A DNA stretch of 64,000 bases from Leptolyngbya sp. SIOISBB (GTDB taxonomy: Bacteria; Cyanobacteriota; Cyanobacteriia; Phormidesmidales; Phormidesmidaceae), in contig JAAHII010000001.1 in the NCBI GenBank assembly GCA_010671905.1, positions 5,084,001 through 5,148,000 on the forward strand. Direction: 5' to 3'. The first letter of the stretch is position 1; each line of letters starts with the position of its first letter. The notes beneath the pieces were generated by a model. It saw nothing but the letters and a program-made list of their open reading frames with translations. It was not told the DNA's origin and ran no database searches. Positions 1-64,000 of the stretch are shown piece by piece. A program made the position numbers and the translations under genes.

Positions 1-354
1 CTAATGCTAAGCGGGCTCCTAATGCCCCGCATCTACGACCCTTTCTCTATTTTAGGATGACATCTTCCCACGTCAGCGGTCGTTGTCTCCGGGATTCAGG
101 CAAATTTCTTGACCTTAAACCGATGTTTTGAAGGGAATGCAGTGTCGGATTTGATTTGGCAAATTAACCGGAATCTGAATTGGAGCGATGGATTAAGTAC
201 TTAGCCGCTCTAAGTTTGTTGCTCTGGTAAACCATTGATGTAACGGATCGCTATCTTGGGATTGCCCCCTTTCATTGTTGGGGCCGTCTTCTCTAGGGTG
301 ATGGCAGTGGCTCCTAGAAACTGTCTGGACTGTTAGAAAAACGGAATCTTATCA
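1..354. other. Upstream region without a gene
   Basis: I see no reading frame with recognisable protein content, no tRNA-like element and no convincing terminator here. It should hold the promoter of the PAS/cyclase gene that begins at the ATG at 355. No strong Shine-Dalgarno sequence lies directly before that ATG. Confidence 0.5.
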
Positions 355-3322
355 ATGACTGAGCGATCGCCGTTTTCGCAATCAAATAAGGATGCCACAC
401 CGTCTCCTGCGATGCCGCAGGACGAAGATGCCTTGCGGCAAGAAATTCTGAACCTGAAGCGTGAGGCGATCGACCTGAAGGCAGAGCTTCGCGATCGCAC
501 CCAAGAGCTGCACACCGCACAGTCTGAAATTGCGGATCTAAACCAACGATTTGCTGCCCAAACGGCAGCTTTACGAGAATCAAACGACACCCTGGTGGCG
601 GAAGTGGTCGAGCGCAGCCAGGCTGAAACCAGTCTCAGAACTGCCCGCGATCAACTCCAAGCCATCCTCGATGCCGTGCCTGGGATCGTGTCTTGGATCA
701 GTGATGACCTGAGATATCTCGGCGTCAATAATCATCTGGCCCAGACGTTCAATATGCCGATTGATGCCTTCATTGGTCAGGATATTGGTTTCCTACACAC
801 CAGTAACGAATTCAATTTATTTGTCCAAGACTTTTTCCAAAGCAATCAGTTAGATGCCTATCGAGAAGTCTATGCACAGGTTGCAGGTGAACAGCGCCGC
901 TTTTTGATCGTGGCGCAAAAGTACAACCAGGGTAAAGCCGCGTTTACCGTTGGGATCGACATTACGGAGCGCGATCAGGCTGAAACCGCTCTACGGGAAG
1001 CGGAGTCGAAATACCGCAACATTTTTGAACATGCGGTGGAAGGGATCTTCCAAACGACTCCTGAGGGGCATTATCTGAGTGCCAATCCGGCCCTCGCGCA
1101 CATCTATGGGTATGAATCTGCGGCCACCATGATGGGCGAATTGACGAATATTCAGCAACAGCTGTATGTAGAGCCAGGGCGACGCCAAGAGTTTGTCCAA
1201 GCTTTGCAACGTGATGGTGCCGTGACCGGATTTGAGTCTCAGATTTATCAGCGTAACGGCGCTATTATCTGGATTTCGGAGAATGCCCGTGCCGTTTATG
1301 ATGCCCGAGACAACCTGCTTTATTACGAAGGCACCGTTGAAGATATTACCCAGCGGAAAGAAGTGGAAGCGGCGCTACAGCGGGCCAATGAAGAATTAGA
1401 ACTCCGAGTCGAGCGACGAACCGCGGCCTTGACTGAGTCGAACCAGCGATTGTTATCGGAAATTCGGGGCCGTCATCGGGTCGAAGAAGCCTTGCGGGCG
1501 TCGGAAGCAGAACTCCGCGCCCTATTTGCGGCCATGACTGATGTCATTACGGTGTTTGACGGCGATGGTCGCTATCTCAGCATGGTGGCGACTAACTCGC
1601 AACTGCTCTATAGCCCTGGCAAAGAGCGCATCGGTCAAACGGTTTACGAAATTCTGCCGCCTTACCAGGCCAGTCTCTTTATGCGTCACATTCAGCAGGC
1701 CCTCAATACTCGTAAACCGGTGCGGTTAGAGTACAGCTTACCCATTGGTGACTGGCAGCAGCTGGGTGACGCGAGCGGTCAAGCGGCCCCCGATGATTTT
1801 GACAATACTGCCTGGTACAACGCCATCATTTCTCCCATGCCTAATAATCGGGTGATTTGGGTGGCGCGAGATATTACGGAAAAGCGCCGCTCTGATATTG
1901 CCTTACAGAAGGCCGAAGAAAAGTACCGCAGCATTTTTGAAAATAGCGCTGAGGGTATTTTTCAAGCGAGTCCTGATGCTCGCTACCTGAGTGTGAATCC
2001 GGCACTGTCGCGGATGTATGGCTACCACAGTCCAGCCGAAATGATCGCGCGCATCACGAACATTGATCGCCTCTATGTGAATGAAGAGCGACGGCGGATT
2101 ATGCTGCAGCGCTTACACAAGCAAGGCGCTGTTTTTGGGTTTGAATCGCAGGTGTATCGGGCTGATGGACAAATCATTTGGGTTTCAGAGAATGTGCGGG
2201 CCGTGCGCGATGACCACGACAATATTGTGTATTACGAAGGGACCGTTGCTGATATTACCCAACGTCTGCAAGCCCAAGAGGCTTTGCGGGAGAGTCAGCG
2301 CACCTTAGCAACACTGCTAGGGAACTTGGCGGGTATGGCCTACCGGCGGCACTGTGATGCCAATTGGAGCCTTGAATTTGTTAGCGATGGCTGTTATGAC
2401 CTGACCGGGTATGCCCCCAGTGATCTGCTGGGCGAGACAGCGGTACCGTTTGAGCAATTGATTCATCCCTGACGATCGCAGTTACGTCAAAGGTGAGGTG
2501 GAGCGATCGCTGCCGACGGGTAATCCCTTTCAGATGACGTACCGTATTCTGACCGCCAACGGTCAAGAAAAGTGGGTGTTGGAAAAGGGCATTCCGGTGT
2601 CGCGCCCGAATACCACTCCGGCAATTGTGGAAGGATTTTTGACTGACATCACCAACCGTAAAGAAATCGAGGAAGCTCTGCGCGTGGAGCAGGAGCGATC
2701 GGAACGCTTGCTGCTCAATATTTTACCGGCTTCCATTGCCGACCAGCTCAAGCGTAGTAGCCGCTCCATTGCGTATCGCTTTGACGAAGTCACCATCCTC
2801 TTTGCCGATATTGTGAACTTCACAGAATTATCAGGGGCCTTGCCACCAGGCGACTTGGTTGATTTGCTCAACGAAATCTTCTCGGCATTCGATCACTTGG
2901 CAGAACGCCATCGCTTGGAAAAAATTAAAACTATTGGCGATGCCTATATGGTTGTGGGGGGTGTGCCCAGTGCCTTACCGGGCCACACCCAAGCGATTGC
3001 CGAAATGGCCCTCGACATGCAGGCCGCGATCGCGCAATTTCGTCGGCAAGACCAATCGCCTTTTCGTCTCCGGATCGGCATTGACACGGGCCCGGTCGTT
3101 GCTGGGGTCATCGGACTGAAGAAATTTTCTTATGACTTGTGGGGCGATGCCGTCAACGTTGCCAGCCGGATGGAGTCACAAGGCCAGGCAGATGGTATTC
3201 AGGTGACCACTACCGTCTATGAACAACTCAAAACCCAGTATGTGTTTGAAAAACGTGGCGCGATTGATGTCAAAGGCAAGGGCAAAATGACGACTTACTG
3301 GTTGCGAGGCCGCAAAGCTTGA
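355..3322 (+). pseudogene. Multi-PAS class III adenylate cyclase, reading frame broken by one base
   Basis: A cytosolic sensor that would make cAMP. An N-terminal coiled coil (about residues 25-100) is followed by five PAS-like segments and a class III cyclase domain at the C-terminus. The cyclase part shows the first metal motif FADIVNFTELSG, then IKTIGDAYM, then YDLWGDAVNVASRME. The Lys before TIGDAYM and the Asp in YDLWGD are the ATP-selecting pair, so adenylate rather than guanylate cyclase is favoured; the Asn and Arg of NVASR are the transition-state residues. The frame opened at 355 stops at the TGA at 2470-2472, in the middle of the fifth PAS (after EQLIHP). Removing the T at 2470 continues as HPDDRSYVKGEVERS and on to the stop at 3320-3322, giving about 988 residues. 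No transmembrane segment is seen. Either the T is a sequence error or the gene is a recent pseudogene that makes two separate pieces; the downstream frame has its own ATG at 2498. Confidence 0.88.
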
Positions 3323-3890
3323 ACGGGCGGAGAATTCCAGTTTGGCATGGGGCTGCGATTGCGGTGCCGACAATTGAGGTCTGGAGACAGGATGGAGTTC
3401 TCGCCTCACGTTAGATGCGGGAACCCCACAACGCGGAAGGAAGTAGCCACGTTATCGGTAGCGTCGCGAATTTGATGAATCTGTGTACCGAATTTGAGCT
3501 GCTGTATCGGTAAATCTTGATGCTCATAACTTGTTCATTCAGGTCGCTGAATCAAGGCGCTGAACTTTGTGGCATAGTCATTCAGGCGTTGGGCGTGGCT
3601 CTCTCTGGCAGACTGAGCTCTCGAATCAGTCAAGACAAATGAGGTTGGAGAACAATTCTGAGTTTAGATTGCGACTTTGATGGTGCTCTTGCCCAAGCCT
3701 TTGTTCTACAGGACTCAGTTGCTTTGGAGGGTCGGCCCTCGTTTTTGGCGGATGCGCAGCAAAACTGGGTGTACTCACTAACCCATAATGCCTCTTACCT
3801 GACTGGGGATTTTTCTACGATTTGTAGACTGTGTGGAAGTCTTAGGCTCTTGTGATCTACAAGTAATGAAAGTTTGCGCCTATTTTCGCC
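3323..3890. other. Intergenic, 568 bp
   Basis: There is no recognisable gene, RNA or repeat. The stretch separates the cyclase from the PPK2 gene. I see no clear factor-independent terminator after the cyclase. Confidence 0.4.
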
Positions 3891-4917
3891 ATGACTCACA
3901 ACGGCCCGAAAGCAGTTTCCGATGCTTCTTCTACAGCTCTCGAACAGTCTCCAGCAAAGGGACAGGAGTCAGCTAAAAACAAGAAAAAAGCGAAAAAGAA
4001 ACAGTCAAAAGATAAGCAGTCAAAGTCAGGGAAGAAAAAGCAGCATTCGACATCTTTGGGGGCTGAGACCACCCATTCATCCAATTCTAGTGCGGAGCGC
4101 AAGATCTTTTATTACCCTCAAGAGTCAGAAGGCAGTTCGAAACTGCCGAAAAAGTTTTATGAAAAAGAACTGGCTTGTTTGCAGGTAGAACTGGTCAAAA
4201 TGCAGTACTGGGTAAAACAAGTGGGTGCCCGGATCGTGATCATTTTTTGAAGGGCGGGACGCTGCAGGTAAGGGCGGGACGATTAAACGCATTACCGATC
4301 CGCTCAATCCTCGGGGATGCCGTATTGTAGCCTTGGGCACGCCTAGCGATCGCGAAAAAACTGAATGGTACTTTCAGCGGTATGTCGCCCACTTACCGGC
4401 AGCGGGGGAAATCGTCTGCTTTGACCGCAGCTGGTACAACCGAGCTGGGGTGGAGCATGTGATGGGGTTTTGTACCAAGCTGCAATACCGCGAGTTTATG
4501 CAAACTTGCCCGCAATTTGAGCAAATGCTAGTACGCTCGGGCATCATTTTGTTGAAATATTGGTTCTCGGTGAGCGATGAGGAGCAAGAACGACGATTTC
4601 AATCCCGACTGACAGACCCTGCCCGGCGCTGGAAGCTCAGCCCGATGGACCTGCAGTCTCGTGATTGCTGGGTCGAATATTCGATGGCTAAAGATGCGAT
4701 GTTTGCCCATACAAATATTCCTGAAGCGCCCTGGTTTACGGTCGAAGCTGACGACAAGAAGCGAGCCCGGTTGAATTGCATCAGTCATATCCTTACTAAA
4801 GTGCCTTACGTGGATATGACTCCCGAACCATTTGATTTACCGCCGCGCCAACCGGCCCCCGATGATTACATCCGTCCTCCCATTAACGAGCAGTTCTTTG
4901 TCCCTCGTGTTTATTAG
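3891..4917 (+). pseudogene. Polyphosphate kinase 2 (PPK2), reading frame broken by one base
   Basis: PPK2 enzymes transfer phosphate between polyphosphate and nucleotides. Translating across the break gives about 341 residues. There is a lysine-rich N-terminal extension (about residues 20-55, charged and low complexity), then the PPK2 start FYEKELACLQVELVKMQYWV. Walker A (EGRDAAGKGG), the Walker B-like FDRSWYNRAGVE and the lid motif RWKLSPMDLQSRDCW follow. The first frame ends at the TGA at 4248-4250, immediately after VIIF. The run at 4243-4248 has six T; five would give VIIFEGRDAAGKGG in one frame. The break falls exactly at Walker A, so as read no active enzyme could be made, although the rest is perfectly conserved. 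That favours a homopolymer error or a very recent mutation. The basic tail may bind polyphosphate or nucleic acid (inference). Confidence 0.9.
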
Positions 4918-5011
4918 CCATAACCAGACGGCTCATGCGGTTTGACTATCCCAATCTGGCTCAATGACTTTTGACTATTGGACGGAGTTTTTGGAGCGAC
5001 TACCATCTCCA

Positions 5012-5063
5012 ATGCTCTATTCTCTGGGAGCTAGTGATCACTAGCTCCCAGAGAATAGAGCAT
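5012..5063. repeat. Perfect 52-bp palindrome over the 3' end of the STAND gene
   Basis: The 23-bp arms 5012-5034 and 5041-5063 are exact reverse complements. They are separated by TGATCA, which is itself palindromic, so all 52 bases form one palindrome. The arm at 5041-5063 lies wholly in coding sequence and encodes residues near the C-terminus of the WD40 protein. The last codons and the stop (5031-5033) lie in the centre and the other arm. There is no T run on either side, so it is not a typical intrinsic terminator. It could still end both convergent transcripts by forming a long hairpin, or be a foldback duplication created by replication or assembly. Confidence 0.9.
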
Positions 5064-8000
5064 TTGACGCTCTGGTTCGGTTAGCCCCAGACAGCCGCCA
5101 ATTTGCATCCCTTCGTAGGGGCGATCGAGCCGTAGTTTCCCCTGTTGCTGTCCTGATGTGACAGACCACAAACTGATCTCACCGTTTTGTCTGGCACAGA
5201 TCAGTGATTGGCCGTCAGGACTGGTGCTGACATGCCACAACGTCTCTTCATCGAGAGCGCAGGTCGCCCGGCAAGTGTGACTTTCGATATCCCACAAGGT
5301 AAGGGTTTGTGTGTCGCTGATGATGGCAATGGGGCGATTTTGCTCATCCAAGGTAATGTCGAGGATATAAGCGGTGTCGTGCTGCTGCCAATTGTCGAGC
5401 AGTGTACCGTTGCTGATTTGCCACGTGCGCACAGTCCCATCCTGACTACCGCTGTACAGATGGCGACCGTCGATGGATACCTTGAGAGTGTGCACGCGGC
5501 GACGATGACCGGCTAGGGTCAAGCCGGTTATGCCCTGGAAATCCCAGGTGCGGATGGTGCGATCGCGGCTACCGCTGTAGACCTGTTGCCCATCGGGTGC
5601 AAAGGTCAGGGTCATGACCTGATCCGCATGAACTTGGGTTTTTTGCCAATGAAAAATCCGCTGTGCCAAATCCCATAGCGCCACTGTGCCGGTGGCATCG
5701 CCCGCTGCCAGTCGGTCACCCGCTGGACTGAAGGCCAGCGCTGTGATGGCTTTGGGTAGACGAATGCTCCACTCTAGCCAGGTTTGATCTGAACGATTCC
5801 ACAAGTGGATATGGCCGCTTTCCATCCCAACTGCCCAGTACGCCGGAGATTGACTACTGGCGATCACCCTGACGGCGTCTTGGTGATCATTCGGAGTGGG
5901 GATCTGCAGGCGGGCTTGGGGGAGCCAGCGTTGACGGGTCTCCGAAAATTGCCAACTCCTCAGGGTGTGGTCATCATGACTACTCAATATTTGGAGAGGC
6001 CTCGTCGAGAGGGCCAGTTGACGAGCTGGATGACGATTGCTGCGCCAAATGCGTAAGCATTGACCAGAGGGGATTTTCCATCGTTGTACGGTGTAATCAC
6101 ACCCGGTCATCAGTTCAGCCCGGTTCGGGTTGAAGACCAGCGACTCCACGAGGGCACTGGGTTCAGTAATTTGGCAAAGTCGCGATCGCGATTCAATGTC
6201 CCAAACTGATACCGTATTACTCACATCACTGGCGGCTAAGTAGCGTGCATCAGCACTCAACGCTAACGTCATAAACTCTTCACAAGGTTCATTCATGATG
6301 AATTGAGGTCGAGCTGAGGCCATATCCCAGACGATTAACTGGCCTTCATCTCTCCCCACAACGATCGCTTGTACGAGTTCTGCTGCCAGTGATGGGCGGT
6401 AAGCGACGACACCTAACCGGGTTGTCAGGCGACCCTGAAAGCGCTTGAGGCTAGTCCCAGTGCTTAAGTCCCATTCCAGCGCGGCACAGTCTTGGCCACA
6501 ACTCAGGAGGCGTTTGCCACAGGGGCTAAAAGCAATCGCCGTAACTGCTCCAGTATGGGCTGCTAGGCAATGAACTTCCTCGCCTGAAGCAATCCGCCAG
6601 ACATACAAGTGGCCAACTTCATCGCCGCCAACCAGCAGCGATTGGTCAGGGCTAAAGGCTAACGTCGTTAACGCCTCCTCAAGGTAGTCGGCGAACTGTT
6701 CTGGTCCTAAATCTGATGACAAGTCCCAAAACCGAATGGTGCCATCTTGACGACCCTCGGCTAGAACTTGCCCGTCGGGACTAAAGGCGATCGCTCGAAT
6801 GGCCTGACTGACTGACAACATTGCTCGCTGTAAGCGTCCACTTTGTAGATCCCACAGCAGTAGTCGACCATCTTGATCGCCAATAGCGACTTCTTCCCGC
6901 TGCGGATTGAGGGCAACCACGGGACATTGCCCCATTGGTTTCGCCAATAGGGTATGGGTTAAGTCGGCCCCCGCGACCGAAAGCCCTTGGAATAAATCTG
7001 ACTGTAGGTCTGCTCCTTGCAACGTCAAACCGTGCAAGTCGACTTCTAGCAGTGGTATTTGCCAATAATGGGCGAGATTGATTAAATTACCCGGTCGGTA
7101 GTCGGGCATCGTTGATGATGGTGCTACCCGGCTAGCTTGTAAGGTATCGGATAAAAAACGCTGTTTGTCCCCGGCTGTCGGGCATTGCGCCTCGAAGTGA
7201 GCGGCGACTGCCGATAATAGCGTTTCCCGTTGCCACTGCCTGACCATTTCTGGTGCATTAGCCTGGATGAGCGCATATCGGCTCAGCCAAGTCATCTGTT
7301 CTGCTTCTTGCGCCTTGAAGAAGGTGGTGAGCCAGCGATCGCAGAGGTAAGGTCGAAGGAGTTCTGGTAAGGCCAGTTCCCAAGTCGGCTCGGCTCGCCC
7401 AAAGGCCCGACAGATGCCGCGATCGCACAGCGATTCCAATACTGTAAAGGGGATGGCAATGCCTAAGTATTCGCTCAATTGCTTGGCAGACAGGGGGCGC
7501 TGGCTAATCAGCATCCAGATTAAAACTTGCCATTCTGCTTCTGATAGGGTTGCTAACCAAGCTTCAACATAGGCATAGGCCCATCGCTTCTCTTGTTGCA
7601 GAGCGGTCAAACAGTTGTCTAACCGATGACCAAATGAGGGCAACCGGGGCACAATCTCACTCAAAATTAGGCTTGGCAACCCCCCATAGTCATGACTCAA
7701 CCGTTGCCAAGCCGTAGACGTCGCGTCCAGTAATTCTGGCCATACCGCTAGCGAGGCAATTTCTTCGGGGGACAACCCTTCTAGCCAATAGCGCTGACAA
7801 CTAGACCCCGCGATCGCACTGGTCGCCCGAGGTAATTCACGACCGACCCAGATAATACAACTCTGGTGCTCGCGACTCGCCAGCGCTCTCAAGATGTCTT
7901 GATAATCAGTAAACTCGGGCTCGTACACGCCTGCGAGGGTCTGAGGACAGCAGAGCGTTTCGGTACGATCCAGCACGATCAAGCTGGGACGGACTGCTAA

Positions 8001-8669
8001 AGTTTGCACCAGTCGATCTAACTGATCAGCCAGCGGGTCGGCCGGGTCTGATGCCACCGCCAATCGGCTGAGTAACGTGTGGACTAAATTTGATGGCGAC
8101 GGGCGATCGCGCAAATCTTCATAAATAAATCGCTGAAATTCTTTTCTGACATGGTCTGCCAACTTGACGGCAAACCAGCTCTTGCCAACCCCAGGCAAGC
8201 CGGATACACAGAGTAGGCGCCCACGTTCTTCAACAACCCAGTGTCCGAGGGTACTTAATGCTGCCTCGCGACCGCGAAAGTCAGTGACATCAAAGGGGAG
8301 GACATCTGCTGGAGGATCGGTCAGAAGGGTGGTTGTAGCAGTTGAACCATTGGTTACAGTTGTGAGTAGGGACTCAGCATGATCTAGTTGAGTCTGTTCT
8401 GACCAACGTTCAATTGCCGTTCTAAAGTTCGTTTTTTTGACCTGTACACCGAGCGCTTTTGATAAAACGTCCCATAATGCTGGACCTACATCACGGCTCA
8501 AATAACCCTCGGTATAACCCGCCTTAGAAGCAATTTTGTGATAAGTGTGTCGCTTCCACGAGCCTTCTAAGACGACGCGCTCAATATCACGTAGCCCTTC
8601 TGAACGCACTGCACGAACGGCTAAATCTGCTGCTCTAAACGCCTCGTCAAACCCCATTAACCCAGACAT
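5031..8669 (-). CDS. STAND NTPase with vMAP-like N-terminus and WD40 repeats
   Basis: A 1212-residue signal-transduction ATPase of the STAND class. Residues 1-90 match the helix-turn-helix-like N-terminus common on cyanobacterial NB-ARC proteins (vWA-MoxR-associated type; RVVLEGSW, YLSRDVGPALWDVLSKALG, KTNFRTAIERW). The NTPase follows, with Walker A GLPGVGKS at 157-164 and Walker B LIVLD near 230-234. After the helical region comes a short pentapeptide-like linker (LHGLTLQGADLQ, near 560). About a dozen WD40 blades then run to the C-terminus (for example AIAFSPDGQVLAEGRQDGTIRFWDL). Family knowledge says the WD40 part senses a ligand and drives oligomerisation. No effector enzyme is fused and no vWA or MoxR gene lies beside it, so the output is unknown. 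It is transcribed alone, convergent with PPK2. Confidence 0.88.
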   Translation of the reverse strand: MSGLMGFDEAFRAADLAVRAVRSEGLRDIERVVLEGSWKRHTYHKIASKAGYTEGYLSRDVGPALWDVLSKALGVQVKKTNFRTAIERWSEQTQLDHAESLLTTVTNGSTATTTLLTDPPADVLPFDVTDFRGREAALSTLGHWVVEERGRLLCVSGLPGVGKSWFAVKLADHVRKEFQRFIYEDLRDRPSPSNLVHTLLSRLAVASDPADPLADQLDRLVQTLAVRPSLIVLDRTETLCCPQTLAGVYEPEFTDYQDILRALASREHQSCIIWVGRELPRATSAIAGSSCQRYWLEGLSPEEIASLAVWPELLDATSTAWQRLSHDYGGLPSLILSEIVPRLPSFGHRLDNCLTALQQEKRWAYAYVEAWLATLSEAEWQVLIWMLISQRPLSAKQLSEYLGIAIPFTVLESLCDRGICRAFGRAEPTWELALPELLRPYLCDRWLTTFFKAQEAEQMTWLSRYALIQANAPEMVRQWQRETLLSAVAAHFEAQCPTAGDKQRFLSDTLQASRVAPSSTMPDYRPGNLINLAHYWQIPLLEVDLHGLTLQGADLQSDLFQGLSVAGADLTHTLLAKPMGQCPVVALNPQREEVAIGDQDGRLLLWDLQSGRLQRAMLSVSQAIRAIAFSPDGQVLAEGRQDGTIRFWDLSSDLGPEQFADYLEEALTTLAFSPDQSLLVGGDEVGHLYVWRIASGEEVHCLAAHTGAVTAIAFSPCGKRLLSCGQDCAALEWDLSTGTSLKRFQGRLTTRLGVVAYRPSLAAELVQAIVVGRDEGQLIVWDMASARPQFIMNEPCEEFMTLALSADARYLAASDVSNTVSVWDIESRSRLCQITEPSALVESLVFNPNRAELMTGCDYTVQRWKIPSGQCLRIWRSNRHPARQLALSTRPLQILSSHDDHTLRSWQFSETRQRWLPQARLQIPTPNDHQDAVRVIASSQSPAYWAVGMESGHIHLWNRSDQTWLEWSIRLPKAITALAFSPAGDRLAAGDATGTVALWDLAQRIFHWQKTQVHADQVMTLTFAPDGQQVYSGSRDRTIRTWDFQGITGLTLAGHRRRVHTLKVSIDGRHLYSGSQDGTVRTWQISNGTLLDNWQQHDTAYILDITLDEQNRPIAIISDTQTLTLWDIESHTCRATCALDEETLWHVSTSPDGQSLICARQNGEISLWSVTSGQQQGKLRLDRPYEGMQIGGCLGLTEPERQMLYSLGASDH

Positions 8670-9340
8670 TAAGTGGTGCGTACCCTGATGATAGTTTGAG
8701 TCTATCCTCTCTGTCCTGAGCTTTCCTGAGTTTTTCTGAGCTTTTTAACACCAAGTTGAGCTGATGGAGCTTGCCTGACCTGGGTTCTCAATGTGAGTGG
8801 AGTGTCAGACACTTAGTCACTGCCTGCTTTTTAAGCTTAAGACTGTAAGCAACAGACACCGACTTTGGAGGCTTCATGGTGAAGGCCTAGCAGTGGACTT
8901 TCTAACCTAGTCTGGTGGCAGGTAACATATTCTGGCTGAATTTGAACTGGTGTTCTGATCACAGAAACAAGCATCGGGGCTCTTTGCTAGGAGATTGAGG
9001 GATGAACCAATATCGTGAGGCAAATTTGTACCTGTCAGATTTGAATGCTGTCTTTTCCCGCAAAGGCGATAGAAACTTCATTTAACGCCTGTCAACCATC
9101 ACTGCTTGCCGCAGTAAAGTTGCTGCATAATACGCGGCCAGCAATCCTGATGAGGACAACGACGAGTTCAACTGTATCGCAGAGTAAAGAAATTGGAGCG
9201 CAGAAGCGAACTCTCTGCTAGCCGAATGAGGGCTTCGACGGTTTGCAATGGCCTAAGCCAAACAAGGCTTGCCACATCACAAACCCAAAACTACAACATT
9301 CGAGGCGATATCAATCACGTTAGTTGACCAGGAGCCATCT
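8670..9340. other. Intergenic, 671 bp
   Basis: Apart from the phased repeats at 8714-8740, no known gene is visible. A 27-codon frame at 9002-9085 (+) starts with MNQYREANLYLSDL and has an AGGAG a little upstream. It could be a small protein, but nothing else supports it. Confidence 0.35.
8714..8740. promoter_or_regulatory. Three phased 10-bp repeats upstream of the STAND gene
   Basis: The motif YCTGAG recurs at 8714-8720 (TCCTGAG), 8724-8730 (TCCTGAG) and 8734-8740 (TTCTGAG), exactly one helical turn apart and separated by pyrimidine-rich spacers. The array lies 45-71 bp upstream of the start codon of the minus-strand STAND gene, where an activator or repressor would bind the same DNA face. 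That it is an operator is inference. Confidence 0.4.
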
Positions 9341-9946
9341 CTAGATGCGATATCGAGGATCATCCCAGCCTTTTAGGGTGTCCTGAATGGTTTTCTCGGC
9401 TGCGGGCTGTATCGGTTCATTTTCTAAATGCTGAGGGCGACGACGACGATGAGTCCAAGCGACTTCATTGTTATGAGTGCCGGGTTGCCAGGGTTCTGAT
9501 CCTGGCTGGGGCGGTATGGATAGGGTATTTTTTTGGAGCTCGTTGAGCTTAACCAAAGCCTGGTTCCAATCTAGCTCCGGCTTTCTAAATAAGGCTCTTA
9601 AAGCCTGCAAAACGGCGTCTGACTCATCGTTCTGGCCCAAACTGAGCGGTTGAGACAGCCGCAGTGGATCAACTTGTACCGCAACGATTGCCTGGCGCAC
9701 AGTGTTAGCAACCTCATGGTGTAGGTCACGCTTGGCTAGTTGGCGTTGATGTCGCCACCCTTTCTCACTCGAAGCGTAGAGGGTGGGCAGTCGGTTTAGC
9801 GCATGGGTGACGATTTCTTCCATCTTGAGATAGCGACGGATTCTACCGGGAACATGCTGTAGCTGCTGGTCGACTTCATCCGCTACCACGCTTTCCATCA
9901 CGTTGATGTAAGCCCGTCCGGCTTGAGGTTGTTTCTTGGGGTTCAT
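9341..9946 (-). CDS. ComFB-family protein (putative cyclic dinucleotide receptor)
   Basis: A 201-residue soluble protein. Residues about 14-110 carry the ComFB domain: YINVMESVVADEVDQQL, then YLKMEEIVTHALNRLPTLYASSEKGW, then a helix ending AIVAVQVDPLRLSQPL. Recent work on cyanobacterial ComFB proteins describes them as cyclic dinucleotide receptors that affect cell size or motility. That function is transferred by family only. The C-terminal 80 residues are polar and Pro-rich, with a basic THRRRRPQH patch, and look disordered. It is monocistronic and divergent from the DppB-like permease gene. Confidence 0.75.
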   Translation of the reverse strand: MNPKKQPQAGRAYINVMESVVADEVDQQLQHVPGRIRRYLKMEEIVTHALNRLPTLYASSEKGWRHQRQLAKRDLHHEVANTVRQAIVAVQVDPLRLSQPLSLGQNDESDAVLQALRALFRKPELDWNQALVKLNELQKNTLSIPPQPGSEPWQPGTHNNEVAWTHRRRRPQHLENEPIQPAAEKTIQDTLKGWDDPRYRI

Positions 9947-10269
9947 AGCGACAATCCATCAAGAGCAAAGATTCGCCAGTGCTCGACTCAGTAGATTAGC
10001 AAAATATCCAATAAGAGGAGTGCTGCAAGCTCGTCAAGTCGTCTAGCGGGTATTTACTTAAATTACTCTTAAAGAGTGCCATGCTGTGTAAGAAAGAACA
10101 CTGTACTTACAGAGACTTGACCAATTTTACTGCTTTATTAAGTTCAGATGGGGGTTCGATCGCCCTCGGTAAATACCGATGGAACTTCAGACTGTTATTG
10201 GGTGAAACATGGGATGTGACTTTCACTGTATGGTGGTGAGCGTGATTTGGCGTTGTAGCAATAGGTAGT
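9947..10269. other. Divergent promoter region, 323 bp
   Basis: This region separates the divergent comFB-like and permease genes and must hold both promoters. It is AT-rich around 10055-10130. I could not identify a specific operator. Confidence 0.4.
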
Positions 10270-11295
10270 ATGGCCCGCTCGAGTGCTTTGCGTTACTACA
10301 TCATCACGCGGCTGCTGCTGGCTCCGTTGATGATTTGGACCATCACGACTGTGGTCTTTTTGTTGCTGAGGGCCACTCCTGGTGATCCGGTCGATGCTCT
10401 GCTAGGGCCACGGGCCCCCGATGCGGCTAAGGAGGCGCTGCGATCGCAACTGGGCCTAGATGCGCCGCTGTGGATACAGTATCTGAACTATCTGAGAAAT
10501 TTGCTGTCGTTTGACTTAGGAACCTCGATCGCTAGCCAAGGGCAGACGGTTTGGGAGATCATTGGCAATCATTTTCCCGCGACGGTGGAACTCACTTTCT
10601 GTGGCATGGTAGTCGCTGCTGGGGTAGGGTTAACCGTTGGCGCGATCGCCGCTTCTCGACCCAATTCCCCCCTAGATGCCGGTGGTCGGCTCTTTGGCAT
10701 TGTGACGTATGCCGTGCCCATGTATTGGTTTGGCATGTTGCTGCAGCTCTTGTTTGCCGTGCAGCTACGCTGGTTTCCCATTGGTACGCGCTTTCCCTTA
10801 TCAGAGACGCCCCCTGCTGGACCTACGAGCTTGTATTTGCTAGATAGCTTGTTGACTGGCCGACTGGACCTGTTTTTTACCACGCTGCATTATCTGGCGC
10901 TGCCGAGTCTGACTTTGGGAATTTTGATCAGCGGCGTTTTTGAACGCATTGTGCGGGTGAACCTGAAGCAAACCCTCCGCGCTGATTATGTTGAAGCGGC
11001 GAGAGCCCGAGGCATCCCAGAAGTGCGTATTGTGGTGGCTCATGCTTTGAAAAATGCCCTGATTCCTGTGGTGACGGTTTTGGGTCTAACGTTTGCCTCA
11101 CTACTAGGAGGAGCGGTGCTGACCGAGGTCACGTTTTCTTGGCCAGGGTTGGCTAATCGACTCTATGAGGCCATTTCTCAACGTGATTATCCGGTGGTGC
11201 AAGGCCTGATGGTGTTCTTTGCCATGATTGTCGCGATGGTCAGCATTGCGATTGATATTTTAAATGCGTATGTGGATCCCCGGATTCGGTATTGA
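10270..11295 (+). CDS. DppB-type ABC transporter permease
   Basis: An inner-membrane permease of the dipeptide/oligopeptide/nickel ABC family, 341 residues, with six predicted membrane spans. It shows the N-terminal family motif FLLLRATPGDPVDALLGPRAP and the cytoplasmic EAA loop YVEAARARGIPEVRIVVAHALKNALIP that contacts the ATPase. The C-terminus shows the usual AYVDPRIRY ending. No second permease (DppC), ATPase or substrate-binding protein lies beside it. Scattered ABC subunits are common in cyanobacteria, so its partners are probably elsewhere in the genome. The substrate cannot be stated. Confidence 0.9.
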   Translation: MARSSALRYYIITRLLLAPLMIWTITTVVFLLLRATPGDPVDALLGPRAPDAAKEALRSQLGLDAPLWIQYLNYLRNLLSFDLGTSIASQGQTVWEIIGNHFPATVELTFCGMVVAAGVGLTVGAIAASRPNSPLDAGGRLFGIVTYAVPMYWFGMLLQLLFAVQLRWFPIGTRFPLSETPPAGPTSLYLLDSLLTGRLDLFFTTLHYLALPSLTLGILISGVFERIVRVNLKQTLRADYVEAARARGIPEVRIVVAHALKNALIPVVTVLGLTFASLLGGAVLTEVTFSWPGLANRLYEAISQRDYPVVQGLMVFFAMIVAMVSIAIDILNAYVDPRIRY

Positions 11296-11602
11296 TGCAG
11301 AGATCCAGGTCGGTGCAGACTGATACGCACTGCTTGGCAGTGTTGACATCGGACCTGAACGAAAATACCTACTTTTGCCTCAGTTCGAATTACCGAAGTC
11401 GTTAGTTTCCAGCATGCCGTACCAGCGGCTGATGGGTCACCGGCAAGGGAGGGCAATGTTGGCTTTCTCCGGCAGGGTGGCGAAGGCGGTTGGTTGATTC
11501 CCTGCCTGCCAGCTCGCTCAAGAGCAACGACGTGTGGAGAATCATGTGTTCTCTGGTCGAACTTGGAGAGAGTTCATAGAATAACGGATAGCGATTTGTA
11601 GG
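11296..11602. other. Intergenic, 307 bp
   Basis: No gene, repeat or clear terminator was recognised between the permease gene and the next membrane-protein gene. Confidence 0.35.
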
Positions 11603-12553
11603 ATGGTCAAAATGCCAGTTCATGTCCCTCCTCCAATGAAATCTTCAACTCGACCAACTGCATCAGTACAGAGGCGTCTCTTTCGACAGCAACGCTTGTT
11701 GTCGCAGATGACAGCATATCGACCTTTAGTAGTGTTGGCTGGGATCTGGGTAGGTTTATTGGCGATCGCCTTGCTCGCCTTTAGCCAGCTCACCCACAAT
11801 GCATCTGATGGGCAAAACCCCGCGTCTACTGTAGAGCCCTATCCTCATGAGCGCCTAAACGGGGCAACCGAGTCTCCATCACCCGCTTCAGAAGCGATCG
11901 GTGACCGCGATAATACTCCACCGGCAGAGACCGAGCGTTCCGCGCCTCAAACGGTGCATGGCCTGTCAGTTTGGACGCTAGCGGCTCTAGTCGGTAGCTG
12001 TGCCGGAGGGTGCTGGCTGCTATCAATGTTGATGAAAATGCCCCGGCGACCCAAGAAACGGCGTTCGCAGCGCGACAAATTGGGTAAAACGTATCGCTTA
12101 ACCTCACGTGAGGGCAAATCTGCCGCTTCGTCATCGGCCCCCAGTGCCGCTATAAAACCGCCAACAGTGCCGAAGTTGGCCGCCTATGATCCTCAACAAC
12201 CCTTGGTTGCACCGCCAGAGACATCCCCTCAGTCAGCCGCGACTGATCACGCTACTGAGGCTGATGTGGCTTTAGTGTCAGACGAGGTGCAGCATCGTCT
12301 TGATTGGCCGAACGATAGTTTGGTCAATACGGCAGACGATGCGGCAGCGACGATCACTCTCGTCGTACATGTGAGCCCCTGCCTGCAGGCTCAAGCGATT
12401 TCAGTCAGAAACTTCATGGCTATGGTGAACACTTACCAACTGCCAGCTTCACAAGCCAGCAGTTGCTCTAAAACTGCGATCGCAGCAGCATCTTCTCCAG
12501 AGCGGATGGCATCCTCCATACCGACATTGAGCAACTCCATACGCAAGCGCTGA
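11603..12553 (+). CDS. Hypothetical membrane protein with two spans
   Basis: A predicted 316-residue protein of unknown family. A basic N-terminus precedes a membrane span (about residues 45-65, PLVVLAGIWVGLLAIALLAF). A polar Pro/Ser/Glu-rich segment, a second span near 122-145 and a basic patch KMPRRPKKRRSQRDK follow, then a long low-complexity tail. The last 121 bp overlap, in antisense, the 3' end of the caspase-like gene. The final 40 residues (rich in A, S and I) look like a read-through of that gene's antisense strand, so the native stop may lie earlier or the tail may be unconserved. The ATG at 11603 is preceded by a weak ribosome site; an internal Met at 11609 or 11636 is possible. 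Confidence 0.5.
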   Translation: MVKMPVHVPPPMKSSTRPTASVQRRLFRQQRLLSQMTAYRPLVVLAGIWVGLLAIALLAFSQLTHNASDGQNPASTVEPYPHERLNGATESPSPASEAIGDRDNTPPAETERSAPQTVHGLSVWTLAALVGSCAGGCWLLSMLMKMPRRPKKRRSQRDKLGKTYRLTSREGKSAASSSAPSAAIKPPTVPKLAAYDPQQPLVAPPETSPQSAATDHATEADVALVSDEVQHRLDWPNDSLVNTADDAAATITLVVHVSPCLQAQAISVRNFMAMVNTYQLPASQASSCSKTAIAAASSPERMASSIPTLSNSIRKR

Positions 12554-13695
12554 TGGTAAGCGGTCAATACTTCCTGAGGCGGGCTAAAGAATTGAGCTTG
12601 GGGCGCAGGAGAGGCATTGAAAGAAGTCGTTAGGGGATATCCCAGGCGAGTGCTCAGAGATGTAATGACAAACCGTTGCTCTGGACGTGCTTGATTCAGC
12701 CAATCCTGTATCGGTACATCTAAGATAGCGGTCTCTTCAGTTGTCGATACTTGTCGTTGAAGCCAGGTTTCTGAGGTGGAAATTGGCCAATCTGAGGTTT
12801 CCCCATCTACTTTGGCAAAGGCATGGGCCTCGGCGTAAGAAACGGCCCCATCGTCGTTGTAGTCGGCACTCGCTACTGCTTCACCCAAGCGATCGCGCCC
12901 GCTGAGTCCAGCAAAAAAGCTAGAGCTGTAGTCGCGATAATCAGCCTCATTTACCAGCGGTGTACAGCCGACCGAAGGTCGTGTTTTCACTGTGGCAAAA
13001 AAGCCACAGCGGCTCTGTGGAGCGACGGGTCGCGCTGGATCGCCTCCTTCATAAACCAGATTGGCAAATGAACCTGAATAGCACTGAGCCATCATGGTGA
13101 CAAAAGGCGTCTCGGTCGGCCATTGGTCTAGGGCTGTAGCCAGGTCTTGCACTGACATCAGCGCCTCTTCCCACAAAATCATGGCGTTGTTGTCGGCATC
13201 GCTGGAATTACGCGCACCGTGTCCAGTGAAATACATAAAGGCGGGGCAATGCTTTCTGCCCTTTGCGGTTTGGGGATAGGTATCGAGCCACGCTTGCACA
13301 TTGTCCTGCGTCGCTGCCCCTGTCAAGGCATCGATATCAGGGACTTTGAATCGTTCGGTTCCCCGCGGATCGAGATAACGAATGGTCGCCTGACCGTCAT
13401 TGCCATTCGCAAAAAAGATTGTGACCTCGGCGAGCGATTGCTCTAGATATGCCAGAGTGCGTTGAAAGTAGCGCACGTTTTTTTCTAAAGCAATCTCGTT
13501 GTAGCGGGGCGCGCCACCACCGGCAACCACCAAAAATGCTGGCGCTTGAGCTGAGTTTGTGGACGGGGAGTCCGAGTCGGCAATGGTACTGTCTACCCCC
13601 GTCGATGTGGAAGAACGGGATTGTAGTGTGATGCCTGCAGTGACGCCGAGAGCCGCGATCGCCAGCAATAGGCTCGATAGTCGATGATGCCTCAT
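12433..13695 (-). CDS. Secreted or anchored caspase-like cysteine protease with an EF-hand
   Basis: A 420-residue protein with an N-terminal signal or anchor (about residues 5-22). It has a caspase/legumain-type fold: FLVVAGGG strand near 54-61, catalytic His159 in YFTGHGA and catalytic Cys205 in MMAQCYSG. After the catalytic domain, residues 278-289 read DYNDDGAVSYAE, which fits every ligand position of a canonical Ca2+-binding EF-hand loop (D1, N3, D5, G6, S9, E12). Calcium control of proteolysis is therefore plausible, as in metacaspases, but the order of domains is unusual. The substrate is unknown. The gene converges on, and overlaps by 121 bp, the membrane-protein gene at 11603. Confidence 0.8.
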   Translation of the reverse strand: MRHHRLSSLLLAIAALGVTAGITLQSRSSTSTGVDSTIADSDSPSTNSAQAPAFLVVAGGGAPRYNEIALEKNVRYFQRTLAYLEQSLAEVTIFFANGNDGQATIRYLDPRGTERFKVPDIDALTGAATQDNVQAWLDTYPQTAKGRKHCPAFMYFTGHGARNSSDADNNAMILWEEALMSVQDLATALDQWPTETPFVTMMAQCYSGSFANLVYEGGDPARPVAPQSRCGFFATVKTRPSVGCTPLVNEADYRDYSSSFFAGLSGRDRLGEAVASADYNDDGAVSYAEAHAFAKVDGETSDWPISTSETWLQRQVSTTEETAILDVPIQDWLNQARPEQRFVITSLSTRLGYPLTTSFNASPAPQAQFFSPPQEVLTAYHQRLRMELLNVGMEDAIRSGEDAAAIAVLEQLLACEAGSW

Positions 13696-14069
13696 CTCAT
13701 TAAATCCTCCAGCTTGTTCCCATTTTGCAAGATTCTGCAGGAACTCGCTGATGCTTCCTGGGTGGCTCTTGAGGTCTCCAGCCCAGAGGTGAAATGTTCC
13801 AGCGAAGGGACAAAACTTTGTTGATTAGGAGGGGTAAAAATTACGCCAGGTCATCTTTTAAGAAGTTGTATTTTCTGCACCCGACTAATTAAATCTTAAG
13901 AAATGCTAGAAACGAGAGCTGCGGAGGCTCTGAGAACTTGTAAACGTCATAGAATAATTGTTGACTTAACGATAATGTACAAAAGTTATTGACGAAGTTA
14001 AATTTACATATCGCTCATCAATAATGAGCCAATCGATAAGTCAAGTGTTCGTTGGGAGCAGCAATAGCC
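13696..14069. other. Divergent regulatory region before rpaB
   Basis: About 370 bp, AT-rich from 13850 onward. It separates the caspase-like gene from rpaB. A TTACATAT element near 14004 resembles half of the HLR1 site bound by RpaB itself, which would allow autoregulation; a second half-site at the proper spacing is not obvious. Confidence 0.3.
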
Positions 14070-14801
14070 TTGGAAAGTACGAAAGAGAAAATCTTGGTGG
14101 TGGACGACGAAGCCAGTATTCGTCGAATTTTAGAAACCCGCCTCTCCATGATCGGGTATGACGTGGTCACTGCTGCTGATGGCGAAGAGGCGATCGAAAC
14201 CTTTCATGCATCTTGCCCAGACTTGGTAGTTTTAGATGTCATGATGCCCAAGCTAGATGGTTATGGCGTCTGCCAAGAACTGCGCAAAGAGTCAGATATT
14301 CCTATCATTATGCTGACTGCTTTGGGCGATGTCGCCGACCGAATTACTGGGTTGGAATTGGGGGCTGATGACTATGTGGTAAAGCCCTTTTCTCCGAAAG
14401 AGTTGGAAGCCCGAATCCGCTCCGTCTTGCGGCGAGTTGATAAGAGTCAAGCGACTGGCATTCCTAGCTCTGGAGTGATTTCGATTAATGCGATTCGCAT
14501 CGATACGAATAAGCGTCAGGTCTATAAGGGCGACGAACGGATTCGTCTGACCGGCATGGAATTCAGTCTACTGGAACTGTTAGTGAGTCGGTCTGGAGAG
14601 CCGTTCTCTCGGGCTGAAATTCTTCAAGAAGTTTGGGGCTACACGCCCGAGCGTCACGTTGATACCCGGGTGGTCGATGTGCATATCTCACGGCTCCGGG
14701 CCAAGTTGGAAGAAGACCCTAGTAATCCGGAACTGATTCTGACAGCGCGGGGTACGGGTTACTTGTTCCAGAGAATTGTGGAGCCAGGTGAAGAATTATA
14801 G
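14070..14801 (+). CDS. rpaB: Response regulator RpaB (OmpR family)
   Basis: The essential cyanobacterial regulator (chloroplast Ycf27) of light-stress genes, phosphorylated by the kinase NblS/Hik33. The receiver domain has the acidic pair VVDDE, phospho-acceptor Asp in VVLDVMMPKLDGYG, TALGD and the Lys of DDYVVKPFSPKELEARI. The C-terminal winged-helix DNA-binding domain follows (FSLLELLVSRSGEPFSR to GTGYLFQRIVEPGEEL). Sequence identity to other RpaB proteins is very high. A TTG at 14052 opens the frame, but family members start at the equivalent of 14070 (also TTG; MESTKEKILVV), with a GGAG about 14 bases upstream. plsX and fabH follow, the arrangement common in cyanobacteria. Confidence 0.96.
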   Translation: MESTKEKILVVDDEASIRRILETRLSMIGYDVVTAADGEEAIETFHASCPDLVVLDVMMPKLDGYGVCQELRKESDIPIIMLTALGDVADRITGLELGADDYVVKPFSPKELEARIRSVLRRVDKSQATGIPSSGVISINAIRIDTNKRQVYKGDERIRLTGMEFSLLELLVSRSGEPFSRAEILQEVWGYTPERHVDTRVVDVHISRLRAKLEEDPSNPELILTARGTGYLFQRIVEPGEEL

Positions 14802-14858
14802 GGTTGAGCGCTGGGGTAGTCTGCTAAAATTTTCTAAGTTTTTTACAGAATTCAGTCC

Positions 14859-15893
14859 ATGGTAGCGACTCGCGCTCGAATCGCCGTAGATGCTATGGGT
14901 GGCGATCACGCGCCCGCCGAAATTATTGCTGGGGCCATCCGGGCCAAGGCTGAGCTGGATGCAGATATCTTGCTAGTCGGCAACCCTGACCAAATTAGGG
15001 CCGCAACGCCCAATGAAGAGAACCTTAATGATCTGACGATTGTGCCCGCTGAGGGGACGATCGAGATGCATGAGGAACCGTTAAGCGCTTTGCGCCGTAA
15101 GCGGAAGGCATCGATCAACGTATCGATGGATTTAGTGAAGAGCCAAAAAGCCGATGCGGTCGTCTCGGCGGGTCATTCCGGTGCGGCAATGGCGGCGGCT
15201 TTGCTGCGGTTAGGTCGCCTCAAGGGGATTGACCGTCCGGCGATTGGGGCGGTTTTTCCGACGGTATTGGCCGATAAGTCAGTCCTCATTTTGGATGTGG
15301 GCGCGAATGTCGATTGCCGTCCTAAATTTTTGGAACAGTTCGCTGTCATGGGCACGGTGTATTCCAAATATGTGCTGGGGGTTGCCGACCCCCAAGTCGG
15401 ATTGCTGAACATTGGTGAAGAGCCCAGCAAAGGAAATGAAACAGCCGTTCAAGCCCATCAACTCTTGAGTGATCATCCCATCGTGCCGTTTGTCGGCAAC
15501 GCTGAAGGTCGAGATGTGCTATCAGGACAGTTTGACGTGGTGGTTTGCGATGGGTTTGTCGGCAATGTGTTGCTCAAGTTTGCTGAGGCTGTGGGAGAGT
15601 CCGTCCTCCAAATTTTGCGGGAAGAGTTACCCCGAGGGGTACGAGGTAAAGCCGGTACGTTAATCTTGAAAGACAACCTCAAGCGCATCAAACAGCGCGT
15701 TGACCACGCTGAGCACGGTGGCGGGCTTCTGTTAGGGGTGGCTGGTATCTCGGTCATTAGCCACGGAAGTTCCCAAGCACCTTCGATCTTCAATGCCATT
15801 CGCTTGGCAAAAGAGGCAGTCGACAATAAGGTGTTAGAGCGAATTCAGGCTCAATATCAAAAGGTGGCGATGCCTGCGGCAGACGGAGATTAG
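14859..15893 (+). CDS. plsX: Phosphate acyltransferase PlsX
   Basis: Makes acyl-phosphate from acyl-ACP for phospholipid synthesis; a peripheral membrane enzyme. 344 residues, the normal length. Family motifs visible are IAVDAMGGDHAPAEII at the N-terminus, AVVSAGHSGAAMAAALLRLGR in the middle, LLNIGEEPSKGNE and VVCDGFVGNVLLKFAE. It sits 57 bp after rpaB and 3 bp before fabH, so the two lipid genes are co-transcribed. A TAAAAT at 14825-14830 could be a -10 element for an internal promoter. Confidence 0.96.
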   Translation: MVATRARIAVDAMGGDHAPAEIIAGAIRAKAELDADILLVGNPDQIRAATPNEENLNDLTIVPAEGTIEMHEEPLSALRRKRKASINVSMDLVKSQKADAVVSAGHSGAAMAAALLRLGRLKGIDRPAIGAVFPTVLADKSVLILDVGANVDCRPKFLEQFAVMGTVYSKYVLGVADPQVGLLNIGEEPSKGNETAVQAHQLLSDHPIVPFVGNAEGRDVLSGQFDVVVCDGFVGNVLLKFAEAVGESVLQILREELPRGVRGKAGTLILKDNLKRIKQRVDHAEHGGGLLLGVAGISVISHGSSQAPSIFNAIRLAKEAVDNKVLERIQAQYQKVAMPAADGD

Positions 15894-15896
15894 ATT

Positions 15897-16892
15897 GTGC
15901 AACAAACAACTGTAGGGGTGTCTTTGGTCGGATGTGGCTCAGCCCGTTTGCCCACGATCCTAAGTAATGCTGATCTCAGCAAGATGGTTGAGACATCGGA
16001 TGAGTGGATTGCCACCCGCACAGGCATTCGTCAGCGACATATCGCTATGGAGCAAGATTCGCTCAGCAGCCTAGCGGCAAGTGCTGGAGCGACTGCTTTA
16101 GAAATGAGTGCGTTGAGTCCTGAAGAAGTCGATTTAATTATTCTGGCGACTTCGACGCCGGATGATTTATTTGGCAGTGCAGCTCAAGTGCAGGCCCATC
16201 TAGGGGCGACTCGCGCTGTCGCGTTTGATCTGACGGCTGCTTGTTCTGGCTTTGTTTTTGCCTTAGTGACGGCCGCCCAATATATGCGATTAGGCGTGTA
16301 TCAGACCGTTTTGGTAATCGGAGCTGATGTGCTATCGCGCTGGACCGACTGGAGCGATCGCCGCACCTGTGTCCTATTTGGCGATGGGGCAGGCGCCGTC
16401 GTGTTGCGGGCGAGCGATCGCGATCGCTTACGGGGCTTTGAGATGCGCAGTGATGGTGCTCTCAATGGTTGTTTGACGTTGCCTTATCAATCTGAATCGG
16501 CAGACCTTGTAGAGGGCAAAACCTCTCAGCAAGGGACCTTTGCACCCGTCAGTATGAATGGCAAAGAGGTCTATCGTTTTGCGGTCAAGCGGGTCCCCGA
16601 AATTATTGAAAAAGCCTTATTCCGGGCTGATTTGACGACAAAAGATATTGACTGGCTCCTGTTACATCAAGCTAACCAGCGGATTCTCGATGCGGTTGCC
16701 AATCGGTTGGATATTCCGGCTGAGCGAGTGATTAGCAACATGAGTCGGCACGGTAATACCTCTGCCGCGTCCATTCCCATTGCTTTGGATGAAGCTGTGC
16801 GCGACGGCAAAATTAAACCTGGCGATGTGATAGCATCGTCCGGCTTTGGTGCTGGTTTGAGTTGGGGCGCTGCCGTTTTTGAATGGGGTTAG
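15897..16892 (+). CDS. fabH: Beta-ketoacyl-ACP synthase III FabH
   Basis: Condenses acetyl-CoA with malonyl-ACP to start fatty-acid synthesis. 331 residues with the catalytic triad in place: Cys in DLTAACSGF, His in LLLHQANQRI and Asn in SRHGNTSAASIP. The CoA-binding Trp/Arg region (TRTGIRQRHIA) is also present. The start is GTG at 15897, 3 bp after the plsX stop; this fits the family N-terminus (TVGVSLVGCGSARLP) and translational coupling. fabD, which often follows in cyanobacteria, is not here; the next gene is on the other strand. Confidence 0.96.
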   Translation: MQQTTVGVSLVGCGSARLPTILSNADLSKMVETSDEWIATRTGIRQRHIAMEQDSLSSLAASAGATALEMSALSPEEVDLIILATSTPDDLFGSAAQVQAHLGATRAVAFDLTAACSGFVFALVTAAQYMRLGVYQTVLVIGADVLSRWTDWSDRRTCVLFGDGAGAVVLRASDRDRLRGFEMRSDGALNGCLTLPYQSESADLVEGKTSQQGTFAPVSMNGKEVYRFAVKRVPEIIEKALFRADLTTKDIDWLLLHQANQRILDAVANRLDIPAERVISNMSRHGNTSAASIPIALDEAVRDGKIKPGDVIASSGFGAGLSWGAAVFEWG

Positions 16893-16921
16893 CACTCTGC
16901 TGCGAGGTTTGACATTGGGCG

Positions 16922-17680
16922 CTAAGCCGGTTTGTAGGTGCTGCGCATGGTGACGTTAACCCCTTCAGCCGACTGTGCCAGAATGAGCAGGGGAGTTGGT
17001 TTTGCCTTTTGGTCCCAATGCATATTGGCTAAACGTCCTTGAATGGTCGGCTGCCAAGCTCCACCTTCCGCTTCAGGACTTAAGAAGTTCTCAATGCACT
17101 CGATAATCTGATTGATGGTGCTAGAAGTTGATTGGGTGGGGAGCTTGGCTAGCTTGATCTCAATTCGAAAGAGAATGCGCGTTTTTGAGCCTAAGGCCTC
17201 ACTCGTTTTGTAGGCGACATCAAAGGTTTGATCAATTTGACGGGCTTTACTGGCCACTCCCACCATGCCACTTTCTGCCTGTTGGGGGCGTAAAGCTGCC
17301 GCTAATTGCTGTTTTACTTTGACTTTTAGCTGATTCACGATTTGGAAGTGGAACATCTCCTCTTCCATCCGCATCCTTAAGTAATCTAAGTTGAACTCGC
17401 GGGAATGTACCAAGTCAGGGTTCTTCTCCATCTTCGCGATGGTTTTGGTCGCCATCTTCACTCGCTTCTGCAATTCCTGATTCTTATAGTCAGAAAATTT
17501 GAGTTGCTTCCGTAGGCGATTATTTTGCACCTGGGTCAACACGCTAACGGCTACGAGCAAGACGAACAAAACACCAGACGTTGCCATCCACAGATTCATC
17601 TCTTGGGCTGGAGCGGCAGGTGACTCTGGGGCCGGTGCTTGCGCCACAATCAAACGAGTCTGCGGGGAAGGGAATTGCAT
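16922..17680 (-). CDS. Conserved cyanobacterial membrane-anchored protein of unknown function
   Basis: A 252-residue protein. After a Pro/Ala-rich N-terminus there is one membrane span (about residues 30-48, MATSGVLFVLLVAVSVL). A basic coiled-coil-like helix follows (NNRLRKQLKFSDYKNQELQKRV). The C-terminal domain, about residues 110-252, is mostly beta and may face the cytosol. I recognise it as a family conserved among cyanobacteria but know no function. The ATG at 17680 lies just before a hydrophilic lead, and no signal cleavage site is apparent. Confidence 0.6.
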   Translation of the reverse strand: MQFPSPQTRLIVAQAPAPESPAAPAQEMNLWMATSGVLFVLLVAVSVLTQVQNNRLRKQLKFSDYKNQELQKRVKMATKTIAKMEKNPDLVHSREFNLDYLRMRMEEEMFHFQIVNQLKVKVKQQLAAALRPQQAESGMVGVASKARQIDQTFDVAYKTSEALGSKTRILFRIEIKLAKLPTQSTSSTINQIIECIENFLSPEAEGGAWQPTIQGRLANMHWDQKAKPTPLLILAQSAEGVNVTMRSTYKPA

Positions 17681-17757
17681 GGCAGGAAAACTTGTTCAAC
17701 TCTGTGTTTAAGATGCCCGAAACCGGTCTGAACCGCATCATAATTGTGAGTTGTACT

Positions 17758-19419
17758 TTAATGAACCCAGCGGGAGCGATAGTCGCGGGCATCTAAATGA
17801 CAGAGGTAAGGAAACTGGGTGTAGCGACCTAAGCCGCCTGTCCACCATGGATCTAATGCCCAGTAGAGCTGGCGTCCGGTCAAGCCATCACAGTAAAAAT
17901 CGATCGCATCTCCCACAATGTGTCGACTCATTGACGCTCCGCCGACCCGCGCATTGACCTCTGCTGGGCGGTACCAACTGGTGATGAAAAAAGGGCGACC
18001 AATCCGATCTCGGGCTGCTTGCGCCAGGGTCGCGATGCGGATGATGGCGTTGACGGTGGCTTGATCCGGGGGCAACCGCGTGCCCCCACGAGTGGCCTCG
18101 GCCCAGGTAAAGTTACCACCGGCAATAATTGAGGCTGATAGCTGTAAATTATTCGGCGTCCAACGATTAGGGCGGCTGGGAGGAATGGCGGGCGTCGGGG
18201 CTGGCATCGCTTCCAAGGCGCTGCGATGGGCACGCTCCATTTGACGTAGGTCGTTGAGCAAGGATTGAATGGCTGGAATACGCCCCTCCATGCGTCGCCA
18301 AATAGTGACCAAGCGAATCAGGGCTTCTCGCTGGTCAGTCTCCCCGGCGTAAGTGGCGGGTACGGTCATCCAAAAATCGAGCAAGGCCCGGTCTAGCTGG
18401 TTGGCGACTTGGGCGATCGCTGCTGAGTCGCCAGCCTGATTAACCAAAATCTGAGGGTCGATCCCTAACTGCCGCAGTACCGTGGTGCGGGAGTCTAACC
18501 CATGCCACATGCGATACCCCTCGGTGAGGGCAAAGCGTTGGTCACCGTGGCCGCGATAATTCTCGGGTAAGCGTTGGACAAAGGCAACTAGCGCCGGATC
18601 GAGAATTTCAGGGTTCGTTTCATTCGCGAATGGATCTTCCGCCGAAAGAGTTTGAATGGCCTCTTCCCGCGAGTCTAGTTCCCGCCAAATCTGCACTAAC
18701 CGAATCAACGCCTCGCGCTGGTTAGGATAGCCCGAGAAATACCGATCAGCCTGGGAGACAAAATTCACCAGGGCTTGATCGAGCGCGGTTTCATTGATGG
18801 GCTCTTGGGCTGGATCGATGCCGAGCGCCGCGATCGCTGCCGCCTGGGTATCTAACTTGCGCCAAAGCCTCACCATCTCTAACAACGCCTGCCGCTGAAA
18901 GGACAAGCGACTGTAATTCGCGGGTATCCGTTCTACAAAGGCCAGCAACACGTTGTCGAGGGCCGCTAAATTTTTGGGTAACTGGGCCGCACTAAAGTCG
19001 GTATCAATATCAGCGAGGTAGGCCTGCAACAATTCGTCTGCGGCGATCGGTTCTAAGCGAGCGGCCGCGGCATCGTTGGAGGGAGGGCTGTAGCCTTCGG
19101 CGATCGTCTGCACAAAGCGATCGGTATAGCGCCCCTGAGCGGCATCCCAAAGATCTTTACCCTGCCACCCAGTTGCTGTTAGCTGGCTGGTCAGGCTGCG
19201 AACGGTATTGGCCGCATATTGCACCTGTTCGGGAAAAGTGTTGACTTGGTCAGGGGGAATGCGATTGGCTGGGGCAATGCCTAATCCCGTTTCACCATCT
19301 TCTAACGGTGGTTTACGCTGGGTCGCGTACAGAGCCGCCAAAATCGGCTTGTGGATGCCGGCGCGAGCTGCTTCGATCAGATAGTAATCATTGCGTTGAT
19401 CAGGTAAACGCTGTGCCAT
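17758..19419 (-). CDS. M15A-type peptidase with four tandem N-terminal repeats
   Basis: A 553-residue protein ending in a peptidase M15A domain (DD-carboxypeptidase/VanX-like zinc peptidase). FFITSWYRPAEVNARVGG, the zinc motif SRHIVGDAIDF and the late His in CHLDARDYRSRW are all present. Before it, four copies of a roughly 70-residue helical unit run in tandem. Each contains a core like PxxYxxxxxQRxALxxxxxxWxxLDxR followed by IDP or AEDP; the units begin near residues 170, 240, 310 and 385. No signal peptide is seen. The N-terminus (MAQRLPDQRNDYYLIEAAR) suggests the start at 19419; the frame is open to 19446. It may process peptidoglycan or peptide substrates. Confidence 0.78.
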   Translation of the reverse strand: MAQRLPDQRNDYYLIEAARAGIHKPILAALYATQRKPPLEDGETGLGIAPANRIPPDQVNTFPEQVQYAANTVRSLTSQLTATGWQGKDLWDAAQGRYTDRFVQTIAEGYSPPSNDAAAARLEPIAADELLQAYLADIDTDFSAAQLPKNLAALDNVLLAFVERIPANYSRLSFQRQALLEMVRLWRKLDTQAAAIAALGIDPAQEPINETALDQALVNFVSQADRYFSGYPNQREALIRLVQIWRELDSREEAIQTLSAEDPFANETNPEILDPALVAFVQRLPENYRGHGDQRFALTEGYRMWHGLDSRTTVLRQLGIDPQILVNQAGDSAAIAQVANQLDRALLDFWMTVPATYAGETDQREALIRLVTIWRRMEGRIPAIQSLLNDLRQMERAHRSALEAMPAPTPAIPPSRPNRWTPNNLQLSASIIAGGNFTWAEATRGGTRLPPDQATVNAIIRIATLAQAARDRIGRPFFITSWYRPAEVNARVGGASMSRHIVGDAIDFYCDGLTGRQLYWALDPWWTGGLGRYTQFPYLCHLDARDYRSRWVH

Positions 19420-19460
19420 AACCCTGAATCCTTCCAATCTCCCCAAAGTGTAGGACGTTT

Positions 19461-20255
19461 ATGCAAAATTCTCCGGTGCTGCTGCAAGAATCTTCGTGGT
19501 CACGGTTGCAAGCGGTGCGATTAGTTGCCAGTGATATGGATGGCACCTTGACCCATCACGGCAAATTGACGTCTCCCCTGCTGCAATCGTTGGTGACCTT
19601 AGCGGCGCAGGAAGTGGCGGTGCTGATTGTCACGGGGCGTTCTGCTGGCTGGGTACAGGCGATCGCTCACTATTTACCGGTCGCGGGCGCGATCGCCGAA
19701 AACGGCGGCGTCTTTATCGCCCCGAACTCCGGGGTGCCTCAATTGCTCGTTGACTTACCCGAGTTAGCTCAACACCGTCAACACTTAGCAGCCATGTTCA
19801 CCCAGCTGCAAAGCCAGTTTCCTGACCTGACACCGTCGGTGGATAATCCCTTTCGCCTGACGGATTGGACTTTTGACATTGGTACCTTGTCCCCTGCAGA
19901 TTTAACTCAGATTGCGGAGATCTGTCGCCAAGCCGGTTGGGGCTTTGTTTACAGTACCGTGCAGTGCCATATTCGACCCTTGGGGCAAGACAAAGGTGTC
20001 GGACTGCAGCGAGTGTTGCAGCAGCATTTTTCTCAGTTGGCAGCGACGCAGGTGGTGACTGTCGGTGATAGTCCGAATGATGAAGGGTTGTTCGACACTA
20101 ATCTTTTTCCGCTATCGGTCGGGGTGGCCAATGTGAAACACTATTGCGATCGCCTACATCACCTGCCGACCTTCATCACCCCGAGTCCTGAAATTGCAGG
20201 GTTTAGTGAACTGGTAGCGGCGATCGCCCAAGCTCAACAGATATCTGAGCCCTGA
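19461..20255 (+). CDS. HAD-superfamily sugar-phosphatase-like hydrolase
   Basis: A 264-residue Cof/SPP-type HAD hydrolase. Motif I is SDMDGTLT (nucleophile Asp near residue 24), motif II is VTGRS, a Lys in QDKGVGLQ serves motif III, and motif IV is GDSPNDEGLF. The cap domain lies between motifs II and III (type C2). AENGGVF is typical of the mannosyl-3-phosphoglycerate and sucrose-phosphate phosphatase groups. The substrate cannot be fixed. It is divergent from the M15 peptidase gene, with only about 40 bp between start codons. Confidence 0.85.
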   Translation: MQNSPVLLQESSWSRLQAVRLVASDMDGTLTHHGKLTSPLLQSLVTLAAQEVAVLIVTGRSAGWVQAIAHYLPVAGAIAENGGVFIAPNSGVPQLLVDLPELAQHRQHLAAMFTQLQSQFPDLTPSVDNPFRLTDWTFDIGTLSPADLTQIAEICRQAGWGFVYSTVQCHIRPLGQDKGVGLQRVLQQHFSQLAATQVVTVGDSPNDEGLFDTNLFPLSVGVANVKHYCDRLHHLPTFITPSPEIAGFSELVAAIAQAQQISEP

Positions 20256-20428
20256 TGATGCGGGCGATTTGGTCATGTTAGTCACGGCAGTAGCTTTGCC
20301 TGAACAAGACTGTTGCCTAAGTCCTTCGATCTCTAAGATCTGAATCTCGAACTCTAAGACATGAATTGTGATAAGCAGACTGTTAGCAGCAGTAATCGCA
20401 TAGAAGCAGCAATCGCAGGAGTCCTCTT

Positions 20429-21097
20429 TTGAAGCTTGAACGCTACCAGGCCAAAACCGTGCGGGTCAATCGGCGGCGCGTGTACGAAATTAATGGCTAT
20501 CAATATCCGGGGGTGACAACGGTGCTTTCCACCACGAAACCAGCGGAGGCAAGAAAGGCACTTTACGAATGGCGTCAACGGATCGGCAAAGATGCCGCTC
20601 AATCAATTTCCAATAAAGCCTCGTCGGCAGGGACCCGGTTGCATAAGCAAATCGCGGCATTCCTGCGGAGAGAGGCCGTCGATATTCCGTCTGATCTTGG
20701 AGGCTATTGGGAGTCCATGCTGCCCATTCTCAACGAGGTTGACGAAGCGCTGCTGGTGGAAGGGGCGGTGTGGCATGATGCCGGTTATGTGGGTTTTCCT
20801 GATGCGGTGATGGTGTATCAGGGCAAGCTTTGTGTCTGCGACTGGAAAACGGCTCTCAAACCTAAAAAGCGTGAGTGGATTGGCGATTACTGCTTGCAAG
20901 TAGCTGCTTACGCCCAAGCGATTGAACAGGTGTACGTGTCAACTGGGATAGAAGTTGATGGAGCGTTGATTGCGATCGCCCTTGATAACGCTCCAGCCCA
21001 AACGTTTTGGCTCGATCTTAGTGACCTTGAGACTTCATGGCAGCAGTTTCAGCAGCGCCTAGACGAATACTATGTCCTTCGTCCTAGAGTGTTTTGA
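20429..21097 (+). CDS. PD-(D/E)XK superfamily nuclease-like protein
   Basis: A 222-residue protein resembling the compact RecB/MGME1-like exonucleases. It has SSAGTRLHKQIAAFL, then the active-site series GFPDAVMVY (Asp) and CVCDWKTA (D-x-K), with the following QVAAYAQAIEQ helix. The start is TTG at 20429, supported by AGGAG at 20417-20421 seven bases upstream; no in-frame ATG precedes the conserved region. It may trim single-stranded DNA, but the role is unknown. It is monocistronic, next to phoH on the opposite strand. Confidence 0.75.
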   Translation: MKLERYQAKTVRVNRRRVYEINGYQYPGVTTVLSTTKPAEARKALYEWRQRIGKDAAQSISNKASSAGTRLHKQIAAFLRREAVDIPSDLGGYWESMLPILNEVDEALLVEGAVWHDAGYVGFPDAVMVYQGKLCVCDWKTALKPKKREWIGDYCLQVAAYAQAIEQVYVSTGIEVDGALIAIALDNAPAQTFWLDLSDLETSWQQFQQRLDEYYVLRPRVF

Positions 21098-21127
21098 CTG
21101 AGATTAAGCCCTGCCCATTGCTGACAT

Positions 21128-22099
21128 TTAACGCTTACTTGGGCGAGTATTTTCGTGTTTTTCGTAGGCGGCGACGATGCGCTGTACTAAGGGATGACGA
21201 ATCACATCGGCTTGAGTGAGTTTGCAAAACGCAATGCCCTCCACTGAGGACAGAATATGATGCGCCACAGATAAGCCCGAGGATTGGGTGGATGGCAAAT
21301 CCGTTTGGGTCGTATCGCCCGTAACGACCATGCGCGACTGAAAGCCTAACCGCGTCAGCACCATTTTCATTTGGGCCGGGGTCGTGTTTTGGGCTTCATC
21401 CAGAATGACGAAGGCATTACTGAGCGTGCGTCCCCGCATGTAGGCAAGGGGGGCTACTTCGATAACGCCGCGTTCCATCAAGCTGGGAATTTTTTCTGGA
21501 TCAATTAATTCATGCAGGGCGTCATACAGCGGTCGTAAATAGGGATTGACCTTTTGCTGCAGATCGCCGGGCAGAAACCCTAACCGCTCTCCCGCCTCGA
21601 CCGCAGGACGGGTCAAAATCAATCGTTCGTACTCATTATTCAGGAGCGCTTGAACCCCTACCATTGCCGCTAGAAACGTTTTGCCTGTGCCTGCTGGGCC
21701 AGTGCAGAAAATCAGATCCTGTTTTTTAAGAGCTTTAATATATTGTTGCTGGCGAAAGGTTTTCGCTCGAATCACCTCGCCGCGACGGGTGCGCGCAATG
21801 CTATCGCTCTGGATGGCTCGCAGCTCAGCTAACTGGTCGGTGTTAATCGCCTGACGCGCCGTCAGAACATCGGCTCGACTAATGATCGTGCCATCGCTCC
21901 AGAGTGGCTCCAGCGCCCGAACAATTTTTTGAGCGAGTTCAACGCTTTTGGCGGTGCCAGAAAAGAGCAGGTCGCGTCCTCGCAGGGCGATTTGGGCGCC
22001 GGTCTGCTCTGCAATGAGTTTAATGTTGTCGTTTTGTTGACCGGAAAGCGCGATCGCACTTTCCGCTGAGGGCAAATCGATATGCGCGGTTTGCTGCAT
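21128..22099 (-). CDS. phoH: PhoH-family ATPase
   Basis: A PhoH/YbeZ-type P-loop ATPase, probably acting in RNA handling with ribosome-associated partners. An N-terminal KH-like part (residues 1-85) precedes the ATPase. The ATPase has Walker A FCTGPAGTGKTFLA, RPAVEAGERLGFLPGDL, Walker B FVILDEAQNTT and VVTGDTTQTDLP. The frame opens at 22120, but family comparison puts the start at the ATG at 22099 (MQQTAHIDLPSAE). It is the last gene of the rpsP-khpA-phoH cluster. Confidence 0.93.
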   Translation of the reverse strand: MQQTAHIDLPSAESAIALSGQQNDNIKLIAEQTGAQIALRGRDLLFSGTAKSVELAQKIVRALEPLWSDGTIISRADVLTARQAINTDQLAELRAIQSDSIARTRRGEVIRAKTFRQQQYIKALKKQDLIFCTGPAGTGKTFLAAMVGVQALLNNEYERLILTRPAVEAGERLGFLPGDLQQKVNPYLRPLYDALHELIDPEKIPSLMERGVIEVAPLAYMRGRTLSNAFVILDEAQNTTPAQMKMVLTRLGFQSRMVVTGDTTQTDLPSTQSSGLSVAHHILSSVEGIAFCKLTQADVIRHPLVQRIVAAYEKHENTRPSKR

Positions 22100-22128
22100 G
22101 CAGCGGCATCTCAGCGTCAAAAGAACAA

Positions 22129-22485
22129 TTATTTCTTACGTGGCGGGGCGGGACGTTCCCCTCGGCGAGGGCGGCGGCGAGAACCATGATGACCGCCATC
22201 ATCAGCACCAGCACGAGACTGGTGCGCAGACTCGCCATAGACATCCAGTGAGACTTTTTCGCCGTAAAGCGTTGCAGTTGCCTGCAGAACGGTACGAATG
22301 GCTTGGATGTTTCTACCACTACGGCCAAACATGCGGCCGCGATCGTCTTCAGAGAAAGCGACCCGTAACAACACGCGTTGCTTATCGGCTAATCGCTCTA
22401 TATCGGTTTTGAGTGCTTCGGGAGAGTCAAGAAAGGGCTTCATCAAATAACTGACTAGCCCTTCATAATCTGGTTTTTCAGCCAT
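22129..22485 (-). CDS. khpA: KH-domain RNA-binding protein KhpA
   Basis: A small RNA-binding protein (118 residues). The KH domain carries the GxxG loop in FGRSGRNIQAIRTV, preceded by LRVAFSEDDRGRM. The last 30 residues are basic and rich in G, R and P (SRRRPRRGERPAPPRKK), longer than in most KhpA, and may add nonspecific RNA binding. It lies between rpsP and phoH with short gaps, a common and probably co-transcribed order linking ribosome assembly and RNA metabolism. Confidence 0.93.
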   Translation of the reverse strand: MAEKPDYEGLVSYLMKPFLDSPEALKTDIERLADKQRVLLRVAFSEDDRGRMFGRSGRNIQAIRTVLQATATLYGEKVSLDVYGESAHQSRAGADDGGHHGSRRRPRRGERPAPPRKK

Positions 22486-22526
22486 TGCAACCTATCGAGT
22501 TTTTGTTTGCAGTAAGGCCCAAAGGT

Positions 22527-22793
22527 CTAGTTAGCCTCGGACTGAGCTGACTTGAGTTGCTCAAAAACGCTCGCCTTCTGCAAGATGCTGCGGACGGTCG
22601 GAGTCGGTTGAGCGCCCTGTTGCAACCAGCGGACAATCTCCGGAACTTCTAAGCGAGTCTCATCAGTCCGGGGGTTGTAGTAACCCAACTCGGCTAGAGG
22701 ACGACCATCACGACGGCTCTGGCTGGGCATTGCTACGATGCGGTAGCTGACTTCACGCTTTTTACCGAATCGCTTTAGACGCAACTTAATCAT
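22527..22793 (-). CDS. rpsP: 30S ribosomal protein S16
   Basis: 88-residue S16, a primary 16S rRNA-binding protein needed for 30S assembly. The family start [20 protein letters not shown] and the [13 protein letters not shown] motif are clear. The open frame extends upstream to 22874, but the ATG at 22793 is the conserved start. It is the first gene of the rpsP-khpA-phoH cluster; the promoter should lie between 22794 and about 22950. Confidence 0.97.
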
Positions 22794-23032
22794 GGATGTT
22801 TGACTGGTTAATTTAATGACAACGACTGAAAGCACCAAGACATCGATTTTAGCCAACCGCTTTTTGGTGCGCAATTTTTTATTCTATCAGCCTAAGATGG
22901 GTCTGTGAACAAACTGCAAAGAGTTTGACATGGTTCTCGCCGGGTAACGATGCGTGGTTGCGGTCTGTGTGACCACTTGGCGGCAACACCACCAAGGCAT
23001 TTCCGCGTACTGTCAAGTTTGTATTGGGCGAC

Positions 23033-23067
23033 AAAAAGCCTGCGAGTCACTGACTCGCAGGCTTTTT
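23033..23067 (-). terminator. Intrinsic terminator, works in both directions
   Basis: The arms 23033-23049 and 23051-23067 are exact reverse complements (AAAAAGCCTGCGAGTCA and its partner), with A and T runs at the outer ends. It lies 28 bp after the stop of the DPCAA lipoprotein gene and should end its transcript. It is symmetric, so it could also stop transcription coming from the left. Confidence 0.9.
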
Positions 23068-23094
23068 GATTAGGGCTATCAGAAAGATTTTGGC

Positions 23095-23349
23095 CTAGCT
23101 ACCGGCGCAAGGGTCAGCCGCACAGGGGTCAGCCGCACAAGGGTCGGCTGCGCAAGGGTCAGCCGCACAAGGGTCGGCTGCGCAAGGGTCAGCCGCACAG
23201 GGGTCAGCTGCGCAAGGGTCAGCTGCACAAGGATCAACTTCTTCGATCGGAGTGTCGGCATCGGGGGTAGTTGCCCCGCCGCCACAGCCAACGACACCAA
23301 CGGTTAGAGTGGCCGCGATCGCAACCGCGCTCAAATATTTAGCATTCAT
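23095..23349 (-). CDS. Small lipoprotein with nine DPCAA repeats
   Basis: An 84-residue exported lipoprotein. The signal peptide ends in the lipobox VVGC, with the lipidated Cys at residue 21 or 22. After a short Thr/Asp linker, residues 39-83 are nine consecutive DPCAA units (the last is DPCAG), which gives nine regularly spaced cysteines and nine acids. Related Cys-rich pentapeptide lipoproteins occur in cyanobacteria, but I know no established function. Metal binding or disulfide/redox buffering at the membrane is an inference. It is monocistronic, with its own terminator at 23033-23067. Confidence 0.85.
   Translation of the reverse strand: MNAKYLSAVAIAATLTVGVVGCGGGATTPDADTPIEEVDPCAADPCAADPCAADPCAADPCAADPCAADPCAADPCAADPCAGS
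23101..23235. repeat. 15-bp tandem repeat, nine copies
   Basis: Nine copies of a 15-bp unit encode DPCAA. Copies alternate between two near-identical versions (GCACAAGGGTC and GCGCAAGGGTC cores), which suggests higher-order duplication. The copy number probably varies between strains. Confidence 0.95.
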
Positions 23350-23694
23350 CGAAATTTTCTCCCTTCGCCTTACAAGTTTCTTAAATCAAACGGAATTAGG
23401 CTCCGTTTGCGAGTCTTCGTTGCTTACAGCAGTCCTGGCGGGTTGAGACATGATTCTCACCTAGGAACGAAGCCTTGGAGCAATGTCTATATCTCACTCG
23501 CTTCAGAAACGCTGTATCAGAGATATTAACCGCTGTTACCCTGAGATTTTCCTGAGAGTAGGTTAAGGATTGCTTATGGGTGTAAGTTACTTTGCGGTTA
23601 CTAAGCCCTGTTGCTAGTCAACTGAGTCGGTGAAGCACTAGTGGTAACAGGGGCTTGAGGGGACTTGAAATGGTGATGCGAGAATCGCCAGGGA
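23350..23694. other. Intergenic, 345 bp
   Basis: It contains the promoter of the minus-strand DPCAA lipoprotein gene. No gene or structured RNA was recognised. Confidence 0.35.
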
Positions 23695-24417
23695 TTAATC
23701 ATCAGCGGCTTGCCAGAGGTTACTTAGGGTCGTGATCCGATATCCCTGAGCTCGCAACCTCGGTAATATCAATCGCAGTGCCGCTGCCGTATTTTTGGAT
23801 CGTTCAGCAGAGCCCCCATGCAGTAGTAAGATCGCGCCAGGAAAAACATGTTGAGCCATGTAATTGGCGGTGAAAGTGGGCTCCGCCGTGGCTGAGAGCG
23901 TATCCAGGGGCAGCATAGACGCTAGGGCAAAGTAGGGTTCATAGCCAGCAGCCTGTTGAATGACCTGATGCATCTGGGGATTGTAGAAGGCCCGACCGGG
24001 ACGGTACCAGCGGATGGGATAGTTGGGAACCTGCTCAACTAAGCGATCGTGAGTATGGTGAAAGTGCGCTTCAAATTCCTGGCGCGATTGGAATGCTGGC
24101 CAAGTATCGACCATGCCGTGATTTGCCAGTTCATGGCCTTGGGCCACTATGTCGGTCAATAAGTCGTAATCGCGATTCAGATGACTGCCAATCACGAAAA
24201 AAGTTGCTCGGACGTTCTCAGCAGGATCCGATACACTCTGGTTGTGTTCTGCGATCTCATCAAGGATCCAACGAGTTGAGCAGGGAGCCGATTCTCCAGG
24301 AATGGGGACATCATCGATGGTTAAGGCGACCAAGGGTGCTTGAGTCGGTTTGTAAAAAACCGCTTCGGGAAAGACCAATGCCAGGTTTTCGACTGCTTTT
24401 TTGCGCCAATACGTCAT
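23695..24417 (-). CDS. Polysaccharide deacetylase (NodB domain)
   Basis: A 240-residue carbohydrate esterase family 4 protein. It has ALTIDDVP (catalytic and metal Asp), the metal motif HELANHG, WYRPGRAFYN and the late LLLHGG. These enzymes remove acetyl groups from chitin, peptidoglycan or polysaccharides. No signal peptide is visible at the chosen start, so it may act in the cytosol, or the true start may lie upstream. The HxxxH-type metal site is HELANH. Confidence 0.87.
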   Translation of the reverse strand: MTYWRKKAVENLALVFPEAVFYKPTQAPLVALTIDDVPIPGESAPCSTRWILDEIAEHNQSVSDPAENVRATFFVIGSHLNRDYDLLTDIVAQGHELANHGMVDTWPAFQSRQEFEAHFHHTHDRLVEQVPNYPIRWYRPGRAFYNPQMHQVIQQAAGYEPYFALASMLPLDTLSATAEPTFTANYMAQHVFPGAILLLHGGSAERSKNTAAALRLILPRLRAQGYRITTLSNLWQAADD

Positions 24418-24571
24418 TGAATTTGATGTCTACTACTGAGCTGACTGAGTCAGTTCTATTTCAGCCCTATTGAAGGTTATGAGTATCGGCATGGGGTTGA
24501 TTAGTCCTATTCAATTATTTTGCCCTCCAGAGCGCTTGTGAATTGCCCAGTGTTGCCGCAACGTTTTTGCC

Positions 24572-25027
24572 ATGGTTAAACAAAGTGCTGGGCTATTGAT
24601 GTATCGCCGTCGTCCGCACCTGGAAGTTCTTTTAGTGCATCCTGGCGGCCCTTTTTGGAGAAAACGAGACGCTGGAGTGTGGACGATTCCCAAGGGACTG
24701 GTGGAAGGAGATGAAGATTTGTTCCGTACTGCTTGCCGTGAGTTCACCGAAGAGACTGGACTCGTTGCTCAACCTCCCTTTTTAGAACTGCCGGAAATCC
24801 GACAATCGAGCAAGCGAGTCAAAGCCTGGGCGTTTGAAGGGGATTGTGACCCGACCCAAATTCAGAGCAACACCTTCACGATGGAGTGGCCCCCTAAATC
24901 TGGCAAACTGCAAGAATTTCCTGAAGTCGATCGCGCTAACTGGTTTTCCTTAGACCAAGCGGTCCACTACTTGCTCAAAGCCCAACGCCCCTTGCTCGAC
25001 AGTCTGCGTCACCAACTCGACGATTGA
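24572..25027 (+). CDS. Nudix hydrolase
   Basis: A 151-residue pyrophosphohydrolase. The Nudix box is complete from GLVEGDE through ACREFTEETGL. The N-terminus (SAGLLMYRRRPHLEVLLVHPGG) and WTIPKG are typical of the ADP-ribose/diadenosine-type Nudix enzymes. No substrate-specific motif stands out. It begins an apparent same-strand run with the genes at 25119 and 25610. Confidence 0.9.
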   Translation: MVKQSAGLLMYRRRPHLEVLLVHPGGPFWRKRDAGVWTIPKGLVEGDEDLFRTACREFTEETGLVAQPPFLELPEIRQSSKRVKAWAFEGDCDPTQIQSNTFTMEWPPKSGKLQEFPEVDRANWFSLDQAVHYLLKAQRPLLDSLRHQLDD

Positions 25028-25118
25028 CTGCGATCAACCAATCCTTAATCGATGCAGAAAAGTCAGCCTGACTCAGGCTTTCTCGATAAGCTGAAGGGAA
25101 GTAGACCGAGATTCGACC

Positions 25119-25604
25119 ATGTTGAAGTTCGAGACTCCCCAAGCGCGACAGCTGGCGGATCAACTCCTGCAACCGGCCTTGATCCGCATCATTGATAACA
25201 TCCGTAAACAGTTGGAAACCTCTGACTGGCAAGGCACCTATCAAGAAACCCAAATTTGGCCCGAAGGCACTCAGGAATCAACCCTGCAACGATTCAAAGA
25301 ACTGCAAGCTCAGCTCAGCCAAGCAACTCCAGAAGCTGCCGATGTGATTCGCCTGGAACTCACCCAACTGCCCCAGCCGTTTCCCGGTTATGAGTTACAT
25401 CTGACTAAAGCCGAGCAAGCCTGCATGGTTGATGTTTGGCACCTTTGTTATTGCGTTTGCTTTCAGGCCTATCCGGTTACTGATGGACCCGTCCATATTG
25501 ACGAATCCATCATTGATCAAGAGCTGAATGACGTGGACTGGCTCGTACTGGATAATAAGGCTAAGGCTATTGTGGAAGACGTTTTTAATCAACTAGGAAC
25601 CTAA
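25119..25604 (+). CDS. Conserved cyanobacterial protein of unknown function
   Basis: A 161-residue soluble protein, mainly helical, with a Cys-rich centre (CMVDVWHLCYCVCF). It resembles proteins conserved across cyanobacteria without assigned function. It lies 5 bp before the PHP-domain gene, whose ribosome site (AGGAA) overlaps its end, so the two are probably translated together. No signal peptide or membrane span is seen. Confidence 0.6.
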   Translation: MLKFETPQARQLADQLLQPALIRIIDNIRKQLETSDWQGTYQETQIWPEGTQESTLQRFKELQAQLSQATPEAADVIRLELTQLPQPFPGYELHLTKAEQACMVDVWHLCYCVCFQAYPVTDGPVHIDESIIDQELNDVDWLVLDNKAKAIVEDVFNQLGT

Positions 25605-25609
25605 TCATC

Positions 25610-26446
25610 ATGCTCGAACTGCACTGTCACACGACTTGCTCTGATGGCACTTTGACGCCGGAAGAACTGGTGCAGGCGGCAATTACGGCTGGAGTCAAAG
25701 CAATGGCCATTACCGACCACGACACCTTGGCGGGGTGGGATCGGGCGATCGCTGCCGCCGGGAACCAGTTAGAAATCATTCCTGGTTTAGAACTCAGCAC
25801 CGTTCATCGAGAGCGATCGCTCCACATTCTGGGCTATTATCCCGATCGCGCCAAGCTAGAGCCATCTTTGCAAGAGCGGATTGCCGGACGTAAACGTCGC
25901 GCCCAGGCTATGGCCGATAAATTGGCCGAGTTGGGCTTTCCGATTGAACTGCCGGAAATGCCTGGTGACATGGCCCCCGGCCGGCCTCATGTGGCTCAGG
26001 CCTTGGTTAAAGCGGGCCACGTGACCCATGCCCAAGAAGCTTTTACCCGTTGGTTAGGGGATGGTGGCCCAGCCTATGTGCAATATGACCGTTTCCCGAC
26101 TACGGAGGGAATTCAACTATTACTAGCCTGTGGAGCTGTGCCGGTATGGGCGCATCCCTACCTATTTCGGGGCGGCACTGTACAGACGGTGTTACCGGAG
26201 TTAGTAGAGGCTGGGCTGATGGGGGTTGAGGTGTATCACCCGAATCACAGTCCCAGTGACGAACGCAAGTTAGAGGACTTGTGCGATCGCTACGACCTGC
26301 TCATGACCGGTGGCAGTGACTACCACGGCCCCTCCGAAGAGAAACATAAGGAAGGCGTTACCCTGAACGGTTTGGACGTGCCGCTGTCCCTCTTGCCGCC
26401 CTTAAAGCAGGCCGCTGCGGCTTTGAAGGAAAAAGCGATTGCCTAA
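25610..26446 (+). CDS. PHP-domain phosphoesterase
   Basis: A 278-residue TrpH/YciV-like metal phosphoesterase. The PHP metal motifs are ELHCHTTCSDGTLTPEELV, AITDHDT, PGLELS, VWAHPYL and the late GGSDYHG. Close bacterial relatives include the 5'-3' exonuclease RNase AM, which also hydrolyses pAp-type substrates. Which reaction applies here is not settled by sequence. The start ATG at 25610 is 5 bp after the previous stop. Confidence 0.9.
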   Translation: MLELHCHTTCSDGTLTPEELVQAAITAGVKAMAITDHDTLAGWDRAIAAAGNQLEIIPGLELSTVHRERSLHILGYYPDRAKLEPSLQERIAGRKRRAQAMADKLAELGFPIELPEMPGDMAPGRPHVAQALVKAGHVTHAQEAFTRWLGDGGPAYVQYDRFPTTEGIQLLLACGAVPVWAHPYLFRGGTVQTVLPELVEAGLMGVEVYHPNHSPSDERKLEDLCDRYDLLMTGGSDYHGPSEEKHKEGVTLNGLDVPLSLLPPLKQAAAALKEKAIA

Positions 26447-26814
26447 TAACGATCCCTAACCTGCATTATTAATGAATCCATTCCAAAAACGTCTGAAGTC
26501 TTTGTCCTACATAGGATTCGACGATTTTGTACTTTTGACAGTGTGTTGTATACATGAAAGCTGAAACAGACTATCCGCAAGGGATTGGGACTTTAACCAA
26601 AACCCTGGTGAATTATCCAGGCTAACTGTCTTCAGCTTAGGATTGAGAATCAGGATTGGGAACCCGAGCCACTGAAGTGAGTCGGCAAAAAAGCTCTCCC
26701 TAGCCAGGATGCCGAGGAAGAGCTTGATCCAAATAGTGTAGCGATGCGGGTGATTTTGACTGACATCACTCAGCGGGTAAGCGATCACCGCCAGCCGCGA
26801 TCGGCAGTTAACGC
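26447..26814. other. Intergenic, 368 bp
   Basis: Space between two convergent genes. A 93-codon frame on the minus strand (26507-26788) lacks recognisable content and is probably chance. No terminator with a clear T run was found. Confidence 0.35.
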
Positions 26815-27234
26815 CTAACCGTTTTTGCCCAGCACCTGATCTTTTAGCGACGTGAAGTTTTCAGTCAATTCTTGCCGATTGGCATCCTTCAGCAAAAAGC
26901 GATATACAAACCAGCTGCTGTAGCCCAGACCAATCAGCTCAAAGGTGGGAGCGAGCAAAGGTACTTCATTAACTGCACTCAAGATGGCCAGCAACAGCTT
27001 TACCGAAATGAAAGCTGCCAGAATCACACCGACCGTCACCAACGGACGCTTGTATTCCTTGAAAAAGTCGGTGACGTAATCAGGCAAGTTGGCTAACAGG
27101 CCAGATACCTTGTCTAAAACTTGCTGTACCTGCTGATTGAGTTCGCCGTCACCTGAGGTCTCCGCATGGGCTGAAGCGTCAGGCATTTCAGGCACTTCAG
27201 CAACTGTGGTTTCAGAATTAATGTCTGTGCTCAT
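26815..27234 (-). CDS. curT: CURT1/CAAD-domain thylakoid curvature protein
   Basis: A 139-residue thylakoid-associated membrane protein. After an acidic, disordered N-terminus come an amphipathic helix (VQQVLDKVSGLLANLPDYV) and two close membrane spans (about residues 66-84 and 92-112). A C-terminal helix (NRQELTENFTSLKDQVLG) follows. This is the CURT1/CAAD pattern. CurT bends thylakoid membranes; CAAD domains also anchor some aminoacyl-tRNA synthetases, but here the domain is free. It is monocistronic. Confidence 0.9.
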   Translation of the reverse strand: MSTDINSETTVAEVPEMPDASAHAETSGDGELNQQVQQVLDKVSGLLANLPDYVTDFFKEYKRPLVTVGVILAAFISVKLLLAILSAVNEVPLLAPTFELIGLGYSSWFVYRFLLKDANRQELTENFTSLKDQVLGKNG

Positions 27235-27554
27235 ATGTTATACGGGATTATCACCCGGAATGACGTCTTATAGGATAGATACCTCCCTGGCGATGAGCCC
27301 AAAAAGTTACTTTTTGGTACATATTTCAGTCAGGGTTCAGCGATCGCCACACAGCGATAGCAGATTTATAGTCTGAAACCGTTCAAATTTCAAACCCTTA
27401 ACCGAAGAAATCTATCTTTACTCTGCGGTGGTTGGATTGTCGGTGGGCGGCTCGGCCAACTGCTCGGTGCTCCATCCTCAGTTTGCTGCCATCGGCTCTC
27501 CGAAATTTCGATTAGGATAATCTTCAAATCGATTTTTCCGGAGGATAAGGACTC
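27235..27554. other. Divergent intergenic region before hflX
   Basis: It holds the promoters of curT (minus) and hflX (plus). The sequence GGAGG at 27540-27544 is the likely hflX ribosome site. Otherwise nothing is recognised. Confidence 0.5.
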
Positions 27555-29240
27555 ATCGAGACCATTCATGGCAATCTGCGTGGCCTGAAGCCCAGCCAAC
27601 TGAAGCAACTGCAACGGCTTTATCATCAGCGTCTACCGGGCGATTACTTCACGACCCCCGAGTTCGCCCAGCGCTTGGCAGCCATCAGTACTGACCTGGA
27701 TCAGCCTCTGTGTGTCTATCTCAACCGACGAGGGCAGGTCATTCGAGTGGGGGTCGGTACGCCCCGGCAAACTCGCATACCTCCTTTAGAACTGCCGCGT
27801 TACGGGGCTGAACGCCTTTGTGGTATTCGCTGCATTACGACTTGCCTGAAGCAAGCCCCCCCGAGCACCAGTGATTTGACCGCTATGGCCATGCAGCGCC
27901 TCGACTCACTGGTGATGGTGACTTTGTCAGGAAAAGGGTTTGAGCGCCGAGGTGGGGGCGCCACGGGATATGTCAGAGAGGTCTATTTGGCTCATCTCGT
28001 TCCCCATCCCGAAGCGCGATGGACGGTCTCTGACCCCATGTCACTAGAGGCGGTTGCCCAGCAAGACTTTATCGAGCTGACCGATGCGCTCGAAGCAGAG
28101 TTTCGTCGGGTCTTTGTGGCTCAACAGGTGGATGCCGACCACGATCGCGTGATTGTCGTGGGTCTCATGACCGGCCATGTGAGTAAAGAACAGTTTCGCT
28201 ATGGCTTGATGGAAGTGGAGCGCTTGGTGGAAACGGCTGGTGGTGAGGTGTTGGCGACGTTACATCAACGACGCGATCGCCCCCATCCGCAGACGGTATT
28301 GGGCGCTGGTAAAGTTCAGGAGATTGCCCTCGAAGCGCAAACCCTGGGCGCTACCCTCGTCGTGTTTGATCGCGATCTTTCCCCTGCACAAGTGCGCAAT
28401 CTGGAACTTCAGATGGGGGTCCGAGTGGTCGATCGCACGGAGGTGATTTTAGATATCTTTGCCCAGCGCGCCCGCACCGGTGCCGGGAAATTGCAAGTCG
28501 AGTTGGCTCAATTGGAATATCAGCTGCCGCGCCTTACGGGTCGCGGGCAGGCGATGTCTCGATTGGGGGGCGGTATCGGTACCCGAGGCCCTGGTGAAAC
28601 CAAGTTGGAAACTGAGCGGCGCGCGATTCAACGCCGAATTTCTCGCCTGCAGCGAGAGGTTAATCAACTGCAGGCGCACCGCGATCGCCTGCGCCAACGA
28701 CGCCAGCGTAGCGATACCCCCTCGATTGCCGTGGTGGGCTACACCAATGCCGGTAAATCAACGTTGCTCAATGCCCTGACCAACTCGGAGATTTACGCCG
28801 CTGATCAGCTCTTTGCGACCCTAGACCCCACCACCCGACGGCTGAGCGTGCTGGATAGTGACACGCAGGAACAAACTCAACTCGTGCTGACCGATACGGT
28901 AGGCTTTATCCGCGATTTGCCGGAGTCGCTGGTGGATGCCTTTCGCGCCACGTTGGAAGAAGTGACAGAGGCTGATGCCCTGCTGCATGTGGTCGATTTG
29001 TCACACCCAGCCTGGCAGAGCCAGATCCGTTCCGTGATGAGAATTTTAGGGGAAATGCCGATTACCCCGGGGCCGATTTTGTTGGCCTTTAATAAGCTTG
29101 ATCAGGTGGATAGCGCCGCCCTGGAAATGGCTAAGGACGAATTTCCCAATGCCTTGTTTGTGTCGGCGCAATCGCGCATTGGTCTAGAGACCTTAAGAAA
29201 GCAGTTGCTCGAGCTGGCGGGCTACGCTCTGTGCCAGTAG
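27555..29240 (+). CDS. hflX: GTPase HflX
   Basis: A ribosome-associated GTPase that splits stalled or heat-damaged ribosomes. The N-terminal domain has RGGGATGYV; the middle has HPQTVLGAGKVQEI and GRGQAMSRLGGGIGTRGPGETKLE. The G domain has G1 GYTNAGKST, G3 TDTVGFI and G4 NKLD. A TTG at 27675 opens the usual search frame, but cyanobacterial HflX has 40 more residues. In this frame 27558 onward reads ETIHGNLRGLKPSQLKQL, clearly family sequence, and the position of the usual ATG (27555) is ATC. A GGAGG lies 10 bp before it and an in-frame stop just upstream. So the start is either a rare ATC codon, a sequence error, or a downstream TTG/CTG. Confidence 0.92.
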   Translation: METIHGNLRGLKPSQLKQLQRLYHQRLPGDYFTTPEFAQRLAAISTDLDQPLCVYLNRRGQVIRVGVGTPRQTRIPPLELPRYGAERLCGIRCITTCLKQAPPSTSDLTAMAMQRLDSLVMVTLSGKGFERRGGGATGYVREVYLAHLVPHPEARWTVSDPMSLEAVAQQDFIELTDALEAEFRRVFVAQQVDADHDRVIVVGLMTGHVSKEQFRYGLMEVERLVETAGGEVLATLHQRRDRPHPQTVLGAGKVQEIALEAQTLGATLVVFDRDLSPAQVRNLELQMGVRVVDRTEVILDIFAQRARTGAGKLQVELAQLEYQLPRLTGRGQAMSRLGGGIGTRGPGETKLETERRAIQRRISRLQREVNQLQAHRDRLRQRRQRSDTPSIAVVGYTNAGKSTLLNALTNSEIYAADQLFATLDPTTRRLSVLDSDTQEQTQLVLTDTVGFIRDLPESLVDAFRATLEEVTEADALLHVVDLSHPAWQSQIRSVMRILGEMPITPGPILLAFNKLDQVDSAALEMAKDEFPNALFVSAQSRIGLETLRKQLLELAGYALCQ

Positions 29241-29404
29241 ATAGTCTGTGAATTAAGTTCATAGCCGGTTTTCCCCGCTCAAAGGTGGCAGATCGCCGCC
29301 ACTCGCATCGTAAATTTTGGCTGTAGTCGTAGCCAATGCGCAGACTATGGAACAACTTGAGTTAGGGTTATGGGCAGACTGGAGTGTAATGACTGGATGT
29401 CCCC

Positions 29405-30337
29405 ATGGATCTGCTGAAAATTGGCGATCGCGTTTTGCAATCTGACGAATTAGTACCGCTGCTGAGCAAGACAAATTTGCTATCACGGGTGATTCAAGAG
29501 GTGATCATTGATGATGCGATCGCTGATGTGGAACTCACCGAAGAGGAAATTCAGGCTGCCGAAGCCGAATTTTGTCAGCGCAATAAAATTACCAATCCCC
29601 AAGAGGCGAATGCTTGGGCGCAGCAACAGTACGGGACCTCAGACCTGATTCGGACCACCGCGACTCGGGACAAGCAACTGGCCAAGTTCAAAGAACAGAC
29701 CTTTGCTAAAGAAGTTGAATCCTACTTTCTACAGCGCAAAAGTCGTTTGGATCGCGTGCTTTATTCGCTCATTCGCACCAGCCAACTTGGCTTAGCTCAA
29801 GAACTCTACTTCCGTGTTCACGATGATGGACAATCCTTTGCGGAGCTGGCGAAAGAATATTCTGAGGGGCAAGAAGCTAAAACCGGTGGCTTAATCGGGC
29901 CGGTGGAACTCAGCGTTCCTAATCCAGCGCTGGCGGGGTTGTTATCGGTGAGTAAACCGGGGCAAATCTGGCCCCCCAAACGGATTGGTGAGTGGTACGT
30001 TGTGGTGCGTCTAGAGAAATTTTTGCCCGCGCAATTAGATGCTGCGACTGAGCAACGGTTGCTGGATGAACTGTTTCAAACTTGGATGCGGGAGCAGCTC
30101 CAGCAATCGCCCGTGAGCCTCCCCAATGCTGACACCATTACCGTTGCAGCCGAGACTACTAACCCCGAATTGGCAGCCTCGATTCCTCTCAATCGAGACG
30201 CGATCGCAACAGCAGTGCCCGCTGTCGAGAATGTGGTTGCTCAACCCGACGTCACACCCCCGAATACCCCTGTCGGACAAGAAGCCGGCCCAGCCGACTC
30301 GCCTGCTCCGCAGGGCGGGGAGGATCCTTGGCAATAG
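29405..30337 (+). CDS. Parvulin-type peptidyl-prolyl isomerase (SurA-like)
   Basis: A 310-residue protein with a helical N-terminal chaperone part (about residues 5-105) and a rotamase (PpiC) domain near 110-215. The rotamase part has YFRVHDDGQSFAELAKEYSEG, TGGLIGPVELSVPNPAL and GEWYVVVRLEKF. The last 90 residues are Ala/Pro-rich and disordered. No signal peptide is visible, so it is cytosolic. Such free PpiC proteins in cyanobacteria often accompany secretion of exported peptides; no such genes lie beside it here. Confidence 0.85.
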   Translation: MDLLKIGDRVLQSDELVPLLSKTNLLSRVIQEVIIDDAIADVELTEEEIQAAEAEFCQRNKITNPQEANAWAQQQYGTSDLIRTTATRDKQLAKFKEQTFAKEVESYFLQRKSRLDRVLYSLIRTSQLGLAQELYFRVHDDGQSFAELAKEYSEGQEAKTGGLIGPVELSVPNPALAGLLSVSKPGQIWPPKRIGEWYVVVRLEKFLPAQLDAATEQRLLDELFQTWMREQLQQSPVSLPNADTITVAAETTNPELAASIPLNRDAIATAVPAVENVVAQPDVTPPNTPVGQEAGPADSPAPQGGEDPWQ

Positions 30338-30355
30338 TCAGTAGTGGCAGGGTGT

Positions 30356-31126
30356 TTACTGGGTTCTCGGAGCAACTTGGCCAATGTAGAACACATAGCC
30401 GTAATCGGCGGAATAGCGACGGAATAGCTCGATTTCTTGTTGATGAGACTCTAACAGCTGTAAAGCGTCGGGACTATGGGTGTATTTAGGCAATAAATCC
30501 TGGATCCGCTTTGCTAAAGGCGTGTAATAAAACGTCCACCAAGACTTTGCCGGTAAGAGTAAGTGCGCTACGGGGATATAGCCCATTTTTCTAAACAGCG
30601 TCAGATTTGCCTCTAAGCTTTGCATGAGCGGATACTCGGTTTGCCAAAACTGCTTCAGCGGCTCAGGCGGATCAGAGCGCAGCCAAGTGATTTCAGAGGC
30701 GACGAGATAGCCTTGCGGGGTGAGTAGTGATCGCCATTGCGTTAGTGCTTTCCCAAACCCCATGCTGTAAGCTGCACCCTCCGACCAGATCACGTCAAAG
30801 CTAGCGGTTGCGAACGGCATGGCGGCCATGTCAGCTTGGAGGGGGGTAACGCGATCGCCCAACCCTGTTTCCTGCAAAGACTGTTTGAGCTGCTCTAAAA
30901 AGGGTTGATGCAGATCCACCGCCGTTACATGCCCGGAGGCGGCGAGTCTGGCCAATTGGAGGGTTTGCATCCCAGGCCCACAGCCAACGTCTAAAATCCT
31001 GGGTTGCGGTGGCAAATCGGTCAACAGCGAAAAAGCCCGTGCCGTCGAAGCATCATCCCCTGGCCCTTCACGGGATAAGTCAGAATGCAGCTCCCAAAAG
31101 ACTTGCTGAGCGATTTCTTCATTCAT
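30356..31126 (-). CDS. Class I SAM-dependent methyltransferase
   Basis: A 256-residue methyltransferase with motif I ILDVGCGPGMQTLQLA, motif II VTAVDLHQPF, then QADMAAMPF and DVIWSEGAAYSMGF. The substrate is unknown. The start was placed at MNEEIAQQ (31126); the frame is open to 31162, but the upstream part is not family-like. It is transcribed toward the parvulin gene, ending 19 bp from its stop, and is not in an operon. Confidence 0.85.
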   Translation of the reverse strand: MNEEIAQQVFWELHSDLSREGPGDDASTARAFSLLTDLPPQPRILDVGCGPGMQTLQLARLAASGHVTAVDLHQPFLEQLKQSLQETGLGDRVTPLQADMAAMPFATASFDVIWSEGAAYSMGFGKALTQWRSLLTPQGYLVASEITWLRSDPPEPLKQFWQTEYPLMQSLEANLTLFRKMGYIPVAHLLLPAKSWWTFYYTPLAKRIQDLLPKYTHSPDALQLLESHQQEIELFRRYSADYGYVFYIGQVAPRTQ

Positions 31127-31285
31127 CGATGGTTTCTCATGACGATTAACAGAACTAGGCAAGCGGACTAGGAATAGCGAATAAAGTTTGACTGCCTCAC
31201 TTCACACTTTATCTACCTAATGTTCTTTGACAGGCTGCGCCAACCCATCCATCCTTCCTCTCACGATCAATCGCTTTAACCTAGA

Positions 31286-32119
31286 TCAATCCTCAGGAAT
31301 GGGGGCTGACATGAGTTTTCCTGTCATCACGGTGACGGCTTGACCGCTAATGAGCACGCGATCGCCCTCTCGCTGCACGTGCAAAATGCCACCTCGCTGC
31401 GAGACTTGCTTGGCGACAAAGTCGGATTTGCCTAATTTGTCTTCCCAAAAAGGGACTAGAGAACAATGAGCGGATCCCGTGACCGGGTCTTCATTAATGC
31501 CGACGGCGGGGGCAAAATATCGCGAGACAAAATCAACGTTGGGCGCTTCACTCAAGGCGGTGACAATCACGCCGTGGGCCGGTAGCAACCGCATCATGGC
31601 AAAGTCGGGCTGCAGCGATCGCACATAGTCTTCTGAGGGTAGTTCCACCAAGTAGTTGGTTTCGGCAGAGCCCCCATAGGTGACGGTTTCAGGTTGCAAA
31701 CCCCGCAGGCTCTTGAGCAGTTCTGGTGGCGCTGAGACCGGACTCAGCGGCTGACTGGGAAAGTTAAGGGTGATCCACTCGCTGTTTTGGGTCGCTGTGA
31801 GTAGACCACTCTTGGTATGAAATCGCGCCGTTTGGGCGGCTGCCAATATCCCCTCCCGCCACAATATATGGGCACTGGCGAGGGTGGCATGGCCACATAA
31901 CTCGACTTCGGTAGTGGGGGTAAACCAGCGCAATTGGTAGCCATCCTCGATCGGATGTAAAAAGGCAGTTTCGGAGAGGTTCATTTCTGCTGCCACGGCC
32001 CGCATCCAAGTTTCGCTGGTGGGAGTGGTTAACACACAAACGGCAGCCGGGTTGCCACTAAAAGGATGGTCGGTAAAGGCATCGACCTGAAAAATCGTCA
32101 CGGTATCAGGAAGGCTCAT
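31286..32119 (-). CDS. PhzF-family isomerase/epimerase-like protein
   Basis: A 277-residue protein with the PhzF fold. It has the N-terminal FQVDAFTDHPFSGNPAAVCVL, the conserved Glu in AEMNLSETAFL, and the second-half motif GINEDPVTGSAHCSL. PhzF proper acts in phenazine synthesis, but most bacterial members are of unknown function and no phenazine genes are here. It is monocistronic and divergent from the pentapeptide gene at 32340. Confidence 0.9.
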   Translation of the reverse strand: MSLPDTVTIFQVDAFTDHPFSGNPAAVCVLTTPTSETWMRAVAAEMNLSETAFLHPIEDGYQLRWFTPTTEVELCGHATLASAHILWREGILAAAQTARFHTKSGLLTATQNSEWITLNFPSQPLSPVSAPPELLKSLRGLQPETVTYGGSAETNYLVELPSEDYVRSLQPDFAMMRLLPAHGVIVTALSEAPNVDFVSRYFAPAVGINEDPVTGSAHCSLVPFWEDKLGKSDFVAKQVSQRGGILHVQREGDRVLISGQAVTVMTGKLMSAPIPED

Positions 32120-32339
32120 GAATTCAAACGGGCGATCGACAGTGTCATCATCATGGCCTAGAAGGCGGGATCCCGCGATCGCAAATTGGGCTGGTGAGCG
32201 GCGAGCTGTCTACCGCCCTGTCTTGATCTAGACGGGCAATATTTGCGAAGCTGGCAGAGCCAGATTATTCACAGCTAAGGGGTGTGCTGATTTAAAGTAA
32301 AGCAATAGTTACACATTCAGGTGAAGCAAGGTTATTGGT

Positions 32340-32831
32340 ATGCTCAACATCGCTCGGCCCCTCTGGAGATGGCTTTCTGTTGGTTTGCTGTTGTGCGTTT
32401 TAGGGCTTGGCCCGGCGGCGATCGCGGTAGATGACTTTACCTATGCCGATCTGCATCAGCGCTCCTTTGTGGGTGAAGATTTGACCGGTTCTTCCCTAGC
32501 GGCGGCCAATGCTCGTGAGGCTGACTTTACCGATGCCGACTTGAGTGAAACGATTTTGACGAAAGGGTCGTTTTATAAAGCTCACATGGCTGGGGTCAAT
32601 TTAACCCAATCCTTTGCGGATCGAGTCACCTTTGACCGGGCCGATTTGACCAATGCCATTATCGTCGATGCCATTATGACGAGCACAACCTTTACCGAAG
32701 CGATCATTGAGGGCGTTGATTTTTCGGACACGATTTTAGACCGTTATCAAGTGATGAAAATGTGTGAATATGCCGATGGCGTCAACCCGGTGACGGGGGT
32801 GGTTACCCGTGATAGTTTGGGGTGCCGCTAA
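32340..32831 (+). CDS. Exported pentapeptide-repeat protein, thylakoid-lumen type
   Basis: A 163-residue protein with a Sec-type signal peptide (WLSVGLLLCVLGLGPAAIA, cleavage near residue 29). About 15 pentapeptide repeats follow (A[D/N]LxX, for example FVGEDLTGSSL and READFTDADLSETIL), forming a right-handed beta helix. The C-terminal CEYADGVNPVTGVVTRDSLGC supplies two cysteines that could form a disulfide. It resembles the TL15/TL17 lumenal proteins of plants. Function unknown. Confidence 0.82.
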   Translation: MLNIARPLWRWLSVGLLLCVLGLGPAAIAVDDFTYADLHQRSFVGEDLTGSSLAAANAREADFTDADLSETILTKGSFYKAHMAGVNLTQSFADRVTFDRADLTNAIIVDAIMTSTTFTEAIIEGVDFSDTILDRYQVMKMCEYADGVNPVTGVVTRDSLGCR

Positions 32832-32998
32832 CGGTATGTGGAGTCTTTAATCGTCAGTGTTGGGTAGGGCTCGGATGCTCGGGCCAATGTGACCGCAGTC
32901 AGGCGATCGCATCGTTTTGTGAATAACCTTAATTTTCAACGTCAGTGAGGAACACTAAGCCCACTTGATTCTTCACAACCCAATCACAATTAGCCAGT

Positions 32999-33160
32999 AT
33001 GAAACTTATTTATCGCGGTATTTCTTACGAAGCTTCGTCAACCAGCGAAGCTAATGCTCCTGCTACTCGCCCGACGTCTCGTCAGCCTGCCTCACCGAAA
33101 GCTCGCCTACGCCGTTCGGAGCAAGAGCTGACTTATCGAGGCGTGCGATATAACGCTTAA
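32999..33160 (+). CDS. Small DUF4278 protein
   Basis: A 53-residue protein. The family signature appears at both ends: MKLIYRGISYEA at the start and ELTYRGVRYNA at the end, separated by a Pro/Arg-rich linker. DUF4278 proteins are small cyanobacterial proteins of unknown role. No ribosome site stronger than GCCAG precedes the ATG. Confidence 0.8.
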   Translation: MKLIYRGISYEASSTSEANAPATRPTSRQPASPKARLRRSEQELTYRGVRYNA

Positions 33161-33500
33161 CGCTCTTGGCGAGCGGGGCCGCCTTTTGACTTGTCGTTGA
33201 CGTGATGCTCACTCCACTGATGCTCAATTCCCCAATACGGAGATGCCCAATTCCCCAATACGGAAACGATGCGGATGGCATCTCGGCACACAGAAATTTT
33301 CGTGAACCCGTCATAATTTGACTAAAGGCAATGCAGCTAACCTGGTCTGATTGGCTGATGGACCGACTGAGCATGCGAGCCCCCCGCTCCATCAGTCGCA
33401 TATTCTTTAGCCGGAATTCGACTGATTGACTCTCAGTCGGAAACAGCCCAGTTCTAGGTTGCTGTTGTCGATAACCTGCGCGCTCCAGAGTCCCCTATTT
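33161..33500. other. Intergenic, 340 bp, with a short tandem repeat
   Basis: It holds the 23-bp tandem duplication described at 33221-33266. No other gene or RNA was recognised. Confidence 0.4.
33221..33266. repeat. 23-bp tandem duplication
   Basis: Two adjacent copies of a 23-bp unit share the 17-bp core CAATTCCCCAATACGGA at 33225-33241 and 33248-33264. The copies differ at two flanking positions. Function unknown. Confidence 0.85.
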
Positions 33501-33737
33501 ATGATTATTGACCCTCATTACCCTCATGTTGTGCTGGCTTGTCCCTACCGAGAATTCATGATTGAAGTTGAGCAAACGGTTTGGAATGATGTCACGACGT
33601 ATGCCGCATGGGTCAACTATGACACTGGATCAGCGGTTGCCGTCCCGAAAGCGTGGACTCGGGCAGAAGCGATTCGCCAGGCCAAGCGCTGGATCGATCT
33701 CAGGTTTTATGAAACTACTTACAGTTCTGCTCAATGA
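33501..33737 (+). CDS. Small hypothetical protein
   Basis: A 78-residue soluble protein of unknown family, with aromatic and acidic residues (PHYPHVVLACPYREF, AAWVNYDTGSAVAVPKAW) and a basic helix near the C-terminus (RAEAIRQAKRWIDLRF). The frame opens at 33426, but the ATG at 33501 (MIIDPHYPHVV) is the more protein-like start. Real-gene status is likely but unproven. Confidence 0.5.
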   Translation: MIIDPHYPHVVLACPYREFMIEVEQTVWNDVTTYAAWVNYDTGSAVAVPKAWTRAEAIRQAKRWIDLRFYETTYSSAQ

Positions 33738-33985
33738 GGGACCATTGTTGCCCGTCGGTTGCCAAAGACTGTATTGAGGATGGGCGATCGCTAGATGGGA
33801 GAATAGCCCGTCAGGTGACTAAAATCGTTCGCGAGTCAGGTCTGCACTCTGAATGCTGCCTTCTGTACTTCGCCGTTATGCCTTAATGTACGCACCCAAA
33901 AAGTCGCCGTTATCTTTTGGGAAGACAATGGCGGCTTTTTGGTCACTGCAGTTAACGACGCGTGATGACCACGGGGCGATGGTTC

Positions 33986-35173
33986 TTAGTGACTGTGATG
34001 ATGATGCTTATGTCCATGATCGTGTCCATGATGGGCGTGACTATGAGCGTGGGACTGGGCATGGGCGATCGCCAACTCAGGATTCACGGCGAGGGCATCT
34101 TCTTCCAGTAGGTCGCGAATTTGGCCATCGGCCCAATCAGCCACCATTTTCAAGAAAATGGGATGGTCATTGACGCACGGCATTTGAATAAAGCTGACAT
34201 CCTGATGCTTTTTCCGCACATTTTCGATGATGTGCTCGACGTCTAGCAGCGTTTCATGGTTTTCGGTGGCAAACCCGATGGGCATCATCACGATCGCTTT
34301 AGCGCCCAGCTCAATCAGATTTTGGGTGGCTAACTTCGCATTCGGCTGAGTCCACTTAATCATCGGCGTTTGATGATTGAGCCAGCCGACAGAAATGAGG
34401 GGATAGCGGTGGATTAGCCGTTCTCGCACCCGTTCATACAGCATCTGACTTTCGTCAATCCCAGAGGTGAAACCCTTGGCCTCAAAGGGACAGCCGTGGT
34501 TCATCAGCACAATGCCGACCTGAGAAGGCAAATAGGCCTTCGACAGTTCAGCACTAATTTTCTCCTCCACCATCTGCACCATGAGGTCTAGGTACGCCGG
34601 TTGATCAAAGAAAGAGGGGATATAGCGTACCCCCTTGACCCAATGCTCATGACCATCGCTGAGCTCAGCCAACGCATTGTTGACCTGCTCGACCGCGATA
34701 CCACTGGTAAAAATGGAATCGACTACCAGCAACGGATAGATAAGCAGTTTGCTAAAACCTTCGGCTTTAATCTGCTCCAACACTTGAGCCGGTAGGTGAG
34801 GCTTACAAAAATTGAATGCTTTGAAGACTTTGACGCGATCGCCCCAACGGGTTTGTAACTCCGCCTCGACACCCGCCCTTTGCTTCTCAAAAATAGCGTT
34901 GTGAGGCGAGATGAAGTGATCGTGCTGATGGCTCCACTCATGCAGGTCAAACATGGCCAGTAGCTTGGCCATCGGTGGGTAAACCCAGGTCGGAACTGGG
35001 GCAAACTTCGCCGTGAGCAGATTCAAGGCTTGCTCATTGTAGTTGGCAAAGTCATCGTAGCTTTCAACTTCTCCGTATCCCATCAGGAGAACGGCAACTC
35101 GGTCTTGGTCAGTCGACGAGTTCACCCCAGAAACTTTAAGACTTTCTTGAATGTTTTGAGTAGTAGTAACCAA
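33986..35173 (-). CDS. Ferrochelatase-like chelatase with a histidine-rich tail
   Basis: A 395-residue protein with two alpha/beta lobes of the class II chelatase (HemH/CbiK-like) fold. It shows VAVLLMGYGEVESYDDF, then LMNHGCPFEAKG (the metal-binding His position), and PIGFATENHETLLDVEHI (the catalytic Glu position of HemH). The last 26 residues hold 14 histidines (SHAHSHAHHGHDHGHKHHHH). This suggests storage or delivery of Ni, Co, Zn or Fe. It lacks the C-terminal CAB helix of the usual cyanobacterial HemH, so a different tetrapyrrole or metal is likely (inference). Monocistronic. Confidence 0.75.
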   Translation of the reverse strand: MVTTTQNIQESLKVSGVNSSTDQDRVAVLLMGYGEVESYDDFANYNEQALNLLTAKFAPVPTWVYPPMAKLLAMFDLHEWSHQHDHFISPHNAIFEKQRAGVEAELQTRWGDRVKVFKAFNFCKPHLPAQVLEQIKAEGFSKLLIYPLLVVDSIFTSGIAVEQVNNALAELSDGHEHWVKGVRYIPSFFDQPAYLDLMVQMVEEKISAELSKAYLPSQVGIVLMNHGCPFEAKGFTSGIDESQMLYERVRERLIHRYPLISVGWLNHQTPMIKWTQPNAKLATQNLIELGAKAIVMMPIGFATENHETLLDVEHIIENVRKKHQDVSFIQMPCVNDHPIFLKMVADWADGQIRDLLEEDALAVNPELAIAHAQSHAHSHAHHGHDHGHKHHHHSH

Positions 35174-35467
35174 AACGGTTCCTCGATGATGCTTGCGAAA
35201 ATTCTAACGTTACAAATGACGTGAATGCGCACTTTTTAGTTATACGTTAACATCCGTCTATGCAAGAATCAGTTGTTGGGCTTAGCGGCCACTATTTAAG
35301 GAACTATGCCCTTCTGCTCAGACGAAGATTAGCAGAGAAATTAACTACCCAATTGAATTATTGGCGACGACTAAAAAAACTTTGACTATAGGTTTTTAAA
35401 CCTCTTTTGTCGAAACTTAAGATTCTTTAATAAGACGTTTTGCTCTAGATTTCTGAACGACTGCGGG

Positions 35468-36226
35468 ATGCACGATTCAACTTGTTTCAATACGATTGCG
35501 CTGCGGATTCCAGCGGTGGTATCAGCGCAATCAGGGTTTCTGGCGCTCGCGCGGAGACGCCTTGTAACTGTTACGGATAAGCCTTGGCTAAATCCTCGTT
35601 CGACTGGGTTTGGCGTGGCGTTAGGGATTATTTTTGTCTCGGTACCAGTCTTTTTTGAAGCGCCCTTGGTCAGAGCCGCCCCTGGGCTAAGTGTGTTGCT
35701 CACTGGGCTATGGGTATGGGGCAGTGTGTGGCTGGGGCGGCAGCCCCAAACGGCTTTTGCGGGCGACTTACTGTTGGGGCTCAGCTGGAGCTGGCTCGCC
35801 GGAGCCATCTATTGGGGGTGGTTTCGGTGGGAGCCGTTATGGCATATCCCGATTGAATCGATTGGGTTGCCGGTGGCTCTATGGGGGCTGTATCGCGGTT
35901 GGGGTAAGGTGGGCCACTGGTTCTACCTAGGGTCGCTGTTAGGCACGGCGATTACCGATATTTATTTTTATCGGTTGCACTTAATGCCTTACTGGCGGCA
36001 ACTGATGGTGGCTCCGCCGGCTGAGGCGATGGGTATTGTGCAAACTGGGTTTCGTCAGATTCAGACGTCTGAGGGCGTTGGTTTGGCCGTCATGTGTGCC
36101 TTAGTGCTACTGACTTTGGCTCGGCAAGGTTGGCGATCGCCCCATCGTCATTTCTGGGTCTTTAGCGGAACGCTAATTGGTACCTTGCTGGTTGATGGGC
36201 TATTTGTCGTCCTCGCGAGTTTGTAA
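35468..36226 (+). CDS. DUF3120 integral membrane protein
   Basis: A 252-residue cyanobacterial membrane protein. After a polar lead come about six hydrophobic segments, with family features such as GLSWSWLAGAIYWGWFRWEPLWHI and HLMPYWRQLMVAP. Function unknown. The ATG at 35468 starts a 45-residue hydrophilic stretch; a later start near residue 38-48 is possible. Confidence 0.8.
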   Translation: MHDSTCFNTIALRIPAVVSAQSGFLALARRRLVTVTDKPWLNPRSTGFGVALGIIFVSVPVFFEAPLVRAAPGLSVLLTGLWVWGSVWLGRQPQTAFAGDLLLGLSWSWLAGAIYWGWFRWEPLWHIPIESIGLPVALWGLYRGWGKVGHWFYLGSLLGTAITDIYFYRLHLMPYWRQLMVAPPAEAMGIVQTGFRQIQTSEGVGLAVMCALVLLTLARQGWRSPHRHFWVFSGTLIGTLLVDGLFVVLASL

Positions 36227-36292
36227 GTCTATTCAATCCAAGCGTGGCTGGTTGAGCGGCGCTCACGTTATGGCGTAGCTGATACAGCGAGT

Positions 36293-36316
36293 TCACCCCA
36301 ATGATGATTGGGGTGA
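36293..36316. repeat. Short stem-loop after the DUF3120 gene
   Basis: An 8-bp stem (TCACCCCA at 36293-36300 with TGGGGTGA at 36309-36316) around an 8-base loop. No T run follows, so a terminator role is weak. It lies 67 bp after the stop codon. Confidence 0.4.
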
Positions 36317-36462
36317 CAGAGTAATCGGTGTTACGGTGAGGGCGTTGGCTCAAGTCACAAATAGCCATTGTTTATATCCGCCATAGAATATTCGTCCACC
36401 AATGCTCGTGCATTTGTTAACAAATAGTTACAATGGATCTAGTTCAGCTCCTATAAGGCGAG

Positions 36463-37236
36463 ATGACATCGATTGTGTTTGGTAATTTGCCCGTTCCTGG
36501 TCAAAGCGGCGATCGCGTCGTTAGTAAAGCTGTTACGGCGGCAATTTCTGCATTGTTCAAGCAGTCCGAAAAGCTAGAGGCGATTGTCCGGGCAGAGCCG
36601 GTCGCTAAGCTTTTGCAAGGGAGTGTCGATGGCTTTGACTTCATTGGCCAAGGGTTGCTGATGTATAGCGGGTTGCGGGTAGAATCCATGGAATTCTACG
36701 TGCAGTCGGTGGCGATCGACTTTGGCGCTATTTTCAAGGGGCAGGTCAAGCTTAAGCAGTCAACTCAGGCCAACATGCGAATCGTGTTGACTGAGGAGGA
36801 TATGAATGCCTCTTTCAATACCCCCTTTCTCATCGAAAAAATGCAGCAGCTCACCTTTCAAGGAGATGCTTTGAACTTTGATGATGTGCAACTCAAAGTT
36901 GAGGAAAACGGTGAGTTGAGTCTGCAGGGGCAAGTGCGGGTTGGCCAGGACACTGAGCCTCGGGCCGTGAGTTTCACGACCCGCATCGAGGTGCAGGAGC
37001 GTCGCAGCATCCAGTTTGTTGACGTAGATTATGGTGACAACCCCGCCAATCTAGAGTTGAGTCAGGCGTTGGTCAACCATCTCAATAATTTATTGGATTT
37101 CGATAAGTTTGCGCTAGATGGTATGCAGCTGCGAGTTGACCAATTACGACTCCGGAATCAGAAGCTCACCCTATACGGAATCGCCAATATCACGGACTTC
37201 CCTCGCCGCTCGGCCGCTAAAGCTGTGGCCGCTTAA
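36463..37236 (+). CDS. DUF2993/LmeA-family protein
   Basis: A 257-residue protein of the LmeA/DUF2993 family, a BPI-like fold thought to handle lipids or glycolipids. It has SGLRVESMEFYVQSVAIDFGAIFKGQVKL and a C-terminal LALDGMQLRVDQLRLRNQKL-type beta pattern. No signal peptide is visible, so it may be a soluble or peripheral membrane protein in the cytosol. It is followed at about 190 bp by the DICT-domain gene. Confidence 0.75.
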   Translation: MTSIVFGNLPVPGQSGDRVVSKAVTAAISALFKQSEKLEAIVRAEPVAKLLQGSVDGFDFIGQGLLMYSGLRVESMEFYVQSVAIDFGAIFKGQVKLKQSTQANMRIVLTEEDMNASFNTPFLIEKMQQLTFQGDALNFDDVQLKVEENGELSLQGQVRVGQDTEPRAVSFTTRIEVQERRSIQFVDVDYGDNPANLELSQALVNHLNNLLDFDKFALDGMQLRVDQLRLRNQKLTLYGIANITDFPRRSAAKAVAA

Positions 37237-37428
37237 AGACCTACCTGCTGAGGGACTACCCGGTCGGGGCAATCGCTGGGTAGGATGAAAAATGTTAATG
37301 AGTCGCTCCGGCGATGGTCATCCCACTGGCAAACCCTTTCCAGTAAAATAACTGAGGGCTTTGATCTAGTGAGTCGGTGAGATCAGTAAGGTTCCGGTAA
37401 CGCAATTGGGGCTGTAGCAACAACTAGG

Positions 37429-38820
37429 ATGGACTCAAATTCGACACTTAATCAACTGAAGGCAGCGCTACCGTCCGGGCAGTTACCCTCTAGCTATCGG
37501 GTTTACTTTAAAAACACCCTAATTGCACTGTGTCATGCCTTAGAAGACCATATTCTGAAAAGCACGGCTCAGCAGCCGGGGCAAGAGCCTTTAGTGCTCG
37601 TCACTTTCCAAGAGGGGAAGTGGTATATGCAGGAAGCCGATCGTTATTTGGAAATTGCCCAAAACTCCGCCGAAGTGGCAATTGTTGCTTGTGCTGATAG
37701 TGGCTTTGAGACTCACCCAACGGGGCAACTGGAAAATGTCTCTCTCATCGACCTAGCGCGTGATGACAGCCTAGCCAATGAATGGAATCTGATCATTGTG
37801 GCCCCTGGCTACACGGCGATGGTGCTGTGTCACGAACTGTCTCCCGAAGAGTACCAAGCGGATACTCAGCCGCGTAACGATGTTGAGCGTAAGTTTTATG
37901 GACTGTGGACGTTTGATCGTGCGGCAGTGGAGGCGGCAGCTTCGATTTTGATCGAACGGATGCGCCCCTATGACGAGGCTTTGGCGGATCGCCTCAGCAC
38001 TCTGCAGCAGCAGATGATTACCAACCCTGAGGCGGTGCCCATTGACTTGACCAGTGTGGTGTCGCGTATCGTGAATTACTTGCAAGACAGCCAAGAACAT
38101 CTCATCACCGCGAATCGTCAAGCGCAGGAACTTTGGGAGCTTGAAGGTCACGCCCTCAGGGTGAATCGCAACATGACGGCTAATAAGTTACAGGCCTTTC
38201 TGCGGATGGCTCAGCGAGTCGATGAACGGGATCAAGAGAATCCCCTCGCTTCGCTACAGGTTGCGGCCCTGGCCGAAACCCTGGGCCAAATCTTGGATCT
38301 GCCGACGATTCGGCTGCGGCGGTTACGATTAGCCGGACTCCTGTTTCGCATTGGGTTGGCGGAAGCGCCAATCGAAGTCTTTCAGCAACCCGCGAGTCAA
38401 CTGCGAGACTCGGAGTTGGTGACGTGGAATAATCGTGCCTATTTGGGGGGGCAGCTGCTGGCGGCGATGTCAGAGTTGGAGCCCGTGCGCGTGATTGTCA
38501 GTCATCAACTCGAAAACTGGGATGGCAGTGGTCGGCCAGATGGCTTACGGAGCGAAGACATTCCGTTAGAGTCACGTATTTTGCGGTTGGCAGCGTACTT
38601 TCAAGAACTTACCCAACCACGCGGCGATCGCCCTGCCCTTAGCTTGACTGCAGCGCTCGAAAAATGTGTCCAGCATGGCGGTAGTCGATTTGATCCCGCT
38701 TTGATCGAGCATTTGACAACTATTGTTCGATTGACTGAAATCGGTATGATGCAGTTACCGGATCGCCCTAGCCAGCTCCCCAAAGTTTGGCTAGAGGAAT
38801 CGCTGTCCCCTGTCGCCTAA
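37429..38820 (+). CDS. DICT sensor with a degenerate HD-GYP-like domain
   Basis: A 463-residue soluble signalling protein. Residues about 25-185 form a DICT sensory domain (RVYFKNTLIALCHALEDHIL, KFYGLWTFDR). A helical linker leads to a domain with the HD-GYP layout: LAGLLFRIGLAEAP where HDIGK is expected, then VSHQLENWDGSGRPDGL (HHE..DGSGYP-like). The first His-Asp metal pair is missing, so cyclic-di-GMP hydrolysis is unlikely and a binding or scaffold role is plausible. Adjacent genes do not suggest a pathway. Confidence 0.78.
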   Translation: MDSNSTLNQLKAALPSGQLPSSYRVYFKNTLIALCHALEDHILKSTAQQPGQEPLVLVTFQEGKWYMQEADRYLEIAQNSAEVAIVACADSGFETHPTGQLENVSLIDLARDDSLANEWNLIIVAPGYTAMVLCHELSPEEYQADTQPRNDVERKFYGLWTFDRAAVEAAASILIERMRPYDEALADRLSTLQQQMITNPEAVPIDLTSVVSRIVNYLQDSQEHLITANRQAQELWELEGHALRVNRNMTANKLQAFLRMAQRVDERDQENPLASLQVAALAETLGQILDLPTIRLRRLRLAGLLFRIGLAEAPIEVFQQPASQLRDSELVTWNNRAYLGGQLLAAMSELEPVRVIVSHQLENWDGSGRPDGLRSEDIPLESRILRLAAYFQELTQPRGDRPALSLTAALEKCVQHGGSRFDPALIEHLTTIVRLTEIGMMQLPDRPSQLPKVWLEESLSPVA

Positions 38821-38838
38821 TCTGAAAGCCGCCCAGCT

Positions 38839-39459
38839 ATGACTTCGTCTCCCACTTCATTACCTGTATCGCTTGATATTACTGCTATCCGAACTGGCAA
38901 CCAGAAGAACTTAAGCGAGGCGATGCTGGCTGGGCAAGATTTGTCTGGGGCGGATTTAGAGGCGGTTAATTTGGCTAAAGCTAATTTGGCGGGTGCTAAT
39001 CTGGCCGGTGCCAATCTCCGCCAAAGTAATCTGCGCTGCAATCTGCGGGGGGCTAACTTGGGAGGGGCTGATTTGATGGGGGCTGACCTCCGCAACGCTG
39101 AGTTGCAAGGCAGTACCTTCATCGAAGCACGGTTTCAAAACACGAGTTTTGCAGGCGCTTTTATGGCCGGAGTGAACCTTAGTCAAGCTGACTTAACTGG
39201 CTCTGATTTTCGCGGTGCTGATCTGCGGGGGGCCGATTTGCGTGAGGCCAAACTTGAGCAAGTCGATTTTAGCAACGCCAATTTGGCCGGAGCGAATCTG
39301 TCTGACGCCAATCTGGAAGAAGCGATTTTGAATGGGGCAATTGTCCGGGGCACCAATTTCACCGGGGCTAATTTGCTGTGTGTGGAAGGTGAAGGTGTGG
39401 CTTGGGAAGGTGCCTGTCTCGACGGTGCAGCGAGTGCAGGTAGTATCCTAGACACCTAA
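38839..39459 (+). CDS. Cytosolic pentapeptide-repeat protein
   Basis: A 206-residue protein made almost entirely of pentapeptide repeats of the A(N/D)LxX type (for example SGADLEAVNLAKANLAGAN and RGADLREAKLEQ), about 30 repeats without a signal peptide. Such beta-helix proteins occasionally mimic DNA and inhibit gyrase, but no specific role is known. It starts 18 bp after the DICT gene and 26 bp before the DUF4079 gene, which suggests an operon. Confidence 0.85.
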   Translation: MTSSPTSLPVSLDITAIRTGNQKNLSEAMLAGQDLSGADLEAVNLAKANLAGANLAGANLRQSNLRCNLRGANLGGADLMGADLRNAELQGSTFIEARFQNTSFAGAFMAGVNLSQADLTGSDFRGADLRGADLREAKLEQVDFSNANLAGANLSDANLEEAILNGAIVRGTNFTGANLLCVEGEGVAWEGACLDGAASAGSILDT

Positions 39460-39485
39460 GCTGCATGTAAACCGGAGATAGCGGT

Positions 39486-39953
39486 TTGAATCTCCCTTCT
39501 TTTATCTGGTTATGGCGCATCGCTGCCTGGTCGATGGGCCTCACAGTCTTCCTATTTGTGTGCCTGGCCGCCCTCGGTGGCTGGATGCGCTATCTCCGAC
39601 TGCAAGGGGAGACTGTGCCTGCTATCGATACCCAAACATCGCTGTTTCCCAGTTTGCGTCGCGTGCATTTCAGCCTTGGCATGATGCTCGTATTTACGAT
39701 ACTCCTCCTCCTCTCGATTGGGATTGTGGGTACCTTGGGACATTTTGGGAGCTTAGGGCATTCTCCCCATTTGCCAGTTGGCCTGACGGTAGTGACCTTG
39801 ACCCTGGCTTCGGCCTGGTCCGCCACCCAGATTAATCATCCCCAGAAGCCGTGGGCGCGATCTCTCCATCTCACCTTGAACAGTTTGCTAATGGTTGCTC
39901 TGGCCCTCGTCTCCTGGTCTGGTTGGCTCGTCGTGCAAAAATATTTGCCTTAA
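39486..39953 (+). CDS. DUF4079-family membrane protein
   Basis: A 155-residue cyanobacterial membrane protein with four hydrophobic segments, of the DUF4079 (cytochrome b561-like) type. Histidines in RRVHFSLGMM, GHFGSLGHSPHLPVG and LHLTLNSLLM could bind haem (inference). The start is TTG at 39486. It is the last gene of the short DICT-pentapeptide run. Confidence 0.72.
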   Translation: MNLPSFIWLWRIAAWSMGLTVFLFVCLAALGGWMRYLRLQGETVPAIDTQTSLFPSLRRVHFSLGMMLVFTILLLLSIGIVGTLGHFGSLGHSPHLPVGLTVVTLTLASAWSATQINHPQKPWARSLHLTLNSLLMVALALVSWSGWLVVQKYLP

Positions 39954-39977
39954 ATAACCTGAGTGGTAATTTCTGGT

Positions 39978-40019
39978 TTTTTGCAACAAGGCATCTTGAA
40001 CCTATCCTTGTTGCAAAAA
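39978..40019. repeat. Perfect 14-bp inverted repeat
   Basis: The arms 39978-39991 and 40006-40019 (TTTTTGCAACAAGG and its complement) are exact, with a 14-base loop. The T run is on the 5' side and the A run on the 3' side for both strands, the reverse of an intrinsic terminator. It lies 25 bp after the DUF4079 stop. Confidence 0.75.
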
Positions 40020-40262
40020 CTTGGAGTATGCGTTTGCCCTGCTCTTGCGGCCTATTCTCTGTTGGCAGTAAGGTAAAACAAGGGTCGATCCCAATTATTC
40101 TTTAGTCCACCCACATGTCTGCTTGGTCTGCTATTAGATGACAATGACATCGGCGGGTAAGCCCTGCCGACGACAGCTACCGAGACGGGTTGAGAGCGAC
40201 GTTCTCCATCCCTTGTTCCAGCTATCGCCCTAAAAAAGACACTGAAGGCGTTTTCCCAAGAA

Positions 40263-42011
40263 GTGGGGAAGCCTCCAGTGCCCAAACAAACGATTCAAAG
40301 TTATCAAATCAGAGTGTATATGAACGCCCGAGAGCTCGGTTTAACGCAGAGCGATGCAGCTTCGATTGCCGAATTTTCGGACCGCACCGGCCAGCGCATT
40401 GAGGCCGGAACGCATCAACCCAATCGCGGTCGGGTGCGGGACTGGCGCACCAGCGCTGACCCGCTCGCGGGGGTATGGGAAGAAGAACTTGAACCGATGC
40501 TGAGACGGGAGCCACGGCTAAAGCCGACAACACTGTTCGAGTATTTGCAAGAGCGTTATCCAGGACAATATCCCCAAGTGCTGCGGACCGTGCAACGGCG
40601 CGTTCGAACCTGGAAAGCATTGCATGGCGAAGCCCCGGAAGTCATGTTCGAGCTGCGCCACGAGCCTGGTGTGATGGGCATCTCCGACTTTACTGAGCTA
40701 AAAGGGGTGGAGATCACTATCAGCGGAAAGCCATTTGAGCATCTGCTCTATCACTACCGTTTGGCCTACAGTGGCTGGCGTTATGCCCAAGTGATTCAAG
40801 GCGGCGAGAGCTTCATCGCCTTGTCGGAAGGGCTACAGAATGCCCTATTTGCCAGTGGCGGCGCGCCCCAAGAGCATCGCACGGATAGCCTCAGTGCGGC
40901 CTATCGCAATACCGGTGGCAAAGGGCACAAACCGTTGACCCGCCTCTATGACGACCTGTGTCACCACTATCGTCTGAGACCGACGCGCAACAACAAAGGG
41001 ATTGCTCATGAGAATGGTGCGATTGAATCGCCTCACGGTCATCTCAAGAACCGCATTACCCAGGCGCTCTACCTTCGCGGCAGCCGTGACTTTGCTAGCG
41101 TGAGCGACTATCAAGCCTTCATTAACAGCATTGTCGCCAAGCTCAACCAGCAGCATCAGGCCAAGTTTGCCGAAGAGCAGAAGCATCTGCAGCCCTTACC
41201 GCCCAAACGGGTGGCCGACTACGAAGTCCTCACTGCCAGGGTCAGCAGTCGCAGCACCATTGATGTGCGTTGCATTCTCTACACCGTGCCGTCCCGATTG
41301 ATTGGTCGCCAGCTTGAACTCCATCTCTACCATGACCGCATCTGTGGCTATCTCGAACGCCAGGTCGTCGTGGAACTGCCGCGCCTGCGTGTCACCGCCA
41401 AAGACAAACGCCGCGCTCGGTGCATCAACTATCGTCACGTCATTGAAGGGCTCAGGCGTAAACCCAGAGCCTTTATCTACTGCACCTGGCAGCAAGACTT
41501 ATTACCCAATGCCCCTTACCGGCAGTTGTGGCAACAGCTTCAAGCTGACTTTGATATCGATAGCGCCGCCGTCCTGATGGTGGAAGCGCTCTACATTGCC
41601 GCTACTCAGGACAAAGAATCTGCTGTCGCCGAGTATCTAGTGGCTCAGTTGGCTGCTGGCACCCTAACTTTATCTACCTTGCAACGACACTTTCAGCTCT
41701 TGAAGGAAACGACTCTACCGACTGTGCAGGTGCAACAACATGACTTGAAAGACTATGACCAACTCCTCCAGCCAGACGCCGCAATTGAGTCCCTACCAGA
41801 GTCTCAGCCTCCACCTCAAACGCTTGCGCCTCTCCCACATGCTCCAGCATTGGGAGACCCTGGAACATCAGGCCATGCAAGAACACTGGTCTTACGCTCA
41901 ATTCTTGCTGGCACTTTGCGAATTGGAGGTGGACCGACGCTGGAGTGTGCGCCTCAAACGTGCCCTGCAAGAGGCTCAACTGCCCGCCGCCAAAACGGTT
42001 TCCAACTTTGA
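40263..42011 (+). CDS. istA: IS21 transposase IstA
   Basis: A 582-residue transposase with an N-terminal HTH (VYMNARELGLTQSDAASIAEF) and a DDE integrase core. The core has GISDFTELKG (first Asp), EHRTDSLSAAYRN (second Asp) and KGIAHENGAIESPHGHLKNR (Glu). The frame runs 257 bp into istB, giving a Pro-rich C-terminal tail (LPESQPPPQTLAPLPHAPA). Other IS21 elements overlap by only a few bases, so the tail is notable. Start ATG at 40263. Confidence 0.9.
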   Translation: MGKPPVPKQTIQSYQIRVYMNARELGLTQSDAASIAEFSDRTGQRIEAGTHQPNRGRVRDWRTSADPLAGVWEEELEPMLRREPRLKPTTLFEYLQERYPGQYPQVLRTVQRRVRTWKALHGEAPEVMFELRHEPGVMGISDFTELKGVEITISGKPFEHLLYHYRLAYSGWRYAQVIQGGESFIALSEGLQNALFASGGAPQEHRTDSLSAAYRNTGGKGHKPLTRLYDDLCHHYRLRPTRNNKGIAHENGAIESPHGHLKNRITQALYLRGSRDFASVSDYQAFINSIVAKLNQQHQAKFAEEQKHLQPLPPKRVADYEVLTARVSSRSTIDVRCILYTVPSRLIGRQLELHLYHDRICGYLERQVVVELPRLRVTAKDKRRARCINYRHVIEGLRRKPRAFIYCTWQQDLLPNAPYRQLWQQLQADFDIDSAAVLMVEALYIAATQDKESAVAEYLVAQLAAGTLTLSTLQRHFQLLKETTLPTVQVQQHDLKDYDQLLQPDAAIESLPESQPPPQTLAPLPHAPALGDPGTSGHARTLVLRSILAGTLRIGGGPTLECAPQTCPARGSTARRQNGFQL

Positions 42012-42552
42012 CTGGGAACATGTCCCGAAGCTCAATCCCGCTCCTTTGATGCAACTGGCCACCGATGCTGGTTGGCTAGAGAGAGCCGAAAACTGTTTAA
42101 TCTTCGGGCCTTCCGGGGTGGGGAAGACCCATTTGGCGGCAGCCCTGGCGCGGGCTATCGTCGAACTGGGTAAACGGGCGAAATTCTTCACGGCTACCGC
42201 TCTGGTGCAACAACTACAGCAGGCCAAACTCCAGTTGCAACTGCCCGCTTTGCTCAAAAAGCTGGACCGATTTGACTTGCTCGTCATTGATGACCTCGGC
42301 TACGTCAAAAAGTCGGAGGCCGAAACCTCGGTCCTCTTTGAGCTGATTGCCCATCGCTACGAACGGCGCAGTCTTCTCATCACGGCCAATCAGCCCTTCA
42401 GTCAATGGGACACCATCTTTGCTGATGACATGATGACCGTCGCGGCGGTAGATCGCCTCGTGCATCATGCCTTGATTGTCGAAATCCATACCGATAGCTA
42501 TCGCAAACGCGCGGCCGCCTCTCGCTCAACTGCAGCCAATCCTTCAGACTGA
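41755..42552 (+). CDS. istB: IS21 helper ATPase IstB
   Basis: A 265-residue AAA+ ATPase that activates IstA and selects targets. Walker A is IFGPSGVGKTHLA, Walker B is LLVIDDLGYV, and the sensor region is ADDMMTVAAVDRLVHHA. The start ATG at 41755 lies inside istA in another frame (a 257-bp overlap). The gene appears intact. Confidence 0.93.
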   Translation: MTNSSSQTPQLSPYQSLSLHLKRLRLSHMLQHWETLEHQAMQEHWSYAQFLLALCELEVDRRWSVRLKRALQEAQLPAAKTVSNFDWEHVPKLNPAPLMQLATDAGWLERAENCLIFGPSGVGKTHLAAALARAIVELGKRAKFFTATALVQQLQQAKLQLQLPALLKKLDRFDLLVIDDLGYVKKSEAETSVLFELIAHRYERRSLLITANQPFSQWDTIFADDMMTVAAVDRLVHHALIVEIHTDSYRKRAAASRSTAANPSD

Positions 42553-42688
42553 GCTTAGCGGCATTAGCGATCATCGTTGTCGTTTCGATCATTGCTGTCG
42601 CGACAAGAGGACAATGCCGTTGCCGATCGCGCTCGCGGATCCTCACACTCGACTATCTAGCTGTCGCGTCACGCTAAAAGCTTGACAT

Positions 42689-44905
42689 TCAATAGTCTGC
42701 TAAGTCGTAACGGACATTCGAGAACTGGCGTTCGCAAAAGTAGGCGGCGATCGCCGGTAGCGTTGCTTGAGTCTGGTAAGAAACCAATTCTTCAATGCTC
42801 ACTGTCAGGCCAGATTGCGCCACCTCACCATAGAGCGAGTAACTTAAAGGAATCTCCGCATACGCTTCAATATTCTCTCTGTCTTCCTCTCTAACGAAGT
42901 AATAAGCTCCTATCCGCTCTGCTAGCCGTTCTTGAACGTTTAGTAATCGTTGATGCAAATCTTCCATGCTGCGGGTGTACGCTTCCTCGTCATGCTTCTC
43001 TTGAACGTACGCATATCCCAGAGCCATTTGCTGATTTTCTAAGTCCAGTTCCTCTAGAAAGAGTGCGACTGTGTCTGCATCAATCCGCTTTTCACGACTG
43101 TCAAGCAGCTGTTGCGCAGCCGCTCTTTGAGCTTGATAAAGCTCGGCAAACCATCTTTGATCGGCCGAAGTTGCCCAGCCATCATGGCCAATCATGGAAC
43201 CCACAATTCCTTTTACCCAGGAGAAATTTGGCGATAGAGACTGTAGATAGGTGTCTTCTTGAGCTGCTATGAGCTGGGCGTAGGTGTAGCGGGCATTGGC
43301 CTGCTGCACTAACTCTTCAGGCGGGTGCTCAGTTGTAGGAGGGTCCCACGGGGCACGTAGTGGACCGATAGAAACAGCGTCTTCTGAGTGCGTGAAGTTT
43401 TCTGAAACAGTGAAGAAGCTAGAGAGTTCTTCGGTAACTTGAGTGGCCTGCTGCTCATTGGGGGCTTCTGCCGTCATTCTCACGACCGTGCCACGACCGG
43501 CCAGCAAATCCTCTGTGAGAACAGTGGCTGCCGCTGCATCTAGGGCCGCACCCACTTGTTCCTGAGTTTGCGTGTTGAAGGTGGAGACGAAGATGGTCTG
43601 GCCAAACAGGCTCGCCGAATCATTTGATTTCAGTTGAGGTTGCAGAGTTTGCCATACGGCTTGCGCTTGCTCTGGCGTGTCTAAGGTGCCAATGAGGGTG
43701 ATCTGGAGATCGCTCATCACTGCAGCGTTTTCGTTCACCGTTGCCGTTTGCAGAGCGATGTCTGCCTGGCACACATGAGGTGTTGTCGCACGGGCGCTCA
43801 GGGTTGCTAGCTCGATGTCATCCGCGAGTTCTGTCTCGGTTGCCTCGCTCGCCGTTGGGGTTAAAATGATGGCCGCAATACCGCCAATCAAACCGACGAA
43901 TAAACTCACGAGGTATACGCACGATAAACCGACCCGCGTCGTCCAGCCTGCAGCCTCTTCCTGCCGGCGCTCCAAGATGCCTGTTAACAAAGTCGACTTT
44001 TGATCAAAGGTGAGGGTGTCATATGGAGGCTGCTGTAGGCGTTGAAACACCTGCCGAGCAAGGGCATCGGTGTTTTCCGTCGTCGTCAATGAAGTCTCTA
44101 GTGTGGAGTGGAATTTTCGTCTGAGCTGATTGCTTAACTTGGCCAAACGAAAACTGTTAGGAATGGAGAGACTAATCAAAATAGCAAAGGCAAATAGTAG
44201 TGGTGCGCCTAGTAGTAACCCCGTCAAAATCAGCAATCCAGTTCCGATGGCCTTAAAGACAACTCCTATCTGTGGATTTCGCGAAAACAGGAGTAAATCA
44301 GCGACCTGCCCCCCATCTAAGGGATATATCGGCAACAGATTAAACAGATTGAGGAACACCAGAATCGAGACAGCCTCTTCCCCCCAACTCACAGGAGCCA
44401 TCCCGCTCAGGTTTAACGCGATCGCGAGCCCGATGCCTAGAGCTAGTCCCGGTAATGGCCCCGCCAGAGAAATCCAGACCTTTTCGGTCAATGTGGCGTC
44501 TTCTTTACGCGCTGTCGCTAATGCCCCTAAAAAAGGAATGAACAGCATCGCCGTATCACGATAGCCAAATATCTTCATGGCCAGGACATGTCCACCCTCG
44601 TGCAGCAGCAGCGCCGCCACCAAAATCAATACCCCCTGTAGGTCGAATACAGAGGCATATACCACAAGAAAAAATGCAAACGTGCCTAAAAACAACCAGC
44701 TACGAGTACGGCGAGACATCGGATTTGCTTGCTGTCGTTGTCGTTGAAATTCAATGAAATCTCGTTCTGCTTGGCTCTTGAGCGATATAGAGGGCATCGC
44801 GTCAGGCACTTTTGTATTGAGTGTTGTCTTAGGTGCTGACGATTTCGTAAACCAACGCTTACGAAATTCCTCAACAATCAGCACCCCGATCTTGCGCCAA
44901 CTCAA
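42689..44905 (-). CDS. Site-2-protease-type M50 peptidase
   Basis: A 738-residue membrane zinc protease. Near residues 70-210 are the membrane core, metal motif ALLLHEGGHVLAMKIFGYRDTA and the third-ligand motif NLLPIYPLDGGQVADL. A cytosolic helical segment and one more span (near 325-350, VGLSCVYLVSLFVGLIGGIAAIIL) lead to a 380-residue soluble C-terminal domain. Its coiled-coil and SPFH-like parts match nothing I can name. Such proteases release membrane-bound regulators; the substrate here is unknown. It overlaps the upstream partner gene by 35 bp. Confidence 0.82.
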   Translation of the reverse strand: MSWRKIGVLIVEEFRKRWFTKSSAPKTTLNTKVPDAMPSISLKSQAERDFIEFQRQRQQANPMSRRTRSWLFLGTFAFFLVVYASVFDLQGVLILVAALLLHEGGHVLAMKIFGYRDTAMLFIPFLGALATARKEDATLTEKVWISLAGPLPGLALGIGLAIALNLSGMAPVSWGEEAVSILVFLNLFNLLPIYPLDGGQVADLLLFSRNPQIGVVFKAIGTGLLILTGLLLGAPLLFAFAILISLSIPNSFRLAKLSNQLRRKFHSTLETSLTTTENTDALARQVFQRLQQPPYDTLTFDQKSTLLTGILERRQEEAAGWTTRVGLSCVYLVSLFVGLIGGIAAIILTPTASEATETELADDIELATLSARATTPHVCQADIALQTATVNENAAVMSDLQITLIGTLDTPEQAQAVWQTLQPQLKSNDSASLFGQTIFVSTFNTQTQEQVGAALDAAAATVLTEDLLAGRGTVVRMTAEAPNEQQATQVTEELSSFFTVSENFTHSEDAVSIGPLRAPWDPPTTEHPPEELVQQANARYTYAQLIAAQEDTYLQSLSPNFSWVKGIVGSMIGHDGWATSADQRWFAELYQAQRAAAQQLLDSREKRIDADTVALFLEELDLENQQMALGYAYVQEKHDEEAYTRSMEDLHQRLLNVQERLAERIGAYYFVREEDRENIEAYAEIPLSYSLYGEVAQSGLTVSIEELVSYQTQATLPAIAAYFCERQFSNVRYDLADY

Positions 44906-45542
44906 TCGGTAAGATACCTGGGGGTTTACCCAAAAGATTTCTCCCTAATTGCTTCAAGTACTCTGCTCGTTGTATCGAATGCGTTTTTCCCTGTGCAAGG
45001 AACTGATCGGCTGTCAGCCTAAGAATGGTTTCTGATTTTGAGAGTTCGATCAGCTTTTGTTGATGAATCTGCAAAAGTTCGTCAACATCAACCGGGCTCA
45101 CAAACTGCTGCCAAAGCCGCTTCTGCGAAGGAAAAAATCCTGGGTCGAGCTGATTGATGGTTTCTAGTAACCCTTGGTCAGCAAAAAAAGTAGATAGAAT
45201 GACTAAAACAGAACTGGTTGTCTCAGATTGGGTCACTGTCAAGACCAAAGCCCGCGTTTGATGGCTGTTCTGTAGTAAAACCGACCACTCTAAATGTCCC
45301 TGCATGGCTTCTATCGTGTAGTAGCCAACGCGTTTAAACTGGTGCGATTCTAGAGCGGTGATGGCATCAGTAAAGTATTCGTGTACATACTCTGGGACAG
45401 CGTTTGCTGGTTGACGCTCTAGTGGATCACAAAGGAACGTTAGCCTTGACAGCTTCCAAGCGCCAATTACCACAGGCAATCCATAGAGCAGAGCCATCAC
45501 TGCGACAATGCCGAGAAACAGTGGCGAAGAGAAGAAACCCAT
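44871..45542 (-). CDS. Membrane-anchored protein preceding the M50 protease
   Basis: A 223-residue protein with one N-terminal hydrophobic span (PLFLGIVAVMALLYGLPVVIG) and a cytosolic or lumenal domain of unknown family. The open frame begins with GTG at 45566, but ATG at 45542 (MGFFSSPLFLG) has a GGAG 11 bases upstream. The coding sequence overlaps the start of the M50 gene by 35 bp, so the two are co-translated and may form a complex. An IS5-type element lies 30 bp before the ATG. Confidence 0.65.
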   Translation of the reverse strand: MGFFSSPLFLGIVAVMALLYGLPVVIGAWKLSRLTFLCDPLERQPANAVPEYVHEYFTDAITALESHQFKRVGYYTIEAMQGHLEWSVLLQNSHQTRALVLTVTQSETTSSVLVILSTFFADQGLLETINQLDPGFFPSQKRLWQQFVSPVDVDELLQIHQQKLIELSKSETILRLTADQFLAQGKTHSIQRAEYLKQLGRNLLGKPPGILPIELAQDRGADC

Positions 45543-45572
45543 GATGTGAGGCTCCAGCAAAGACACCCTTCA

Positions 45573-45590
45573 GAGGATGTTTGATAAATC
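45573..45590. repeat. Left terminal inverted repeat of the IS5-type element
   Basis: It matches the right terminal repeat at 16 of 18 positions. The TCA target repeat lies immediately outside. Confidence 0.8.
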
Positions 45591-45650
45591 GGGATATCGG
45601 TAAAAAAGCTCACTCAACCTAAGCTGAAGCTAGTAAGCATCAGCCCTTGA

Positions 45651-46473
45651 GTGAGCATGAGTAAAGTCTATCCGAGTGACCTGACGGCCGACCAGTTTGC
45701 CTTTTTGTCTTCCCGCTTTTTCTCGGAGACCGTCGGCACATCCACCCGCAGTCGACCTCGCACAACCAGTCTGTGGGCGATTTTGAACGCCATCTTTATG
45801 GGCTGTACGAAGGCTGCACTTGGCGGGGATTGCCGGGTGACTTCTCCCCCTGGCAAACGGTTTACACCTATTTCCGACGCGGGAAGAAGGATGGCACCCT
45901 GCTGGCCATCCATGACGAACTCTATGTTCTGAGTCATTTGGTAGCAGGCCGTTCGGATAGTCCTTCGGAGTTGATGGTCGATAGCCAAAGTGTCAAAAGC
46001 CAAAGTGTCAAAACCGCGACGATGATGGCCGAGGCGGTGGGCGATGACGGGGCGAAACAGGTCAAAGGTCGCAAGCGCCACCTGAGCATCGATACGTTGG
46101 GCATCATCTTGCGGGTCTTAGTCACGGCTGCCGATGTGCCCGAGCGAGCAGGCGGCAAGCGGGTGCTGAACAAAGTTAAACAGATGGGGTCAACGGTGGG
46201 CCGAATCCATACTATCTGGGTCGATGGTGGTGATGATGGGCTCCGTTTTATCAATGGGCGATTGACACTCTACGCTGGGTGATTTGGGTCGTCCGCCGGC
46301 CGGAAGCCGCGCAAGGATTTGTCCTCCTGACGAAGCGCTGGAAGGTCGAGCGGACGTTTGGCTGGTTTAATCGCTACCGACGCTTGAGCAAAGATTATGA
46401 GGTTTTGCCCGAAACCAGTGAGGCGTTGATTTACCTCGCCATGATCCGGATTATGGTCAGGCGCTTAGCCTAA
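45651..46473 (+). pseudogene. IS5-family transposase with two frameshifts
   Basis: Conceptual translation of about 274 residues: DUF4096-type N-terminus (YPSDLTADQFAFL), the first DDE Asp in MVDSQSVK, the second Asp in [12 protein letters not shown], and the catalytic Glu in [18 protein letters not shown] single missing base near 45794-45797 (ATCTTTATG, expected one T more) and another near 46251 (ATCAATGGG, expected one C more) break the frame into three parts. A 15-bp in-frame duplication repeats SQSVK next to the first catalytic Asp. With two frameshifts it is probably inactive. Confidence 0.85.
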
Positions 46474-46488
46474 TTTGATACCTCAAAG

Positions 46489-46506
46489 GAATTCTCAAAC
46501 ATCCTC
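46489..46506. repeat. Right terminal inverted repeat of the IS5-type element
   Basis: Reverse complement of the left repeat with two mismatches; followed by TCA at 46507-46509. Confidence 0.8.
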
Positions 46507-46861
46507 TCAGAGTTCACTCTGTCTTTCACAGGCCATATCCGGGTTTTTGCGGAACAGTCGTCTTACGTTGTGGATGCTAAATGCCAAGCATGGCAAGACA
46601 AAACTGCAATCGCGCTCACCCATGCAGCTTAGGGCGATCGCCTGCTCTAGGCAAATTCTGTGCGAGATAAGAAAGTCTTGAAAATCAGGGCTTTAGGGAA
46701 GTTTAGCTCAACATTTCCTGGCAAGAAACTTTCAATAAGGCCAGGCAGTTGAGGACGTTTTCGTTAGTGCGTCTGGTTCAGAAATCTTACACCGCAAAGA
46801 TTAGCAGTGATTTCAGCAGAGTCTTGTTGCAGCAGGATGCCACTCTGCTCAAAAGATGGTC
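46507..46861. other. Intergenic, 355 bp
   Basis: Downstream flank of the IS5-type element up to the glycosyltransferase gene. No gene or RNA recognised. Confidence 0.4.
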
Positions 46862-48079
46862 CTATTTTGGCCCTGTGGACTTGACCGAAGAGCGCTCGGT
46901 GCGAACCCAGTCTGACTGAGGTTTGACCAAAAATTTGAAATAGAGGGGAATCTTCCAAAGCAGGTAGCCGACAAACGCCACCAAACTACTGAGTGGAATA
47001 TCTTTACGGGCAAAGCGGAACCAGGCTGCCGCGATCGCCATAAACAAAGCTCCCCCCGCCGCTGCAGTAATGCCTCCTGGCAACCAACCCCAGCCGATAA
47101 GACCGGCTACTGCGGTGATGCCGAGGGTCAGTGCCCACAACATGACTAATAACGTGAGCGGCGGAATGGCGAGATCCAGCCCCAAGGCCAATAAATCCAG
47201 CCGCGCTTGTTTCAGACTTTGCCCTAAGAGTTGGGGCACATAATCTTGCAGCACCTTGAGATGCCCATGCTCCCATCGAGTGCGCTGACTGGTCGCCGCG
47301 TTGTTGCTGTCAGGTAACTGCCCCATTACCTGTACGGTGGGATCAAACAGCGGCGGCGAGCCCGCGATCGCCAGATCGAAGCCCAGCTTCATGTCTTCTA
47401 CAATGTGCCCGCTGGCGAGATCCACCGACGTCAATACAGACCAAGGAAAGGCCATCCCGGTACCAAACAGCAAGCTGGGTAAACCGAGCTGCAGCATTCC
47501 TAGGGGCCGAACCCAGTTCTTAACCGTAATGGCAAAAGCAGAAATCAGCGCCTTAGTACTGGTTTTATCGGGTACTTCGAACAGATAACGAGACTGGATC
47601 GGTCGACCCGTCTCCATCGCTTTGGCGGCAAGGGCAAGTAATGAACCGCCAGTGATGAGACAGTCGGCGTCCATCATGACCACCACATCCGGAGCGTTGG
47701 CAGACAATGCCTGAATACCAAAGTCCAGCGCATATCCTTTACCTCGACGCTGGGCGTCTTGCCGTTCCAGAACTTGCGCACCGGTAGCCCGAGCCACATG
47801 GGCGGTTTCATCAGTGCAGTTGTCGGCAATTACCAGCAGGGTGTCTTGAGGGCGCAACTGCCGCTGAATTCCCTGCAAAACGGGGGTGATGGTGCCCGCT
47901 TCATTATGTGCAGGCATCAGCACGGCGATTTTAGCGGCTGCACTGAGTGGGCTAGTGCTCGTTGAGAGTTTTGGCGACAGAGCTGCGACCACGCACTCCA
48001 AGACAAAAACGCTAATGGGAATGGTCACCGCGATCGCGATCAGTAGTAGCGCACTCTGAATGATGGATAGCAGCATCAC
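46862..48079 (-). CDS. Family 2 glycosyltransferase
   Basis: A 405-residue membrane glycosyltransferase. An N-terminal span (about residues 5-30) is followed by a GT2 domain with VLMPAHNEAG, VIADNCTDETA, DxD-type VVMMDADCLI, and QRTRWEHGHL (Q/RxxRW). Several C-terminal spans follow. Such enzymes build or export polysaccharide or glycolipid. It lies alone, so the product is unknown. The start ATG at 48079 could also be the next codon (MM). Confidence 0.88.
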   Translation of the reverse strand: MMLLSIIQSALLLIAIAVTIPISVFVLECVVAALSPKLSTSTSPLSAAAKIAVLMPAHNEAGTITPVLQGIQRQLRPQDTLLVIADNCTDETAHVARATGAQVLERQDAQRRGKGYALDFGIQALSANAPDVVVMMDADCLITGGSLLALAAKAMETGRPIQSRYLFEVPDKTSTKALISAFAITVKNWVRPLGMLQLGLPSLLFGTGMAFPWSVLTSVDLASGHIVEDMKLGFDLAIAGSPPLFDPTVQVMGQLPDSNNAATSQRTRWEHGHLKVLQDYVPQLLGQSLKQARLDLLALGLDLAIPPLTLLVMLWALTLGITAVAGLIGWGWLPGGITAAAGGALFMAIAAAWFRFARKDIPLSSLVAFVGYLLWKIPLYFKFLVKPQSDWVRTERSSVKSTGPK

Positions 48080-48490
48080 GATTAGTCACCGTAAGATTAA
48101 AAATAAGCAGTCCTGGTTAACTCAGGAGCAACTCTCCCAAAACTTAAGCGTGTGAGACCTCAGCCCCAAGCCAGCTGCGGAGAAGACACAAGTCGTAAAA
48201 TCTTATTGCGACCTCATCCTACAAAAGGTGCTGGCGTTTTCTTGGTCGCCTAGGACGACTTTACGAGAGCTTCACAGTGTCCACGGTAATTCTGGCAAAA
48301 GCTCATAAAGCTCTCCGGAGGACTGCGGAAGGTCACGGCTGCATCATCCATGCTTGCTGCCGTCGAGTCTGGGACGCGATGATATCCAGGCTTACCCTAC
48401 TTGCTCAATCAGCTGCTGTATTGCCTCACGGACTCATGTCCCGTCACAATAGCCAAAGACTTCGCACTGTATTGATGGAGCTATTCCACA
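48080..48490. other. Divergent intergenic region, 411 bp
   Basis: Promoter space between the glycosyltransferase and the methyltransferase genes. An overlapping 79-codon frame (48277-48516) lacks protein-like character. Confidence 0.4.
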
Positions 48491-49114
48491 ATGGCGACCC
48501 CTGCTTTTTCCTCTGACCGAGATCGCCTGTCGTCCGATTTTTGGGAAGGCCGATATCAGGCCGACACCCCTCCCTGGGATCTTGGGCAACCAGCTCCCCC
48601 GTTGGTGCGTTTGTTCACATCACCGGGCGCGCCTGCCCCGGGTAAAACTGTTGTGCTCGGTAGCGGCAGCGGCCATGACGCGGTGCTTTTAGCGCAGCAA
48701 GGCTTTGATGTCATCGGGGTCGATTTTGCTCCCTCGGCGATCGCGAAGGCCAGTCGACTAGCTGCCACTGCCAAAGTGTCGGCGCAATTTCTGCAGCGAG
48801 ATATTTTCGACCTATTGCCAGAGTATGAGCAGCAGTTTGATTACGTGGTCGAGCACACCTGCTTTTGTGCTCTGGAGCCAACCTTGCGCGATCGCTACGC
48901 CCAGTTGGTACACCAATTACTGAAACCTGATGGCCACTATATCGGTCTGTTTTTCACCCACAACCGTCCCGGTGGGCCGCCCTTTGGGAGCCAGCCTGAT
49001 GAATTGCGGCAACTCTTTGGTCGCCACTTCCAGATACTGTCTTTAGAGCCCACTGCCGATTCGATCAGCGATCGCTTAGGAGAAGAACACCTCGGGCGAT
49101 TTCAAAAATGTTAA
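48491..49114 (+). CDS. TPMT-family (thiol/halide) methyltransferase
   Basis: A 207-residue SAM-dependent methyltransferase. It has the N-terminal FWEGRYQADTPPWDLGQPAPPL, motif I VVLGSGSGHDAVLLAQ, VIGVDFAPSAI, and VVEHTCFCALEP. These match the thiopurine/halide methyltransferase family, which makes methyl halides or detoxifies thiols and metalloids. The substrate is not decided. The start ATG is at 48491; no operon. Confidence 0.85.
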   Translation: MATPAFSSDRDRLSSDFWEGRYQADTPPWDLGQPAPPLVRLFTSPGAPAPGKTVVLGSGSGHDAVLLAQQGFDVIGVDFAPSAIAKASRLAATAKVSAQFLQRDIFDLLPEYEQQFDYVVEHTCFCALEPTLRDRYAQLVHQLLKPDGHYIGLFFTHNRPGGPPFGSQPDELRQLFGRHFQILSLEPTADSISDRLGEEHLGRFQKC

Positions 49115-49310
49115 CTCCTCAGCCCGGAAGATATCCTTGACCTTCATCAAAGCCCCGCATTGCTCTCCGAAGTAGCGGGTGAAGCTGCAACCAAACCACG
49201 CTGCCAATACGGCTAGCGGCAGTTAGCTGAGGGTTGCAATGCCGATTCAGGCAAGATTTTAAGGCTGCGCTCCGCAATGGCTGCATTCCATCTGTGCCAC
49301 ACCCACTGTG

Positions 49311-50138
49311 TCAACCGAGGAGGTTGAAAATTATGACCATGGCTCCCATTGCCAACAAGGTCGCCGTGGTACCGACTACTTGTGACCGCACGGAGATTTC
49401 TTGATGTGCCGGTTGTAGCCAAAAGCCCAAAAGCCGAACGATAAAAGGCATCACAATGAACGACAAAATCGTACTGGTGATGATCAAATTGACCAACAGA
49501 GCACTGGCCATCGACCAGTCTTCTAGAATATCGAAATAACTAAACAGGCGGTCTTGAATCATAATGACCGGATAGAGCGCTAGCACCACTGACAGAATTT
49601 GTTTCCAGGCAGGTGGACCTAAACTGTCAGATTCGCTCCAAGAACCCTGAGAAAACCAGCCCTCTAATCCGGTGGTAAATGACTTAAAGCGATAACTTTC
49701 AAAAATATCCCGACCTTGTTGCAGGATATCTTCGCGCTGCTTGGAGGCTAGCCACTGGTTCAAGTGGTCGGGTTGATCAAAGTGGACGACCCAATACCAC
49801 TTGAGAGCGTCGTCCTTACACCTCAGGGGGCGATGGCGATCGGCACGAGCGAAACCTTCGGAGCGCTCAGCACTGCGGATTAAACGAGTGTGCCACCACC
49901 GAAAGGCCCAGGCTTTTTGGCGAGGCACAATATACTCGATTACCACGCTGGAGTAGCGAATGTTATCCCCTTCGGGGAGGGCTTCGATCAGACTTATAGA
50001 AGCAGATTTAGACACAAGTGCAGTGCGCTGAAGAACTCGTCCAAAAGTACTGGCAGCGTGACTTAGCTTTAGTCTCAAATCTTCTTTAGATAGATTCACG
50101 TCCGATCTGTAGGGCGGCAAGGGTCTATTCCTCAGCAT
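49311..50138 (-). CDS. ABM-like domain fused to a membrane C-terminus
   Basis: A 275-residue protein. Residues about 60-165 form a ferredoxin-like antibiotic-biosynthesis-monooxygenase (ABM) type domain (YSSVVIEYIVPRQKAWAFRWW, WYWVVHFDQPDHLNQWL). Three membrane spans follow (near 180-275). ABM domains often act as small cofactor-free oxygenases, but here the membrane tail suggests a different or membrane-associated role. It is in an accessory, gene-poor region. Confidence 0.7.
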   Translation of the reverse strand: MLRNRPLPPYRSDVNLSKEDLRLKLSHAASTFGRVLQRTALVSKSASISLIEALPEGDNIRYSSVVIEYIVPRQKAWAFRWWHTRLIRSAERSEGFARADRHRPLRCKDDALKWYWVVHFDQPDHLNQWLASKQREDILQQGRDIFESYRFKSFTTGLEGWFSQGSWSESDSLGPPAWKQILSVVLALYPVIMIQDRLFSYFDILEDWSMASALLVNLIITSTILSFIVMPFIVRLLGFWLQPAHQEISVRSQVVGTTATLLAMGAMVIIFNLLG

Positions 50139-50374
50139 ACAGACTCACAGTCGGGTCGTAATACTGCTAAAGTCATCAGCCATGAGGTCTGGGAAGAGGC
50201 ATCTGCAGGCCTGTGGACATCTCCCTTTTCACAACCTTAAAGGCGGACTGAGCGGAGTGTCTGCGTCGCTGAAGTCAATGAAATGCGAAAGTTAAATTGA
50301 TGCTGACAATCAGAAGATCGTAGTGTTCTAAGCAAGCATCTTGGAAGACTCGGGACGTTTAATCTTGATCAACA

Positions 50375-50602
50375 CTAGTGATGAAACACGATCGCTCTCA
50401 AGGCAAAAAAGCCCGCGACTAAGGTCAAAATAAACATATTTTGCTTGATACTTTTTAGTAACGAGATCATTTCATCGGCTTGCTGCTGAGTCATGCTAGC
50501 TGCTGTAGCTGACGATGACGATTCCGCACCGGCCTGAGAGTTTTGCACTGCGGGTAATTCTGCTATAGACACTGCTGAGTCATTGGGAGCTGTCTGCGGC
50601 AT
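50375..50602 (-). CDS. Small single-span membrane protein
   Basis: A 75-residue protein. A Ser/Ala-rich N-terminus is followed by a coiled-coil-like segment (QQQADEMISLLKSIKQN) and a C-terminal span (MFILTLVAGFFALRAIVF). Family unknown. An upstream ribosome site (AGAG) is present, but real-gene status rests on codon character only. Confidence 0.5.
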   Translation of the reverse strand: MPQTAPNDSAVSIAELPAVQNSQAGAESSSSATAASMTQQQADEMISLLKSIKQNMFILTLVAGFFALRAIVFHH

Positions 50603-51088
50603 CCTTAAAACCTCTCTTATTGAACCTCAACTGATATAGTCTAACGTTCGATATTGATGTCATTCAGCTGCAAAGAAAATTTAGGAAAAAGTCATCGTTA
50701 GATGACATCTCTGGATCAAGAGAATAACTTTCTGATAATGCAAAGTTTGATTATGCTTAAGGTTGATTGCATCTCTTTGAATTCTCAGACTCACTCAATG
50801 GTTCAGTTGGCATTTAAGAGAGTGTTTTCCTATGGTTGCCATCTTGATTTCTGACGCTGTTCCTCCCCTTCTAGTCCATGATGAGTTAAGTCGCTATAGA
50901 GTTTTGACGCTCTTTGACTAAGATTATAAAGATATTAATTGAAAGCGGATTTAAGGTGTTAAAATCCTGTGTTTAGATGAAAGAGACGAGCGAGCTGTAT
51001 TTCTCCGAACTTGATGATTTGAGGTTGGCTGAGAAGTTATCTCGACTGATCACTTTCATACTTTGAATATCCCATTTCTGGAGGCCTT
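50603..51088. other. Intergenic, 486 bp, AT-rich
   Basis: No gene, RNA or repeat was recognised. The GGAGG at 51080-51084 serves the next gene. Confidence 0.4.
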
Positions 51089-51091
51089 GTG

Positions 51092-51736
51092 TTGAAATCT
51101 GGTTTTGAATATTGCAGACGTTGGGCTCAAGTCGCTTTGATTAGCCTTTTGTTGTTTGGACTGAGCCTATTCGGTGACTCATCTATGGCTTCTGCATCGA
51201 GCAAAGTGGTTACTCCTGAAGCTCTCGATATGGCGATTAGCGAGGCCGCTCAAGAATTTGTTGAGTCCGTACTGGATGAGTATGCAGATATCCTGGAGGG
51301 AGCATTTGATACTGCTTACGATCCTCTCAAATCTTCGATGAAGAGTGTTTCTAAGCAGTTGATGAAAGCGGAAAAAGCGGCTATCAAAGGAGGCGACGCG
51401 ACTGCAGTTCCTGCCGTGGTAATTCCTCAAGAGTCTTTTCAATCGGCGGTCGATTCATTTGAGACTTTGCAAGCAACCACTGCTGGCTTTAAGGCCCAGC
51501 TAGAATCGTCTCCAAATGCTGTACAAGAGATGCTCGAAGTGCAAATCGGCGAAAAAATGGCAGCGCTTGAGCAAGCGATCGCTGAAGCTGCGACGACTGT
51601 CGGTCAAATTGCCACTGATGTGGCCTCATTAGATGCGGCTGATCCAGCAACCACGACAGCCTTTAGTGAGCATGCTACGGCTCTGACCCAAGCCATTGAA
51701 TCAGTTGATTTAGCGATCGACGGTTTCGATAGCTAG
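51092..51736 (+). CDS. Exported helical protein of unknown function
   Basis: A 214-residue protein with a Sec signal peptide (WAQVALISLLLFGLSLFG; cleavage near ASA, residue 30). A mature domain of amphipathic helices rich in Ala, Glu, Asp and Ser follows (EAAQEFVESVLDEYADIL, MAALEQAIAEAATTVGQIA). The start was chosen at TTG 51092, 7 bp after GGAGG; the GTG at 51089 is too close. Function unknown. An intrinsic terminator follows at 51777. Confidence 0.65.
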   Translation: MKSGFEYCRRWAQVALISLLLFGLSLFGDSSMASASSKVVTPEALDMAISEAAQEFVESVLDEYADILEGAFDTAYDPLKSSMKSVSKQLMKAEKAAIKGGDATAVPAVVIPQESFQSAVDSFETLQATTAGFKAQLESSPNAVQEMLEVQIGEKMAALEQAIAEAATTVGQIATDVASLDAADPATTTAFSEHATALTQAIESVDLAIDGFDS

Positions 51737-51776
51737 TTCACTTAGCAAGATAGTAAAAAGTCTGGTTAATTGAATT

Positions 51777-51826
51777 GGATGTAGGTTTCATCAGGAGCAT
51801 GACTCGATGACCTACATCCTTTTTTA
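51777..51826 (+). terminator. Intrinsic terminator
   Basis: A 10-bp stem (GGATGTAGGT at 51777-51786 with ACCTACATCC at 51810-51819) is followed by six T. It lies 40 bp after the stop of the exported-protein gene. Confidence 0.9.
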
Positions 51827-51827
51827 T

Positions 51828-52070
51828 TTAAGCGAGTGGTTGAGTCAGCCGAGCGATCGCTTGAGGCAGGTGGCTAATTTCAAACCATACTTCTCTAGGA
51901 CTAATGCCGAATATAAATTCCAACACTAGTAATACTGTGACCAATGCTAATAAAGTCTTGGACTCTTGACTGAATAGCCGAAATGCTAATCGGGAAACTA
52001 AGACTACAGTTGCGATCGCTCCTACTAGTAAAATCAATTGAGCGTCTATTAAACCCGAAAAATTATCCAT
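51828..52070 (-). CDS. Small two-span membrane protein
   Basis: An 80-residue protein with two hydrophobic segments (LILLVGAIATVVLVSRLAF and LLALVTVLLVLEFIFG) and a short basic/aromatic tail. Family unknown. It is convergent with the exported-protein gene. The ATG at 52070 is in a good position, but the ribosome site is weak. Confidence 0.55.
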   Translation of the reverse strand: MDNFSGLIDAQLILLVGAIATVVLVSRLAFRLFSQESKTLLALVTVLLVLEFIFGISPREVWFEISHLPQAIARLTQPLA

Positions 52071-52082
52071 CTAATACTAATC

Positions 52083-52367
52083 TCAGATTTGTGCAAACAA
52101 AAGTGATAGGGGGATGAGTCCAGCGTAGACCAAGGCAAAACCCAATAGATCTAATTGTAGGATCGATTGGCGTTAAGTGGGATAGAGCCAAAAGCTCAGC
52201 CACGAGTAACCCAAAGCATCACAGCTCAAGAGAGCAATGATGATGTCACTAGTGTGCTCAAGAGAATATTGACAGAAACTTGACCAATGGTGTGAAAAGA
52301 CAGCTTCGGGCACAAATACAAGTCTCAACACGATGAGAGTATAAAGCCCCAACATTACTGATAACAA
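52083..52367 (-). pseudogene. Possible membrane protein split by an in-frame stop
   Basis: A frame starting at ATG 52367 encodes 64 residues (LGLYTLIVLRLVFVPEAVF) and ends in TAA at 52173-52175. The same frame continues without a start codon to 52083, with another hydrophobic segment (LDLLGFALVYAGLIPLSLLF). If the TAA is a mutated CAA, the original would be a 94-residue three-span protein. Otherwise only the first 64 codons, if any, are real. Confidence 0.25.
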
Positions 52368-52704
52368 CTGTTTCTAAACCGAAGGGCCCAGGTTCTTTCG
52401 GCAAATGTTTGAGTGATGAAGAATTTATCCAACTTCTCAGATGTCTGGGGGCGTCAAGATGGCTATGAAGTATTGCTCAGTGACATCATTCTCACACACT
52501 GAAATGGGGTATTTATCTAGGCGTGTCAAACTTCGATGGTGCTTATGTTGTTTTGAAAAAGGTCTATTCTTGGCAATCACTCAGTGGAGTGAGAAAGATG
52601 TCCGTGGATGAAAAGAAACAAATGCTCTCCTGGCCAGTTGTCGTTTCAGGGTCAGGAGAACAGGGAAATGTCGTCAACCAACATCATTTGATCTTGAACC
52701 AGCC
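52368..52704. other. Intergenic, 337 bp
   Basis: A 61-codon frame on the plus strand (52523-52708) lacks recognisable character. No other feature was identified. Confidence 0.35.
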
Positions 52705-53325
52705 TTAGTCCAGTTCTTCTTGCAAATCTTCTAAAGTCTCTCCAGCTTTCTCCATTCCGGCTTTGACTTTATCCATGATTTCTTCCGAAGTTGGCATGAA
52801 GGTGTCTCGCATTTCAATACCTTTCTTGATCTTTTTCTTGACGGCTTCAGGTACCCCGATGCCCTCAGGAGAACTGGCTTCAATCTTGTTGATGATTTCC
52901 TCGGAAGAAGGCATAAAGGCTTCTTTTTTCTTGAGAAAAAGTTCTTTTTTCTCCATTGGACTTAAAGCCGCAAAGGCATCTTTTCGAGGAATTGTGTTGA
53001 TGACAGATTTGATTTTACGCTTTTGATCTGGAGTCAGCATTAACGATCGAAAAGTCCTCCGAAAACTTTCGCCGCTAGAAATACGGTCTTCAAATATTTT
53101 TTGCTGCCGAGGAGTCAGGATATCGCCTAGCTTCGGCATGACCTCTGACTTCAATTGTTTGAGAGCAGAGGTTTCATCGCTGTTAGAAGAAAACGAAAAC
53201 AGGCTAAATCCTAAAGTCGGAGTCATCGATAGATTACTCGCCTGGGCTGGACTCAGCGGCAGGAAACTAACAGCAAAAATCATCAAACCAGATAAGAGTG
53301 CAAACACAAAATGATTTGGTTTCAT
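52705..53325 (-). CDS. Exported LTxxQ-motif protein
   Basis: A 206-residue protein with a Sec signal peptide (FVFALLSGLMIFAVSFLPLSPAQA) and a mature helical domain. Two LTxxQ motifs (LTPRQQKIFEDRI and LTPDQKRKIKSVI) are typical of periplasmic Spy/CpxP-like chaperones. Two later motifs, FMPSSEEIINKIE and FMPTSEEIMDKVK, are near-repeats of each other. The start was chosen at ATG 53325, preceded by GGAGGAGG; the frame is open to 53355. Function unknown; an extracytoplasmic stress role is an inference. Confidence 0.7.
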   Translation of the reverse strand: MKPNHFVFALLSGLMIFAVSFLPLSPAQASNLSMTPTLGFSLFSFSSNSDETSALKQLKSEVMPKLGDILTPRQQKIFEDRISSGESFRRTFRSLMLTPDQKRKIKSVINTIPRKDAFAALSPMEKKELFLKKKEAFMPSSEEIINKIEASSPEGIGVPEAVKKKIKKGIEMRDTFMPTSEEIMDKVKAGMEKAGETLEDLQEELD

Positions 53326-53362
53326 CAATCCTCCTCCAAAGGAATGCAATATCAATCGTTAA

Positions 53363-54154
53363 TTAAGATTCAGAAGGCTGGCTGAAGTGGTGTACGTAGG
53401 CCGCGATCGCTAAAGTCGTGATAATCATCACCGGAAAAATCAGCGTCCACCAACTTTCTGAAACAAAGATTAAAAAGGCGGCGGCTATGCCACCACTGGC
53501 AAACCCGACAATGACAGGCAGATAGCGACTAATTCTTTCCCACGACTCGGCGGCCTCCTGCTCGGCCTGGGCCCCAGATGAAAACTTTGCCCCAATGAGT
53601 TGTACTAAATCAATGGTTAACTGGGTGGTATTGCCAGTCATTACTGTGGTTGGAATATAGCTTTTAAAGACTTTAGCCTCCTTCATTAAGGTGTTTTGAA
53701 TACCCATAGCCACCACCCCCGACATGCCAATGGGAAAGATATATTCTTCTTGAACATCGATAATTAAAGCTGGGGTCAAACTAGCGCTAACGATCAGAAA
53801 GCAGAGTAAGGCGATCGCTTCAGCCGTTAATAAAACTGCAAAAATTGGCCACTGCTTGCGTCGAGCATATTTCGCGAGCAGAGAAGTCATCGCGACCGTC
53901 AGCATAAAAACCGGGATCATCAACAGACGCGTTAGGGTTGATTCTTCCTCTTCATCGACAAAAGAAGCTCCGGCTAGGGCAATGTTACCGGTGACATGGG
54001 CGGTAAAAATGCCAAATAGGATGATGAAAGCAGAGGTGTCGACAAACCCCGCAACCAGGCTCAGCAAAAAACCAGCGGGCTTATCATCCACTAAAAAACG
54101 ACTAATGGTGAAGGCCTTATTGGGCTGTGAAATTGATGTCATCTCACTTGTCAA
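53363..54154 (-). CDS. DUF1275 (YoaK-like) membrane protein
   Basis: A 263-residue protein with about six membrane spans and the DUF1275 features AGFVDTSAFIILFGIFTAHVTGNIALAG, GIQNTLMKEA, and TTVMTGNTTQLTIDLVQLIGA. Function is not established. It is 38 bp upstream of the LTxxQ-protein gene in the same direction, so the two may be co-transcribed. Confidence 0.85.
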   Translation of the reverse strand: MTSEMTSISQPNKAFTISRFLVDDKPAGFLLSLVAGFVDTSAFIILFGIFTAHVTGNIALAGASFVDEEEESTLTRLLMIPVFMLTVAMTSLLAKYARRKQWPIFAVLLTAEAIALLCFLIVSASLTPALIIDVQEEYIFPIGMSGVVAMGIQNTLMKEAKVFKSYIPTTVMTGNTTQLTIDLVQLIGAKFSSGAQAEQEAAESWERISRYLPVIVGFASGGIAAAFLIFVSESWWTLIFPVMIITTLAIAAYVHHFSQPSES

Positions 54155-54789
54155 AGATTTAGTCCTCCCGTTCGTAGCACTCCATCATGCCAACTACTCA
54201 CGCGGCAAACTGAGTCAATCGATACGACTTTTGTGGTTGATATCTCATCTGTTTGGTTGGGTAAATGTTGGAAGATGCACTGGCTCATCAGCCAAGACAA
54301 ATCGCTCAGGCTCTTCTGAAAACTCAAGCTTTACCCAGCTGAGTCCGTGAACTTGCACGCTGCATGATGCGGGTAAAGGGCGGTTTATGAACGCATCACC
54401 TCAACGGGATGGACTCGCTGGTGTTAGCTTGAGCCACCAGTCGGCCCGCATCAAAGCCACATCTTGGGGCCAGAGTAAAATTGAGGGAAGACAGCACAAC
54501 TGGGAAACTTCTATGCTAGGTATTGGGCATTCAAATCAATATGACTTACGCAAGGGGGCCAAAACCGAGTGTAACTGCGTCAGTCCTGATGAAGCTAATT
54601 GAAGTATTCAGTTCCTTGGGATGCAGACACCGTCGCCAGGCTTTCGACAGCTATCCGCAATTGAATGTGATCGGAGTCGTCTTTCGCTCGACCCCGATTT
54701 TGTATTCTGGTGACGCATAAACCTGATCCTGCCTGACTCCAGCCTGATTAATTCTGAATACTTTGCGTAGTTAACCTTTAGGCAATGTA
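54155..54789. other. Intergenic, 635 bp
   Basis: Divergent space between the DUF1275 and GntR genes. Overlapping short frames (54387-54720) show no recognisable domains. No RNA or repeat was recognised. Confidence 0.4.
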
Positions 54790-55497
54790 ATGGGCAAGCT
54801 CTTTAGCAAAATCTATACGGCCCTGCGCCACGAAATTTTATCCGGTCAGTTGTTGCCTGGAGAAAACCTGATTGAACAGAGCCTTGCTGATCGGTTTGCG
54901 GTTAGCCGTACGCCGATTCGAGAAGCGATTCGCCAACTGCAGCAGGAAGGCTTGATTGAGTCTGATAATCGTCATGGCATCCGAGTTGCTGTAATTACGA
55001 TCGCCGATGCCATTCACTTATATGACTGTCGCTTAGGGTTGGAACAAGTGGCGGCGATGGGGGCTTGCGAAAATGCGACGCCGCCACAATTAGAAGCCTT
55101 GGCCTACTGTTTAGCTCAAGCGCAATTGGCCGAGCCCCAACCGACGGCTCAATATCCACAAGAGTCTGCTGCTGCATCAGACAACCGCTTGCAGATTGAT
55201 CGCAGTTTTCACCATTTGATTGCGGAAGCTTCTGGTAATCCTTGGTTGGCCCAATTGTTGAGTCAGATTTTGAATAAGATGTCGCTGTTGGGCAGTACGG
55301 TCACCCACCGGAACCCGGCAGTCCTGGAAATTTGGGCAGAGCATCAGCGGATCGTCGATGCCATCATGGCGCGTGAGCCGCAGGTGGCCGCGATCGCGAT
55401 GCGTGATCACTTAATCGCCAGCAAAGCCCGTGTCGTGCAAGAACTGCAGGGATTGCAGTCAACTGCTGCACTGGGCAATTTACCAATTTCTAAGTGA
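54790..55497 (+). CDS. GntR-family regulator with FCD domain
   Basis: A 235-residue DNA-binding regulator. The N-terminal winged helix shows SGQLLPGENLIEQSLADRFAVSRTPIREAIRQLQQEGLIE. The FCD effector domain follows from about residue 80, with the metal-ligand Asp/His pattern (DRSFHHLIAEASGN, HQRIVDAI, MRDHL). FCD regulators sense small acids or sugars. A TTGTATACAA palindrome upstream of the NCS2 permease gene, 300 bp beyond this gene, is a candidate operator; purine or related uptake control is an inference. Confidence 0.85.
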   Translation: MGKLFSKIYTALRHEILSGQLLPGENLIEQSLADRFAVSRTPIREAIRQLQQEGLIESDNRHGIRVAVITIADAIHLYDCRLGLEQVAAMGACENATPPQLEALAYCLAQAQLAEPQPTAQYPQESAAASDNRLQIDRSFHHLIAEASGNPWLAQLLSQILNKMSLLGSTVTHRNPAVLEIWAEHQRIVDAIMAREPQVAAIAMRDHLIASKARVVQELQGLQSTAALGNLPISK

Positions 55498-55981
55498 CTT
55501 GATCGCTGTTTGCCTGTCGGCCTCGGTTGATTAGTCGAGGCTTCCAACTAACCGAGGACTGAGGCTCCAACTAGAGAGCTAGAGGGCTAGAGAGCTGATG
55601 GCCCAACTCCGGTCCGGTAGTTTGGTATTTCGATTCTACTGACCGATGTATTGACGCCCAAAATAGACGATTTTTTTGACCTTGAAAGCTGCTTGCAGAC
55701 GCTGCGCACGCGACAAACGTCAATATTTTCGGTGCTTTCTCTAAAGCGCGACGGATTATGTAACGTCAACTACCGATTCATTAGGGCCGATATTTTAGGT
55801 TGTATACAATCTTGGGGCTTTAATAAAAAACGCATTCAAGGTGTTGTTACTCGCGGATTTGTAAAGATTTGATCCTGGCGTTTTGGCTGCCAAGCTGTTT
55901 CTTTTCGCTAGGTTGAATTGGATTTCACTTTAACTAAGCAGCTCATTTAACTAAAAGGTTTTGTTTTGGAAAAACTTCATT
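55498..55981. other. Regulatory region before the permease gene
   Basis: It contains three CTAGAGRG-like 8-bp repeats at 55571-55594 and the palindrome at 55800-55809. No gene was recognised. Confidence 0.45.
55800..55809. promoter_or_regulatory. TTGTATACAA palindrome, candidate GntR/FCD operator
   Basis: A perfect 10-bp palindrome about 170 bp upstream of the permease start. TGTATACA-type palindromes are common operators of FadR/FCD-type GntR regulators. Only one copy is seen here. Confidence 0.4.
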
Positions 55982-57385
55982 ATGAATAACCCCGAAACCG
56001 CTTCCGAGGAGATGATGTCAGCAGAGGCGGCATCTGAAGAAGCCGTTGCTACGGCTGACATGATTTATGGCTTGGAAGATCGTCCCCCGCCACGAGACGC
56101 CTTTTTTGCCGCTATTCAGCATGTTTTTGCTTGTTTTGTTGGCATTATCACGCCTTCATTGATTATCGCTGGGGCGCTGGAGCTAGAGCCCGTAGATTCG
56201 GCTTACCTCGTCAGTATGTCGTTATTCGTTTCTGGTGTCGCGACATTCATCCAAGCGAGAACGTTTGGTCCTCTGGGTTCAGGGCTGTTGAGCATTCAGG
56301 GTACGAGCTTTGCCTTTATTGGCCCGGTGATTGGCGCTGGCACGGCGGTGATTGCCGCTGGGGGGACACCGCAAGCGGCTTTAGGCACCGTTTTTATGCT
56401 GTGCTTTTTGGGCTCCTTTGTCGAGATGTTTTTGAGTCGCTTCATTCAATTTGCCAGCAAAATCATTACCCCTCTGGTCACGGGTACGGTCGTGACGCTG
56501 ATTGGTCTCACGCTCATTAATGTCGGTTTGACCAGTATGGGAGGCGGTTTTGCCGCCCGTGGTGCGGGTACGTTTGGCAGTCCGCAGTACATTTTGCTGT
56601 CGCTGTTGGTGCTCGGCATTATTGTCGTTTTGAACAGTGTGCGTAGTGCCTTTTTGCGGATGTCGTCTGTGGCGATCGCGCTGATTGTCGGTTATATCAT
56701 CGCTATTCCGATGGGGCTAGTCGATTTTAGTAACCTGTCCAATCTGGGCGGCATTAATGTCCCGATTCCGTTCCGGTATGGTTTCGGCTTTAACTTTGCG
56801 GCGCTCATCCCATTTCTGTTTTTGTATGTCATCACCACCATTGAATCCACTGGGGATATGACCGCAACCTCCCTTTTGACCGGGCAGCCCATTAGTGGAC
56901 CTAAGTACATTAAGCGCATTAAGGGTGGACTCTTGGGTGACGGGTTTAACTCAGCATTGGCGGCTGTCTTCAATACGTTTCCCAATACGACCTTTAGTCA
57001 AAATAATGGTGTCATTCAACTAACGGGTATCGGTAGCCGTTATGTGGGGTACTACATTGCTGGCATCTTTGTGATTCTCGGCCTGGTACCGATAGTGGCA
57101 GGGGTCTTTCAGACGATTCCTCAACCGGTATTGGGCGGGGCCACGATTATTATGTTTGGCTCGGTCGCGGTGGCGGGGGTCAAAATTCTGCTATCCGTCA
57201 ATATGGACAAACGCGCCTCGATCATTCTCGCCACGTCATTAGGGCTGGGATTAGGCGTCAGCGTCGTGCCTGACATTTTGGATCAGATGCCGCCGCTGGT
57301 GAAGAGTATTTTCTCATCTGGGATTAGCACCGGTGGCATCACGGCTCTCTTCTTGAATATGGTATTGCCGGGTTCCCGAGAATAA
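55982..57385 (+). CDS. NCS2 nucleobase (xanthine/uric acid-type) permease
   Basis: A 467-residue membrane transporter with about 12-14 spans. The NCS2 signatures are clear: VASVGT region replaced here by SIQGTSFAFIGPVI, IESTGDMTATS, and the xanthine/uric-acid-type NTFPNTTFSQNNGVIQLTG. The start was chosen at ATG 55982 (MNNPETASEE); the frame is open to 55961. It likely imports xanthine or uric acid with a proton or sodium. It is followed by a terminator at 57414. Confidence 0.92.
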   Translation: MNNPETASEEMMSAEAASEEAVATADMIYGLEDRPPPRDAFFAAIQHVFACFVGIITPSLIIAGALELEPVDSAYLVSMSLFVSGVATFIQARTFGPLGSGLLSIQGTSFAFIGPVIGAGTAVIAAGGTPQAALGTVFMLCFLGSFVEMFLSRFIQFASKIITPLVTGTVVTLIGLTLINVGLTSMGGGFAARGAGTFGSPQYILLSLLVLGIIVVLNSVRSAFLRMSSVAIALIVGYIIAIPMGLVDFSNLSNLGGINVPIPFRYGFGFNFAALIPFLFLYVITTIESTGDMTATSLLTGQPISGPKYIKRIKGGLLGDGFNSALAAVFNTFPNTTFSQNNGVIQLTGIGSRYVGYYIAGIFVILGLVPIVAGVFQTIPQPVLGGATIIMFGSVAVAGVKILLSVNMDKRASIILATSLGLGLGVSVVPDILDQMPPLVKSIFSSGISTGGITALFLNMVLPGSRE

Positions 57386-57413
57386 GGTTTACAGATCTCT
57401 CCTGAATCGAATC

Positions 57414-57448
57414 AGTTCCAGTTTCTTTGAGAGGCTGGAACTTTTTTT
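57414..57448 (+). terminator. Intrinsic terminator
   Basis: An 8-bp stem (AGTTCCAG at 57414-57421 with CTGGAACT at 57435-57442) is followed by a run of T. It lies 29 bp after the permease stop. Confidence 0.85.
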
Positions 57449-57474
57449 GAGGATGCGCGGTTGGCTATAGCAGA

Positions 57475-57502
57475 AGTCGGAGGTCGGAAGTCGGAAGTCG
57501 GA
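57475..57502. repeat. Short tandem repeat (TCGGAAG)
   Basis: Four near-copies of the 7-bp unit (A/G)GTCGGA occur in a row, downstream of the permease terminator. Function unknown. Confidence 0.7.
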
Positions 57503-57641
57503 ATTACAAGGCATGCCAGAAAGTCGTTTTAACAATTTAGTGAGCGGGCATCAGAAGGGAATGCTGCTTGCTGCTGTTGCGATCGCTTCATCCCGACCGA
57601 TCTACAGGACTAAAGTGTCGGCATGGTTACCGGTTCTCTTC

Positions 57642-58691
57642 TTACACTGTTGCCAGGTCAATTCGTTGCCCTGCTTGATTGAGGGATTGAGATAACGCCA
57701 CCAAAATTTTGACCAAATCAGCACCGACTTGTCCTGACGAGATGGCAGAGTCTTTTTGGTGAGTGACACAGTCGATAAAGTGCTCACAGACTTGCTTGAG
57801 CGGTTCACCGGCAGGAATATCAATCACTTGGCGGTCTAGGTTGGTGGGGATGAAGTAAGCTCCCTGAGGTTCAAACTCGCCCTGCTGCAGGACGAGCGGT
57901 GCCGCGGACTGCATTTCATCAAATAGGAGCGTGCCGCGATCGCCCACTATCCCCAGACGTCTCTGTTTATCAGGGTTGGCCCAGCTGACGTGAATCGTTG
58001 CCTGAAAGCCACTTTCATAGAACAACTGCAGCCAGGCGACATCCGCCAGACCTTGGGGAAAGTGCGGTTCGGCAGGGCGATCATCCTGGAGCCAGATTTG
58101 ACCTTGAGCCGCCACCGCGATCGGCATTTCCCCCAGCCAATGGTTAAAGATCGCGATGTCATGAATGGCCAGATCCCACAGGGCATCGACATCGGGACGC
58201 ACAGGACCAAGATTGGTGCGGGTGGCGTAGCCGTAGCGCAAAGTCCCTAATGGCTGGTCGGCCAAAACCGCTTGTCCCTGCTGTACGACGGGATGGAATA
58301 GGTAAGTGTGATCAATCACCAATTGCACGCCGTGGTCGGCGGCCAGTTCACATAGCTCCTCACATTCTGCAACGTTTAGGGTTAGCGGCTTTTCGGCGAG
58401 GACGTGTTTGCCGTTGTTGAGCGCTGTTTTGATCAAGCTGTAATGGGTGGCGGCGGGGGTGGCGATCGCTACCGCATTGATGTTGGGGTCAGCCAAGACG
58501 GCCTCGGCATCTGCGGTGACTGCAATCGTTGGCGACAGGTTGAATTTGTCACGGATCATGGCGTGCTGGTCGGTACGAGGTTCCACGACAGCGACAACGT
58601 CAACGTCATCTAAGGATAGAAAGTTTCTCAACAGATGATTGCCCCAGCGCCCTACACCAAATTGGGCTAATCGGATGCGATCGCTTGTCAT
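57642..58691 (-). CDS. Gfo/Idh/MocA-family oxidoreductase
   Basis: A 349-residue NAD(P)-dependent dehydrogenase. The Rossmann start is LAQFGVGRWGNHLLRNF; then AIATPAATHYSLIKTALNNGKHVLAEKPL (catalytic Lys of EKP) and VDHTYLFHP. GLSxxxDLAIHDI-type (ALWDLAIHDIAIFNHWLG) places the second catalytic residue. The substrate (an oxidised sugar or cyclitol) is unknown. It is divergent from glmS. Confidence 0.9.
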   Translation of the reverse strand: MTSDRIRLAQFGVGRWGNHLLRNFLSLDDVDVVAVVEPRTDQHAMIRDKFNLSPTIAVTADAEAVLADPNINAVAIATPAATHYSLIKTALNNGKHVLAEKPLTLNVAECEELCELAADHGVQLVIDHTYLFHPVVQQGQAVLADQPLGTLRYGYATRTNLGPVRPDVDALWDLAIHDIAIFNHWLGEMPIAVAAQGQIWLQDDRPAEPHFPQGLADVAWLQLFYESGFQATIHVSWANPDKQRRLGIVGDRGTLLFDEMQSAAPLVLQQGEFEPQGAYFIPTNLDRQVIDIPAGEPLKQVCEHFIDCVTHQKDSAISSGQVGADLVKILVALSQSLNQAGQRIDLATV

Positions 58692-59063
58692 AGTGACTCC
58701 TGCGTAAGGTGGCTACAGTTCGCGGCTAGGCGATTGGTGAGGCCCCGTTCCGGTTTCAAAATGCCCGTTATGGGTAATCGATCTTGCACCCCTCTGAGAA
58801 TTCTGATGATTCTCCCAACTTTCCGTTCTGTTTTAGCGAGCAATTGATCCCCGACCTCGGCAGATAAGTTGTATTATTCTCATCCATATGTGCCTCATGA
58901 TGAGATGAACCATGAGGCGCGCGGTTCATTATGGAGTTCACGATCCATATAGAACTCATCTCAGTTCGTACAGTTGGGCAAAGAGGCGATCATCATCGTC
59001 CTTTAGAGCTGCGGCGAAACTCTCTTCGCGTTGGCGACATCGTTCATTTAAGGAGCAACTTCT
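58692..59063. other. Divergent region before glmS, 372 bp
   Basis: It contains the promoter of the oxidoreductase (minus) and the structured leader of glmS (58892-58963). A TATTAT at 58872-58877 could be a -10 element for glmS. Confidence 0.5.
58892..58963 (+). promoter_or_regulatory. glmS leader with overlapping inverted repeats
   Basis: About 100-170 bases before the glmS ATG are several complementary pairs. TGAGATG (58901-58907) pairs with CATCTCA (58957-58963), AACC (58908-58911) with GGTT (58923-58926), and TATGGA (58930-58935) with TCCATA (58944-58949). Together these form a possible three-way junction. Competing pairs are GCCTCAT (58892-58898) with ATGAGGC (58912-58918), and GAGTTC (58934-58939) with GAACTC (58952-58957). 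Mutually exclusive folds would allow RNA switching. No known riboswitch class is recognised, and DNA operators are an alternative. Confidence 0.35.
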
Positions 59064-60836
59064 ATGTGCGGCATTGTTGGTTATATCGGCACGCGCCCCG
59101 CTAGCGACATTTTGATGGAAGGGCTCCAAAAGCTGGAGTATCGCGGTTATGACTCAGCGGGCCTCGCGACCGTGCTCGAAGGCGAATTGGCATGCGTGCG
59201 GGCCAAAGGCAAGCTCCAAAATTTGGCCGATAAGTTGGAGGGGCTGGAAAATCCGGCGCGGTTGGGCATTGGTCATACCCGTTGGGCCACCCACGGCAAA
59301 CCCGAAGAATACAACGCCCACCCACACACGGACACCTATCGCCGGATTGCGGTCGTACAGAATGGGATTGTTGAGAATTATCGAGAGCTACGAGAAACCC
59401 TGAAAGCTAAGGGGCACGAGTTCCGTTCTGATACGGATACGGAGGTTATTCCCCACCTCATTGCCGAAAACCTGAAGCAGCTGACGGCGTCTGATTCTAT
59501 TGAGGAAAATCCGTTTTTTGAAGCGGTGCGCCTTAGCGTGAATCAATTGGAGGGCGCATTTGCCCTCGCGATGATTAATGCCGACTATCCCGACGACCTG
59601 ATTGTGGTGCGGCAGCAGGCCCCGTTGGTGATTGGGTTCGGCCAGGGAGAGTTTTTCTGCGCGTCCGATACACCGGCGATCGTGCCCCACACCCGCGCGG
59701 TGCTGCCGTTAGAAAATGGGGAATTGGCGAAACTGACGCCACTAGGTGTTGAGGTGTATACCTTTGCCGGCGATCGCCTGAAAAAGCGGCCCTTTTCCCT
59801 TAATTGGAACCCCATCATGGTGGAAAAGCAGGGCTTCAAACACTTCATGCTCAAGGAAATTTACGAGCAGCCGGGGGTCGTTCGCACCTGTTTAGAAACC
59901 TATTTAGACACGGCTTGGTCGAGCGATCGCCAGACTCCTCCAGTCACTTTGGGCTTAGCTGATGACCTCTTGACCGACCTGGAACATGTGCAAATCGTCG
60001 CCTGTGGCACCAGTTGGCATGCCAGCTTAGTGGGGCAATATTTGCTGGAGCAATTGGCAGGCATTCCTACCCGGGTGCAATATGCGTCTGAGTTCCGCTA
60101 TTCCCCTTCACCGTTGACTCGCCATACTCTCACTATTGGCGTGACTCAGTCTGGTGAAACCGCCGACACCCTTGCGGCGTTGGAGATGGAGCAAAATCGT
60201 CGCCAAGCCTCCCCCGATCCGGCCCTAGCGCCTCGCATGTTGGGCATTACCAACCGGCCTGAAAGTTCCTTGTCGCGATTGGTGCCCCACATCATCGATA
60301 CCCACGCCGGGATTGAAATTGGCGTCGCTGCGACGAAGACTTTCATTGCCCAAGTCATGGCGTTTTACTTCCTCGCGCTGGATTTGGCCTACCGTCGTCA
60401 AACCCTGCCGCTGGATCGCATTGAGCAAATCATTGAAGATTTGCGGCAAATGCCGGGGCAGATCGAAGCCGTTCTTGAAAGCCAAGAGCGCTACATCGAG
60501 GAACTCGCCCATGAGTTCAACGAAACCCAGGATTTCATTTTCTTAGGGCGCGGCATCAACTTCCCCATTGCTCTGGAAGGGGCGCTGAAGCTGAAGGAAA
60601 TCAGCTACATTCACGCGGAAGGGTACCCTGCGGGCGAAATGAAGCACGGCCCGATCGCGCTGTTGGATGCCAAGGTGCCGGTAGTGGCGATCGCCATGCC
60701 TGGTTCTGTGTATGACAAGGTACTCTCCAATGCCCAGGAAGCGAAGGCCCGTGATGCCCAACTCATCGGCGTCGTGCCGCTAAATGACGAAGAAGCGGAA
60801 TTCACATTTGATTCCTTGCTGCCAGTCCCCCCGTAG
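59064..60836 (+). CDS. glmS: Glucosamine-6-phosphate synthase GlmS, frame broken near the 3' end
   Basis: Makes glucosamine-6-phosphate from fructose-6-phosphate and glutamine, the first step to UDP-GlcNAc and peptidoglycan. The glutaminase half has catalytic Cys2 (MCGIVGYIG), HTRWATHG and NGIVEN. The isomerase half has two SIS domains ([71 protein letters not shown]). The frame ends early at the TAG at 60834-60836 after LLPVPP. A C run at 60827-60832 has six C where seven would continue as [20 protein letters not shown] to LAKSVTVE and TAA at 60959-60961 (632 residues). The missing 42 residues close the active site and GlmS is essential, so a sequencing error is likely unless another glmS exists. 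Confidence 0.95.
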
Positions 60837-60961
60837 ATGAATTGATTTCGCCAATTCTGACGGTAATTCCGCTGCAATTGCTGGCCTACCACATTGCCGC
60901 GCGACGCGGTCTCGATGTGGATCAGCCGCGTAACCTCGCCAAGTCGGTGACGGTCGAGTAA
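60690..60961 (+). repeat. First copy of the glmS 3'-end duplication
   Basis: 272 bp aligned without gaps (except one missing C) to 61961-62233. The differences are mostly at third codon positions, so the copies diverged while both coded for protein. Confidence 0.9.
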
Positions 60962-61088
60962 GCAAACTCCAGAAGGGAAGTAAATAAGAGATTTGAAAAG
61001 TTTTTGATCAGTCCAGCGCAGATTAGGATGCCTGGACTACTATTTCTCCTGAGGTTTTCGGATCTAATTTGCTACCCATTGCTTGCTT

Positions 61089-61796
61089 ATGTTTGAAACG
61101 TTCAATCAAGTTCATGATGGTTTTCTTTTCGTCGCTATATTCTTGGCAGCGATCACCGTGGTTTCAACCAAATTCCTGGGCTCAGACTTTAATTGGTTTT
61201 ACGGTAAAGCGATAGGGATTTTATTGATCAGTCATCAAATTTACTTCCATTGCATGCATATTTGGATTTTGCATACTTATACTGTGCAAAAATGTTTACC
61301 CTTACATCTGTGTAGTCTGTCTGTTTTTGTGGTTGCCATTGCCTTGATAACAGATGCTCAAAGAATAATTAATGCTGCACTCGTTTGGTCTCCAGCAGCA
61401 GCCATGCTTGGTCTATTATTTCCTGCCTTGGAAAATGCCCCCTGGAATAGCTTTTCGGTTCTTGAGTTTTTTTGGAGTCATATTCTCGTTTTAGTGGGAG
61501 TTCTATATTTAGCTTTGCAAGAAAACTTCAACTTGAGCCTGAAAAAAATTCCAGTTTATTGTTCATCATTGATTATTTTGAGTCTTGCTTTTGTCTATCC
61601 ACTGAATAGGTTGCTTGATGCAAATTATATGTATCTTCAAAAATTGGCCGAGCCTGGCCCCATGTCCGCCTTCCCAGCTCCGCCCGGACAAATTCCCGTG
61701 TTTATGTTGCTTTTTCTGCTCCTAAGTACAATTCAGTATTGTTTTTACATTTCGCTGAGAAGGTTATTGAAAATTGAAAGCGTTCACGTGTTGTAG
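61089..61796 (+). CDS. YwaF-like (TIGR02206 type) integral membrane protein
   Basis: A 235-residue protein with seven predicted membrane spans and the family-like motifs LPLHLCSLSVFVVAIALI and LEFFWSHILVLVGVLYLALQEN. Function unknown. The frame is open from 61083 (TTG), but ATG 61089 (MFETFNQVHDG) is the likely start. Base and codon use are visibly more AT-rich than in glmS, which suggests recent acquisition. It lies between the two glmS 3' copies. Confidence 0.75.
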   Translation: MFETFNQVHDGFLFVAIFLAAITVVSTKFLGSDFNWFYGKAIGILLISHQIYFHCMHIWILHTYTVQKCLPLHLCSLSVFVVAIALITDAQRIINAALVWSPAAAMLGLLFPALENAPWNSFSVLEFFWSHILVLVGVLYLALQENFNLSLKKIPVYCSSLIILSLAFVYPLNRLLDANYMYLQKLAEPGPMSAFPAPPGQIPVFMLLFLLLSTIQYCFYISLRRLLKIESVHVL

Positions 61797-61960
61797 CTTA
61801 GGTGCTGTGTAGATTAATTGAAGCATTGGCGGAACCCAAGAAAAACATTTCGGCTGTTAGGTTGAGGACTATTTTGTCCCCGTGCTGAGGAGCAAGATTG
61901 ACCCGCTTAAAAGCACCGGATCAAACATTTACTAGACAGGTTAGAAGCAGACTGCTTGGA

Positions 61961-62233
61961 ATCGCCATGTCGGGTACTGTGTATGACAAGGTGCTGTCGA
62001 ATGCTCAAGAAGCCAAGGCACAGGATGCCTAACTCATCGGCGTGGTGTCGTTAAATGATGAGGAAGCGGAATTTACCTGTGATTCTCTCTTGCCAGTGCC
62101 CCCGGTGGATGAATTGATTTCGCCGATTCTGACGGTGATTCCGCTGCCGTTGCTGGCTTATCACATCGCCGCGCGGCGCGGTTTGGATGTCGATCAGCCG
62201 CGTAACCTCGCCAAGTCGGTGACAGTAGAATAA
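61961..62233 (+). pseudogene. Partial second copy of the glmS 3' end
   Basis: This copy covers the last 90 codons of glmS ([21 protein letters not shown] to LAKSVTVE). It has an in-frame TAA (codon CAA in the first copy) at 62008-62010, and otherwise an intact [17 protein letters not shown] junction, without the indel of the first copy. No start codon or upstream glmS part is present. It is a remnant of duplication, recombination or a former second glmS. Confidence 0.88.
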
Positions 62234-62354
62234 GAGACTAAGGGCCAGCGATCGCCCATTAGATGTTGCCTGAATTAGTCTGATTGGCTGATTTGCAAAG
62301 ATTAACGTGCGATCGCTGGTTGCCTGAAGGTCGTGTCTCTTAACCGGTGTCATC

Positions 62355-62648
62355 ATGACGATGCTGTTGGAAACGCTGCAAAGCCAGAAGGCGCAGATTC
62401 TGGAGATTGCCGATAAATATGGGGCCAGCAACATTCGGGTGTTTGGCTCGGTGGCGCGAGGCGAAGCCAATGGAGACAGTGATATTGACTTGTTGGTAGA
62501 CCTGGAACCGGGGCGAAGTCTGCTGGATCATATTGGTCTGATGCAAGATTTGGCTGATTTGCTGGGGCGATCGGTGGATGTGGCGACGCCGTCAGCTTTG
62601 CACGAACGGATAAAAGATCGGGTCATGCAGGATGCCATCCCACTATGA
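62355..62648 (+). CDS. mntA: MntA-type nucleotidyltransferase antitoxin
   Basis: A 97-residue minimal nucleotidyltransferase. The motif GSVARGEANGDSDIDLLVD has the paired acids of the NTase active site. MntA antitoxins AMPylate the HEPN toxin HepT and thereby neutralise it. The stop overlaps the hepT start (ATGA at 62645-62648), the usual coupling of this system. Confidence 0.9.
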   Translation: MTMLLETLQSQKAQILEIADKYGASNIRVFGSVARGEANGDSDIDLLVDLEPGRSLLDHIGLMQDLADLLGRSVDVATPSALHERIKDRVMQDAIPL

Positions 62649-62992
62649 AAGACGATGGCCTTTATCTCGAAAATATCTTGGAATGCATTCAGCGCATTGA
62701 GAGTTACGTGGCTGAGGGCAAAGAAGCTTTTATGAGTAATTCCATGATCCAGGATGCGGTCATTCGCAACTTCGAGATTATTGGCGAGGCCACCAAGCGG
62801 CTTTCGTCAGGGGTGAAACAGGAAAATACTGACATTCCCTGGCGACAGATGGCGGGGTTTCGTGATGTGCTTATTCACGATTATCTGAGCGTGGATATGG
62901 CTGAAGTGTGGTCTGTGGTGGAGCGTGATCTCCCGACTATCAAGCCATTATTGCTGAACGTTTTACAGCGGTTTGAGCGGCGTTCTGATTAA
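62645..62992 (+). CDS. hepT: HepT-type HEPN ribonuclease toxin
   Basis: A 115-residue HEPN toxin. The catalytic RX4H motif with following Tyr is present in RDVLIHDY. NFEIIGEATKRLS is typical of the family. HEPN toxins cleave tRNA or other RNA, and the Tyr is the AMPylation site of MntA. It ends about 300 bp before the Uma2 gene. Confidence 0.92.
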   Translation: MKDDGLYLENILECIQRIESYVAEGKEAFMSNSMIQDAVIRNFEIIGEATKRLSSGVKQENTDIPWRQMAGFRDVLIHDYLSVDMAEVWSVVERDLPTIKPLLLNVLQRFERRSD

Positions 62993-63084
62993 TGCGAGCT
63001 GGCGATTAAGGACATCCGATTTTGCTCGGTCCAGCCTAGATGTAAATTAGCGTCAGTTCGGGTTAAGCAGAAACCTGTTACTTT

Positions 63085-63167
63085 CCCCTCCGTGGGAGGG
63101 GTTGATGGGGTGGGTGCAGCCGTTTTGGAACCCACCCCGTCCTTCGGACACCCCTCCGCTGGAGGGG
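63085..63167. repeat. Palindromic repeat cluster (three hairpins)
   Basis: There are three nested stem-loops: CCCCTCCGTGGGAGGGG (63085-63101), ATGGGGTGGGT with ACCCACCCC (63105-63115 and 63130-63138), and CCCCTCCGCTGGAGGGG (63151-63167). The pattern is like the dispersed extragenic palindromes of cyanobacteria. A TCGGGTTAA direct repeat occurs on both sides (63058-63066 and 63216-63224), possibly a target duplication of a small non-autonomous element. Confidence 0.75.
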
Positions 63168-63294
63168 ATGAGCCCTTGAGGTGTTGAAAAGATCCTCATT
63201 GCCCTTATCCCGAACTCGGGTTAAATTAGCTCGCCATCTAGCGAAGAGCGTGACAGTAAAATAGAAACGCTGTCACCTACGAGGATGCGGAGTC

Positions 63295-63864
63295 ATGCTC
63301 ACCACAAAGTTGAGTCTAGCGGATTTTTTGAGCCAGGAAGCTGGCCCAGAAGGCCGCTGCGAGTTTGTGGACGGAGAAATTATTGAGATGCCGCCAGAGA
63401 GTCCTCAAAACAACCTAGTCTCTCTGTTTTTATTGAGCCAGCTCTTGTCATGCGTGCCGCTGCGGTGGCTACGTCGGATGGACACCGAACTTGTGGTTGC
63501 TGGACGAGTGCGTATTCCTGACTTGATGGTGTTGGGAGATGAATTAGCCAATGCTTTGGAAGCTAAAGGTCGTAGCACGATTACAGAAGAGATGCCTGCG
63601 CCATTGTTAGTGGTGGAGGTGGTGTCGCCGGGAAAGGTGAATGAGGATCGCGATTATCGGTATAAGCGATCGGAGTATGCGGCACGGGGCATTGGCGAAT
63701 ATTGGATTATTGACCCTAGCCGTGCCCAGGTGACGGTGTTGACGCTAGTAGATGGGTTGTATGAGGCTCAGGAATTGACTGGCAACGACACGCTCAAATC
63801 GCCTCAGTTTCCGGATTTGTCGCTTGCCGTCTTTCAGCTCTTGAATCCACGTGAGCATGGGTGA
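63295..63864 (+). CDS. Uma2/DUF820-family nuclease-like protein
   Basis: A 189-residue PD-(D/E)XK-like protein of the Uma2 family, abundant in cyanobacteria. It shows IPDLMVLGDE, LLVVEVVSPGK and IGEYWIIDP, the pattern of the putative nuclease core. The biological role is unsettled; possible roles include mobile-element-related nucleases. It lies next to the MntA/HepT toxin-antitoxin genes. Confidence 0.9.
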   Translation: MLTTKLSLADFLSQEAGPEGRCEFVDGEIIEMPPESPQNNLVSLFLLSQLLSCVPLRWLRRMDTELVVAGRVRIPDLMVLGDELANALEAKGRSTITEEMPAPLLVVEVVSPGKVNEDRDYRYKRSEYAARGIGEYWIIDPSRAQVTVLTLVDGLYEAQELTGNDTLKSPQFPDLSLAVFQLLNPREHG

Positions 63865-64000
63865 TGGGAGCGATCGCGCTCCGCGACCTGCATGTCCGCT
63901 ACCGCGACTACGACTTGGAAAATCCGCCTCTGCTGCACTAAAGAAAGTAGCTCATCACAGAGAACTATCCGGGTTACAGCAAGTTCGCCAAGCTCAGCCA
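63865..64000. other. Window end, no resolved gene
   Basis: After the Uma2 gene, a short 26-codon frame (from the ATG at 63863) ends quickly. The last 40 bases could be part of a gene that continues outside the window. Confidence 0.3.

Follow-up and report, generated by a model that had tools for sequence, protein, structure and literature searches.

The 64,000-nucleotide stretch of the Leptolyngbya sp. SIOISBB genome analysed here (the window) carries a gene for a ferrochelatase-like protein with a histidine-rich tail, and the question it raises is whether this is the housekeeping ferrochelatase of the organism or a chelatase with another task. The preliminary description of the locus took the latter view and proposed a chelatase of unknown substrate, perhaps for Ni, Co or Zn, which is possible. 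Our preferred reading, held tentatively and with a probability of a little under one half, is that the protein is a non-housekeeping class II chelatase of the HemH fold, from an ancient cyanobacterial family, and that it shares a pathway with a minimal alpha/beta-hydrolase whose gene lies elsewhere in the genome; in short, we take it to be a non-heme chelatase linked to stress.

The protein scored 134.2 bits against the Pfam ferrochelatase profile PF00762, above the gathering score of 27, and 83 bits against the TIGR00109 hemH equivalog model, below the cut-off of 124.6; three relatives reached 64.5, 58.2 and 83 bits against the latter. Its final 45 residues hold 14 histidines, as the preliminary description had counted, and the C-terminal CAB helix (ExxNxR) reported missing is indeed absent here and present in two other genes of the same 8.34 Mb genome. 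These two further PF00762 genes score 408 and 405 bits, and each encodes a CAB-type C-terminus. The window gene is therefore not the housekeeping ferrochelatase, and the objection raised with the preliminary description, that it might be the only ferrochelatase of the organism, falls away. The TTG start is plausible, given that the same site reads TTG-Val-Thr in a close relative (L005), GTG in L032 and ATG in L052.

The neighbouring DUF3120, LmeA, HD-domain and pentapeptide genes recur at a minority of chelatase loci and were uninformative, and no RNA families were found within positions 30000-40000 of the window. The DUF3120 gene (35468-36226, + strand), which encodes a membrane protein matching PF11318 at 260 bits, is divergent from the chelatase gene and lies upstream of it in 16 of 81 loci. 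Further along, a long ORF at 40263-42011 (+ strand) resembles, by eye, an IS21-type transposase.

Table 1. Features of the chelatase locus, in window coordinates.
Feature	Position	Strand	Remarks or basis
His-tailed HemH-fold chelatase gene	33986..35173	-	395 aa, TTG start, stop included
C-terminal His-rich tail, codons of residues 369-395	33989..34069	-	Translation, His count
Glu304-Asn305-His306-Glu307 codons (HemH: Asp/Glu-His-Ile/Leu-Glu); Glu307 = human Glu343	34253..34264	-	Alignments
Asn225-His226-Gly227 codons; His226 = human His263, B. subtilis His183	34493..34501	-	Alignments
Decayed promoter element (TTCTTGCATAGACGGATGTTAACGTATAAC)	35239..35268	-	Left C-tract missing although the right half survives; scores 8.0

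The AlphaFold model of the protein is HemH-type (mean pLDDT 77.9), and the best solved structures in a Foldseek search were the human and B. subtilis ferrochelatases (E about 1e-15, best 1.3e-15), with TM scores of 0.60-0.70 by query length and up to 0.81 by target length. The active site was compared in an alignment of 53 sequences, composed of main-family proteins of less than 83% mutual identity (broken ones excluded), the window protein and four deep, paralogue or Nostoc sequences. The catalytic residues His226 and Glu307, aligned to human His263 and Glu343, are invariant in all 53 rows, as are Cys123, Asn266, His267, Trp274, Asn305, Asp311 and Cys333. The preliminary description had reported this pair as kept; that much stands, but it was incomplete, as the intervening residues differ from those of the human enzyme. 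Human Asp340-His341-Ile342-Glu343 becomes Glu304-Asn305-His306-Glu307, with His341 replaced by Asn (53/53) and Ile342 by His (51/53). Where cyanobacterial HemH has Arg-Tyr-Trp, the family has Asn-Phe-Cys (51 rows with Asn121, all 53 with Phe122 and Cys123), and the human Ser303-Lys304 pair is replaced by the invariant Asn266-His267. Taking the human numbering as we assume it to be, Arg164, Tyr165, Ser303, Lys304 and His341 thus have Asn, Phe, Asn, His and Asn as their counterparts, and the residues we take to be Trp310 and Phe337 are kept. The HemH substrate-loop motifs GGGSP and LGGP are not retained.

Compared with HemH/CpfC (PF00762, TIGR00109; human FECH, B. subtilis HemH), the protein therefore shares the fold of the whole core, the catalytic His and Glu and the Trp310 and Phe337 counterparts, whereas it differs in its sub-equivalog score, its place on the opposite side of a well-supported branch (see below), the change of His341 to Asn, the altered loops, the lack of CAB and the histidine tail. 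A catalytic pair that is retained while second-shell and substrate-loop residues were altered and then fixed would fit a chelatase that handles a different ring or a different metal. The competing view that fares best is a ferrochelatase stress isoform, which, under down-regulation of the CAB enzyme, would insert Fe into protoporphyrin IX or coproporphyrin III, its tail merely buffering metal. The HemH fold and the His/Glu pair agree with such an isoform, but the loss of both loop motifs, the five changed counterparts and the identity of only ~24-28% to HemH, as against 68-92% inside the main family, make it unlikely.

Rather less likely, in our judgement, is a cobalt or nickel chelatase that would act like CbiX-L on sirohydrochlorin or a corrin precursor. 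The CbiX-L/SirB/CbiK/CfbA enzymes belong to the same class II chelatase superfamily, the protein matches the CbiX profile PF01903 at 34 bits (cut-off 22) and CfbA weakly, and a His-rich C-terminus is termed typically diagnostic of CbiX-L (PMC5816740, in the portion available). Those enzymes differ, however, in having a two-His active site (PMC7689651, likewise in part), and the pair of histidines in one lobe that marks sirohydrochlorin chelatases was not found: the second catalytic place is held by Glu307 in all 53 rows, the extra His306 standing one residue earlier. Fold and sequence are of the HemH type, and SirB is a distant fold match only, with a query-normalised TM of just 0.42-0.44, far behind ferrochelatase. 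The CbiX-L MxCxxC [4Fe-4S] motif is not seen, by eye, in the translation. The gene is, moreover, absent from cyanobacterial groups that we take to be pseudo-B12 makers. Two cbiX copies are also already reported, in accessible portions of the literature, for Trichodesmium and other cyanobacteria.

A survey of 289 genomes of the class, each at least 95% complete, gave a strong chelatase match in 169; the other 120, the rows scored absent having been chosen by hand, had HemH-type matches only, at ~25% identity. Four of the 169 (G117, G325, G329 and G394) hold only a paralogue, leaving 165 with the main chelatase. No sampled member of families f2, f5 and f16 or of genus g52 has the main chelatase, and elsewhere its absence is patchy. 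Full-length relatives across family and class share 68-92% identity, the list of relatives including one contig search of which the best 80 of 164 matches were taken. The search beyond Cyanobacteriota, which covered plasmid records only, gave HemH-like matches at 22-26% and one Nostoc paralogue.

A maximum-likelihood tree of 30 rows separates the main family together with the paralogue (18 rows) from cyanobacterial HemH with a support of 98/99, and grouping with standard HemH, the outcome that would have spoken against the preliminary description, did not occur. Support for the main family with paralogues excluded is only 47/0. The tree includes four long-branch rows, among which L289 has a very long branch and is probably a wrong ORF; L286 and L295 had no ORF. 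Judged by its sequences, the chelatase family is old, cyanobacterial and widespread.

The tail is a regular feature of the main family: all 96 complete proteins of at least 360 aa, drawn from 100 deduced main-family proteins among which certain genomes entered twice, carry 7-24 histidines (median 15) in the last 45 residues, and as a sequence feature it is therefore not due to chance. Outside that group the core can occur without it, as in the Gloeobacter-like member, G304 and the paralogues, while G295, which shares a deep clade with G304 and the Gloeobacter-like member, has it. The tail-less members suggest that the tail is not essential for the job of the core, which counts against our preferred reading.

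The partner in that reading is a divergent gene for a protein of ~187 aa, which occurs in 31 of 82 chelatase loci of at least 9 kb, within 0.75 kb of the chelatase gene in 29 of them. Two members searched against NCBIfam gave no match, and all 31 searched against Pfam gave nothing better than a thioesterase domain at E 0.0027. The AlphaFold model (pLDDT 96) retrieved minimal lipases and thioesterases in Foldseek at TM below 0.6. Since Ser74-Ala-Gly, Asp101, His118-Asp119 and His144 are invariant in the 31 sequences, the protein is most likely a working minimal alpha/beta-hydrolase. It resembles B. subtilis LipA in size, core fold (Foldseek E 4.5e-4, TM 0.47-0.48), Ser-Ala-Gly elbow and invariant Asp and His, and differs from minimal alpha/beta-hydrolases such as LipA in conserved Asp-x-Trp and Ser-His-Asp motifs of its own.

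Across 126 genomes, 73 have both genes, three the chelatase only, none the hydrolase only and 50 neither, giving a Fisher value of 6e-32 in which kinship is ignored. Presence and absence were tabulated by hand; best E values never fell between 1e-25 and 1e-80, and weaker matches were scored absent. In some of the genomes scored as present the gene is fragmented. Two of the three exceptions (G325 and G329) have the divergent paralogue only, and the third, G332, a 380-contig assembly, is real and counts against the preferred reading. In the window genome the hydrolase gene lies 0.72 Mb from the chelatase gene, so the match of the profiles is not explained by linkage. A second check covered 35 chosen genomes, in which the hydrolase is absent from ten chelatase-less genomes (G154, G158, G198, G084, G176, G352, G364, G368, G393 and G401) of five families that otherwise bear the chelatase, absent from the four paralogue-only genomes and present in 8 of 9 chelatase-bearing ones, the exception again being G332. 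As a control, the profile of a CsoR-family gene was mismatched with that of the chelatase in 6 of 32 genomes (G117 left aside). Another genome, G206, holds broken remnants of both genes (L133 and L281; C1:2299291-2299518 and C1:436082-436375) 1.86 Mb apart, a case of parallel decay of unlinked genes. The matching profiles, the co-absence in the second set, the joint decay in G206 and the worse match of the CsoR control together argue that chelatase and hydrolase most likely act in one pathway, although co-occurrence among larger genomes can partly be shared history.

Upstream of the chelatase gene there is a palindromic element, ATCCCC(C)-n-GGGGGAT-GTTA-nnCTA. Of 100 upstream regions, 88 scored above 12 bits (12.3-41.4), whereas no score above 6.6 came from 100 shuffled regions; the motif was fitted on the regions it scores, among which the window (as L004 and WIN) and some genomes figure twice. 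The exact pattern ATCCCCN{2,5}GGGGATGTTA occurs in 17 of the 126 genomes, once in each, and precedes the chelatase in 16 cases and a ferritin in one, and its reversed control had zero matches in the same genomes. A looser pattern matched at 26 places (21 before the chelatase, one before ferritin and four elsewhere), and its reversed control also matches. The Gloeobacter-like genome has the element between hydrolase and chelatase (21.1 bits) and two relatives have it beside the hydrolase (G282, 21.1 bits; G288, 19.2 bits), which suggests that the element is old. It is missing at the paralogues. It is also missing at the G304 and G295 chelatases, and unlinked hydrolases have no strong copy, which again counts against the preferred reading.

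By its layout, the element may be an extended -10 promoter (TGnTAnnnT) overlapped by the palindrome of a repressor or activator. In form it resembles what we take to be CsoR/RcnR or MerR protein sites, and several candidate regulators were tried and rejected. A CsoR-family regulator does not fit, as G026 has the exact site and no PF02583 match, and G052, G103, G115 and G027 have the repressor and no chelatase; around 27 CsoR-family genes no strong site was found, the best scoring 12.7 bits beside one in G035. A MerR gene adjoining the hydrolase in G304 has a mismatched profile, as G031, G276, G160 and G078 have the chelatase and no MerR match. Zur and Fur boxes were set aside because shuffled sequence scored about equally well. 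The accessible parts of the literature on InrS and nickel sensors yielded no operator sequence for comparison, and a literature search with the operator string had no match. G/C-tract palindromes of a similar form were seen beside CsoR-family genes (L179:1275, L179:1972 and L180:2027).

The ferritin gene just mentioned (PF00210; G046, L139/L187/L212) has a full chelatase-type element 148 nt upstream. A site shared with ferritin would suit a ferrochelatase stress isoform, but it is found at 1 of 14 orthologues; 13 lack it, and an iron regulon is not claimed.

Clues to the metal come from a sister paralogue of 44-50% identity, found in 5 of 20 genomes searched. A ZIP-like gene lies directly downstream of it in G117, G329 and G325 (recognised in G325 through its likeness to that of G329) and ~3 kb downstream in G192, and a ZnuA/ABC/ABC-3 importer set lies directly downstream in G394. 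The ZIP calls are marginal, with PF02535 scores of 35.3, 32.5 and 30.6 where the cut-off is 35.1 bits. The ZnuA match is 243 bits, the protein staying below every NCBIfam cut-off shown and matching manganese models too. The binding protein and permease in G394 match best the zinc AztC and AztB models, under their cut-offs, and the ATPase a manganese model. For ZIP and ZnuABC-type importers, Zn and Mn overlap. An MgtA-type Mg ATPase adjoins the paralogue in G117. The importer neighbours occur at paralogue loci and not at the main chelatase gene, a point against the preferred reading. Taken with the His-rich tail, these neighbours make zinc the best guess at the metal of the family, ahead of Co and Ni.

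Several paralogue loci (among L279, L280, L285, L132 and L131) have DUF308, PepSY-TM and pyridine-nucleotide oxidoreductase genes nearby, and in Nostoc sp. UHCC 0926 a copy is carried by a 1.04 Mb plasmid. The sampled genomes of family f36, genus g80, lack the main chelatase; three of them (G325, G329 and G394) hold the importer-linked paralogue, which is otherwise found in family f22, and this distribution suggests that the paralogue has spread horizontally.

Expression data are available through Nostoc 7120. The gene order acetolactate synthase - MFS - hydrolase - chelatase is found at eight loci, and a ninth has the acetolactate synthase without the MFS gene. As all4613 is an acetolactate synthase (PMC7354497, in the part available), this conserved order means that alr4616, called ferrochelatase, should be the His-tailed chelatase gene, an identity given by synteny only; alr3751 is likewise entered as hemH in the accessible part of PMC8147232. 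According to the portions available of the two studies, alr4616 was 8.6-fold up when cells had been at low CO2 for 1 h, alongside OCP (23.9) and HLIP genes (9.8 and 8.6) (PMC7699953), and was induced by H2O2 in a pkn22 mutant with log2 values of 2.3 (array) and 3.65 (qRT-PCR) (PMC4518582). Induction together with HLIPs and OCP would equally suit a ferrochelatase stress isoform. In the wild type, H2O2 barely induced the gene (log2 0.28 and 0.43; PMC4518582, in part), which counts against a stress role.

The sequences themselves give the fold, the His/Glu pair, its altered neighbours, the tail, the separation from HemH, the co-occurrence and the promoter element, and our preferred reading of a non-heme chelatase working with the hydrolase would run as follows. 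The His-rich tail would collect a divalent metal, for which Zn(II) is the likeliest candidate. His226 would accept protons from the pyrroles, and Glu307, together with the acidic helix, could move the metal into, or perhaps out of, a tetrapyrrole other than the HemH substrate. The hydrolase may cut an ester or thioester bond, either on that tetrapyrrole or on a carrier, and the pair may serve under light or oxidative stress. A bolder version, which we regard as improbable, is an undescribed cyanobacterial branch that makes or dismantles a non-chlorophyll metallo-chlorin: a product of chlorophyll breakdown would lose its phytyl or 13(2)-methyl ester to the hydrolase and receive Zn, Ni or some other metal from the chelatase, so that under stress a phototoxic pigment is quenched. 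If true, it would offer a genetic handle on natural nickel and zinc chlorins such as tunichlorin. These nickel chlorins come from a tunicate with a cyanobacterial symbiont, and the nickel has been attributed to the tunicate (PMC8074062, in the part available). Least probable of all is a metal store or chaperone, with a chelatase fold that does no chelatase chemistry and a tail that does the work: the tail varies in length and sequence and yet stays His-rich in every complete main-family protein, but conservation is much higher in the core than in the tail, the core retains the catalytic pair, and the deep members L130 and L282 are cores without a tail.

The family itself is not new. A 2021 paper (PMC8529089, J Biol Chem) described a subset of cyanobacterial ferrochelatases without CAB and with His-rich C-termini as 'not previously identified or studied', and this subset is in all likelihood the same set; the portion of that paper available to us does not give the active-site change, the partner, the promoter element or the phyletic profile. 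In the accessible part of PMC5295598, most cyanobacteria are said to have a single ferrochelatase gene. A literature search limited to titles and the starts of abstracts, with few subscription papers covered, found no treatment of the function of the His-tailed chelatase, and 'ferrochelatase-like' with cyanobacteria had no match in it. As far as the literature searched extends, the co-occurrence with the hydrolase, the near-private promoter palindrome, the changed active site and the importer-linked sister paralogue are new.

The chelatase is found in over half of the sampled cyanobacterial genomes, where it is annotated as a plain ferrochelatase. The lineages without it include small-genome groups and, presumably, common unicellular laboratory strains, which would explain how it came to be overlooked. 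Its being kept or lost with a specific hydrolase points to a tetrapyrrole pathway, and to our knowledge no known pathway map contains one in which these two proteins take part. As a matter of caution, transcripts of the alr4616 type should not be read as heme synthesis.
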